Part shown: in pieces, positions 1 through 42,486 of the stretch
Numbering within the stretch: the stretch's first letter is position 1
Layout of the letters: every line of letters begins with the position of its first letter
Origin: a virus
Length of the DNA: 42,486 bases
IMG/VR virus record: IMGVR_UViG_3300019768_000009
Location: 1 to 42,486 of that record
Direction: 5' to 3' (one strand)
Made by a program: the position numbers and the translations under genes
Notes under the pieces: model-generated
What the model saw: the letters and a program-made list of their open reading frames with translations, nothing else
Database searches by the model: none
Told to the model about the DNA's origin: nothing

Positions 1-192
1 ACTTTTATTAACATTAGCACTTATGATATTACCACTCTGGTCTTTAGTAGTAGTACCTATAGTGTCTACATCACTTATCTTACCAGTACGATCTTGTACA
101 AGTTCTATAGGGAAGATGTCGACAGCGACTTCATCTTCCACAATATCTTTAGCTACTATCCCGATACTATATATTGTAAGCTGACTTCCCAT
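1..192 (-). CDS. Hypothetical protein, N-terminal part only (runs off the window)
   Basis: An open frame on the minus strand starts with ATG at 192 and stays open to base 1, so only the first 64 residues are visible. The protein begins MGSQLTIYSIGIVAKDIVED and continues as a threonine-, isoleucine- and aspartate-rich segment of beta-strand character. A good ribosome binding site (AAGGAA) lies just upstream of the ATG, and the start is only 18 bases downstream of the DNA polymerase stop, so the two are probably co-transcribed. The short alternation of hydrophobic and polar residues is common in virion structural proteins, but no family can be recognised from this fragment. Confidence 0.7.
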   Translation of the reverse strand, partial: MGSQLTIYSIGIVAKDIVEDEVAVDIFPIELVQDRTGKISDVDTIGTTTKDQSGNIISANVNKS

Positions 193-210
193 GTATTTCC
201 TTCTTATATT

Positions 211-2526
211 TTAATAACCCATCTCAGAGTATATCCTACCAGGTTTTCGATAGAATCCCAATGCCTCAAATGCAGTGTACGCTATATTGAGACTATCAGT
301 AACGATTCTTTTACTATCAATAAACTTAATTATCTCTTCTGGTATACCACTACCACTCACAATAGATAAGGGTGGTCTGAATGTTCCCATAGCCTCTCTC
401 TTATATTTCTTAATGAAATCACTAAGTTTACTCTTAACATCTTCGTCTTCTATACTATCAACAAATTCTCTTAACCTCTTTTTAGACTTGATGATAGTTG
501 GTATCTTAATAACCATATATGTAGGTTCTCCAGGAGAACCATACTTTCCTTCAAATACTTCATGCCATAATATGTGGTTGAGATAAGGTGATTTCGTAGG
601 TATATCTTTATACGATTTCTTATCTTTTATCTTATCTTTACGATAGATAGATATATCACCACTTTTAATAGATTTTAATATACTCCTTTCCATATCAGCT
701 ATCTGTGTTACATAGCTATGTAGCTTAATCTTATTACCGTTAGATACATGTTCGTTAATATCTGTTAACATCTTATGCACACGGTCTACTATACTCTGGT
801 CCATAGCTGAAGCGATAAGGTGTACTCCCTTTAACTCTAACTCTGGTTTATCAAAGATATTACCTTCTTGTGATAAGGTATTAGCAAAGTAGTGTTTACT
901 AACATTAGTGGCTGTGAATACTGTCCAGAAGAACTCATTCTTCATCTTCAATAACTCTACTCTATCTGCATCAACATTCATGTTCCTTGCGAATATCTTT
1001 AAGTGGTGGTCTATAACTTGTGTATTGATAGTCATAGCTGCAGCTGATAAAGCGATAGCTTCAGCTGTGAATTTAATATGACCAAAGTACCACTCCACCC
1101 ATTTATCATAGCTACCACATGTACTATCTGTATCTGATAATACAATAGAATCCCTCATCATATCTTTAATATAACTTACACCTGGCGGCATGATATCAGT
1201 TGTGAAGAAACACCTAAAGAGTAATCTATACTTGTAGAGTATCTTCATAACATGTTTAGTAGTAGATGCTAACACACACAGTAGTTTCTCAGGATTAGTA
1301 TCTTTGTTATGTAACTTATTGAAATTCTTATCATCTACTTTACCGCCCGAGTAAATTATCTTGTGTTTTATATGTATCAGATACTCTTTAAATGTTTTAA
1401 CGGTACCATCTCGATACTCTTTTGATATAAGGAATTTTCCTTCTAAGTCAATTAACTCCTGTAACTCTTTATAGTTAATATTCTTACCCTTAATATCGTT
1501 CATACAGATATGGTGTGTTAAGTTGTTAATACCCTCAGCAGCATTATTAAGGTCACTAAGGTAGTTAGTACTACCGTGTTCACATCTTCTTGACATGTTA
1601 TATAGTAACTTCTTAACAAAATCATTATTGTATTTCTTCATATGCCATAAATCATTAACATACATGATAGCAGCTAACTCATACCCCTCTAGAGTAGATA
1701 GGTACTGTAACATATCTTTATCCCAATTAACATCACTCCAGTACCATCTAGAGCTATATTTTATCATGTCTAATACCTCTTGAGGTGTAGGTATATATAA
1801 ACTATATTTATGGATAGTATTAGTCACAGTGTTCTTCTTAATATTAGTAACAATCGCAACTACATAGTTAAGAGTTATGTCACTATTACGGAACTGTTTA
1901 TTACCAGCTATGACCGATTCTGTAACAGCGTTACCTATACTAGCAACAGACCTAGTTATACTAGTTAGTGTATAGTGCGCACTAGGATTATATAATATAG
2001 TCGATTTTGATGCGTAAGCGCCCGATAACGAGTTGTTGAATATTTTACGTACCTTTTGTAAGGTATTGTAATATAAGCTCTTAGAGGTGTCTCCTAGCTG
2101 TTTATAACTGAATGCTTTCTTCTTGTCACTAGAACGCTTAGCTATATTGATGGCTAAGAAGTCAGCATGTATACTTTTCTTCTTACTAGGGTGTATATAA
2201 CTAGTACCAGATGGAACTAGAACTTCACCTGCTTGAACAACTCCTTCTAAATAATTTGTTAAGTGGTCTTCCTTAACTTCCATATCACCTCGGTCGTTCC
2301 TACAGTTATATTTAACTACAGGATTAGTTATCTTTCCTTCCCTCTTTTGTGTAGTTAAAATCTCTTTAACTAATGTATTAGCATGTTCAGAAGTAATACC
2401 ATGTTTACCACTTAAATACTTTGTAGCTTGTCTAATATATTCCTCTACAGGATTTAAGTTAATATTATATTCACTCGGCGACCGTTTGAATATTTCGTTT
2501 CCTGTTAGATCGTCCGAAGTTACCAT
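211..2526 (-). CDS. B-family DNA polymerase, palm/thumb part (no exonuclease domain seen)
   Basis: This 771-residue protein most likely carries the polymerising activity of the phage replicase. Two B-family signatures are visible: a motif B-like stretch at about residues 157-172 (KIFNNSLSGAYA, matching K-x3-NS-x-x-G) and motif C, LSDTDST, with the two catalytic aspartates at about 465 and 467. The known family normally has a 3'-5' exonuclease domain and a motif A (SLYPS type) well upstream of motif B. Here only about 155 residues precede motif B and I see neither, so the N-terminal half is either encoded elsewhere or strongly diverged. The start at 2526 has a ribosome binding site (AAGGGTAG). 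A terminator hairpin separates it from the upstream cassette, so it probably has its own promoter in 2527-2603. It is followed by the partial gene at 1-192. Confidence 0.8.
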   Translation of the reverse strand: MVTSDDLTGNEIFKRSPSEYNINLNPVEEYIRQATKYLSGKHGITSEHANTLVKEILTTQKREGKITNPVVKYNCRNDRGDMEVKEDHLTNYLEGVVQAGEVLVPSGTSYIHPSKKKSIHADFLAINIAKRSSDKKKAFSYKQLGDTSKSLYYNTLQKVRKIFNNSLSGAYASKSTILYNPSAHYTLTSITRSVASIGNAVTESVIAGNKQFRNSDITLNYVVAIVTNIKKNTVTNTIHKYSLYIPTPQEVLDMIKYSSRWYWSDVNWDKDMLQYLSTLEGYELAAIMYVNDLWHMKKYNNDFVKKLLYNMSRRCEHGSTNYLSDLNNAAEGINNLTHHICMNDIKGKNINYKELQELIDLEGKFLISKEYRDGTVKTFKEYLIHIKHKIIYSGGKVDDKNFNKLHNKDTNPEKLLCVLASTTKHVMKILYKYRLLFRCFFTTDIMPPGVSYIKDMMRDSIVLSDTDSTCGSYDKWVEWYFGHIKFTAEAIALSAAAMTINTQVIDHHLKIFARNMNVDADRVELLKMKNEFFWTVFTATNVSKHYFANTLSQEGNIFDKPELELKGVHLIASAMDQSIVDRVHKMLTDINEHVSNGNKIKLHSYVTQIADMERSILKSIKSGDISIYRKDKIKDKKSYKDIPTKSPYLNHILWHEVFEGKYGSPGEPTYMVIKIPTIIKSKKRLREFVDSIEDEDVKSKLSDFIKKYKREAMGTFRPPLSIVSGSGIPEEIIKFIDSKRIVTDSLNIAYTAFEALGFYRKPGRIYSEMGY

Positions 2527-2603
2527 AATCTACCCTTATATTTATTAAAGTTTCTTTCTATTATATCTATATCAAAAAATTAATCCCTCTGTAAATAAAA
2601 TAC
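2527..2603 (-). promoter_or_regulatory. Probable promoter region of the DNA polymerase gene
   Basis: The 77 bases between the terminator hairpin and the polymerase start are very AT-rich. On the minus strand they contain TTTTGATATAGATATAATA (about 2551-2569), which closely resembles TTTTGATAGAGATAATATAA found about 25 bases upstream of the UvsX-like gene at 21663-21682. Sharing by two replication/recombination genes suggests a phage promoter element. This is inference from two sites only. Confidence 0.35.
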
Positions 2604-2633
2604 TATAGTTCTAGGTGTACACCTAGAACTATA
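2604..2633 (-). terminator. Terminator hairpin at the end of the small-protein cassette
   Basis: A perfect 30-base palindrome (arms TATAGTTCTAGGT and its complement around GTAC) lies immediately after the stop codon of the gene at 2636-3022. On the minus strand it is followed by a T-rich stretch (GTATTTTATTT). Its position at the end of a run of minus-strand genes and before the polymerase gene fits a transcription terminator. Confidence 0.75.
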
Positions 2634-2635
2634 TT

Positions 2636-3022
2636 TTATAGCGTTTTTATATCTATATTCCCATAACCTAGTTCTAGTAAAGCATTCCTCAATATAACTA
2701 TATCGCTATCTTTAGCTTGGTAGACAGTTATACCTAGGTTAACAGTATTGACTTTAGTAATACTATAAGAGTCTATATATTCATAAGCGAGTAAGATTTT
2801 CCTACCATCAACATCTAATAATACATATTTTAAATCTTCGACCCCAGGAAGTGCAGGTACAATACCGATAACCTCCTGGTGTAGTGTGTGTATATCACGA
2901 TACTTAATCGCTTCTTCAGCAGTCATAATGCCTATAACTTTCACATTACTAAAATTAGCACCTAGTAGAGTCGGTGCTAGTGTAGAGAAGTCATAACTTT
3001 GATTCAATTCCATTTTCATCAT
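2636..3022 (-). CDS. Hypothetical protein (last gene of the small-protein cassette)
   Basis: This 128-residue protein was not recognised. It is mostly alternating beta-strand and short helix in character: several valine/isoleucine-rich strands such as KVIGIMTAEEA and IVILRNALLELGYG, and no membrane segment. Three in-frame ATGs lie close together (3022, 3019, 3013) behind a strong AAGGAG site. The spacing favours 3019 slightly over 3022, changing the product by one residue. It is the last of seven consecutive minus-strand genes and is followed directly by a hairpin terminator. By context it is probably a late, virion-associated or assembly protein, but that is inference only. Confidence 0.75.
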   Translation of the reverse strand: MMKMELNQSYDFSTLAPTLLGANFSNVKVIGIMTAEEAIKYRDIHTLHQEVIGIVPALPGVEDLKYVLLDVDGRKILLAYEYIDSYSITKVNTVNLGITVYQAKDSDIVILRNALLELGYGNIDIKTL

Positions 3023-3042
3023 TTTCTCCTTAATATTAACAT

Positions 3043-3480
3043 CTAAGTAATCTCCAGAATGATACGGTATGTATTAGCTTTGACTACCATATAATCTTTA
3101 CTGTATACATCATAGTATACCATTAAATCTAATAGTTCGAATGGCGCGTGTTTAATCACAGCTACTAACTCAGCTAATACCATATCATTAGTCATATCAG
3201 GTATACCGCTAGCTATCTCTTCTACAGAAGTATCTAAATCAACTATTATACTACTACATCTCTCTAACCACTCTTCTTCAGTTACCCTATCAGTATCCCC
3301 TACTGACTCTTCTCTAATAGGTCTGTTAACAGTATTTATACCTAAGTCTATTAAAGTTTGTGTTAACTCTAACACCAACCTTTCATCTGTATCTTCTGCA
3401 TCAAGATTCAGTACTTCTATCAGTCGAGCTATCAGAGTAGATTGTGGTAGGATAACTGTGTATGTTGAGTTATGATTCAT
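3043..3480 (-). CDS. Hypothetical protein, overlapping its upstream neighbour
   Basis: A 145-residue acidic protein, mostly predicted helical, rich in leucine, glutamate and aspartate (for example LNLDAEDTDERLVLELTQTL), ending in a beta-like tail (YMVVKANTYRIILEIT). The frame is open to a TTG at 3489, but the ATG at 3480 is the likelier start. It overlaps the last 11 bases of the upstream gene (3470-3766), which suggests translational coupling. No known family is recognised. Its layout, a helical body followed by a short C-terminal beta segment, resembles its neighbours in this cassette. Confidence 0.75.
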   Translation of the reverse strand: MNHNSTYTVILPQSTLIARLIEVLNLDAEDTDERLVLELTQTLIDLGINTVNRPIREESVGDTDRVTEEEWLERCSSIIVDLDTSVEEIASGIPDMTNDMVLAELVAVIKHAPFELLDLMVYYDVYSKDYMVVKANTYRIILEIT

Positions 3481-3766
3481 AAGTGACAATATGTTTCAAT
3501 ACTGGATATGTTCCTGACATGGTAGTCTCCCAATAACTAATAATAGCTTCACTAACCCAATGACTCAATAGTTTATCTACTAACTGTTGATAGAATAAAG
3601 GTGTGTTAGGACCTAATTCTACTTTACTATGGGATAAGTGTGAACCAGCACATAACTTTTGAAACGCTGCTATACCTTCATTTATACTATACTTCTCACT
3701 AGTCTTTAACGATGTTAAGTACATATGAAACTCTTGGGTCAGATCTACAGTCTTAGTCTTTAACAT
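3470..3766 (-). CDS. Hypothetical small helical protein
   Basis: A 98-residue protein with mainly helical character and no recognisable motif. It starts at an ATG behind a strong AGGAG ribosome binding site. Its end overlaps the start of the next gene, and it ends in a beta-like segment (TYPVLKHIVTYES). It sits mid-way in the seven-gene minus-strand cassette (5810 down to 2636). No function can be assigned. The short length and tight packing are typical of small virion or assembly proteins. Confidence 0.7.
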   Translation of the reverse strand: MLKTKTVDLTQEFHMYLTSLKTSEKYSINEGIAAFQKLCAGSHLSHSKVELGPNTPLFYQQLVDKLLSHWVSEAIISYWETTMSGTYPVLKHIVTYES

Positions 3767-3784
3767 TACTCCATCTCCTTTACT

Positions 3785-4135
3785 TTAAAAGTATCTATAT
3801 TCTAAAATAATATTACCGTTATTTTGTATATATTTACTATATTCGATATTACTCACTACAGGAGTAGGTATGTAATATAATATAGTCATCTCTATTACAC
3901 CAATACAATATAGTATATGGTTATTATATGTTAGTTCATCACATATAACACTATCCTTATTCTTCTTTAAGAAATCTGCTATGTACGCCTCCATGAGCCG
4001 AACAGGATCTTTATCAGCGTTCGGAGTCTTGCTGTAAAACTCCAACAACTTCAACTCGACCTCTTGACCAGGGACAAGGACCCCTGTCAACTTTTTGAAA
4101 TTAGTCATATCGAGACCGATAGTATTATATACCAT
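3785..4135 (-). CDS. Hypothetical protein, TAATG-coupled to the upstream gene
   Basis: A 116-residue protein: an N-terminal part around LTGVLVPGQEVELKLLEFY, a helical middle and a C-terminal beta-hairpin-like end (NIILEYRYF). Its ATG shares one base with the TAA stop of the upstream gene (TAATG), a classic arrangement for translational coupling, so the two products may be needed together. Base composition at the 5' end (about 3990-4090) is visibly less AT-rich than in its neighbours. No family is recognised. Confidence 0.72.
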   Translation of the reverse strand: MVYNTIGLDMTNFKKLTGVLVPGQEVELKLLEFYSKTPNADKDPVRLMEAYIADFLKKNKDSVICDELTYNNHILYCIGVIEMTILYYIPTPVVSNIEYSKYIQNNGNIILEYRYF

Positions 4136-4710
4136 TAAGTGCCATGTGTATAAACAGTTGGTTTCTTAGCATAGATTACTGCTTTACAAGTTATATTGAA
4201 TACCCTAGGCGTAGTATAGTCACTATAGATTTGGTCTTTGATAATAATATCGAACTCATTAACTTCGTAGAAGTAATCCCATGACCCTATTCTACTAGTC
4301 GGGTTAGGTACGATGTATTTGGTTATTTCAGACTGCAAGATATTCTGAATTTGTTTTATTAAATCAACTACTAACTCTTGAGCTTTGTTAATGTTAATGA
4401 TACGGCTAGTGATATTGAACTTATCTAAAATAACATATTGAATATGTTCTAATAACTCTAATGTACTTCTGTTATCTCTATCCCCCATAGTTATCTCTGT
4501 TAATAGATATTTATATAAATAGTGCAATATCAGTTCTGGATACTCACCATCGAATTCTAGTGTTTTCAGTAGCTGTGCTACTTTAGTATAAGTAACACAT
4601 AGGTTATCTAAACTAAGCATTATAGCACCTGTTTTATATTCTGCTAAATCTAAATTATTACCTATACTCTTATTCCAATGTTCAGTGAATTCAGTAATTT
4701 CTATACGCAT
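4135..4710 (-). CDS. Hypothetical protein of the small-protein cassette
   Basis: A 191-residue protein with a long helical N-terminal two-thirds (for example TYTKVAQLLKTLEFDG and ELVVDLIKQIQNILQSE) and a C-terminal beta region ending near CKAVIYAKKPTVYTHGT. Upstream of the ATG the leader is purine-rich, with an unusual run of eleven A residues on the coding strand (4723-4733). The stop codon overlaps the start of the next gene. No known family is recognised. The helix-then-beta layout matches other cassette members and may reflect a shared fold. Confidence 0.75.
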   Translation of the reverse strand: MRIEITEFTEHWNKSIGNNLDLAEYKTGAIMLSLDNLCVTYTKVAQLLKTLEFDGEYPELILHYLYKYLLTEITMGDRDNRSTLELLEHIQYVILDKFNITSRIININKAQELVVDLIKQIQNILQSEITKYIVPNPTSRIGSWDYFYEVNEFDIIIKDQIYSDYTTPRVFNITCKAVIYAKKPTVYTHGT

Positions 4711-4740
4711 TTTATCTCTTTCTTTTTTTTTTTAATTTTA

Positions 4741-5349
4741 TTAAATGTTAAGGTTACTCATTCTTTGTACTTCTAAATAGTCACAATACTCACTAAATCT
4801 AACAGCTCTGATATCTCCATGGTTATGTATTATTACTCTATCTCTTGTTGTATCAAATTGAAACAGATACCCTGGAAACCTACAAGTGTGTTTTATAACT
4901 TTAGTCTTGATACGATCGACTATATTTAAGATAGAGTTAATATCTATCGTGTGACCTTTTATACACGGTAAGTAATTCAATACTATATCAATATCTTCGA
5001 TATAGCTATCGATGTAACTTATTCCACCTAATGGTATTAACGGATTTTTTATAAATAAATGTTCGTCATCTTTATTAGACTGACATATCTCAGATTGCAA
5101 TATCGCTATTACCATTTCTATTGATAGAAATGGGTGGAATGGCGTGTTACTTACATTGCCTTGATTATTATACATTTCTATCTTTGCTAACGATTCTAAT
5201 GGAAACCTGAACCCTTTAGCATATACGCAATCCTTTATGAGGTGTATATCAGGAATATATTTCATAAATAACTTATCTAACATAACTAACTCATTCTCGA
5301 TGTCTTCTAATGCGATACTCGGGTGTTTCACATTAATCACTTGTTTCAT
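4741..5349 (-). CDS. Hypothetical protein of the small-protein cassette
   Basis: A 202-residue protein, not recognised. The frame opens at a GTG (5355), but the ATG at 5349 is preferred because AAGGA lies seven bases upstream of it. The N-terminal half is helical (LEDIENELVMLDKLFMKY). The middle has a conserved-looking loop with PLIPLGGISYID, and the C-terminal part is beta-rich (GYLFQFDTTRDRVIIHNH). It is the second gene of the cassette, 17 bases downstream of its neighbour. Function unknown, possibly a virion or assembly component. Confidence 0.75.
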   Translation of the reverse strand: MKQVINVKHPSIALEDIENELVMLDKLFMKYIPDIHLIKDCVYAKGFRFPLESLAKIEMYNNQGNVSNTPFHPFLSIEMVIAILQSEICQSNKDDEHLFIKNPLIPLGGISYIDSYIEDIDIVLNYLPCIKGHTIDINSILNIVDRIKTKVIKHTCRFPGYLFQFDTTRDRVIIHNHGDIRAVRFSEYCDYLEVQRMSNLNI

Positions 5350-5366
5350 AGACACTTCCTTTAATA

Positions 5367-5810
5367 TTAACTAACCATTTTATCCCATAGCATGATTAAA
5401 GTCAGTGTGTTACCTCGAAATGATATAGAAACAGCTACATTGTCTCCATATTTAAAAATATGATAGTCTATTGAGTCTAAGCGTGGGTAGAAATACCCTA
5501 TTATAGTGTCTACATAACTATTGTACACACTACGACGATATTTAGGTAACTGATGGTCATTAGCTAATATATCTTTAAAGAGATATCCATTAGTTACAAC
5601 TACGCCATTATCGTTAAGCATCTTCCTAACACTTATAGAGATAAGTGACTGGATATGAGCTATTTCCGTATCGTCACTGTAATGGTTAGGTACTTCTCTA
5701 TCACACTCCCATTCGAACACATACTGTTTAATTGCAGTTATCACAACTTCAACATCTATAACCATCTTAAACATTCTGACACTTCGTGTAATATCTTGAG
5801 AATCACTCAT
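5367..5810 (-). CDS. Hypothetical protein, first gene of the small-protein cassette
   Basis: A 147-residue protein with a strong AGGAG ribosome binding site. It is helical up to about residue 110 (including VVITAIKQYVFEWECDRE) and ends in a beta-hairpin-like tail (NVAVSISFRGNTLTLIMLW). It is the promoter-proximal gene of the seven-gene minus-strand operon, downstream of the terminator at 5865-5905. No family is recognised. Confidence 0.75.
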   Translation of the reverse strand: MSDSQDITRSVRMFKMVIDVEVVITAIKQYVFEWECDREVPNHYSDDTEIAHIQSLISISVRKMLNDNGVVVTNGYLFKDILANDHQLPKYRRSVYNSYVDTIIGYFYPRLDSIDYHIFKYGDNVAVSISFRGNTLTLIMLWDKMVS

Positions 5811-5864
5811 ACTTCACTTCTCCTAACTTAACTATGTCTATGGTGGTATCATCAAACTCAAAGA

Positions 5865-5905
5865 CCATAAAAAAAAGTGATATAGCAGTTTTACCTGCTA
5901 TATCA
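5865..5905 (-). terminator. Rho-independent-type terminator after the tubulin-like gene
   Basis: On the minus strand a perfect 11-bp stem (TGATATAGCAG pairing with CTGCTATATCA, loop of six) lies just after the tubulin-like gene and is followed by C and a run of eight T residues. This is the most classical terminator in the window. It separates the GTPase/RNAP cluster from the small-protein cassette. Confidence 0.85.
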
Positions 5906-5912
5906 TTCTTAG

Positions 5913-7031
5913 TTATAAAACCAGTCCGTCATTATTCATAGTTCCAGCATCTGTTCCTAAACTATCACTCACAATACTTTTAGCTATAGTATTGAACTCA
6001 TTCAAGGTAGTACTCAATGCTCTATGTTCATCAGTTAACGCACCTGCAAAAGTTATTAGATGTACAACAGGTGGAAATAGTTTTCTATGTGTCACATGGC
6101 TACTGTGACCTTTCTTAGTATGTAACAGAATGAACCCAGTGTCAGTATCTAAGTTAGTATGCGTCTCTTTGTCAACATTTTTCTCTGGTGTGATTACAAT
6201 AGTGCGCGCGCCAGTTGGTGTGTAGCTTTTAGGTATGTTATCTTGAGGACGCCCAGCAAAAGTTTGGATACCATATAGACCAGGTTGTATTTTCAAACTA
6301 GCGTAGTCTACTTGGTTAAGGAAGTTCTGCATATCTTTATTATCGATAGAGTTTATACCAGCACTTAAAAACAGTAGAGTAGTTGTAATAGTGTTGTATA
6401 GTCTATCATTTATAATCTGTTCTGCGTTACACTTACTCTCTTCATCACTAAGATTGACATTGTTGTCATATATCATACATAACGCAGTTTTCGTATTGAC
6501 AGCTAAAGCATTGAATGTCTCAATAACCTTTATAGTATTACTAGTACTAATACTTGTAGAGCTATCACCTACACAGACACAAATACAAGGGATCTTCAAT
6601 GATAGTAACTTATTAACTATACCATACGCTGCTATGTTACCAGTCCCACCTGACGCAGAGAATATAACTAGATGGTACTCTCCAGTTACAGGTTCTTTGA
6701 TTCCTTTATTGTCTAAATATGAATGCATACTGCTTAATATGTCAGATGCATGCGTACTTCTCTCTCCGCCAGAACCATCTATCAATGGTGTATCGTGGTT
6801 CTTAGTTTCTATCTTCCAAAATTCGCCTTCTAAGATAGGAACATTAACACCTTTAATATTAGCTCTTGAAGTATCTATATAGTTATGTTCGATACTAGGT
6901 AACCCACCGCCTTGACCGTTATCACACACTTTCTTCATAACATCGATAGCTATATTAATACCACACCCACCGCAATAGTGAACATATACATTATTCTCTC
7001 GTTCTTCTGTTTTCTTCATCTGACTTTCCAT
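5913..7031 (-). CDS. FtsZ/tubulin-superfamily GTPase (phage tubulin, PhuZ-like)
   Basis: A 372-residue protein with the signature loops of the tubulin/FtsZ GTPases in the right order: T1 phosphate loop CGGCGIN (about 20-26), the glycine-rich T4 signature SASGGTGN (125-132), a helix-7 ND pair (208-209) and the T7 catalytic loop NQVDYASL (239-246), whose aspartate would complete the GTPase site of the next subunit. In phiKZ-like phages the related PhuZ forms filaments that centre the phage nucleus and carry capsids. That is known for the family and inferred here. The T4 loop ends G-N rather than the usual G-S-G or G-T-G. The protein is longer than PhuZ (about 315 residues), so a TubZ-like or new branch is possible. 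It shares a minus-strand cluster with a zinc-ribbon gene upstream and ends at a strong terminator. Confidence 0.85.
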   Translation of the reverse strand: MESQMKKTEERENNVYVHYCGGCGINIAIDVMKKVCDNGQGGGLPSIEHNYIDTSRANIKGVNVPILEGEFWKIETKNHDTPLIDGSGGERSTHASDILSSMHSYLDNKGIKEPVTGEYHLVIFSASGGTGNIAAYGIVNKLLSLKIPCICVCVGDSSTSISTSNTIKVIETFNALAVNTKTALCMIYDNNVNLSDEESKCNAEQIINDRLYNTITTTLLFLSAGINSIDNKDMQNFLNQVDYASLKIQPGLYGIQTFAGRPQDNIPKSYTPTGARTIVITPEKNVDKETHTNLDTDTGFILLHTKKGHSSHVTHRKLFPPVVHLITFAGALTDEHRALSTTLNEFNTIAKSIVSDSLGTDAGTMNNDGLVL

Positions 7032-7043
7032 GATTACCGACCT

Positions 7044-7295
7044 TTATTTATAGTTTTTTGTTTTTCTGAATTCATGACTACCACATTCACACCAAATTGG
7101 TCTTTGATTGTGTCGCACTATTTTTTTACAACTAGTACATTGGAACAACTTACGCTTCTTCTTAGAAGAGTATGTTCTACTTAGTGTCTTACTTTTAGAT
7201 TCTAGACACACCTCACAGAGTTTCTGTTTCTCGATTATCTCGTTAAGCGACTTAGCTATTGCCGCCGTCTTACATCTTTTACAGATATACTCCAT
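7044..7295 (-). CDS. Small zinc-ribbon protein
   Basis: An 83-residue basic protein with four cysteine pairs: CKRC near the N-terminus, CEVC at about 32, CTSC at about 53 and CEC near 69. This suggests two zinc-binding knuckles linked by a lysine/serine-rich stretch (SSKKKRKLFQC). Such ribbons usually bind nucleic acid or a protein partner, for example as transcription factors. A GGAGG site precedes the ATG. It ends 12 bases before the tubulin-like gene starts, so the two are probably co-expressed. Its nearness to the RNA polymerase beta' gene suggests a role in phage transcription, but this is only context. Confidence 0.8.
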   Translation of the reverse strand: MEYICKRCKTAAIAKSLNEIIEKQKLCEVCLESKSKTLSRTYSSKKKRKLFQCTSCKKIVRHNQRPIWCECGSHEFRKTKNYK

Positions 7296-7328
7296 ATTGA
7301 CTACCTCCGAGTCTAGTATTATTTTGAA

Positions 7329-7355
7329 ATAGGTAGGTTTATGCCATCTACCTAT
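7329..7355 (-). terminator. Weak hairpin after the HNH endonuclease gene
   Basis: An 8-bp perfect stem (ATAGGTAG with CTACCTAT, loop of eleven) lies in the 91-base gap between the HNH gene and the zinc-ribbon gene. On the minus strand it is followed by ATTTCAAAATAATAC, with no clear T-run. It could be a terminator for the RNAP/HNH transcript or an unrelated fold. Confidence 0.3.
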
Positions 7356-7386
7356 CTAAATGATATATGTGTAATATTTAACGATA

Positions 7387-7800
7387 TCACTTATTACTAT
7401 TCCATACTTTCTTATTAAGTACTTTAAACGAGTGTTGTATGTTCTCTTTATGACTCACCCACTCTAGATTAACTCTACGGTTATCATTACGATTACCATT
7501 CTTGTGATTGACCTCCTCTCTATTCTTGATAGTAGGTAGATATAGACTAGCAACTATACGGTGCGCTTGTATGTGCTTCTTCTTACGATGACTATTAGTT
7601 AAGACATACTCAACATAACCATCTCTAGTGATGAATGGTTTCATCTTATGACAAGATAAGAGACCAGTAGTCTTCTCTCTATCTGTTTTATCCATAAGGT
7701 ATACATTACCTTTATCATCAGCTAGGTATCTATTGTCGAATGTATAGTTTTTCATCTTAGATAGATTCTTCATTTTAGTTATTACTATTTTAACTTTCAT
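7387..7800 (-). CDS. HNH homing endonuclease (free-standing)
   Basis: A 137-residue protein with a clear HNH domain in its C-terminal half: AHRIVASLYLP, then VNHKNGNRNDNRRVNLEWV and SHKENIQHSF, matching the HNH_3 pattern of phage homing endonucleases. The N-terminal half (NRYLADDKGNVYLM and KPFITRDGYVEYVL) resembles the DNA-recognition part of these enzymes. It starts only three bases after the stop of the RNA polymerase beta' fragment, with no obvious ribosome binding site of its own. No group I intron core was found around it, so it looks like a stand-alone selfish gene inserted beside or at the end of the beta' gene. Confidence 0.9.
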   Translation of the reverse strand: MKVKIVITKMKNLSKMKNYTFDNRYLADDKGNVYLMDKTDREKTTGLLSCHKMKPFITRDGYVEYVLTNSHRKKKHIQAHRIVASLYLPTIKNREEVNHKNGNRNDNRRVNLEWVSHKENIQHSFKVLNKKVWNSNK

Positions 7801-7803
7801 ACT

Positions 7804-9420
7804 CTAAGCCGTCATATGAGCTATAACTAGTTCATTAACACCCACCGAAGATGTAAAGATAATCTCACCCTCAGGTGAAACATAGTATTTTCTATCATTT
7901 AACATTTTTTCTATCTCCGCTATACTCTCGTCAGTATGCATAGTATTAGCACTCATAGTGTCCCCATCAAAATCTGCCGTTAGTGTCTCTAGATGACAGA
8001 AGTGTGGGCTTAAGCTAGCTACGAATTCATCATCAAGGTTCGGATACTCGATAATATCTCTTACATTACCTTGCTCTCTAAATTGAACCTTACGACCAGT
8101 CACAGTAGTCTTAACATATAACTTAGTAGGGTATACACCACCCATAGATGCCACAGGGTATCTAGTCACGATAGCAGGATATTTATCCCTTATATCATAT
8201 ATAGCTAAATATAATAACTCAATATATGTTATAGGCCGTAGATACTTTTTATTATAAGTATCATCTAGATTTTTAGTGTCGAATATAACTTCTATACTTT
8301 TACCATCGTCATATATCAAGAACATATAATAACCATCTATAGTTATAGGACTCACCTTAATACTATCTTGTGCTAACTTCGAAGTTATGTCATCTAACCC
8401 TTCTAAGGTTAACCACTCATCTCGTTTCTTAATATCTATAGTTACAACTTCAGTTGACATACTCTTAGGGTTAACTAATACAGCATTGTTATTATCTGGA
8501 GACAGTATCTTATTGATATACTTTTGATGTAGCCTATGGGCAGCTATAGCTGGCAGTGATTTAATGTATTGATACAGACCCATGACTGTATGGTCCATAG
8601 TTATACTATTAGGGTCGTCTAGGTCAGTACATAAGTTAACGCTAGGAGTTATAACATTCCTAGTACCATCGACTATAGCACGCTTCGCCCATTTACCTTG
8701 TATGAACTTATTCTTACCATCTAACAACTCTTTGAAATGTAAATATAGTTGTAGGGTTATATTCTGTATCTTGAGCCTTATAGGGTCTAACATAGTTAAG
8801 TTATCTTTAGTAACTTTAATATTACTAAGCAGACTAACACTACCTAAGAGTGAACGATATATATCATTAACTTCATCTTCAGATACGCCATCTTTAGATA
8901 TCTCATAATCTCTTAAGCCTGCAGGTAACACTACCCATTTATTAATCCAGATTTTCTCTCTAAGAGACTTCGTAACTAAATCAATCCTAGCTTGCCTCTG
9001 GTCACCTCCTTTAACAAATGCTATCTTAGGAAGGTGGTCTATGAAATATGTATACCCAGTTCCACTATCTTGGTCTTCCGAGGTAGCTATCCTAAAATCA
9101 TTGATTTCATTATCAAACACGACTTCTTTATTACCAGACATTATCTCGCCATATAGAGATTTCAGTGAGACTAGTTGTTGGTATACCAACGGGTGTAATA
9201 TATCAACATGGAGGTTAATGTAACCTGGAGTCTCAGACCGCAATGGTGAGCCTATCGGGCCGAATATCTCAGTACTAAATAACCCATCTCTTGAAAATAG
9301 ATTAGAGTTGGGTTCGAATATATTAGCTACCTTAACTTCTCCTAAATACTTCAGCTGTGCTGGCTGAAGCATTAATAAGTCTATATTAAATAGATTTCTA
9401 TCTAATGGTAATTGTGACAT
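7804..9420 (-). CDS. RNA polymerase beta' subunit, N-terminal fragment with catalytic DFDGD
   Basis: A 538-residue counterpart of the N-terminal third of bacterial beta'. The N-terminus carries RDGLFSTEIFGPIGSP, matching the bacterial RDGLFCERIFGP motif. RYPVASMGGVYPTKLYV corresponds to the NRAPTLHRLGIQ region. The active-site motif ADFDGD (DFDGD at 483-487) holds the three aspartates that bind catalytic magnesium. The zinc-binding cysteines usual after the N-terminal motif are absent. The protein ends ELVIAHMTA, at the position of bacterial GLYYMT, so the rest of beta' must be a separate subunit, as known in phiKZ-like phages. Its neighbour is the lytic tail protein, an arrangement I recall for phiKZ gp180-gp181, so it is more likely the virion RNA polymerase subunit. 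The start has an AAAGGAA site. Confidence 0.92.
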   Translation of the reverse strand: MSQLPLDRNLFNIDLLMLQPAQLKYLGEVKVANIFEPNSNLFSRDGLFSTEIFGPIGSPLRSETPGYINLHVDILHPLVYQQLVSLKSLYGEIMSGNKEVVFDNEINDFRIATSEDQDSGTGYTYFIDHLPKIAFVKGGDQRQARIDLVTKSLREKIWINKWVVLPAGLRDYEISKDGVSEDEVNDIYRSLLGSVSLLSNIKVTKDNLTMLDPIRLKIQNITLQLYLHFKELLDGKNKFIQGKWAKRAIVDGTRNVITPSVNLCTDLDDPNSITMDHTVMGLYQYIKSLPAIAAHRLHQKYINKILSPDNNNAVLVNPKSMSTEVVTIDIKKRDEWLTLEGLDDITSKLAQDSIKVSPITIDGYYMFLIYDDGKSIEVIFDTKNLDDTYNKKYLRPITYIELLYLAIYDIRDKYPAIVTRYPVASMGGVYPTKLYVKTTVTGRKVQFREQGNVRDIIEYPNLDDEFVASLSPHFCHLETLTADFDGDTMSANTMHTDESIAEIEKMLNDRKYYVSPEGEIIFTSSVGVNELVIAHMTA

Positions 9421-9513
9421 TAGTTTCCTTTAATATGGGATTATAGAACCCTTTTAAACAAACAAAAGTTACTATCATTAGAATACAAAAATATAACTAT
9501 GAAAGGAATAATA
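9421..9513. promoter_or_regulatory. Divergent promoter region between RNAP beta' and tail protein genes
   Basis: A 93-base AT-rich gap between genes transcribed away from each other, so it must hold the promoters or leaders for both. It contains ribosome binding sites AAAGGAA (minus) and AAAGGA (plus, 9502-9507). No repeat or hairpin of note is seen, and no promoter consensus can be assigned. Confidence 0.4.
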
Positions 9514-12500
9514 ATGACTGATAAAGATGACGGTATGGATATTGACATGGACGATGATTTAGGTCTAGATGATGACCTAAGTGATCTCGAAGCTGATTTA
9601 GGGTTAACAGAACCACCTCCTACTACTGACGCTAGGGAAGCTGTTGGGAGAGCGTTAAAAGACTCTACATCTGGAGTACTGAATTCATTAGGTAAAGAAG
9701 ATCCTCTGGATAAAGCACACGAGTTAGCTAAAGATGCTATACCAGATACATTAGCTACGGAAATAGCTGACGCTAGTGAAGTGTATAGTGGTATTAAACA
9801 ACACTATAAAGATTCAGTTAAAGATATTAAATCCTCAGTACGCTCTACTTTAGAATCTGTAGAGAAAGTAGTTCCAGAGGACTCAGTAGTAACAAATGTT
9901 CTAAGTAAGATAAAGAGAAAGCTATCCGAAGAAGAAGAGTTATCAGATACCCCAGAGAGCCAAGCGGCTATACAACAAGCACAGATATCAGCACAACTAC
10001 TTGAAACATTTGGGGAACAGAAAAGTACTGAAGAGGTTAGGAGCGTATTAGATACTGCTATGGCTGAGAAGCGACATCTAAAAGAGAAAGAGTTATTAGC
10101 TAACATAGCCGTCAATACAAGCTCAACTCATAGCTTTAATACTAAGATAACTAATGCATACTACCGTAGGACTTTAGAGTTACAATATAAGTCTCTATTC
10201 ACAGCTAAAGAGCAACTAGAAGCACTTAAGACAGGTGTGAGCGTATCAAGTGGTCAATTAGAAACACTTATCAATAACACAGCTCTACCAGACTATTTGA
10301 AAGCTAGAAGTACCGAAGCTCTTAAATACTCATTAGCTGAAACAGGCAGACAACAACTTAGTGAGTTGTTCTATTCAGAGAAAAACCCACTACATATACT
10401 TAAGACTAACGCTATAGATAAGATGTCTAATGTAGTATCTTCTATATCTAATGGACTAAGCTCAGCATCATCTCTAGCAGAAGAGAAAGCTTCGATAGAT
10501 GATATGGGTAGTATAGGAGGAAGCAAAGCCTCTATGATAGGTAGTATGGTAGGTGATACCATACGAGGTAAAGTAGCTAAGCTTATAGGTAAAGGTGTCT
10601 CTAGTACGGAGACAGGGGAAGAGGGTATATACCGTGTTAAAAATGCTATGGCTGACCTACCATCGTACTTTAAAGACCAAGCAGAGTTAGCTAATAATGA
10701 AGATGGTTTCATTAATGGCACTAAAGGTAAGTTATACTCACTATTACAAGATTTATCTTCTAGTGATGAAGAAGAGACAGTGCAGTTCGCTAAACAAGAT
10801 TTAGATATAGCAACGGCATTTGATAATAGAGCACATAGTTCAATTGTTAAGATCATACCTAATCTTCTAAGTAAGATATATGGAGAGGTCAAATCAATAA
10901 GAACGAACGATAATGACCCAGTTAGTAATGAGTTAGTATATGACCATAATAATAACGCATTTCATAGTCGTGAAGAGGCTGCAGATACTATTAAACAAGA
11001 CCTTACTAATAAACTTGTAACAGGTCCGAACCATCATTTTGAATCTGTTAGAGCTAAACTAAGCGAAGCTACAGGTTATGATATACCTGAAGCAGATGTA
11101 CCAGATGTCCGTGCTGCGTTATTCATGCATCTACTCAATGGAGGTAAACTTAATAGTGAGAGTTTAACTCAACCAGAGTTCATTACTCAGTTACCAGAAA
11201 GATTGAGAGAACCTATAAGAGAAGCTGGTACAGAGTTAGAACAAGCTGTTCGTAGTGACCCAGAGTTATTAGATAGTCTTAATAAAGACATTAAGAGTAT
11301 TAAGTATACTCTACCTAATATCAATAAGGAGTTAACTGACTTACATACAGCTGGCGATAATGATGTAGCTATGAGTCTAGGTATCATGCAACAAGATGCT
11401 CGTACTAAAGAGTTCACTGTAGACCAAGAAGGTGTTAAAAAGTTACTTATTGAAGCATCTCGTGATATAAAACAAGATAGTGTAGATAGAGAGCATGATT
11501 TTAGACAGACTGTATCTGATAATGAAGATGAGATTAAGGCAGAGTTATCTGAACAGATAGATAATATAAGAGACACTTTAGGACTAGGAGATAGACTTAC
11601 TACAGACGAAGATACTTTACCAGAGATACTTAGACCTACTTCTATAGCTAGAACTAGACAGTTCGTTACAGATACTAAAGATAACATAGTTAACAGTGCT
11701 GAAAAAGTTAAGAATCGAGTACAAGCTAGGTTAACTACTACAGAACCTGATAATACACTTACTACTAGACCAACTATATCTCTTAAGGATATAGTCGATA
11801 CTAAGTTACAAGAAACCACAATAGGTCAACCTACATATACTATTCCATCTGTAACAGAAGTAGTGTCTAATGAGGTGGTAAAACCGTCAATACCGATAAC
11901 TTCTACATTAGGTAAACCTGTTATTGATAACACTTATTTATCTGTTAATAATAAACCTATAGTACAGGATATCCCAACAGATTCATCTATAGTAACTGAA
12001 CCAAAATCGAATATGGTTCGTAAGGTGGATAAAGAGTCAACTCTACCAACTACATATAAAGATATAGAATTAACACTATTAGAACCTGAAGATGAAGCTA
12101 TGTTCCGTACACAGTTCTTTAGTTCAAATGAGTACATAACAGGCGCTGTTACTTCGTTCGATGCATACCTTAGTTCATTAGGATATACTAGAGAGACCAA
12201 CTTAACTGTCTTAAAGAGATATAACGACCAAGCAGTTGAGGTAGTTAAAGAGAAGTTAGTTAGAAAGTATGGTGACCCGTATGCTATATTTAGAGATAAG
12301 ATAAAAGGTATATTAGATAATAAACCAAAAGCTACTGATGATGAGCTAGAGCAAGAGTTCTTATCTTCGGAAGAGTATCAATCTGGGTTAGTTAAGAATC
12401 TAGATGAATGGAAAACTGCTCTTAATAAAGAGAGTGTTGAAGAAGCTAGTAGTAAGAACCAATATAACAGAATCAATAACTTCTTCAAGAAGACTAGGTC

Positions 12501-15243
12501 TCTAGAGAGAAAATTACTTAGTAAGGGTGTTAAGAAGATATTTGGTAAGAGAGAAAAAGAGTATGATGAAGATGGTAATGTTATCAAGTCTAAAGGTCTG
12601 CTTAGTCGAGGTATAAGTGCTGTAGGTAGTACAGCTAAAGTTAGTGGTAAGGTGTTAGGTTCAATGTTCGGGATAGTTGGTAATAGTGACGATAATGGTT
12701 ATAAACCTGTTAACAATACTGCAACTAAAACTAGAGCATTAGAGCGTAAGGTCTTAAGTAAGATAATAGGTAAGAGTAAAGAGGCTGCAGGTGCTGTTAA
12801 GCAAGGGTTAAGTATTACGAATGATACCGTGCAAGTTAGCGCTAAAACACTTGGCTCTATGTTAGGTGTCTACGGTAATCAGAATAAGAAAAAAGATGAT
12901 AAGCTATCTAATACTTTAGAACTTATAAGTAAGAAGTTAACTCCTAAAAAACCATCGTTCAATGATAAAGATGGTGATGGTGATAGAGATGGTAACTGGA
13001 AGGATAGATTGCTATCTATATCTAAAAAAGATAACTCATCCTCTGTAGTCGCTGGTAAGGTAGAGGAGGCTACTAAAGATAGTAATGGTATAAGTAAAGG
13101 TATGGGTATATCTACCGTACTTCTAGGTATACTAGCAGCAGGTAAAGCTATGGGTGTTACGCTAGAAGATGTTAAAAGTTTTGCTAAAGGTATGTGGGAT
13201 GGCATTAAAGGTGTAGGTACTGTATTAGGCGGGGTATGGGACGTATTGAAGACCATTTGGGGTGGTGTTAAGAGTGGTTTTAATTACATTAAAGATGGAT
13301 TTAACTATATTAAGACTTTACCACAAAGTTTATCACTTAGTATAAGGAGAGCTATACCTACTGTGATGGGTGGTCTGAGTGACGAAGAGTACGCTCAAGA
13401 GAAGTCTATTTTAGATGCTAAAAGAGCAGGTACCTATATAGAGCCTTCTGAGGGGTCTCAGAGCGATTATAGTGATACAGGTGACGTAACAGATGCAACT
13501 ATGGCAGGTTACGCTGTAGGGGGCTTAGCAACAGCGTATGCGGGTAAGAAAGTATATAACGGAGTTAAGAGAGTTGCTGGGGTAGGTAAGAGTGTCTATA
13601 ATGGAGGTAAAACTATAGTTGAGACTGGTAATAAAGTTAAAGAGAGAATACAAGCTAAACAGACTAAAGTTAAGACACCTAAAAGTGTTACTACTGCTAT
13701 AGAGAAAGCTAAACCTCAGGCAGGTAAAATCATGTCTATGTTGAAGAGATTCAAATCTAAACTTATTAAGAAGTTTGGTGAGAAAGGTGCAGCTAAGTTG
13801 TTAGCTAAACTAACTGCTAAGATAGCAGCTAGAGCTGTTCCATTCGCAGGTGCTGCGTTATTAGCATATGACGCCTATAGCATCTCTAAGTACATGATAT
13901 CAGATGGATTAGATTTCCAGAGTGCCGTAAGTAAAACTATATTAGGTTTCGATCTATTTAAAGATGATGATTTACCTACTAACGAAGATGGTACACCTAT
14001 GAAAATTGAAGATGGTATAACTACTGATGTATCTCCAGTGTTACAGCAAGTTAAAGAGGTAACGCAGAACAATAATCCGTCTAACACATCTCGTACAGTA
14101 AGTTACCAATCTATAGATGAATCTAAGACTGAACAAGTTAACACTATTAAGTATAAACCATCTATCATTCAGCCAGTTAATAGTGATGTAGATAGAAGTG
14201 TGGATATTAATAGACAACCCAGTAATAAAGCCGAAGTCAAAGCTATGTTAGATGATGTTAGTCGTAAAACAGGTGTAGATTCAGCTACACTACAAACATT
14301 TGCTGCTATGGAGTCAGGTCTTAACCCAGAAGCTAAATCTAAAACATCATCAGCATCTGGTCTATTCCAGTTCTTGAAACGAACATGGAAAGATGTATTA
14401 AATAAACATGGTAGTAAGTATGGTATACCTAAAGATACATCTCCATTCTCAGCTGAGGCTAATGCTACTATGGGAGCAGAGTTTCTTAAGGATAATGCGA
14501 ACGCATTAAAATCTGTTAAATCTAATATTGAAGCAGTAGATTTATACCTAGCTCATTTCTTAGGAGCAGGCGGAGCTAAGAAGTTCCTTAAGGCCGATAA
14601 ACAGGCTATCGCTAGTAAGATATTCCCAGCTGCAGCTAAGTCTAATAAACCGATATTCTATAACAGAGATGGGTCATCTAGAAGTATAGGTGAGGTATAT
14701 GAGTTATTCAATCAGAAAGTTATTAAGAAAGCTAAAAACTACGGTATAGCACTTAACCAACCTGATTCAGTCATACCGACTAATAATATAATAACAAAAC
14801 CACTACACCCTCCACTTACATCAACGACTAATGTTGTCCCTGTAGCAGTTAAACCACCTACACCTAATGTAGTACCTGTGGTTAGTAAAGACCAAGGTTT
14901 CCGTACTCAGACTGAAGTAACTACAGAGTTAGTTAAAGGTATTAGAGAGCGTAAAGAACAGTCTCGTAGGATAAATGTAGATAATGTCAAAATGGGATAT
15001 CAGAAAACTAGTGAAGTTAAATTAGGTAGTATTGATAATACTCTTAAACAATCATTAGATGTACAGACACATATGGCTTCTACATTAAACGCGATACTGA
15101 AGAACTCTAGTCTCGTAGATAAAGAACTTAAACCTATCAAGGAGGATAAAACAATAACACAGAGTGATAGACATACTACTAGACAGTATGCTAATACAAC
15201 ACTACCCGCTCCCGCAGTTTCTCTAGAACGAAGAAAATATTAA
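9514..15243 (+). CDS. Giant tail protein with lytic transglycosylase domain (phiKZ gp181-like)
   Basis: A 1909-residue protein, the longest in the window. The frame opens at 9499, but that ATG overlaps the AAAGGA site, so the ATG at 9514 (MTDKDDGMDIDMDDD) is the real start. The N-terminus is extremely acidic. Long helical regions follow. Two internal duplications lie at about residues 857-990 and 993-1122. A DxDxD-rich loop (DKDGDGDRDGN) is near 1151. Two hydrophobic glycine/alanine segments (about 1195-1250 and 1435-1456) resemble tape-measure membrane segments. Near the C-terminus is a soluble lytic transglycosylase domain (about 1580-1750) with catalytic glutamate in AAMESGLNP (about 1600) and SGLFQF (about 1616). 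A proline-rich linker follows. In phiKZ, gp181 is a virion lytic enzyme that opens peptidoglycan during DNA injection, and the same role is likely here. It is divergent from RNAP beta' and ends at a bidirectional hairpin. Confidence 0.88.
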   Translation: MTDKDDGMDIDMDDDLGLDDDLSDLEADLGLTEPPPTTDAREAVGRALKDSTSGVLNSLGKEDPLDKAHELAKDAIPDTLATEIADASEVYSGIKQHYKDSVKDIKSSVRSTLESVEKVVPEDSVVTNVLSKIKRKLSEEEELSDTPESQAAIQQAQISAQLLETFGEQKSTEEVRSVLDTAMAEKRHLKEKELLANIAVNTSSTHSFNTKITNAYYRRTLELQYKSLFTAKEQLEALKTGVSVSSGQLETLINNTALPDYLKARSTEALKYSLAETGRQQLSELFYSEKNPLHILKTNAIDKMSNVVSSISNGLSSASSLAEEKASIDDMGSIGGSKASMIGSMVGDTIRGKVAKLIGKGVSSTETGEEGIYRVKNAMADLPSYFKDQAELANNEDGFINGTKGKLYSLLQDLSSSDEEETVQFAKQDLDIATAFDNRAHSSIVKIIPNLLSKIYGEVKSIRTNDNDPVSNELVYDHNNNAFHSREEAADTIKQDLTNKLVTGPNHHFESVRAKLSEATGYDIPEADVPDVRAALFMHLLNGGKLNSESLTQPEFITQLPERLREPIREAGTELEQAVRSDPELLDSLNKDIKSIKYTLPNINKELTDLHTAGDNDVAMSLGIMQQDARTKEFTVDQEGVKKLLIEASRDIKQDSVDREHDFRQTVSDNEDEIKAELSEQIDNIRDTLGLGDRLTTDEDTLPEILRPTSIARTRQFVTDTKDNIVNSAEKVKNRVQARLTTTEPDNTLTTRPTISLKDIVDTKLQETTIGQPTYTIPSVTEVVSNEVVKPSIPITSTLGKPVIDNTYLSVNNKPIVQDIPTDSSIVTEPKSNMVRKVDKESTLPTTYKDIELTLLEPEDEAMFRTQFFSSNEYITGAVTSFDAYLSSLGYTRETNLTVLKRYNDQAVEVVKEKLVRKYGDPYAIFRDKIKGILDNKPKATDDELEQEFLSSEEYQSGLVKNLDEWKTALNKESVEEASSKNQYNRINNFFKKTRSLERKLLSKGVKKIFGKREKEYDEDGNVIKSKGLLSRGISAVGSTAKVSGKVLGSMFGIVGNSDDNGYKPVNNTATKTRALERKVLSKIIGKSKEAAGAVKQGLSITNDTVQVSAKTLGSMLGVYGNQNKKKDDKLSNTLELISKKLTPKKPSFNDKDGDGDRDGNWKDRLLSISKKDNSSSVVAGKVEEATKDSNGISKGMGISTVLLGILAAGKAMGVTLEDVKSFAKGMWDGIKGVGTVLGGVWDVLKTIWGGVKSGFNYIKDGFNYIKTLPQSLSLSIRRAIPTVMGGLSDEEYAQEKSILDAKRAGTYIEPSEGSQSDYSDTGDVTDATMAGYAVGGLATAYAGKKVYNGVKRVAGVGKSVYNGGKTIVETGNKVKERIQAKQTKVKTPKSVTTAIEKAKPQAGKIMSMLKRFKSKLIKKFGEKGAAKLLAKLTAKIAARAVPFAGAALLAYDAYSISKYMISDGLDFQSAVSKTILGFDLFKDDDLPTNEDGTPMKIEDGITTDVSPVLQQVKEVTQNNNPSNTSRTVSYQSIDESKTEQVNTIKYKPSIIQPVNSDVDRSVDINRQPSNKAEVKAMLDDVSRKTGVDSATLQTFAAMESGLNPEAKSKTSSASGLFQFLKRTWKDVLNKHGSKYGIPKDTSPFSAEANATMGAEFLKDNANALKSVKSNIEAVDLYLAHFLGAGGAKKFLKADKQAIASKIFPAAAKSNKPIFYNRDGSSRSIGEVYELFNQKVIKKAKNYGIALNQPDSVIPTNNIITKPLHPPLTSTTNVVPVAVKPPTPNVVPVVSKDQGFRTQTEVTTELVKGIRERKEQSRRINVDNVKMGYQKTSEVKLGSIDNTLKQSLDVQTHMASTLNAILKNSSLVDKELKPIKEDKTITQSDRHTTRQYANTTLPAPAVSLERRKY
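12085..12480 (+). repeat. Internal protein-level duplication 1 in the tail protein
   Basis: Two diverged copies of a roughly 50-residue helical unit. The first contains FFSSNEYITGAVTSFDAYL, the second FLSSEEYQSGLVKNLDEW. Both are preceded by an acidic stretch (EDEAMF; DDELEQEF) and followed by an R/Y/N-rich segment. The similarity is clear in protein but not at DNA level, so the duplication is old. Confidence 0.6.
12490..12879 (+). repeat. Internal protein-level duplication 2 in the tail protein
   Basis: A second tandem duplication. Copy one (12490-12684) starts KTRSLERKLLSK and ends SGKVLGSMFGIVGN. Copy two (12727-12879) starts KTRALERKVLSK and ends SAKTLGSMLGVYGN. Each is a basic amphipathic helix followed by a glycine/serine/alanine-rich stretch. 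Repeated units of this kind fit a length-measuring or fibrous tail role. Confidence 0.7.
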
Positions 15244-15247
15244 AACT

Positions 15248-15281
15248 AACATAGTATGTAGCTTGAGCTACATACTATGTT
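15248..15281. terminator. Bidirectional terminator between convergent genes
   Basis: A 15-bp perfect stem (AACATAGTATGTAGC and its complement, loop TTGA) fills the gap between the tail protein (plus) and the gene at 15280-15723 (minus), and even overlaps the stop codon of the latter. T-rich sequence follows on the minus strand (AGTTTTAATATTTT). Such placement fits termination in both directions. Confidence 0.8.
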
Positions 15282-15723
15282 ATATACGATTTTCATCTTT
15301 AGTAACAGTTCTACTTATAATAAACTTAACATTGATTTTCATTAGGAATAGTAATGCCATTACTAAGTCATTAGCGTTATCATTCTTTAACGACTTAGCT
15401 AAAGTGTCATCAAGTCCCGAGTTTACCAATATCTGTGGATAGTTGTATATCTCTAATATCATCGTTTTTGTAACGCCTTCCATCATTAGTTCTGTAAGGT
15501 AGGACGATAAAAACTCTAACACACTATTTTGTATCTCTTCTTTACTATAAATATATTCTAATATAGTATCACGACACTCCGTTGAACCAAAAGCTATTAG
15601 GCTAAGTTTATCTATTTCCGTTATAAGGTCAGCTATTATTGGTTTAGGTATCAATGTCTTTTCAAGTGTTACCGCTAACACCCTTTTCAGCTGCTCTGAT
15701 CTTGTCTCGTTTTCTTTTTGCAT
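15280..15723 (-). CDS. Hypothetical helical protein
   Basis: A 147-residue, almost entirely helical acidic protein (for example LTEIDKLSLIAFGSTECRD and VLEFLSSYLTELMMEGV). No family is recognised. The ATG at 15723 has an AAGGGAATAG site and lies 62 bases inside the end of the upstream gene (15662-16102). This is a long out-of-frame overlap, but both frames look coding. It is the last gene of the minus-strand run that ends at the shared terminator. Its helical body and short beta-like tail (VKFIISRTVTKDENRI) resemble the small proteins at 2636-5810. Confidence 0.7.
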   Translation of the reverse strand: MQKENETRSEQLKRVLAVTLEKTLIPKPIIADLITEIDKLSLIAFGSTECRDTILEYIYSKEEIQNSVLEFLSSYLTELMMEGVTKTMILEIYNYPQILVNSGLDDTLAKSLKNDNANDLVMALLFLMKINVKFIISRTVTKDENRI

Positions 15724-16102
15724 CTATTCCCTTTTTTAATTTATTCCTAGTCCCACTATTATCGTTAAGAGCTGCTATCCCGTGTACAGTCTCATCACCG
15801 TTATCAAATGTTAATTTAACACTGAATGTAATCTTCTTAACACTCAACACATTGAAGAGTAATAACATAAAAGTCTTAAAAGTCATATCACCAGAGTGAG
15901 CGTTCTTAGTTATAGACGCCTTAGTCTTACGCCCTTCTGGTTTAGTGTTCCTAATATACTGCTCTATCAACCATGGCAATTTATTAGTATAGTTTAAATC
16001 CTTTAGTATATTCCTCCATAAGGCAGCTATCAACCCACCTTCATTATGTGCGATTGGTATCTTACCGAGTCCATCACCGTTATTAGGGTTACGCTTTATC
16101 AT
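15662..16102 (-). CDS. Hypothetical basic protein
   Basis: A 146-residue protein with a very basic C-terminal third (RNKLKKGIDAKRKRDKIR) and a compact N-terminal part containing GGLIAALWRNILKDLNY and a beta-like middle (KITFSVKLTFDNGD). The basic tail could contact nucleic acid. The C-terminal 20 residues are encoded in DNA shared with the next gene. No known family is recognised. It is part of the minus-strand run 18536-15280 with the RuvC-like resolvase. Confidence 0.7.
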   Translation of the reverse strand: MIKRNPNNGDGLGKIPIAHNEGGLIAALWRNILKDLNYTNKLPWLIEQYIRNTKPEGRKTKASITKNAHSGDMTFKTFMLLLFNVLSVKKITFSVKLTFDNGDETVHGIAALNDNSGTRNKLKKGIDAKRKRDKIRAAEKGVSGNT

Positions 16103-16134
16103 CTCTCCACATTCCTTACAATATAAAGGTTATA

Positions 16135-16151
16135 ACATATTAATAATATGT
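16135..16151. terminator. Small hairpin between two minus-strand genes
   Basis: A 7-bp perfect stem (ACATATT with AATATGT, loop AAT) in the 61-base gap between 16102 and 16164. No T-run follows on the minus strand. It may be a weak terminator or a leader hairpin. The gap also holds the ribosome binding site of the downstream gene. Confidence 0.25.
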
Positions 16152-16163
16152 CATTGTTTTTAA

Positions 16164-16658
16164 TCAATTATCAAGTTCTTTCGATAGTTTATATATGATA
16201 TCTACTAAGTCATTAGTGTTACGGTAGTACGGTAATAACCTAGCTGCATTATAAGCATGGGTAGGTGTATTACTAGCACTCTTATAATACAACAGACGAG
16301 TTTTAAGTAAGAAGAACTTAACAGCCTTTAACCACCCTTTAAGCACCTCATTCTCCTCTCTTACAACTCCACCTTTTTCCGAACACCATTTCCTAAATGA
16401 AATAGTGGTGCTGTTGTCTATAGTTATATCTTTAACTGCTATATTTTCGGTATATAGAGATGAGTTAGCTATCTCAAGTAGTTCATCTCTATATTTCACT
16501 ATATCATCACTTACAAATAAGTGCTCTGTATGTTTATATGGGTTATCATAGAGAGATATATCGCAAGTTAGTAGATAGTTAATTTTACCTATAGTGTTAG
16601 TAGTTGATAGTAGTTTATAATCGTATAAGAGTTTCTTCAATCTTTTAAAATTAAGCAT
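16164..16658 (-). CDS. Hypothetical protein
   Basis: A 164-residue basic protein starting MLNFKRLKKLLYDYKLL, with mixed helix and strand and a C-terminal helical part (NTNDLVDIIYKLSKELDN). The ATG has an AAGGA site and is preceded by a 71-base AT-rich gap that may carry a promoter. It lies directly downstream of the RuvC-like gene. I cannot assign a family. Confidence 0.7.
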   Translation of the reverse strand: MLNFKRLKKLLYDYKLLSTTNTIGKINYLLTCDISLYDNPYKHTEHLFVSDDIVKYRDELLEIANSSLYTENIAVKDITIDNSTTISFRKWCSEKGGVVREENEVLKGWLKAVKFFLLKTRLLYYKSASNTPTHAYNAARLLPYYRNTNDLVDIIYKLSKELDN

Positions 16659-16729
16659 AGTTTTAAGTCCTTGTTATTTTAATATTCAAAAATAATAAAT
16701 TGTTATAAAAATAATCTAGTACAATACCT

Positions 16730-17305
16730 TCATGTCGCATAGAGTATGAATGGGTATCTACGTATCTCTTGTAATAATACATACCCTATGGCGATAGCAT
16801 CAACTTCGTGCTCTGTTAGTAGACTAGGGTTAACATGTTTAGTTATTTCACTATAGTTACTAACCGCATTCATCATAGCGTCTTTATCAGCATTCCCCTT
16901 ACCTTTACCTGCTACTATGGCTTTTATATATTTAGGTGGGTATTCAAACATCTTGATGTATGGGTCTATAGTAGTAACAGTATAATTTATCATTCCGAAA
17001 TATTGCGATAGCTGCATAACTGCTTTAGGGAAACGCAAATTAACAAAAGCAGTTTCAATAGCAAATGCTAATGGTTGATGTTGTTGAATTATATTACTCA
17101 CTTTTTCATTTAGTATTTGTAGTCTTGATGTCATTATAGATTTATTCTCATCCTTAATGACATAGTCATCTAGAGCGATAACTTGTGTCTCTATGCTATT
17201 GATAACATAGTCTGATTCACCAACAGGGAATTCTATATCCATAACACACACACCTAACACCCCACCTGGGTCAATACTGACTATCTTAAAGTTATTTTCA
17301 TTCAT
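16730..17305 (-). CDS. RuvC-like Holliday junction resolvase
   Basis: A 191-residue RNase H-fold nuclease of the RuvC type. The four acidic/metal-binding positions are visible: D12 in VSIDPGG, E84 in FAIETAF, and the C-terminal pair H166 and D169 in EHEVDAIAIGY. A histidine at the third position occurs in some bacterial RuvC proteins such as that of Thermus. A lysine/glycine loop (VAGKGKGNADKD, about 131-142) corresponds to the basic loop before helix E. It would resolve branched replication and recombination intermediates before packaging, probably together with the UvsX-like protein. The start is four bases after the upstream stop, so it is translated with its neighbour. Confidence 0.88.
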   Translation of the reverse strand: MNENNFKIVSIDPGGVLGVCVMDIEFPVGESDYVINSIETQVIALDDYVIKDENKSIMTSRLQILNEKVSNIIQQHQPLAFAIETAFVNLRFPKAVMQLSQYFGMINYTVTTIDPYIKMFEYPPKYIKAIVAGKGKGNADKDAMMNAVSNYSEITKHVNPSLLTEHEVDAIAIGYVLLQEIRRYPFILYAT

Positions 17306-17308
17306 AAA

Positions 17309-18115
17309 TTATAAGTACATAGGCTCACCGCCACCTAGTTCAATACTTCTTAAGAATCCTTGTGTTGTACCTAAGTAAGCTGTTAACTCTATATCCATAC
17401 CTACATGCACATATACTTGCGTGCAAGTAGCTTCTTGTACTCCATTAAATATTCTATCCACACCAGTACAGACACCTATCTCTGAAACAGCAGTCTCGCT
17501 CAGTTGAAGTATATTGAATACATTCTCTAGCTCTAGTAATTCATTACTAGTTAACACAAAGTCTAACTTCATAATCTTCAATAAGTAATCTGCTTTAGTC
17601 GGATCTACTGCACTCTGTGAGCGGTCTATAGCTATAGGGTTGAGTAAAGTATCTACATTAGTATCGTAGATAGATAACTTAGATACTCCATTGTCAGTAG
17701 TGACTTTATAGAACTCATCTACTAGGTTAATATTCTCTATCTTTTTAAGATAGTAACACACATACTCTATACCATTAATATGCTCAATAACTCTAAACCT
17801 ATATTTCGCTCTTTCGTTAGGTATCAAATCATCATCAGTAGCTCTTATGATAAATGGTATCTGTTTAAATAACCCAGCATCAACTGGTGAGTGTTTACTA
17901 TAACTATATCCATTGTTAGAGATTATATCACTACCACCAACTCCTATAGCGAAGTAATTTATAGTAGGATATACATTATTAGGCACACCCTCAGAAGTTA
18001 ATATTTTGAACTTCTCATTGAGACTAGTGTTATCAAGTACCTTATAAGGTACACCTGCTAACATAGCAAGATTTAGTGCGTTACCATATACTGTTCGTTG
18101 TGAGTTAAGTACCAT
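17309..18115 (-). CDS. Putative virion structural protein (268 aa)
   Basis: A mixed alpha/beta protein with several valine/isoleucine-rich strands and loops such as INYFAIGVGGSDII and DDDLIPNERAKYRFRV, ending GFLRSIELGGGEPMYL. The frame is open to an ATG at 18139, but the strong GGAGG site lies inside that extension, nine bases before the ATG at 18115. The latter (MVLNSQRTVYGN) is therefore the likely start. It lies five bases beyond the stop of the upstream gene. Its character and position near the tail protein suggest a baseplate or neck component. No family motif is certain. Confidence 0.7.
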   Translation of the reverse strand: MVLNSQRTVYGNALNLAMLAGVPYKVLDNTSLNEKFKILTSEGVPNNVYPTINYFAIGVGGSDIISNNGYSYSKHSPVDAGLFKQIPFIIRATDDDLIPNERAKYRFRVIEHINGIEYVCYYLKKIENINLVDEFYKVTTDNGVSKLSIYDTNVDTLLNPIAIDRSQSAVDPTKADYLLKIMKLDFVLTSNELLELENVFNILQLSETAVSEIGVCTGVDRIFNGVQEATCTQVYVHVGMDIELTAYLGTTQGFLRSIELGGGEPMYL

Positions 18116-18119
18116 ATCA

Positions 18120-18536
18120 TCAATCCTCCGTATCTTCATGTTCGCCTATAAAATCTCCGAGTTCTAGTTTAGTAGGAGATACCTCTAACTCACCTGGAAC
18201 TATGTCTACAGGGACATCTATCACTACTTCTGATGGTTCAGTCTGAATATTAGTATGTTTTGCTCTAGCACTACTAATCTGCTTGAGAGTCTCTACTATT
18301 TGAGAAGCTACCACTCCTTTAGTTGCTGTGTCATTATGTTTTATTTTAGCAATGACTCTCTTATGGACAGCGTCATCAGCACCATCTAAAACCTCTTTGA
18401 GTACTCTAATATCAGAACTATTAGTTGGAACACCGTTAGCTGTCATATTATTAATTATGTCTAATCTAACCTTCTGTGTGGTATTTAGCGTCTTCTGTTC
18501 CCCATCGGTATATATACTATTTTTATCATCAGACAT
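18120..18536 (-). CDS. Hypothetical acidic protein
   Basis: A 138-residue protein. The frame extends to 18554, but a GGAGGAGG ribosome binding site lies inside that extension, so the ATG at 18536 (MSDDKNSIYTDGEQ) is the start. The first 95 residues are polar and helical. The C-terminal third is acidic and probably disordered (PSEVVIDVPVDIVPGELEVSP and a GEHEDTED end). The 3' end carries the ribosome binding site of the next gene. It is the first gene of the minus-strand run. Function unknown. Confidence 0.7.
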   Translation of the reverse strand: MSDDKNSIYTDGEQKTLNTTQKVRLDIINNMTANGVPTNSSDIRVLKEVLDGADDAVHKRVIAKIKHNDTATKGVVASQIVETLKQISSARAKHTNIQTEPSEVVIDVPVDIVPGELEVSPTKLELGDFIGEHEDTED

Positions 18537-18652
18537 TAAGTAATCCTCCTCCATATTAAATTTAACTATACTTCTTCAAAAAAGACGTAGTATTTAGGTT
18601 ATTTTTTGTAACTACTAGGTTTTAATAGGAACTAATCACTAAAAGGAATAAT
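18537..18652. promoter_or_regulatory. Divergent intergenic region (promoters for RNase H and the minus-strand run)
   Basis: A 116-base AT-rich gap between divergent genes. It holds AAAAGGAA upstream of the RNase H ATG and GGAGGAGG upstream of the minus-strand gene. Promoters for both directions must lie here, but no repeated motif stands out. Confidence 0.4.
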
Positions 18653-20170
18653 ATGGCTATTACTAAAGATGTTGCCAAAGAACTAACTCTGTCACCACAC
18701 AAGGTTGCTGCTGTGATGTATACCGATGGTAGCGCAGTTCAAAATGTATCCGTAGGTAGTGGCGCGCACGGGTACATATACCATGACTATGAAGATAAGC
18801 CTAATGTTACTAAAGGATTAAAACCTAAGCAAGCTATCACAACTAAAGGTTACAATGAGCATGTTTTAAAAAATGATACAACTGTAGAACATGTGACTCC
18901 TTTAGCGTATATAGATGCTATATCTAGCACTACACATAAAGGTACATCTAACACAGCCGAATTAACCGCAGTTATAGAAACTATAGAATATTTTATTAAC
19001 CTAACAGAATACAAGATAGATAAACTTACTATTAAATCAGACAGCCAATATACTATAGGTGTATTTAATGCACTTAACTCGAAAGGTGGTTATGCTAAAT
19101 GGTTAGAGAAGAATCCCGCTAATATTACATATGGGTTGCGTATGAGTGAAGTTATAGAGAAAGCTAAAGAAAATGGTATAGTGATTGCACTAGTTAAGGT
19201 GTTAGGTCACTCAACATCATTCGGTAACCATTTAGCAGATAGATTAGCACACTTAGCGCGCATGCGTTCAGTGAGCGGTAAAGCTTGTCTAGACTATGTT
19301 CTAACACCAGCTAAAGGATACTGGGGTAAAGGTCAACCTATACATACACTACTCAGATTTAAGAATATATATATTCTTAATATAGATACTAACAGAGCTT
19401 TAGGTAGAGATAAGTATGGTTGTGAGTATTATGTATTAGATTATAAGAAAGATGCGGAACCAGGTAAGAAATCGCATGAGGCAACATTTGGTTATGTTGA
19501 ATTGAAAAATTCATCTGAACCTATGTTAGAAGAGTGTTTCAGAAAACATTTAAATTTATTGTCAAAACATGAACATGTACCAGCTACCGTATTGTCTATG
19601 GATACAACCGCGATATATTCACAATTTAATAACTTATACCATAAGTTATACGGTGATGATATATACTCTTTTAAAACAACTCCTAGATTTGGACGCTGTG
19701 ACCAAACTCAACTACAGAACTTTAACAATGAAGTAGTTAGTAGAGTACTACAGCCAGTTGGGCTAGCACTACAAGTTTTTAATAAAACTATAATTTTCAA
19801 TAGACTAATCGAGAGCTATAGGGTTATGGATAAAGTTAAACCAGAACAAACTTTTGTAGAACTGACAGATAGGATATACGATAAGAGTAATCCTAAGAAA
19901 GTAGTGACTCTGTTAGAGATGGGTGAGACTAATTTAGATACAGAAGTAACTATAGGTAAAAAGAAAATTTATATACCTATTGAATTAGGTTCGGACTGCA
20001 TAGACCGTAATAAATTAAAACAGATAAGTAATCAAGATACAGTAGTCTATGCTGTTATAGACCAAGAAGGTGAAAAGGCGTATCGTGTATATGTATTAGT
20101 GCATCTAAGAAAGACTGATGATATAGCTATGTACTGTAATTTTTATAACAATCTAATCTTAACAAAATAA
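18653..20170 (+). CDS. RNase H (type I) with a large unknown C-terminal domain
   Basis: The first 200 residues of this 505-residue protein are a type I RNase H with all catalytic acids: D25 (MYTDGSA), E103 (NTAEL), D130 (IKSDSQYT) and D196 (HLADRLAH). This domain would cut RNA in RNA:DNA hybrids, removing primers or R-loops during phage replication. A C-terminal region of about 300 residues follows with no recognised motif. It is mixed alpha/beta with a beta-rich end (GKKKIYIPIELG and KAYRVYVLVHLR). Bacterial RNase HI has about 155 residues in all, so this is a substantial extension or fusion. The ATG has AAAAGGAATAAT upstream, and the gene ends at a shared hairpin terminator. Confidence 0.87.
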   Translation: MAITKDVAKELTLSPHKVAAVMYTDGSAVQNVSVGSGAHGYIYHDYEDKPNVTKGLKPKQAITTKGYNEHVLKNDTTVEHVTPLAYIDAISSTTHKGTSNTAELTAVIETIEYFINLTEYKIDKLTIKSDSQYTIGVFNALNSKGGYAKWLEKNPANITYGLRMSEVIEKAKENGIVIALVKVLGHSTSFGNHLADRLAHLARMRSVSGKACLDYVLTPAKGYWGKGQPIHTLLRFKNIYILNIDTNRALGRDKYGCEYYVLDYKKDAEPGKKSHEATFGYVELKNSSEPMLEECFRKHLNLLSKHEHVPATVLSMDTTAIYSQFNNLYHKLYGDDIYSFKTTPRFGRCDQTQLQNFNNEVVSRVLQPVGLALQVFNKTIIFNRLIESYRVMDKVKPEQTFVELTDRIYDKSNPKKVVTLLEMGETNLDTEVTIGKKKIYIPIELGSDCIDRNKLKQISNQDTVVYAVIDQEGEKAYRVYVLVHLRKTDDIAMYCNFYNNLILTK

Positions 20171-20176
20171 TGTAAC

Positions 20177-20205
20177 TACACATAGTCCGAAAGGGACTAT
20201 GTGTG
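20177..20205. terminator. Bidirectional terminator between RNase H and the 452-aa gene
   Basis: An 11-bp perfect stem (ACACATAGTCC with GGACTATGTGT, loop GAAAG) in the 39-base gap between convergent genes. T-rich sequence follows in the plus direction (CATTTTAATTGTTTT). Confidence 0.75.
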
Positions 20206-20209
20206 TATA

Positions 20210-21568
20210 TCATTTTAATTGTTTTAACCTCTTAATAAGGTGTGTTGTCGTCATAGCAGTCTGGTTATAGATATGGTAAATCGTTAATGCGTTAGTGACT
20301 AACATAGCCACAGTTTCTAATCTAACAGCTAGTTCTTTAAGTACAACTTTACTGATTTTAGTATTAGATACAGCAATAGTCTTCTCTAACTCATCTACCC
20401 TTATCCCAACTCCTACGATAGCTTTTTTAACACTCTCCATATACTCCATATGTGTAGTCTTAGGAGGCACAGTTCGTTCTGTAATTAACAGACTCTTCTC
20501 TCTTATGACTTTAAGAGATTGTAGATTGCCTATGAGGTCACTAACTGGTTTAGTATCACTTACAGCTTTCGGACTTATCAGTTTAGATATGGCTTGATGA
20601 AGTGTTTTGTTTTTAGCTATAGCGTGATATACAGGAAATGGTCTAGTGCGAGTTCTATGGTCTTGGTTATTTACTCTAGCTGTAAATGTATCTAACTCAT
20701 CTATAGTAGATATTAATTCAGTTAGAATAGGAGCTACCTCACCTACAGTATCTAGTACTGTTATGATATCTGTATTGAGACCAATAATAACGGGAATCTC
20801 CATTTTCCTAGCTTCCATATACCCTTGTCGTTTGATGATTTTATCTATATCACCAGCACTCTTATATATCTCTATAAGGAACTTATTAGTAGGTACTTTT
20901 ATAGTTGTACGACCAGAAGCATTCCTATGGAATATTTTAGATATGACATTAAGTTTAGATGTGAAAAACTGTGGTATGTTACCTAGGAAACTACCACTCT
21001 CAGTTGTGACTAGTAATGGGTACAGTCCTTGTCCATTAACTAACTCTGATAAGATGACTTGTGACTCTTTAAGAATAGAGTGTTTAGTGTAATCTATCTC
21101 ATAGACAGCAGATAGTGTTTTGTTAGAGTCTATAGTATGCTTCTCTTTTAACCTATCTATAGTTCTATTGAGTAACTCTTCCATAGCTACTAATGACTTT
21201 AGGTCATCATCAGTATGTACCTCTATAGCATGCTTAATAGCACTTAGCTCGTACATATAAGTCTGTTCGAAACCACCTATTACCGCGTCGATAAGTTCTA
21301 TATTAATAGATTTATCCCATACTACATTCATAGCATCAGGACCTTGATAGTTATAAGATATTTCAATCTGGTCATTTTCGGTAGATTCTAAGAACTTATA
21401 CATAACTTCACTAATGATATCGAACACACCTTTATTGATTTCTATAGGTTTATCATTCATTAGTAATTTATCAAATATACGCTTATCTATACTCTTCATA
21501 CTACTGAAAAGTAATACAGTACTTAAGTCCGTCATAATCACTCTACTAGACTGGTTAGGCTTTGGCAT
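20210..21568 (-). CDS. Putative virion protein (452 aa), function unknown
   Basis: A mainly helical 452-residue protein without a recognised motif. The N-terminal 140 residues mix helices and strands. There is a glycine-rich turn with TTESGSFLGNIPQFF near 205. The last 150 residues are helical, basic and coiled-coil-like (KKAIVGVGIRVDELEKTIAV). A strong AAAAGGAG site precedes the ATG. It is a single minus-strand gene between two plus-strand transcription units. Its size, helicity and lysine-rich end suggest a virion component rather than an enzyme, but this is inference. Confidence 0.65.
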   Translation of the reverse strand: MPKPNQSSRVIMTDLSTVLLFSSMKSIDKRIFDKLLMNDKPIEINKGVFDIISEVMYKFLESTENDQIEISYNYQGPDAMNVVWDKSINIELIDAVIGGFEQTYMYELSAIKHAIEVHTDDDLKSLVAMEELLNRTIDRLKEKHTIDSNKTLSAVYEIDYTKHSILKESQVILSELVNGQGLYPLLVTTESGSFLGNIPQFFTSKLNVISKIFHRNASGRTTIKVPTNKFLIEIYKSAGDIDKIIKRQGYMEARKMEIPVIIGLNTDIITVLDTVGEVAPILTELISTIDELDTFTARVNNQDHRTRTRPFPVYHAIAKNKTLHQAISKLISPKAVSDTKPVSDLIGNLQSLKVIREKSLLITERTVPPKTTHMEYMESVKKAIVGVGIRVDELEKTIAVSNTKISKVVLKELAVRLETVAMLVTNALTIYHIYNQTAMTTTHLIKRLKQLK

Positions 21569-21654
21569 TTTAATAACTCCTTTTTGTTATCTATTGTCAT
21601 CATTTATATAAGATATAACTAGGCTAAATATTAACATTAGATATTATATTTTAA

Positions 21655-21697
21655 GAGATATGTTTTGATAGAGATAATATAACTTAAGGATATAATA
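21655..21697 (+). promoter_or_regulatory. Probable promoter of the UvsX-like operon
   Basis: Upstream of the ATG at 21698 lies TTTTGATAGAGATAATATAA (21663-21682), nearly the same as the element before the DNA polymerase gene. The ribosome binding site AAGGA (21686-21690) follows. The match suggests a shared phage promoter but rests on two sites. Confidence 0.35.
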
Positions 21698-23221
21698 ATG
21701 AACGATAAACTGAAGAAACCAACAGTTAGTTTCAGTGATCTAGGACAACGAGTTAAGCCTAAGATACATATCAATATAGGAAGCCTATTCGATATACCAA
21801 CAGCATTAATCCTAACAGGTAAACGAGGTGAGACTATCATTAATGGTGGGTTAGGACAAGTTACAGGTATAATAGGCGCAGGTAATAACTATAAAAGCAC
21901 TATAACTCACTACATGATGTTAGCCGCAGCTGATCGTATGAATGAAGCTGGGTATAAGAAACTCAATACGCGCCCAGATACTAATATAGTTAATATGACC
22001 ACTTATGATACAGAGATCAATATATCGTTAGATAGATTAGAGTCATTAGCTAGTGCCTTTCCATCACTTCCAGTTAACCCTATCACATGTGAAGATGCAG
22101 TATGGTATATAACAGATAAATCCCAAGTAGATGCTAGTCAATGGGCGTTATCGCTTAATAACTATAGTAAGTCAAAATCAAAAGATAAAAATTCATTAGT
22201 TACTTACGAAGCATTCATAGACCCTTATACTAAAGAGAATTTAGTTGGTATAGTACCATCATTTGCAGAGATTGATAGTTTAACAGAATTTGAGTCATCT
22301 TCTAGTATGGATCAACTATCACAAGATTTAGATAGTTCAGATACTAATACATATGCTATGAAGCAAGGTGCGTTCAAAACGAAGTTCTTATCTCAAATAC
22401 CTCGTATAAGTACCACTAGTAATATATATCTATTATTAACTGCTCATATAGGAGAGAAAATAGATATGGCTACTGGTCCAGCTAAGTATAATAAACCTAC
22501 TAAGAAACTCCAATACTTAAAATCAGCTGATACTATAAAAGGAGTATCTACTAAGTTTACATATCTATTACACAACTGCTGGGCTGCTCATACAGCAAGT
22601 GTGATGATTAATAAGAGTGATAAAGCACCAGAGTACCCTAGCAGTAACAACAGTACATCTACAGACCTTAATAAGGTCATGTTAACACAGTTAAGAGGTA
22701 AGTCTGGACCATCTGGGTTCACTATCGAGTTGATAGTATCACAGGAAGAGGGAGTGCTACCAGCTTTAACAGAGTTCCATCATATCAAGAGCCATAATCG
22801 TTATGGTATAGAAGGCAATATGATACATTATCATCTATCACTTATGCCTGAGGTATCACTGAACCGTAAGACAGTTCGTAGTAAGATTGATAACTCTAGA
22901 TTACTAAGGAGGGCTATTAATATCACATCCGAATTATTGCAGTTAGAGACATACATGGCGGGTAGATTGAAACGAGAAAACTTACTCTGTACTCCTAAGG
23001 AGTTATATGAGGATATCAAGGCCTTAGGTTACTCTTGGGATATGATACTCCGTACAAGGGAATACTGGACTGTTAACCAGTATAGTAACCCTAGACCTTA
23101 TCTAGGAGTTATCGACCTGTTGAAGATGAGAGGTAAGAAATATTTTCCTTATTTCTTAAACAAAGATAAAACATTGAAATCAATGTATAGTGATATTATG
23201 AGTGAGGATGATAATGAATAA
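21698..23221 (+). CDS. UvsX/RecA-like recombination ATPase
   Basis: A 507-residue P-loop ATPase of the RecA/UvsX type. The Walker A motif is GIIGAGNNYKST (57-68) with the nucleotide-binding lysine at 66. The residue before the lysine is an aromatic, as I recall for T4 UvsX (S-F-K-S), rather than the usual glycine. Downstream acidic strands (IVNMTTYDTEINI and IVPSFAEIDSLTEF) are candidates for the catalytic glutamate and Walker B. A RecA-like protein is a consistent neighbour-type gene in phiKZ-like phages (gp152). It would promote strand exchange and recombination-dependent replication. The C-terminal 150 residues are specific to this group. It heads a plus-strand operon whose next gene overlaps it by eight bases. 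The start is supported by AAGGATATAATA. Confidence 0.75.
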   Translation: MNDKLKKPTVSFSDLGQRVKPKIHINIGSLFDIPTALILTGKRGETIINGGLGQVTGIIGAGNNYKSTITHYMMLAAADRMNEAGYKKLNTRPDTNIVNMTTYDTEINISLDRLESLASAFPSLPVNPITCEDAVWYITDKSQVDASQWALSLNNYSKSKSKDKNSLVTYEAFIDPYTKENLVGIVPSFAEIDSLTEFESSSSMDQLSQDLDSSDTNTYAMKQGAFKTKFLSQIPRISTTSNIYLLLTAHIGEKIDMATGPAKYNKPTKKLQYLKSADTIKGVSTKFTYLLHNCWAAHTASVMINKSDKAPEYPSSNNSTSTDLNKVMLTQLRGKSGPSGFTIELIVSQEEGVLPALTEFHHIKSHNRYGIEGNMIHYHLSLMPEVSLNRKTVRSKIDNSRLLRRAINITSELLQLETYMAGRLKRENLLCTPKELYEDIKALGYSWDMILRTREYWTVNQYSNPRPYLGVIDLLKMRGKKYFPYFLNKDKTLKSMYSDIMSEDDNE

Positions 23222-23468
23222 TATGATAATCTTAAATGATGACACTGATGGAGGGTTGAGTAATACGGAAGGCTTATATGATTATAAGGTCATCTTAGAG
23301 AGTGTAACAGGAGTCAATATCGACCTATTCTACAGGACTTCTAGTAGGTATCACGCGTCGCAACTGGCTACAAAACATGTGAATAGTGATAGTGTGCATA
23401 AGCACCAAGAGTATCAAATTATAGATATCGTTAAGGTGAATTTACCATGCGTTATGATAGCTGTATAA
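23214..23468 (+). CDS. Hypothetical small protein translationally coupled to the UvsX-like gene
   Basis: An 84-residue protein of unknown function starting MNNMIILNDDTDGG. The frame opens at a GTG (23202), but the ATG at 23214 sits six bases after AGTGAGG, inside the end of the upstream gene, which suggests translational coupling. No motif is seen. It contains several histidines (RYHASQLATKH and SVHKHQEYQ). It may be an accessory factor of the recombination protein, by context only. Confidence 0.65.
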   Translation: MNNMIILNDDTDGGLSNTEGLYDYKVILESVTGVNIDLFYRTSSRYHASQLATKHVNSDSVHKHQEYQIIDIVKVNLPCVMIAV

Positions 23469-23508
23469 TACCAGCTATACAAGAGTTTAATAAAAAAGGG
23501 ATATATGC

Positions 23509-24297
23509 ATGCCAAATGTAAGTATAAGACAAGCTATGTTGTTAACAACAGCAGGTGTCGCAACTAATAAGTATCTTGATATCGCAATAGAGCAAACCAT
23601 ACCTCTACTTGTTATACAAGATGATATTATAGATAAATGTGTGTTTAAATCAGTAACATCACCACCAGTTACTATGAACACATTGAATAACCAACTTAGT
23701 GGCTATGAGATAGATAACAATGGTGTTATCACACTGATAGATAGATATGTGTATGTGGGTAACTGTGTTAGCCCTATCACAGGTAATGTAGTGACTGTAT
23801 ACTACGATAAACAGTATAGTGATTTATTCGTTATACCGTTTATAAACGGTATAGACACTAACGGTATAGTAACTAACAAGTTTAAGTTACCTGTAACAGG
23901 TTATTCATTAGGAGCTGGTCCTAATGTCAATACACTTACAACTATATCTAAACTACCATATAAGAGTTTAGAATTACCTACAGCGAAAGAGAACATCAGT
24001 ATCGAAACTATGAGTGGTTCGTTGAATGGTATAAGTGCTATAAGTGAGGGAGTTATCAATACACACAACCATTCTGATTTAGCTATGACAAAAGATCCTG
24101 ATACTAAGGTTATCGTTAATAACGCTACTACAACTACGAATCTCGTATCACTTGGTAAAGTATCGGATTTTTTAACAAAAGTAGTTAAGATACCTGTAGG
24201 TATGGTAGTACAAATCTCTAAGGAGGGTCATAAGGTGATAGGTATCGGTACTGTGGATACCAAGAGTAGTGATATATACTTTGAACTTAATTTTTAA
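23509..24297 (+). CDS. Putative virion structural protein (262 aa)
   Basis: A beta-rich 262-residue protein: threonine-, valine- and asparagine-rich strands with turns such as NNGVITLIDRYVYVGNCV and PVTGYSLGAGPNVNTL, and a C-terminal beta domain (VGMVVQISKEGHKVIGIG). This composition is typical of phage structural proteins (head decoration or baseplate), but no family motif is recognised. It is the third gene of the UvsX-like operon. The ATG has an AAAAAAGGG site. It is followed after 12 bases by the RNAP beta-like gene. Confidence 0.7.
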   Translation: MPNVSIRQAMLLTTAGVATNKYLDIAIEQTIPLLVIQDDIIDKCVFKSVTSPPVTMNTLNNQLSGYEIDNNGVITLIDRYVYVGNCVSPITGNVVTVYYDKQYSDLFVIPFINGIDTNGIVTNKFKLPVTGYSLGAGPNVNTLTTISKLPYKSLELPTAKENISIETMSGSLNGISAISEGVINTHNHSDLAMTKDPDTKVIVNNATTTTNLVSLGKVSDFLTKVVKIPVGMVVQISKEGHKVIGIGTVDTKSSDIYFELNF

Positions 24298-24309
24298 AGA
24301 TGTTAGATT

Positions 24310-24981
24310 ATGAATAAGAAAAGAGAAGCTGCTGAAAAGTACATTATAAAACATATAGGGTTATTAACACATAACGACCAGCGTAATATGAATCTATATA
24401 TTGATTTATTCAAAGGTATGAGTGATAAACAGTTCCATGAGTTTATGATGAAGCTTCGTGATAAGAAGATAACACTGTCTGTTATAGTACCTAACGGAGG
24501 AGGTGTTAAAGTAACTGTTGCTAATAATTTTAAAATAGCGAAAAAGATAGGTCTAGAGTTCTTCCAAAGACTTAAAGTTAGTGCTAATGGTGATATACCA
24601 GCATACACTACTCCTAATAAGTATTTAGTCTATTACCTACCTGTTAGGAGAGCTGCTCAGTTGTTGAGTAAGAAGATATCTATTCCTGTTAATAGTTCAA
24701 CTATAGACGCTCTTACTGGACAAGTTACAGGTAAGAGTCAGAGTAGTAAGATAACGCTCCCAGAAACACAAATCCTTCTAGGTATGGACATGGATAACAC
24801 TGTTTCAGAACTACTTAAAATAAGAGGTGGTGATGAAGGAGCAGCTAGGGCTGCGTCTAATCTACTGTATCAGAATGGTAGTGTAAGTCAAGCCGAGTTA
24901 GTACCATACGCTACAGGAGTTCGATCCACTAAGACACTCAATGCATTCTTTAATGCTATGCATATTAAAACTACACTATAA
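24310..24981 (+). CDS. Probable RNA polymerase beta subunit C-terminal fragment
   Basis: A 223-residue protein whose C-terminal half lines up with the last 100 residues of bacterial RNAP beta. LTGQVTGKSQ (135-144) corresponds to TQQPLGGKAQ. ETQILLGMDMDNTVSELLKI (152-171) matches [20 protein letters not shown] with no gap. RGGDEG corresponds to KSDDVNG, and the end (STKTLNAFFNAMHIKTTL) corresponds to ESFNVLLKEIRSLGINIEL. Upstream, KYLVYYLPVRRAAQLLSKKI parallels the VGYMYMLKLNHLVDDK strand. The catalytic KHGNKG region of beta is not present, so this is a detached C-terminal module. In phiKZ the virion polymerase has a separate beta C-terminal subunit (gp149, as I recall) encoded between portal and UvsX, which fits this position. 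The match is by eye. Confidence 0.6.
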   Translation: MNKKREAAEKYIIKHIGLLTHNDQRNMNLYIDLFKGMSDKQFHEFMMKLRDKKITLSVIVPNGGGVKVTVANNFKIAKKIGLEFFQRLKVSANGDIPAYTTPNKYLVYYLPVRRAAQLLSKKISIPVNSSTIDALTGQVTGKSQSSKITLPETQILLGMDMDNTVSELLKIRGGDEGAARAASNLLYQNGSVSQAELVPYATGVRSTKTLNAFFNAMHIKTTL

Positions 24982-25007
24982 CACTAGGTATAACCCTAGT
25001 GTTATAG
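24976..25007. terminator. Bidirectional terminator between convergent genes
   Basis: A perfect 13-bp stem (CTATAACACTAGG with its complement, loop TATAAC) that includes the stop codon of the plus-strand gene and ends ten bases before the minus-strand stop. On the minus strand it is followed by TGTAGTTTTAATATG. Confidence 0.8.
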
Positions 25008-25017
25008 TCTTGTAGTG

Positions 25018-27402
25018 TTATCTGACCTCTCCTGTTATTGTAGGTGCTGGTATAGTAACTTTCAGCTCTTCATTATCTATCTGTCCTATACCTAGTGGTT
25101 TAACAGCCTCTGTAGCCTCTATATGAGCATTATCACTATAAATAGACTTACTATCCATACTATTAGTATTACCGCCTCCAGTAGTCTCTACAGCCTCTTG
25201 TGAGAGTGATTCAAATGTAGCGTCTATACCTAATAAGAATATCTGTTTTCCAGTACATAATGTAGTATCATAACTTTTAGCATACTGTACTACTGCTGTA
25301 GTCACAGGTGTAACAACTTCACCTACTATCTCTTCTTGTGGTGATATAGTACATACACCTTTTATAGGAGAGATACAAACAGCGGCTCGGGGTATAGTAT
25401 ACTGCATATGTTTACCATGTATAGCGTTTATAAAATCATTACCTTTAGCTGATACCTCAACATAGTCATCTTCTAATGGAAATAACCCCCCTTCAGTTAT
25501 CATCATTAGACCACTCTGTGTCCTGAGTACACTTGGGTTATTATATTTAATACTTATCGTCTTAGCGTCATCAGCGCCTACTACACTATGTGTGGTGTAT
25601 GAAGTTAACTTGTTAAGTATGTTGATATAACTATTTAATACATTTTTAACTTCTTCCGTATTATCAATCTGGTAACCTGTAAAAACCTCCATAAGCACAC
25701 TTATAGATTTAAGTATATCGTATGTGTTAGGTACATCATACTCGATATCTTCTAAAAGTAGTAGTTCATCTATAGTCTTAGGTTGACCATCAGGTGATAA
25801 GTTATACTCTTCATGAACTATATTCCTATTCATTAACACTTTAAGGTTAGCACTAACTATGAAGTTCTCAGCATTAGCGTCTGTCAACCATACTAGTTTA
25901 TAGTAGTCAAGGTATTGTGTTATATACTCTTGTACTTCTATAGGCAACCTAATCAAACCACTTATATCTTGTGGTAGCTCATCATGTAGTTTATCAAATA
26001 GAGGTTTATTATATAAATCATCCCATATATTGTCTCTATGTAGTGTAAACTGGTCTTTATCTGTAGTTAATATTGTACTGATATTATATTTAGTTACAGG
26101 AGTCACCATGCCATTGGCTAACATGAGTAACTTTATCAACATCAAGAATCCTGTTCTAGGTGAGATGTTATACACTTGTCCGTTGTTAGGTTCTGTAAAA
26201 TCTAACATGCTATTATAGTTACCTCTCTTAATAGATAACGCCCATATATCCATAGCTATATTAGCTTGATCTGAACCACCTATTTGGAATGTCTTATTAA
26301 CATTCAGATCTAGTATCTTAGTCTTAACATCATCCACTAACGATTGTGATACATCTTTAGTTATCTTCTTAGTATAATACTCAATTACCGAACTAGATGT
26401 CACCAAATCTAATGTCTTATCTGTAGTCATTTCTAGGTTAACTACAGATGTTATATCAGACACTTGACCATCATCGAAAGTATAGCTATTATTAAGAGGT
26501 TGTGTTACTGTAACTAGTTTCTTATGTTGAAAAGCAGGTCTCGTTTTATCTAGCTGCTGTACCTCTACTTCTCTTATATTAGGTTTCCTTAATACAAACT
26601 CCCCTAAACCTATATTGTTAGCACCGAAGACCTTTTCAGCTATTAGGCGGAATGTCTCCTCTTGACCTACATTCGTAGTTAATCTATTTATATTTCTATA
26701 TAGCCAATAGAGCGTCTCTTTGTTAACAACTGATAAGTCTTGCCATATAGATATTCTACTACTAAAGAACATCTCTAGATGGAAACTATGCACTTCAGCA
26801 GTATTGACTTTACTCAACCTTAGATTCTGTATCTTGTTAGGTAAACTACAATATAAGACAGCTAACAGTGAAGCTAGGTATAGTTCATCAGTTATACCAT
26901 ACTCTACAACATGCCATCTATTGAAATAGAGTTTGATGTATGATTCTAGTTCCCTGATTAAACTATATTCACTCTCTTCTACTAGAGTTCTATTATAGTT
27001 CAATATAGTACCAGTTTCAGCCTCTATAGCAGTATCTATATCGACAGGGAATAAACAACCATGTATGAATAATATATCATCTGGATAAGTTGCGATAAGT
27101 TCATCGTAATAGTTACCTAGTTTTAGTAACTCAGAATGACTATAAGTGTACTCTTTAAATAGTTCTTGACTCAGTAGAGTCTTGTTACCAGTCTCGAGTA
27201 GTGTTATCATAACATCATTATTAGTTGGATGTATCTTACCAGCTAAGTTCATATAGTATTTCCATTGTCTCTTATCGCTAGGTACTACACTATTAGTTGC
27301 TATCATAACTCCGTTGTTCATAGCTCTAGCTACTTCATCAACTTTTATGATTATAGTTTTAGCTAAATTGATAGTCTCAGTAATATTATTTGCTAGATTC
27401 AT
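25018..27402 (-). CDS. Large putative virion structural protein (794 aa)
   Basis: A 794-residue protein of unknown function. The frame opens at an ATG (27414), but a GGAG site lies within that extension six bases before the ATG at 27402 (MNLANNITETINL), which is preferred. The N-terminal 250 residues are helical and rich in tyrosine and leucine. The middle is mixed. The C-terminal 150 residues are beta-rich and low in charge, ending in a threonine/proline-rich tail (LKVTIPAPTITGEVR). It lies between the UvsX-like operon and the portal gene. Size and composition fit a tail, baseplate or head structural protein. Confidence 0.72.
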   Translation of the reverse strand: MNLANNITETINLAKTIIIKVDEVARAMNNGVMIATNSVVPSDKRQWKYYMNLAGKIHPTNNDVMITLLETGNKTLLSQELFKEYTYSHSELLKLGNYYDELIATYPDDILFIHGCLFPVDIDTAIEAETGTILNYNRTLVEESEYSLIRELESYIKLYFNRWHVVEYGITDELYLASLLAVLYCSLPNKIQNLRLSKVNTAEVHSFHLEMFFSSRISIWQDLSVVNKETLYWLYRNINRLTTNVGQEETFRLIAEKVFGANNIGLGEFVLRKPNIREVEVQQLDKTRPAFQHKKLVTVTQPLNNSYTFDDGQVSDITSVVNLEMTTDKTLDLVTSSSVIEYYTKKITKDVSQSLVDDVKTKILDLNVNKTFQIGGSDQANIAMDIWALSIKRGNYNSMLDFTEPNNGQVYNISPRTGFLMLIKLLMLANGMVTPVTKYNISTILTTDKDQFTLHRDNIWDDLYNKPLFDKLHDELPQDISGLIRLPIEVQEYITQYLDYYKLVWLTDANAENFIVSANLKVLMNRNIVHEEYNLSPDGQPKTIDELLLLEDIEYDVPNTYDILKSISVLMEVFTGYQIDNTEEVKNVLNSYINILNKLTSYTTHSVVGADDAKTISIKYNNPSVLRTQSGLMMITEGGLFPLEDDYVEVSAKGNDFINAIHGKHMQYTIPRAAVCISPIKGVCTISPQEEIVGEVVTPVTTAVVQYAKSYDTTLCTGKQIFLLGIDATFESLSQEAVETTGGGNTNSMDSKSIYSDNAHIEATEAVKPLGIGQIDNEELKVTIPAPTITGEVR

Positions 27403-27499
27403 ATAGTTCTCCATTATTTATTAATATATAGATTTAATGAAAGGTAAGCTATTTATTAAATATAGCTACCAGATATCATAGAAGATAAGGAAAAAGAAT

Positions 27500-30013
27500 A
27501 TGAAAAAGATCGTACCTAAAGTACCTAGTATAACTAACATGCCACCTCACGCGGAAGCACTCGTAAGTAAGTTAAGAGAATCGACAACTCCAAGTGACGC
27601 TAATCCTACTTCTTCTAATCTTCCTAATATAGCAGCAGCGACTAGTAAATCTATAACTAACAATGAAGATATACTAAAGTTATTCCCTGACACTAATTTA
27701 GCTATACAGATTGTGACTTCATCAATATTAAGTCCTAATGATATGCTAACAGCTAATGTCTTAACATATAACTTAGCTAATGATTTAAAAATCCCAGGAG
27801 AAGTTAAACAGTTGTTAACAGATACGGTTAAGAAGCATATCGACGAACACTATGACTTGAACGATAAACTCAACACTATAATAAAAGAAGGTATGTTTAC
27901 TAAGGGAGCGTATATCGAAGCAGTTATACCAGAAGCTACTTTAGATGATTTAATCAACCCTGCCGTAAAAGATGGCGTAGTGTCAACTGAATCGATCGAC
28001 CATAGTTTCGGTAGTAGTAAAGATTGTAAATTTGGCTTTATAGACCCTATAGAGAGGGTTACAGAGCTTAGTTTAGAGAGTGCTCAGAATTTCGCACATA
28101 TGACTATAGATAACACTAAGACACAGAAACATACTACTGAGTTTATAGCAAGTGATTTAGGTATAGCGATAACAGATAATCCTACTATTCTTAACATACA
28201 ATCACTTAAAGAGAAATTTGTTTCGCAGCGAGCTACGGCAGGATACCACCATAACACTATAGCAACTGAAGATGATGTAGATTTATCAAGTTATTTTAAG
28301 AGTGGACAGATGGCTTCAGAGGATAAAGGAGAGTATGTTCAAGCTAAAACTGAAGATGAGTTATTAAGACACTCTGTCGGTAAACCATTAATTCTTAAGT
28401 TACCTACACAATCTGTAATACCTGTACATGTCAAAAGTTCACCAGAGAGACATCTAGGGTATTTTGTGTTATTAAATAACCATGGAGTACCGATAGATAC
28501 GCAAGCCGACCTTAATGTAAGTGAAGAAGATATGACTAACACTATGCATGACAATAAACTCAAAATCATATCTAAAGCTAAAGAGGCTTTGACAGGTATA
28601 GTTAAAGAGAATTTAACACTTAAAAACCTTGAAGCTATGTATAGTGAGATAGTTGAAAGAATGCTTAAAAACTCTCTAGCTAATGGTTCTTATTCAGACT
28701 TAGCAGATTTACAGAATAATGCTGAAATATATAGAGTTATGTTATATAGGGCTATGCAAGCTAGAGATACTAAAATACTATTCTTACCATCAGAGGTAGT
28801 TAACTATTACGCATTTGACTACAGAAAGAACGGTACAGGTTGTTCGTTGTTAGAGAAAGTAGGTATGTTATATAGCATGCGTTCTATACTATTATTTAGT
28901 AGGCTTATGGCAGAAGTTAAGAATTCTACTACTAACACAGAAGTATCTGCTACTTTAGATAATGCTGACCCTGACCCAGAGAAAACTATGCATCGTATTA
29001 TGCAGGAGGCGCTCAAGACTAGGCAAGGGTCATTACCTATAGGTATGAGTAAAATAGATGATTTAGTAGACTGGGTTCATAACTCAGGTTTTAGTTTTAA
29101 ATTCAAACATAGTAGTTTACCAGATATGGAGATAGAAAGTACTGATAGCACACCCTCTAAAGCACTACCTGATATGGCACTCGGTGAAACGGTCGAGGAG
29201 ATGATAGTTGCTTCATTCGGGCTAACAATGGAGATAGTGAAATCTGGATATAGAGAAGATTTCGCAACTACAGTAGTCTCTAAGAATCTACTATTCGCCA
29301 AAAGAGTTATAGCATGGCAGAATACATTATGTGGTATGATTAGTAGTCATGTTAGGTGTTATATTAAGGGTGATATGATGTTACAAGATAAACTAACAGC
29401 TATTATAACAGAACACTCTAGTCAGATACTAAAGAAGATAAATCATGGTATTAAAGATAAAGCGAAACAGGTAACTATTAAACAGTTAAACTCGTATCTA
29501 GTAAGAGAGTACTGTAACAATATGACCGTATCACTTCCTAAACCTGAACTATCAGAAGCTCAGGCTATGAAAGATGCATTTGAAAATTATAAAAGTACTA
29601 TTGACGACTATCTAGAACTACTGATATCAGAAGATTCTCTACCAGCAGATATTATGGGAGATATATCATATTCACTTGATTCAGTTCGTAGTATTATTAA
29701 AGTTATACTTATTAAGAACTTTATGAGTACTAACGGATACTTACCTGAACTACATCAACTATTAATATTAGATAATGATGGAACACCTGTTTCAAACGCA
29801 TTGAATGATTTCGCTGAATATTCTAAAGGGTTGAGTGATGTTATATTGCCATTCTTGAAAAACAATCAGTCACTTGTAAATAAGATAGATAAAAAGATTA
29901 ATAAAATCCTAGATGGTGAAGTAGATGACAGTAAAGATGATGACAGTAATAACGAGCCTGAAGGTACCCCAGAGGTCACTGATCCGATAAATGAAGGAGA
30001 TATCGAAAAATAA
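27500..30013 (+). CDS. Portal protein (putative, phiKZ gp129-like)
   Basis: An 837-residue protein interpreted as the portal, the dodecameric ring through which DNA is packaged. Evidence: suitable length (my recollection is about 860 for phiKZ), a disordered proline/serine/threonine-rich N-terminus, a region with FLPSEVVNYYAFDYRKNGTG (portal wing/stem style), then MRSILLFSRLMAEVKNSTTN and a conserved-looking segment with VASFGLTMEIVKSGYREDFA. The tail is long, helical and acidic with an aspartate-rich end (DGEVDDSKDDDSNNEPEG). The capsid gene is about 5 kb away, as in related phages. The ATG has an AAGGA site and the gene ends at a hairpin. Another large virion protein cannot be excluded. Confidence 0.65.
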   Translation: MKKIVPKVPSITNMPPHAEALVSKLRESTTPSDANPTSSNLPNIAAATSKSITNNEDILKLFPDTNLAIQIVTSSILSPNDMLTANVLTYNLANDLKIPGEVKQLLTDTVKKHIDEHYDLNDKLNTIIKEGMFTKGAYIEAVIPEATLDDLINPAVKDGVVSTESIDHSFGSSKDCKFGFIDPIERVTELSLESAQNFAHMTIDNTKTQKHTTEFIASDLGIAITDNPTILNIQSLKEKFVSQRATAGYHHNTIATEDDVDLSSYFKSGQMASEDKGEYVQAKTEDELLRHSVGKPLILKLPTQSVIPVHVKSSPERHLGYFVLLNNHGVPIDTQADLNVSEEDMTNTMHDNKLKIISKAKEALTGIVKENLTLKNLEAMYSEIVERMLKNSLANGSYSDLADLQNNAEIYRVMLYRAMQARDTKILFLPSEVVNYYAFDYRKNGTGCSLLEKVGMLYSMRSILLFSRLMAEVKNSTTNTEVSATLDNADPDPEKTMHRIMQEALKTRQGSLPIGMSKIDDLVDWVHNSGFSFKFKHSSLPDMEIESTDSTPSKALPDMALGETVEEMIVASFGLTMEIVKSGYREDFATTVVSKNLLFAKRVIAWQNTLCGMISSHVRCYIKGDMMLQDKLTAIITEHSSQILKKINHGIKDKAKQVTIKQLNSYLVREYCNNMTVSLPKPELSEAQAMKDAFENYKSTIDDYLELLISEDSLPADIMGDISYSLDSVRSIIKVILIKNFMSTNGYLPELHQLLILDNDGTPVSNALNDFAEYSKGLSDVILPFLKNNQSLVNKIDKKINKILDGEVDDSKDDDSNNEPEGTPEVTDPINEGDIEK

Positions 30014-30023
30014 AAAACTATGC

Positions 30024-30051
30024 CATATATAGCGTGTGAGCGCTATATATG
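30024..30051. terminator. Bidirectional terminator after the portal gene
   Basis: An 11-bp perfect stem (CATATATAGCG with its complement, loop TGTGAG) between convergent genes. On the minus strand it is followed by GCATAGTTTTTTATTTTT, a good T-rich tract for the minus-strand gene ending at 30066. Confidence 0.8.
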
Positions 30052-30065
30052 TAGTAGGTATGTAT

Positions 30066-31547
30066 TTACTTAGTTATTATAAAGTTATTACTCATAGTTT
30101 TATAGATAGAGTACTTAATGATAGACCCGTCACTATCCGCAACTGCTAATTCTGTTTCACAATCATGATCTAACTCATCTTGCACTTTCATCATATCCGA
30201 TATCATCAAATACAGTTCTTCATGTGAGCTAGGTGTTACTGTACGCGCGCCACTTTTACAGTTACGCTCAAGGTCTGCGGCATAGTATCTATTATCTGTA
30301 CACAATATAGTTATCCCATGCTCTATATCCCATACTATGCATTTATCGTCTTTTTCAAAGATGATATTCATACCTTGTAACATATCTTCGATTTTCGCTA
30401 TAGTCTTTATTATAGCTTGTCGCTGTTTTGTATTGTTTATAGCAGGTATAGTTTCAGTTATTAACTCATTAACATCGTTAAATTTCTCGAGATATATGTT
30501 AGTAGGTGTGTATTTTAAATATTTATTCACCATCGTTAAAAGCTGTCTATTGAGTATCTTGACTATAGTGCTATTGCTATATTGTTTAAACAATATAACA
30601 TAATCTTGAAGCTTATTCGTCGCTTTAAATGCTTTGATAAACACATCAGGCTCTATGTCGGCTTTAGTAACTATACTTTGATGTTTCTCTGTGTGATATA
30701 TAGCATTATTAGTACCTTGTACACAACAGAAATATCTCATAAGACCATACATATCAAACTTAACTAATTCTGGTGGGTCTATAGTCTTATCATCAGCAAG
30801 ATTAAGTAAGACTATATCTTGCGTATACATGTCACTCGAAGTTTCATTACCTACAACTTCATATTCAAAATACTTACCTAAATCCTTTTTAACAGTTTTT
30901 AACCCATCAGCTAAGAATATAGGGTATTCACTACCCTCCACTGGTGTCTGTTTAACTGGAACTGGTGGTGTTGGAGGAGTAGGCGGGACTGCGTTCATTT
31001 GATTAACACTGTTACTACTAGTAGTATTAGGTGGAGTGAATCCATTAGTCGGTTGACCATAGGTTGTTGTAGGTTGAACTGGTTGGGTGTTATTATTAGG
31101 ATATCTACGTCCGCCGGGGTTAACTGTTGTTGGTGTGTTATAACGAGGGTCTACTGTCGGCATTCTCTGGAACGCATTAGTGTTATTAAACCCACCCTGA
31201 CCCATCTGGTTGTACGATTGCGTATTACCAGGATATGTTTGTCCAGGGTATCCTGTTTGATCTCTATTAAAACCTGTTTGTGGCATACCACCTGGAGTTG
31301 GTATAGATTGTCCAGGATACATAGTATTCTGGTTGTACATAGCATTCTGATTAAACCCATTAGTAGGTTGTCCATATGTTGGATTCATTTGACCATTACC
31401 CATTGAGTTTTGGTATCTATTAAGAGTTTCAATCTTTTTATTAATGTTGGCTATAATAGCATTATAGTTAGGGTCCGCAGGTGTCATATATTGCAGTTGA
31501 TTTTCTAGTGCAGATATTTCACTTTGTAGTTGTTGTAAATTATTCAA
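30066..31547 (-). CDS. Protein with coiled coil, Q/N/P/G-rich disordered linker and folded C-terminal domain
   Basis: A 493-residue three-part protein. Residues 1-45 form a leucine-heptad coiled coil (LQSEISALENQLQYM). Residues 50-210 are a low-complexity stretch of Gln, Asn, Pro, Gly, Tyr and Thr with repeated YPGQ and an exact duplicate of TYGQPTNGF. Residues 215-493 look folded (EYPIFLADGLKTVKKDLGKY and a beta-rich end). It shows no enzyme motif. It lies directly downstream of the RNA polymerase beta fragment and probably shares its transcript, with an AAAAAGGA site before the ATG. Prion-like linkers of this kind can be flexible spacers or drive condensation. Which applies is unknown. Confidence 0.75.
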   Translation of the reverse strand: MNNLQQLQSEISALENQLQYMTPADPNYNAIIANINKKIETLNRYQNSMGNGQMNPTYGQPTNGFNQNAMYNQNTMYPGQSIPTPGGMPQTGFNRDQTGYPGQTYPGNTQSYNQMGQGGFNNTNAFQRMPTVDPRYNTPTTVNPGGRRYPNNNTQPVQPTTTYGQPTNGFTPPNTTSSNSVNQMNAVPPTPPTPPVPVKQTPVEGSEYPIFLADGLKTVKKDLGKYFEYEVVGNETSSDMYTQDIVLLNLADDKTIDPPELVKFDMYGLMRYFCCVQGTNNAIYHTEKHQSIVTKADIEPDVFIKAFKATNKLQDYVILFKQYSNSTIVKILNRQLLTMVNKYLKYTPTNIYLEKFNDVNELITETIPAINNTKQRQAIIKTIAKIEDMLQGMNIIFEKDDKCIVWDIEHGITILCTDNRYYAADLERNCKSGARTVTPSSHEELYLMISDMMKVQDELDHDCETELAVADSDGSIIKYSIYKTMSNNFIITK

Positions 31548-31569
31548 TGGTTATCCTTTTTATTTTTAA

Positions 31570-33672
31570 TTAAATCGAGTCATCTACATCAAATACTTCT
31601 AACGCAGGAGGTGCGTGTTCAGTATCAGATGATTGACCTAATTGATGGTCTAGTTTATTTATGGTACGCTGTAAATCTGCAGGTATTTCAAACTTCCCCG
31701 AAGTTGTAGAATACTTAACAAATAAGTTAAAACGATATCTTGGTGTAGGTGCTGGTTTTGTTAAGAAAAGTATGCTACCAAATACCAAATCCTCACCTCT
31801 CAATGTTCTAACAGTTTCTGGGAACTGTGATTTATTACCTCTCTGTACACCTTTTCCTTTTGATTGCATATCTTCAGCATGACTCGTTACATCATACCCG
31901 TTCGAGTTACACGAACTGCTTAACCATTACAGTTAACAACTACAGTTGTCTGTAGAGGAGTTTAACACTGTTGAGACTATATCTTCACTACTACATAGTG
32001 TCTATTGTTTCCATTTAAGGGATTAACACCCACTCACTTGAGCCGTACTCCCTGACATAGGGATAGTCGTTGAACACATACCTTTAACTTAAATACTAAG
32101 GTACTTCGCTGCGTCGGTTCCGCCCAAATGATGAAGTTGTCACTATGCCTTATTCTATTATTACAGTTAAGGTATTATACTAAGTTTCTTAAGTATAAGT
32201 AGTATTCATCATGTTACAGGGGTTCCCGCAATTAAATAGATGCTAGGTAGTTAAGCTACCAAAGACCAATTTTGATCTTCTAGGATACAGGTAACAGGTA
32301 GGTACTTGCTATCAGAAGTAGCGTTAGCTGGCACAACCGCTAGATTAGTAGCTTGGCTTCTTACTAATGAAAATATCTTCTTTGCGGATATGTCATTAGA
32401 CCATATCTTTTTAAACTCTCGTAAGACAATATCTTTCCTTGCACTCCTTTTATTTAGATTGAGAATGACGCGATTAAAACCTAATATAAAGTCGTATAAT
32501 AGGTAATATAGTATATCTAAATACCTTGAATGTATGTCGTTATTATAATCTTTAGTTAGTAAAGAGTTATATTGCTGTAGTACGACTGCTATCAAGTCGA
32601 AAAAGTCTTCAACTACTATACCGCTATCCTGCAGTTTCTGTATGATAAGAGAGTCCATATAACTATCGCACGATACAAAATGGTCGTCAATATCTGCAAT
32701 GATTCTGTCTATAGAGTATGCGTTCTTATAGACTACTCTACCTAACAGTATTCTCCAATACATCTTCTCTTCTTCAACCTGTCCGCTGTTATATAGACTC
32801 ACAAAGTCGTCAGCATAATTTAAGATGTCTTGTGTGTAGATGATACCTACAAACAGATTATCTATAAATGCATTATAACCAGCTTCTTTCGATATAACTA
32901 GTTTTAGATCGTGTCCTACATAGTTAAGTGTTTTCAACCCACGAGGTTTGATTTTCGTACTCTCATATACATGGTGCGTAGTTCTTAGATGGTCGACATT
33001 ATCAGTTGTGACTATTACTTCAGTATCTTTATAGTATCTCCTCACAACTTCTCTAAGGCCATATTTACCACATAAATATAGTGATGGGGAAGTTAATGGT
33101 TTACCTATATGGTCACTAACTTTAGTTCGTAATATATCGGCATATATCACAGACTTAGCACATCTCATACCATCTACTATGATATTCTTATACATACGCT
33201 TATAACTAATCTTATCTTTCAGTAAACGCACAAAGACTATTCCTCCATTAGGACTTATCACACTATCTGATAACACCTGTGGTATAGTATACGCAGTTTG
33301 ACTAACATAAAATATGTTACCTGGCCCAGCGAATGGTAGATATATGAACTTATCAACCTCTTCGCCCTTATATTTAAATGTTAATTTAAATAGTGTAATA
33401 TCAGTTCTAGATAGGTCATAAACTGACCTCCTGTTTCTACTCATATAGGTGTACTCTTCAATAGGAGTCAATCGTCTATAACCTATGTACTCTAAATCAG
33501 CAACACCTGTTGTAGATGACTTAGGTATAGTTAAAGACTTTATAGCAGATTTGAATATACTATCTAGGTAATCGGGAGCAGTTTTCAATATTGCGCTAGC
33601 ACTACCTTCAGTAGTATCTTTATTGAATCTCGGGACATTATTATCTATTACCTGTTTTAAAATGTCATTCAT
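31570..33672 (-). CDS. RNA polymerase beta subunit N-terminal fragment, split by a group I intron
   Basis: Exon 1 (33672-32254) encodes 473 residues and exon 2 (31902-31570) 110, giving about 583 residues after splicing. The N-terminal part resembles the bacterial beta start: DYLDSIFKSAIKSL, EYIGYRRLTPIEEYTYMSR and FIYLPFAGPGNIFYVSQTAY occupy the places of the beta regions around ELQYVSYRLGEP and [21 protein letters not shown]. Exon 2 holds FGSILFLTKPAPTPRYRFN. The catalytic KHGNKG region is absent, so the remainder of beta is another gene. In phiKZ such a fragment (gp123, non-virion polymerase) lies between capsid and portal, as here. Exon 1 read alone would stop at 32251. The exon 2 frame is open upstream of its first ATG (31869), which is not a true start. 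The ATG at 33672 is chosen over the TTG at 33678. Exact splice points are inferred from phase. Confidence 0.6.
31903..32253 (-). ncRNA. Group I self-splicing intron (IA-like, no internal ORF)
   Basis: On the minus strand this 351-base stretch has the full set of group I core elements in order. P3 is TCTATTTAA (32240-32232) paired with TTAAATGGA (32018-32010). The P element is AATTGCGGGAACCCC (32233-32219). P5 extends into ATGATGAA/TTCATCAT (32212-32205 with 32135-32128). The R element is GTTCAACGACTA (32075-32064), and P7.1 is the CCCT/AGGG hairpin at 32062-32050. P8 is CACTA/TAGTG, and the S element AAGATATAGTC (31985-31975) closes P7 as GACTAT/ATAGTC. A P1-like hairpin GGTAG/CTACC spans the 5' splice region. 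P9-type hairpins precede the end. There is no endonuclease gene inside. The proposed boundaries keep the reading frame, but the expected U-G pair at the 5' site is not clear, so they may be a few bases off. Confidence 0.88.
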
Positions 33673-33685
33673 CACCAACCTTTTG

Positions 33686-34864
33686 TTATAGTATTAATTT
33701 CGGTATAACTTTAGATATGTAATCGATTCCACCTCTGTGAATATCAGCATTATGTTTCGCTAATATTCCAGCTATCTCCATTCGGAACTTCGATGTATTA
33801 ACTATGCTTTCATATCTAGTTTTCTTTCTAATATTCGTTAACTCTAACTCTTTCTTCCGCACATCTAAATTACCTATATTAGATTTTTGTTCTAATATTT
33901 TAACTTCGTGTTTATGTTTAATTTTACACATCTCGGCATCTTTATTTATCTTCATAGCTTCGTGATTTATCTTCTTCTCTTCGATACCAATCTTAGCTCT
34001 TTCTAAAGCGACTTTCTGTAACTGTAGTGTAACTTCAGGGTTACCACATGCTTCAGCGGAGGAGAGGTCGTTATAGATACCAAACTCTTCGGCAGCATCA
34101 CTGAGAGATGACCTACGGGAGGATACCAATACAGTGTTTTTATACCATTTGAACCTGATACCTTCTAAACGATTCTCATCTTTAGTAGGTACTAAAGTAG
34201 TTATTACATTACCTACTTGGAAGTATCTGACATCGTTACTATGATTATCTATTACCTCTATCTCTATAGCGTTTCTCGTTCTCACTCTTCTACTACTACT
34301 CTCTTTATGTCGTAAACTATGCGGGTGTATAGTGTTACCATATACCATACCATTAATTATTAGTATGTCTGTTTTATCTACATATACATGTAGATAGTCA
34401 TTAATCTCACTAGATGGTATGAATGTAATGAGTCGTATAGTGATTTCCATATTTCTATTATGTACTCCTACTTTTATCTTATTCTGTATAGCCTTTACAA
34501 CCTCTTCATCGTACTCTAGATTATGAGTATGTATATAGTAGTCGAATAGGCTATGCATGTTGATACTACCATCATTGTGTATGGTATAATAGTCTATAAT
34601 GTAGACACCTTCTTCCTTACCAATCTTAGGTAATTGAGACTGCTTTAAAGACTCTTTCTTTCTTATAGGGACTATGATATTGTTACTGAACATTGCTGTT
34701 AACCCACTACCCATAGTGCTGAATAGATATTGACCACGGTCAGTTTTACCATAATCCTTATCTTGGCTATAGTTTGAGGTGTTATTAAATATATCATCAT
34801 CGGCATTACGATGCGAGTTACATAACTGAATATAGTTTACCCCCACATGTGTCTTAGTATACAT
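33686..34864 (-). CDS. Hypothetical protein with C-terminal charged coiled coil (392 aa)
   Basis: A 392-residue protein. The frame opens at a GTG (34870), but AAGGAG lies immediately before the ATG at 34864, which is the start. The N-terminal 240 residues are mixed alpha/beta, with EITIRLITFIPSSEINDYLH, a basic serine/arginine patch (HKESSSRRVRTRN) and a short beta segment. From about 270 to 365 there is a highly charged helix (ALERAKIGIEEKKINHEAM, VKILEQKSNIGNLDVRKKE) with coiled-coil character. It lies 13 bases upstream of the RNA polymerase beta gene on the same strand. No family is certain. An SPFH-like domain followed by coiled coil is a thought but not supported by a motif. Confidence 0.7.
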   Translation of the reverse strand: MYTKTHVGVNYIQLCNSHRNADDDIFNNTSNYSQDKDYGKTDRGQYLFSTMGSGLTAMFSNNIIVPIRKKESLKQSQLPKIGKEEGVYIIDYYTIHNDGSINMHSLFDYYIHTHNLEYDEEVVKAIQNKIKVGVHNRNMEITIRLITFIPSSEINDYLHVYVDKTDILIINGMVYGNTIHPHSLRHKESSSRRVRTRNAIEIEVIDNHSNDVRYFQVGNVITTLVPTKDENRLEGIRFKWYKNTVLVSSRRSSLSDAAEEFGIYNDLSSAEACGNPEVTLQLQKVALERAKIGIEEKKINHEAMKINKDAEMCKIKHKHEVKILEQKSNIGNLDVRKKELELTNIRKKTRYESIVNTSKFRMEIAGILAKHNADIHRGGIDYISKVIPKLIL

Positions 34865-34958
34865 ACACACTCCTTGATTCCTTGGTTTATTTATTACTTC
34901 TCTAATTGAATAATATATGGGTTTAAATAAATGTGTTTAATAACATATGCGGTCAATA

Positions 34959-34993
34959 TACATACTACTGTACATAGAGTACAGTAGTATGTA
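34959..34993 (-). terminator. Hairpin terminator after the major capsid gene
   Basis: A perfect 15-bp stem (TACATACTACTGTAC with its complement, loop ATAGA) begins eight bases after the capsid stop codon on the minus strand. No T-run follows. Its position and strength fit a terminator that isolates the highly expressed capsid gene. Confidence 0.75.
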
Positions 34994-35000
34994 AGTTTAA

Positions 35001-37121
35001 CTATGAAACCGCGTGGTGATTTTGTGTAATCTTACTAAAGACCTTCGAAATATCTGCATTGATAACACCCATAACTGGGATATGTACAATATGTCTAAAT
35101 CTTGGATTAGTTTGTAGGAATCTTGATGTACTACCATTTATAGTTTTCTGTACATCTGTAGTTACAGCAGGACTCCATGCACAGTTACCAAAGTTCAATG
35201 GATGAACTGAATTTCTATCCTTACCGAAGACACCGAACGAGATAAAGATTCTGCCAGCTACCTTTTTAGATAATGTTGACGCAACTTTACCGCTGAACAT
35301 ACCACCTAACTCTACATGCCCTTCTGGGTCATCTGTTAATAGTGTTTTAGTATATTCATCACAACCTATAATAATTTTAACTGCATTAGCAGGAACACCT
35401 AACGATTGCATAGCATGTGCATAACCAGATTGTGTATATAAATCAACTGCCATAAGTTTGATATTGTTAACTAACGCTGCTCTTATATCAGCTAATCTAT
35501 CTTTAGACGATAACGAATCTATTACAGTCGATAGATTAATAGACTCTTCTCTATAACATAACTTTAGATGGTGTGAGCCTATACCAGCGACCTGTGGAGA
35601 GATATTAATATTGTTATTATAAGCATTTCTCAATCTTTCAGCCTGTTCAACTACTGCGTTAGTTGCAGCTATAGATGTTTTGATTGATGTTACATTTATT
35701 TGGTCTGCTAACCTATCAATATCTGAACCAACTGTATTACCTGTAGCACCGATTACACTTAAACCAACTTTAGTTGATACAGGATAATTAGTAGTAAAAC
35801 TCTCTTGTGTTAATATCTGACCAACAGTTCTTAAGTTAGAGTTTGTTCTATAACTATCTACATCGTAACCAACAATTTTGAATGAATCAGCAACAGCTTT
35901 AATAGCGATATAAACTGGGTCAGTACTTAATAAAGCATTACCTGCAGCATCGTAAATATTGTTGATGTTAAAATTTAAACCAAATACTGATAAAGCTGAA
36001 GTTTGTGTATGGCAACTACCATGCATCTTAACACCCATATCAATAGTGTGGTCTGGAGCTAACTCTGCTAAAATAGCTGATGTAATACCTTTAACAGTTT
36101 TGCTCGTTGTAGTTAAGCCGTAATTAGTTATCTGGAAGTTTAGAGCTAACTCTTCAGCTGAACCTTGTGTAGTGGCAGCAAAGTTATTGTGGTTATATAT
36201 ATTAGTATCGATGTCGAACATTTCTGTAACAGTTGTTGTTCCGTTACTACCAGTTAATGTAAAGTATAACTTAGCTAGACTTATACTAGAAATGATATCC
36301 GTATTATCCATACTTCCTTTAGCTAATGTTGCATCAGATTGTGAAATACCTAATAATGATACTTCTTTACCTATAGCAATAGGTGCAGTGATAACTTCTT
36401 CACCAGTACTATTATTTAAATATTCATATCCAGTAGCGAACATATTAGCATTTTCAGTTCGTTTTACAGGAACTATCTTACTTTGCTCTATTTCAAATGT
36501 ACTTTGCTCTCTAATAGCCTCTGTTAAAGATACTTTATTCACATTAGCACCATTTGTCTCACCCGAGATATCGTGACTGTACTGTGTAGTTATCGATGTA
36601 ACATTAGTAGTTATAGTTAAACCTGCGGCTGTCGGGTCAAGTGTTATAGTTGGTAAGAATAACTCACCAAAAGCATCTTGTGTCTGCATTAAGTTAGATA
36701 CAATCGAATAAACTAGTGCGTTTTCCCAGATAGCACCATCGTATGATTCTCTAGCAATCACAGAACCACCTGTCCCTGGTTCTTCTATAGCTAGTAATGT
36801 GTTACCATTATCTTTAAAACCTTGTGTCTGTAACTTCGAAACACCCATTGGACTTGTATAAGGCACAATATCACTAGCGGCAGCCATCTGTGCTTTAGTA
36901 AATTCTATTTTTTCTCCACTTTCTGTACTGACCGCTAAACCATTAACAGTACTTAAAATGATATCCCCTACTTCACCTACATTACCAGCAATTAATTGTT
37001 TTGATTCATCATCTGCGTCTTCTCTAGCTATTAATAAATTAACATCTGTTGCTGATGTACTCATACCTGTTTTTAACTCAGTAACTAGAGTTTGGATATG
37101 TTGAGTTGATATTTGTTGCAT
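35001..37121 (-). CDS. Major capsid protein (phiKZ gp120-like)
   Basis: A 706-residue protein, close to the 747 I recall for phiKZ gp120. It is rich in alanine, threonine, serine, asparagine and valine with few cysteines. A helical propeptide-like N-terminus (about 1-65) precedes a beta-rich body. A C-terminal region of HK97-fold style contains VKIIIGCDEYTKTLL and RIFISFGVFGKDRNSVHPL. In phiKZ-like phages a prohead protease cleaves capsid proteins after [Ser/Ala/Gly]-x-Glu. Candidates here are VSTE (end at 67), SGE (70), AIE (113) and ARE (125). Codon and base composition are less AT-biased than in neighbours, as often for highly expressed genes. It has a single-gene layout with its own 136-base leader and terminator. 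Confidence 0.82.
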   Translation of the reverse strand: MQQISTQHIQTLVTELKTGMSTSATDVNLLIAREDADDESKQLIAGNVGEVGDIILSTVNGLAVSTESGEKIEFTKAQMAAASDIVPYTSPMGVSKLQTQGFKDNGNTLLAIEEPGTGGSVIARESYDGAIWENALVYSIVSNLMQTQDAFGELFLPTITLDPTAAGLTITTNVTSITTQYSHDISGETNGANVNKVSLTEAIREQSTFEIEQSKIVPVKRTENANMFATGYEYLNNSTGEEVITAPIAIGKEVSLLGISQSDATLAKGSMDNTDIISSISLAKLYFTLTGSNGTTTVTEMFDIDTNIYNHNNFAATTQGSAEELALNFQITNYGLTTTSKTVKGITSAILAELAPDHTIDMGVKMHGSCHTQTSALSVFGLNFNINNIYDAAGNALLSTDPVYIAIKAVADSFKIVGYDVDSYRTNSNLRTVGQILTQESFTTNYPVSTKVGLSVIGATGNTVGSDIDRLADQINVTSIKTSIAATNAVVEQAERLRNAYNNNINISPQVAGIGSHHLKLCYREESINLSTVIDSLSSKDRLADIRAALVNNIKLMAVDLYTQSGYAHAMQSLGVPANAVKIIIGCDEYTKTLLTDDPEGHVELGGMFSGKVASTLSKKVAGRIFISFGVFGKDRNSVHPLNFGNCAWSPAVTTDVQKTINGSTSRFLQTNPRFRHIVHIPVMGVINADISKVFSKITQNHHAVS

Positions 37122-37257
37122 AAAAATTCCTCTATTTGTATTATTATTTACGATCCCGAAGCCTGAGAATGGTATTTAAAGTATAATGTCGAATCACATA
37201 GTTAACGGACACTATACCCATGTCATATAAACATGTTTCTTGGAAATATTTTATCTA
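37122..37257 (-). promoter_or_regulatory. Leader/promoter region of the major capsid gene
   Basis: A 136-base gap upstream of the capsid start, the longest gap between two same-strand genes apart from the intron. It ends in an AGAGGAATTTTT ribosome binding site. It includes a less AT-rich patch (CTCAGGCTTCGGGATCG on the minus strand). It must hold the late promoter of the capsid gene, but I can identify no consensus. Confidence 0.4.
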
Positions 37258-37905
37258 TTATACATTTTTCAAAAAAGCTGTTACTATATTAGAGTTATTA
37301 CTTCGAGTCTCTCCGAACTTAGTATAAACTTGATTTAGAATATGTACCCTTAATAAGTGTTTAGACTTATCACTAGTCATAAGATTAGTAAAACCTTTAT
37401 GTAGTATTACGAATAGAGTATTCGGTCCCGCTACGAACGAACAAATCTGTTGTTTAGCTTTATCCTCATTATTTAAGAACACCAAATTAGTATTTGTTTT
37501 ATATTCAGTATCATTATAAAGGTCATATAAAATACGACTTGAAGCTATCAAGTCGTATGGTGCAGTGTGATGAAATTCTAAATTTGTGAAGAAGTTAGAT
37601 AGGTTAACCTCATTATAGCGTGGGTAGTGGTCATTGTATGTAACAAATAACTTTTCTGTTATTATCCTATGCCCCGTTATCCAATCGCTTATATCACTAA
37701 CTGATAATTTAGCTGTTATCATATCTTGGACTTTATTCATACTTTTCGACCTAGGGTCATTATAGTGTCTTATTGCTTTTTCATAGGTAGTAGCACTATC
37801 TGCTATACTATCAAGTTCTTGTAATGTTAAATTATTAGACTTGAGTGCTGTCACAATGTAATCAGGTACCCCTACAATGTTAACAGGCTTTTGATTATTT
37901 ATCAT
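37258..37905 (-). CDS. Hypothetical protein (215 aa)
   Basis: A 215-residue protein, not recognised. It begins MINNQKPVNIVGVPDYIVTA, has a helical N-terminal part (LTLQELDSIADSATTYEKAI), an aromatic/histidine-rich middle (FFTNLEFHHTAPYDL) and a basic C-terminal helix region. The start has an AAAGGAAAA site. It lies directly upstream of the capsid gene and diverges from the helicase. By context it could be a head assembly protein, but no motif supports this. Confidence 0.72.
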   Translation of the reverse strand: MINNQKPVNIVGVPDYIVTALKSNNLTLQELDSIADSATTYEKAIRHYNDPRSKSMNKVQDMITAKLSVSDISDWITGHRIITEKLFVTYNDHYPRYNEVNLSNFFTNLEFHHTAPYDLIASSRILYDLYNDTEYKTNTNLVFLNNEDKAKQQICSFVAGPNTLFVILHKGFTNLMTSDKSKHLLRVHILNQVYTKFGETRSNNSNIVTAFLKNV

Positions 37906-38035
37906 ATAGTTTTCCTTTCTATATTTAATATGTTGTTATTATGAAATACGACTCATTAAAACTTATAAAGTCGTAGTTTAGTTAGAGACATATTGCACAT
38001 AACTTAAAATGAATATTATAAGATAAAGGCTAACA
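37906..38035. promoter_or_regulatory. Divergent region upstream of the helicase gene, with a hairpin
   Basis: A 130-base AT-rich gap between divergent genes. It contains a 7-bp stem (TACGACT with AGTCGTA, 37947-37953 and 37969-37975, loop of 15) and, before the helicase ATG, AAAGG. The hairpin cannot serve either gene as a 3' terminator, so it may be a leader structure or operator. Confidence 0.4.
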
Positions 38036-39601
38036 ATGAATAATGCTACAATAAGTCTAGAGTTATTGATAAAATGTATAACTCTTATGCATAGAGAATG
38101 TTTATTACATAAACCAGAGACTGAAGATTTAGGTAAACCAACCGATAGCTCACTCTCATTAGTTCGTTCTACTATTGAACTATTTCCAGATACTAATAAC
38201 AAAAGTTTAGTTGGTGGTGATACGAACGTGTTGCATGACCTAAAACGACTTGTTCTAGATATGTCTAGTGACCCAAAGATATATGATAAGACGTCACTTA
38301 TAGAGGCTATAAGAATAGCCTTAGGTACGCATAGCTTAATACCTGCTATCGAGAAGAATATCAATAGCGTACTAAGTCCAGTTGAATTAAGAATAAGTAT
38401 TCGTTCGTTATATAAACAAATAGATAATGTACACAAAGAGAGAGGTATTAGAAACCTATTATCATCAGCATCGTATAAACTAAACGCAGGTTTAAATAAG
38501 AATGATGGCGATATACAAACATTTGTAGCGAGACTGGCTGAAAAGATATCTTCTTTAGCAGGGAGTCAAGGTCAAGCTAATGAAGGTATAGTAGATGAGA
38601 TAGATATGCATAACACTGATCAACTTAACACAGTTATGGACAGTGTTAAGAGTGATCGTGAAGGTACTACGAAGTTACTAACGGGATGGGGTAAGGTTAA
38701 CAAGATGGTTAACGGGGGGTTTAGGAGAGGTGAACAGTGGGTCATATCTGCATTACAACACAACTATAAATCAGGGTTCTTACACTCATTATTTGTTCAA
38801 TTAGCAACTATTAATACACCAGTGTTAACAGACCCCAAGAAGAAACCCTTAATAATATTATTCAGTTTTGAAGACGATGTTAATATCATTACGGAGTTCT
38901 TATATAGGTATATGTATTATAGTGAACATCAAGCTGTACCTGATTTATCTAAGGTTACTGGTAAAGAGATTGGTGAGTATTTAACTAAGGGGTTGAGTAA
39001 GACAGGTTATCATGTTAAAATACTAAGGATTAATCCGTCAGAATGGAGTTATCGTGACCTATTTGACAAGATATCAAGTTATGAGTCACAAGGTTATGAG
39101 ATACATGCTGTGTTGATAGATTACTTAAGTAAACTACCTACTATAGGTTGTGATAGGTCAGGTGCGTCTGGTACTGATGTAAGGGATCTATTCAATAGAG
39201 TAAGGAACTTCTGTGCTAGTAAAAATATACTTAACATAACACCACATCAAGTCTCTACAGAAGCATTACAACTTGTCAGGAACGGTGTTAGGAATATGGA
39301 GTTCATAACTGAACTATCTAATAAGAACTACTATAGTGAGTCTAAACAAATACCTCAAGTTGTAGATGGTGAGATATATATAACTAAAGGTAGGATTAAT
39401 TCTAAATGGGCTCTGTTCATAGGTAAGGGTAAACACCGAACACCTATCATTACTCCCGATGTAGACAAACAAGCTATATTATACTTCCCGAAGAATGCAC
39501 CTATTCCTCCTGATGGTTTATCTGATGCAGTAGATGATGAGGGTGTTGATACAGCTACGGAGAATACTGAAGTAGTGATTGATGATAATTTTGATTTCTA
39601 G
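38036..39601 (+). CDS. DnaB-like (SF4) replicative helicase
   Basis: A 521-residue hexameric-helicase-type ATPase. The C-terminal half carries the SF4 motifs in order: H1 VISALQHNYKSGF (lysine at about 245), H1a ILFSFEDD with the catalytic glutamate, H2/Walker B AVLIDYLSKLP (aspartate at 362; compare DnaB VIDYLQLM), and H3 with the sensor glutamine in NITPHQVST. The P-loop has N-Y-K-S where bacterial DnaB has M-G-K-T. The N-terminal 200 residues are helical and would form the collar that binds primase or polymerase. The end is acidic (DAVDDEGVDTATEN). It would unwind DNA ahead of the phage polymerase. The gene stands alone with a divergent promoter region and a 3' hairpin. Confidence 0.85.
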   Translation: MNNATISLELLIKCITLMHRECLLHKPETEDLGKPTDSSLSLVRSTIELFPDTNNKSLVGGDTNVLHDLKRLVLDMSSDPKIYDKTSLIEAIRIALGTHSLIPAIEKNINSVLSPVELRISIRSLYKQIDNVHKERGIRNLLSSASYKLNAGLNKNDGDIQTFVARLAEKISSLAGSQGQANEGIVDEIDMHNTDQLNTVMDSVKSDREGTTKLLTGWGKVNKMVNGGFRRGEQWVISALQHNYKSGFLHSLFVQLATINTPVLTDPKKKPLIILFSFEDDVNIITEFLYRYMYYSEHQAVPDLSKVTGKEIGEYLTKGLSKTGYHVKILRINPSEWSYRDLFDKISSYESQGYEIHAVLIDYLSKLPTIGCDRSGASGTDVRDLFNRVRNFCASKNILNITPHQVSTEALQLVRNGVRNMEFITELSNKNYYSESKQIPQVVDGEIYITKGRINSKWALFIGKGKHRTPIITPDVDKQAILYFPKNAPIPPDGLSDAVDDEGVDTATENTEVVIDDNFDF

Positions 39602-39612
39602 ATACTTATAAC

Positions 39613-39642
39613 CTATAGTAAGGGGTAGTTCCCTTACTATAG
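39613..39642. terminator. Bidirectional terminator between helicase and dCMP deaminase genes
   Basis: A perfect 12-bp stem (CTATAGTAAGGG with CCCTTACTATAG, loop GTAGTT) in the 56-base gap between convergent genes. There is no strong T-run on either side. Confidence 0.75.
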
Positions 39643-39657
39643 ATGTTATTGGTTATG

Positions 39658-40197
39658 TTATTGAAATTGTGTCACTTTTACACCATGTTCTACTAACAGT
39701 TCGATACCAGTTCTATCACTATAACTATCTTTATATATAACCTGTTTAATACCGCTCAGAGCTATTAATTTAGCGCAAATAACACATGGACTAGTAGTAA
39801 CATACATAACACCACCTTCAAGCTTATAACCCTTCTTACAAGCGTACATTAATGCTACTTGCTCAGCATGCATAGTTGTATCTAATGTTTTAGATTCTAA
39901 CTTACTTATATCTACTTGTGGTATATACGCTATATCTCTACTACAATCACACTTTTTATTATACTCCACTCTACTATTTACCCTATGCCGCTTCTCACAA
40001 CTTTCACATGTGATATGGTACTCCTCACACTCTCCGCCATCTAAAGTTCTATTATAACCATATAAGGGTCTAGTATCATTAGGTCTCATGATGACGCAAC
40101 CTACTTTTCTTCTCTTACATTTAGATAACTCCGCGTAGTATATCGCTTGACTCATCATTTCGTTATGTTTAACTTTAGTAATTCCATCTATATGCAT
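39658..40197 (-). CDS. Deoxycytidylate (dCMP) deaminase
   Basis: A 179-residue zinc-dependent deaminase of the cytidine/deoxycytidylate family. The catalytic zinc site is clear: HAE in TTMHAEQVALMYA and the PCVIC cysteines in TTSPCVICAKLIALSGI. Between residues about 55 and 90 an insert contains four to five cysteines (CEEYHITCESCEKRH and KKCDCSRD), which probably bind a second structural zinc, as in some phage dCMP deaminases. The enzyme converts dCMP to dUMP, feeding dTTP synthesis. It lies back to back with the ribonucleotide reductase gene, consistent with a nucleotide-supply cluster. The ATG has an AAAGGAA site. Confidence 0.92.
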   Translation of the reverse strand: MHIDGITKVKHNEMMSQAIYYAELSKCKRRKVGCVIMRPNDTRPLYGYNRTLDGGECEEYHITCESCEKRHRVNSRVEYNKKCDCSRDIAYIPQVDISKLESKTLDTTMHAEQVALMYACKKGYKLEGGVMYVTTSPCVICAKLIALSGIKQVIYKDSYSDRTGIELLVEHGVKVTQFQ

Positions 40198-40356
40198 TAT
40201 TTAAGTTCCTTTCAGTTTTTAATTTCAGTAATATAACACTTTTAGTTATTTTAATTAATATAGTAACTCTATAATATTTATAACACTTATTAATTTATGA
40301 ACTGGACATCTAAAGAGTATTAAGAATCTATAGAGTAATTAAAAGGATAATAAAGT
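40198..40356. promoter_or_regulatory. Divergent promoter region between dCMP deaminase and ribonucleotide reductase
   Basis: A 159-base very AT-rich gap between divergent genes. On the minus strand TGTTATATTACT (about 40227-40238) lies about 30 bases upstream of the deaminase start and is close to the early-promoter consensus I recall for phiKZ (TATTATATTACT). The plus strand has AAAAGGATAATAAAGT before the reductase ATG. The consensus match is from memory and unverified. Confidence 0.4.
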
Positions 40357-42486
40357 ATGAATGTACAAAAACGAAATGGGAATTTAGAGGCTATTAATTG
40401 GGAGCATATTGCTAAACAGACAAAGTTAGCTTGCGCAGGGTTAAGTGGTGTATCGCATACAGTATTAGAGAGAGCTATAGCTCCAGAGATAGTAGATGGT
40501 ATACCCACTACTTCTATACAAAATATGTTGATAACTAAAGCTAGTAATAGAGTGTCAGTAGATGAACCTAATTGGACATATGTGGCTAGTAGGTTAATGC
40601 TATATTCACTGTACCATGAAAGTAAAAGAAGATACTTTGGGAATAATAAACAACATGGTGATGTCTACCAACAAATCAAGTTAGAAGATGCTTTTCTAAA
40701 ATATAATAAAAAGTATAATTTAACACAAGAAGAGACTAACTTGTACGACTGGGATAAGTTAAATAAACTTATAATAGTAGAGAATGATTACCATTATAAT
40801 TACCTTGCTATGAAATCATTAATGACTAGATACTTACTATCTGTTAAAGGTGAAGTTGTGGAGCTACCACAACATATGTTAATGTTCACAGCTATGGTGT
40901 TAGCTAAGAAAGAAGCACCAGAAGATGTCATGTATTGGACAGAACATTTCTATAATGTGTTATCTAACGGAGAAGGGTTGTTAGCTACACCATCGTTAGC
41001 TAAGCTAAGGATTAAAAATGGTAACTGTTTTAGTTGTGCGGTAGGTTACACGCCTGATAGTATTGAAGGTATCTTCGATAGTTATAAATTCCAAGCTTTG
41101 GGTTCTAAAGCTGGTTGCGGTTGGGGATGGGACTGGAGTAGAGTACGAGCTAGCGGGAGTACGATAGAAGATAAACCTGGCGTAGCAGGTGGTGTTATAC
41201 CATTTTTATCTTTAGAGAATGGGGTCACAATTGCTGTTAATCAACTAGGTGTTAGATTAGGGGCTATCAATGCGGGATTAGAGTGTTGGCATTTAGATAT
41301 ATACGCATTTATCGAGTTGAAGAAAGATGGAGGTTCTTATAATAGAAGAGCTAAAGAGTTAACTATATCTTGTAGTATGTCAGATGAGTATATGCGACGA
41401 GTAGATAATGATGAAGATTGGACATTATTCGACCCATATGACACTAATGACTTATGCGATTTACATGGTGATGCTTTTAGTGCAAGATACAGAGAGTATG
41501 AGAGAGGTCATATAGATGGTACTATGGTGTTCGCTAACCAACCAATTACGATTAAAGCAAAAGACCTGTGGAAAAAAGTACAAAGGTCAGCATTCGATAC
41601 TGGTTATCCGTTTATATTCTTTAAAGATACTGTTAATAAAGATATAACACCAGAGATATCTACAGAACATGGTATTGTTAATTCTGGTAACTTATGTATG
41701 GAATATCTATCACCTATCCCTAAGGATAGTAATGTAATAACACTGTGTAACTTAGGTAGTATAAATATTAATAAAGTTAACACGGTTGAGGATATGAAGA
41801 GGGTTATACCTATCATGACGAGAATGTTAGATAATGTTATAGATATCGCACATTATGCTATACCTAACTCTAAAGATACACAACTAAAGAGAAGAAGCAT
41901 AGGGCTCGGAGTAGTTGGTGAAGGTGAGTTCATAGCTAATAAAGGGATGATGTATGGTAGCGAGGAGCATCTAGAATGGATAGATGGTTATTATAAGATG
42001 TTCAGCGAGTTATCTGACCAAGCCTCGTTAGAGTTAGGTAATGAGAGAGGAGAGTGGAGCGAAGGTGAAGGGTATAGGAATATGCATAGAAGAGCCATAG
42101 CACCTACATCATCTATAGCTATTCTAATGGACACAACTAATGGACACGAACCATGTTTTGATAAGATATGGTTAGAAGATAACGATTTAGGTAAATTCCT
42201 AATGACGGCACCGCATATCAATCCAGATAACGCACCCTATTACATCAATGCTTATGAAGTAGACCAAAAGATGTTTGTAAGAACAACAGCTGTCCGTGGT
42301 AAGTATATTGATATGGGTATTAGTCACTCTATGTATTTCGTACCAGAAGAGTCTAGTGGGAAAGAGATTTTCGATACATATATATTAGCTTGGAAATTAG
42401 GTTTGAAGACTACTTATTATTTAAGAACTAGATCAGCTAAGGCTAATATAACAGGTGTTGAGGGTGAAGAGGTATTACATGTATCT
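40357..42486 (+). CDS. nrdA: Ribonucleoside-diphosphate reductase large subunit, class I (incomplete at 3' end)
   Basis: 710 residues are visible with no stop before the window ends. The N-terminus (VQKRNGNLEAINWEHIAKQT) looks like an ATP-cone, the allosteric activity domain. PNWTYVASRLML follows, as in NrdA. Catalytic residues are in place: C227 (FSCAV) and C464 (TLCNLGSIN) as the redox pair, and N445, C447 and E449 in GNLCMEYLSP, where C447 would carry the thiyl radical. TTYYLRTRSAK near the visible end matches the tyrosine pair of the radical-transfer path. The enzyme reduces ribonucleotides to deoxyribonucleotides for phage DNA synthesis. It needs a small radical-generating subunit (NrdB), not in the window. 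AAAGGA precedes the ATG. It is divergent from the dCMP deaminase. Confidence 0.95.
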   Translation, partial: MNVQKRNGNLEAINWEHIAKQTKLACAGLSGVSHTVLERAIAPEIVDGIPTTSIQNMLITKASNRVSVDEPNWTYVASRLMLYSLYHESKRRYFGNNKQHGDVYQQIKLEDAFLKYNKKYNLTQEETNLYDWDKLNKLIIVENDYHYNYLAMKSLMTRYLLSVKGEVVELPQHMLMFTAMVLAKKEAPEDVMYWTEHFYNVLSNGEGLLATPSLAKLRIKNGNCFSCAVGYTPDSIEGIFDSYKFQALGSKAGCGWGWDWSRVRASGSTIEDKPGVAGGVIPFLSLENGVTIAVNQLGVRLGAINAGLECWHLDIYAFIELKKDGGSYNRRAKELTISCSMSDEYMRRVDNDEDWTLFDPYDTNDLCDLHGDAFSARYREYERGHIDGTMVFANQPITIKAKDLWKKVQRSAFDTGYPFIFFKDTVNKDITPEISTEHGIVNSGNLCMEYLSPIPKDSNVITLCNLGSININKVNTVEDMKRVIPIMTRMLDNVIDIAHYAIPNSKDTQLKRRSIGLGVVGEGEFIANKGMMYGSEEHLEWIDGYYKMFSELSDQASLELGNERGEWSEGEGYRNMHRRAIAPTSSIAILMDTTNGHEPCFDKIWLEDNDLGKFLMTAPHINPDNAPYYINAYEVDQKMFVRTTAVRGKYIDMGISHSMYFVPEESSGKEIFDTYILAWKLGLKTTYYLRTRSAKANITGVEGEEVLHVS

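Follow-up and report, generated by a model that had tools for sequence, protein, structure and literature searches.

The window analysed here, a stretch of viral DNA of 42,486 nucleotides, contains a phuZ gene encoding a phage tubulin GTPase of 372 amino acids at positions 5913–7031 on the minus strand. The assignment draws on profile, tree, predicted structure and start site. The open reading frame is intact, with 372 codons, an ATG start at 7031 and a Shine-Dalgarno-like AAAGG located 9 nt upstream of the start codon. A 163-codon plus-strand ORF is nested in phuZ, and nothing else in the analysis backs it. Downstream of phuZ, on the same strand, are SH3DP (2636–3022), which encodes an SH3-fold protein associated with phage DNA polymerases, a divergent family B DNA polymerase (divDNApol, 211–2526, E = 4.8e-178, also placed by a tree) and the first part of a gene for a baseplate assembly protein (1–192, PHROG 3216), which the contig end cuts. 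Upstream, on the same strand, are a free-standing HNH endonuclease gene (7387–7800), whose position is conserved in close relatives, and the gene of an RNA polymerase beta-type subunit (7804–9420, PHROG 2986). The phiKZ-type major capsid protein is encoded at 35001–37121, again on the minus strand (PF25620, E = 6.7e-109).

The order phuZ, small ORFs, SH3DP and DNA polymerase is found in most relatives, and several of them also have the HNH gene and the RNA polymerase subunit upstream of phuZ. The location of phuZ upstream of the DNA polymerase extends to the isolates Goslar, FishSpeaker, PhiEaH1, OBP, LucasX and BONAISHI. The phiKZ-type capsid, divergent DNA polymerase and multisubunit RNA polymerase genes of the window are features of the Chimalliviridae; such capsid and polymerase genes also occur in some relatives without a nucleus. 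Goslar likewise has an HNH gene, which together with a group I intron comes after the RNA polymerase subunit adjoining chmA, the gene of the nuclear shell protein.

Sequence profile, phylogeny and predicted structure agree in identifying the protein as a tubulin/FtsZ-like GTPase, as proposed by the sequence-only reading of this DNA. PHROG 4733 'tubulin PhuZ' matches residues 13–263 (E = 1.3e-33), and no other tubulin family in Pfam or PHROG gives a significant match. The Pfam Tubulin model reaches 13.8 bits, under its cut-off, and the TubZ family does not match. Among 50,697 phage records, the top matches to the window PhuZ are 22–30% identical and many of them carry a PhuZ annotation. A phmmer search of PDB sequences has a Goslar PhuZ chain as its top match (E = 7e-14). 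The AlphaFold model, built on an alignment of 57 proteins taken from the window and its relatives, has a tubulin fold (pLDDT 90.7, pTM 0.90). Its nearest structural kin are PhuZ proteins, which make up the top five PDB entries in Foldseek (9pm9, 3zbq, 3r4v, 3rb8 and 3zbp, E = 9e-25 to 2e-17) and are followed by CetZ (6e-14), TubZ (2e-11) and FtsZ (5e-11).

Goslar PhuZ (9pm9), the best match in both structure and PDB sequence, is 27% identical to the window protein over 250 residues. It has the same T1, T4 and T7 architecture and is likewise encoded upstream of the DNA polymerase, but it is shorter, its T4 loop ends in S, and chmA is located just past the polymerase. Our literature search found no paper on the Goslar PhuZ structure. 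The PhuZ proteins of 201phi2-1 and phiKZ (3r4v, 3rb8, 3zbq and 3zbp) and of PhiPA3 also come from phiKZ-type phages and share the tubulin fold and the invariant T7 aspartates, while their identity to the window protein in structural alignments is 15–18%. Judged by its sequence and modelled fold, the window protein is a divergent but genuine PhuZ, a kind of protein that is already known. It is very probable that the gene encodes the tubulin typical of nucleus-forming jumbo phages (Chimalliviridae), here from an uncultivated lineage.

As the tubulin/FtsZ fold is common to several families, and TubZ and FtsZ also matched in the structure search, if less well, the protein could in principle be a partition tubulin of the TubZ type that segregates a plasmid-like prophage, or a mimic of FtsZ that interferes with host division. 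We consider this highly implausible. Each of the five PhuZ structures has an E-value five or more orders of magnitude better than any TubZ or FtsZ, the PhuZ PHROG is the sole significant match with Pfam Tubulin remaining under its cut-off, and the capsid, tail and polymerase genes are those of a phiKZ-type phage. Partition families had no match among the window proteins searched, a set that includes some but not every small ORF.

The GTP-binding loops T1, T3 and T4 noticed in the sequence-only reading are all found in the window PhuZ. T1 is GGCGIN (residues 21–26; 6954–6971, minus strand), with G21 and G22 conserved across the family, T3 is DGSGGER (residues 85–91) and T4 is SASGGTGN (residues 125–132; 6636–6659, minus strand). 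The glycines G21, G22, G128, G129 and G131 are kept in an alignment of 85 sequences. Neither of the two outcomes named beforehand as refuting a tubulin, a prediction without the fold and a GTP site stripped of its binding residues, was obtained. The T7 loop had been read as N-x-V-D. Every alignment instead puts it at N227-S-I-D230-N-K-D233 (NSIDNKD, residues 227–233; 6333–6353, minus strand), where the aspartates D230 and D233 occupy the catalytic positions and are invariant (85 of 85 PhuZ sequences). The look-alike NQVD at residues 239–242 (6306–6317, minus strand) is probably what was taken for T7. D233 is aligned with D198 of RAY, whose alanine mutant is hydrolysis-deficient (PMC10299810). 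In 201phi2-1, the D190A mutant gives stable filaments and has a reduced critical concentration (PMC4244570).

The T4 loop had also been contrasted with the common GGGTGSG. The unusual part is N132, which replaces the usual S; this position is S in 73 and N in 2 of the 85 PhuZ sequences. The rest of the contrast is mostly a trait of the PhuZ family, in which the T4 pattern is S-A/G-S/G-G-G-S/T-G-S. The window retains 24 of the 26 positions that are conserved in 85% of the family, deviating at N132 and V169.

The earlier estimate that the protein is about 55 residues longer than PhuZ is close to the measured values, 46 residues relative to Goslar and phiKZ-type PhuZ (326 aa) and 57 relative to PhiPA3 PhuZ (315 aa). 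Approximately 52 residues lack a counterpart in most studied PhuZ proteins and are spread over ten segments (residues 3–11, 37–41, 66–67, 77–83, 111–115, 196–202, 246–247, 263–264, 281–291 and 318–319). Attention had been drawn to the C-terminal tail, but the extra length sits in loops and in an N-terminal extension. The tail is not longer, and its end, N-D-G-L-V-L, is of the PhuZ family type. The 11-residue insertion TPEKNVDKETH (residues 281–291; 6159–6191, minus strand) is found only in the window and belongs to a lower-confidence part of the model.

A scan for close relatives with the window PhuZ alone as the query returned none; relatives were found through DNA polymerase scans and PhuZ alignment scans. 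The PhuZ tree was calculated with IQ-TREE from 76 sequences, with E. coli FtsZ as an outgroup on a very long branch and with TubZ and CetZ left out. Within the radiation of phage PhuZ proteins, the window copy belongs to a deep, uncultivated clade of 14 members (support 100/97). All 14 members originate from metagenomes or MAGs, with no cultured phage among those examined, and we found no study describing this clade in our literature search. The clade relatives (L005, L006, L009, L027, L028, L032–L037, L107 and L108) have several of the added loops in common with the window, as well as the phuZ–DNA polymerase module. Their PhuZ proteins are mostly 341–365 aa long, and the window differs from them in its 372 aa, longer branch, N132 and private insertion.

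An independent DNA polymerase tree groups the window with L005 and L006. Compared with L005, L006 and L009, the window is 52–59% identical in the polymerase and 30–38% in PhuZ; the corresponding values among these three relatives are 52–57% and 45–52%. The PhuZ end branch has a length of 1.15 for the window versus 0.36–0.47 for L005, L006 and L009, and the polymerase branch of the window is ordinary (0.45). Because the PhuZ identities and end branch diverge while the polymerase is ordinary, we regard the window PhuZ as fast-evolving. By these sequence comparisons, it is changing two to three times faster than in close relatives, and the polymerase is not. The fast change may reflect adaptation or relaxed constraint, both of which are compatible with these data.

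The sequence-only reading raised the possibility of a phage nucleus and proposed looking for its shell protein elsewhere in the genome. Searches with PHROG 4795 and an alignment profile do not find chmA on the 42 kb window, which is a fragment. Whole-record searches, however, reveal chmA in all five PhuZ-clade records of at least 180 kb. Going by the coordinates, it is downstream of phuZ by about 37 kb in L005, 36 kb in L009, 27 kb in L028 and 42 kb in L032; the L035 record has chmA elsewhere. L036 (46 kb record), which branches off first within the PhuZ clade, has chmA in the usual place, 8 kb from phuZ. PHROG 4795 'nuclear shell protein' detects chmA in eight records, and this profile and PDB chimallin independently confirm two of the chmA proteins. 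No chmA was found in two further members of the clade, fragments of 107 and 110 kb, nor in a whole-record search of the 39 kb L006 record.

In Goslar, FishSpeaker and PhiEaH1, where the shell gene is annotated, and in OBP, LucasX and BONAISHI, where it is recognised by a profile match, it is located within a few kb after the polymerase. The window, L005, L006 and L009 have a baseplate gene in this place. A PhuZ without a nucleus, an idea prompted by this arrangement in the three relatives, was rejected, as chmA is present elsewhere in L005 and L009. A position of chmA within about 3 kb past the left end of the window is likewise wrong for this lineage. The window stops 5.9 kb downstream of phuZ, and therefore chmA is not expected on it; by comparison with the relatives, the chmA of this phage would sit beyond the left end. 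Although the gene is absent from the fragment, chmA in clade relatives and the phiKZ-type capsid, DNA polymerase and RNA polymerase genes speak for a nucleus. As chmA occurs in all five long clade records, this phage likely forms one. In two records of the same polymerase clade, chmA is found just upstream of the DNA polymerase (7082–8911 in L007 and 6841–8676 in L008). These fragments of 52 and 59 kb contain no recognisable phuZ, which may reflect fragmentation.

While the family membership, predicted fold, nucleotide-binding and T7 residues, gene neighbourhood and presence of chmA in close relatives are established here, polymerisation, hydrolysis, positioning and capsid transport in this phage would follow from the studied PhuZ proteins. 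The monomers would bind GTP via the T1–T6 loops and join head to tail, with D230 and D233 of the T7 loop completing the GTPase site of the next subunit. GTP hydrolysis would render the filament dynamic. The filaments could then position or rotate the phage DNA compartment and bring capsids to it. The role of PhuZ in this phage could be modest, since the protein is dispensable in chimalliviruses and missing from a third of them (PMC10299810).

The earlier caution about a PhuZ-like triple-stranded filament, a trait of some PhuZ members only, is upheld. Assembly of 201phi2-1 PhuZ requires the salt bridges R217:D305 and E225:R290 (PMC10299810). These positions align with R261 or Q263, T271, T348 and A362 of the window, where the salt-bridge residues are not evident, in C-terminal columns that align poorly. 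They are not retained in the clade either, according to a sequence alignment that is weak in this region. In Erwinia phage RAY these salt bridges are not conserved, and the putative filaments are five-stranded (PMC10299810). It is thus conceivable that the window protein, alone or along with its lineage, is a PhuZ with altered lateral contacts that is not three-stranded, comparable to the five-stranded tubes proposed for RAY, which would refine the assignment to PhuZ. The loops gained by the clade and the fast change of the window PhuZ are in line with this. However, PhiPA3 PhuZ is three-stranded (PMC10299810) and in the alignment has A290 at the R290 equivalent, leaving one partner missing. 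Loss of the salt-bridge pairs alone is therefore no predictor of strand number, and the poor alignment of the C-terminal columns makes the positions uncertain. We tentatively view altered lateral contacts as possible. It is rather doubtful that this tubulin no longer assembles in the usual PhuZ way, with fast change and new surface loops accompanying a new filament architecture that is adapted to an unusual host. Such a host would belong neither to the gammaproteobacteria nor to the betaproteobacteria, which are the usual ones, but perhaps to the iron-oxidising Zetaproteobacteria. The accelerated divergence could also indicate a PhuZ under relaxed constraint that is heading for loss, an event that recurs among chimalliviruses. 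The private 11-residue insertion would fit this, as would N132 and V169, which deviate from residues that most of the family conserves, and the non-essentiality of PhuZ and its known loss from several lineages (PMC11724907). Nevertheless, the gene has an intact ORF and a good start site, nearly all family-conserved positions are kept and the model is confident; we regard impending loss as improbable.

Within a set of 84,980 species, each represented by one genome, the clade PhuZ is found only in two Mariprofundaceae MAGs. The clade phage contigs L107 and L108 are binned in these Mariprofundaceae (Zetaproteobacteria) MAGs, which come from one project, AMOR20. When 78 genomes from across the class were searched, this polymerase turned up in the same two MAGs and in no others, so the host hint derives from binning. 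The G+C content is 41–42% for the two phage contigs, 37–46% for the readable sampled MAG contigs and 34% for the window. Mariprofundaceae are a possible host of the clade or share its habitat. Given the common project of the MAGs and the 34% G+C of the window, the hint concerns the clade and is not evidence for the host of the window.

To our knowledge, PhuZ filaments have been studied only in a small number of cultured phages, whose hosts are Pseudomonas, Erwinia and Escherichia. A well-supported uncultured clade that keeps phuZ, with chmA 27–42 kb away in several genomes, suggests that the spindle and nucleus are widespread beyond cultured phages and that their genes may be apart in the genome. 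The clade also constitutes a set of natural variants for asking what sets the strand number and dynamics of phage tubulins.

Other parts of the window contain additional genes. In the phage core region, 30066–31547 and 33686–34870 (minus strand) encode proteins of 493 and 394 aa that have no Pfam match, no convincing PHROG match and no PDB sequence match. A dCMP deaminase gene (39658–40197, minus strand) precedes a plus-strand ORF (40358–42486) that by eye resembles the ribonucleotide reductase large subunit and runs off the right contig end.
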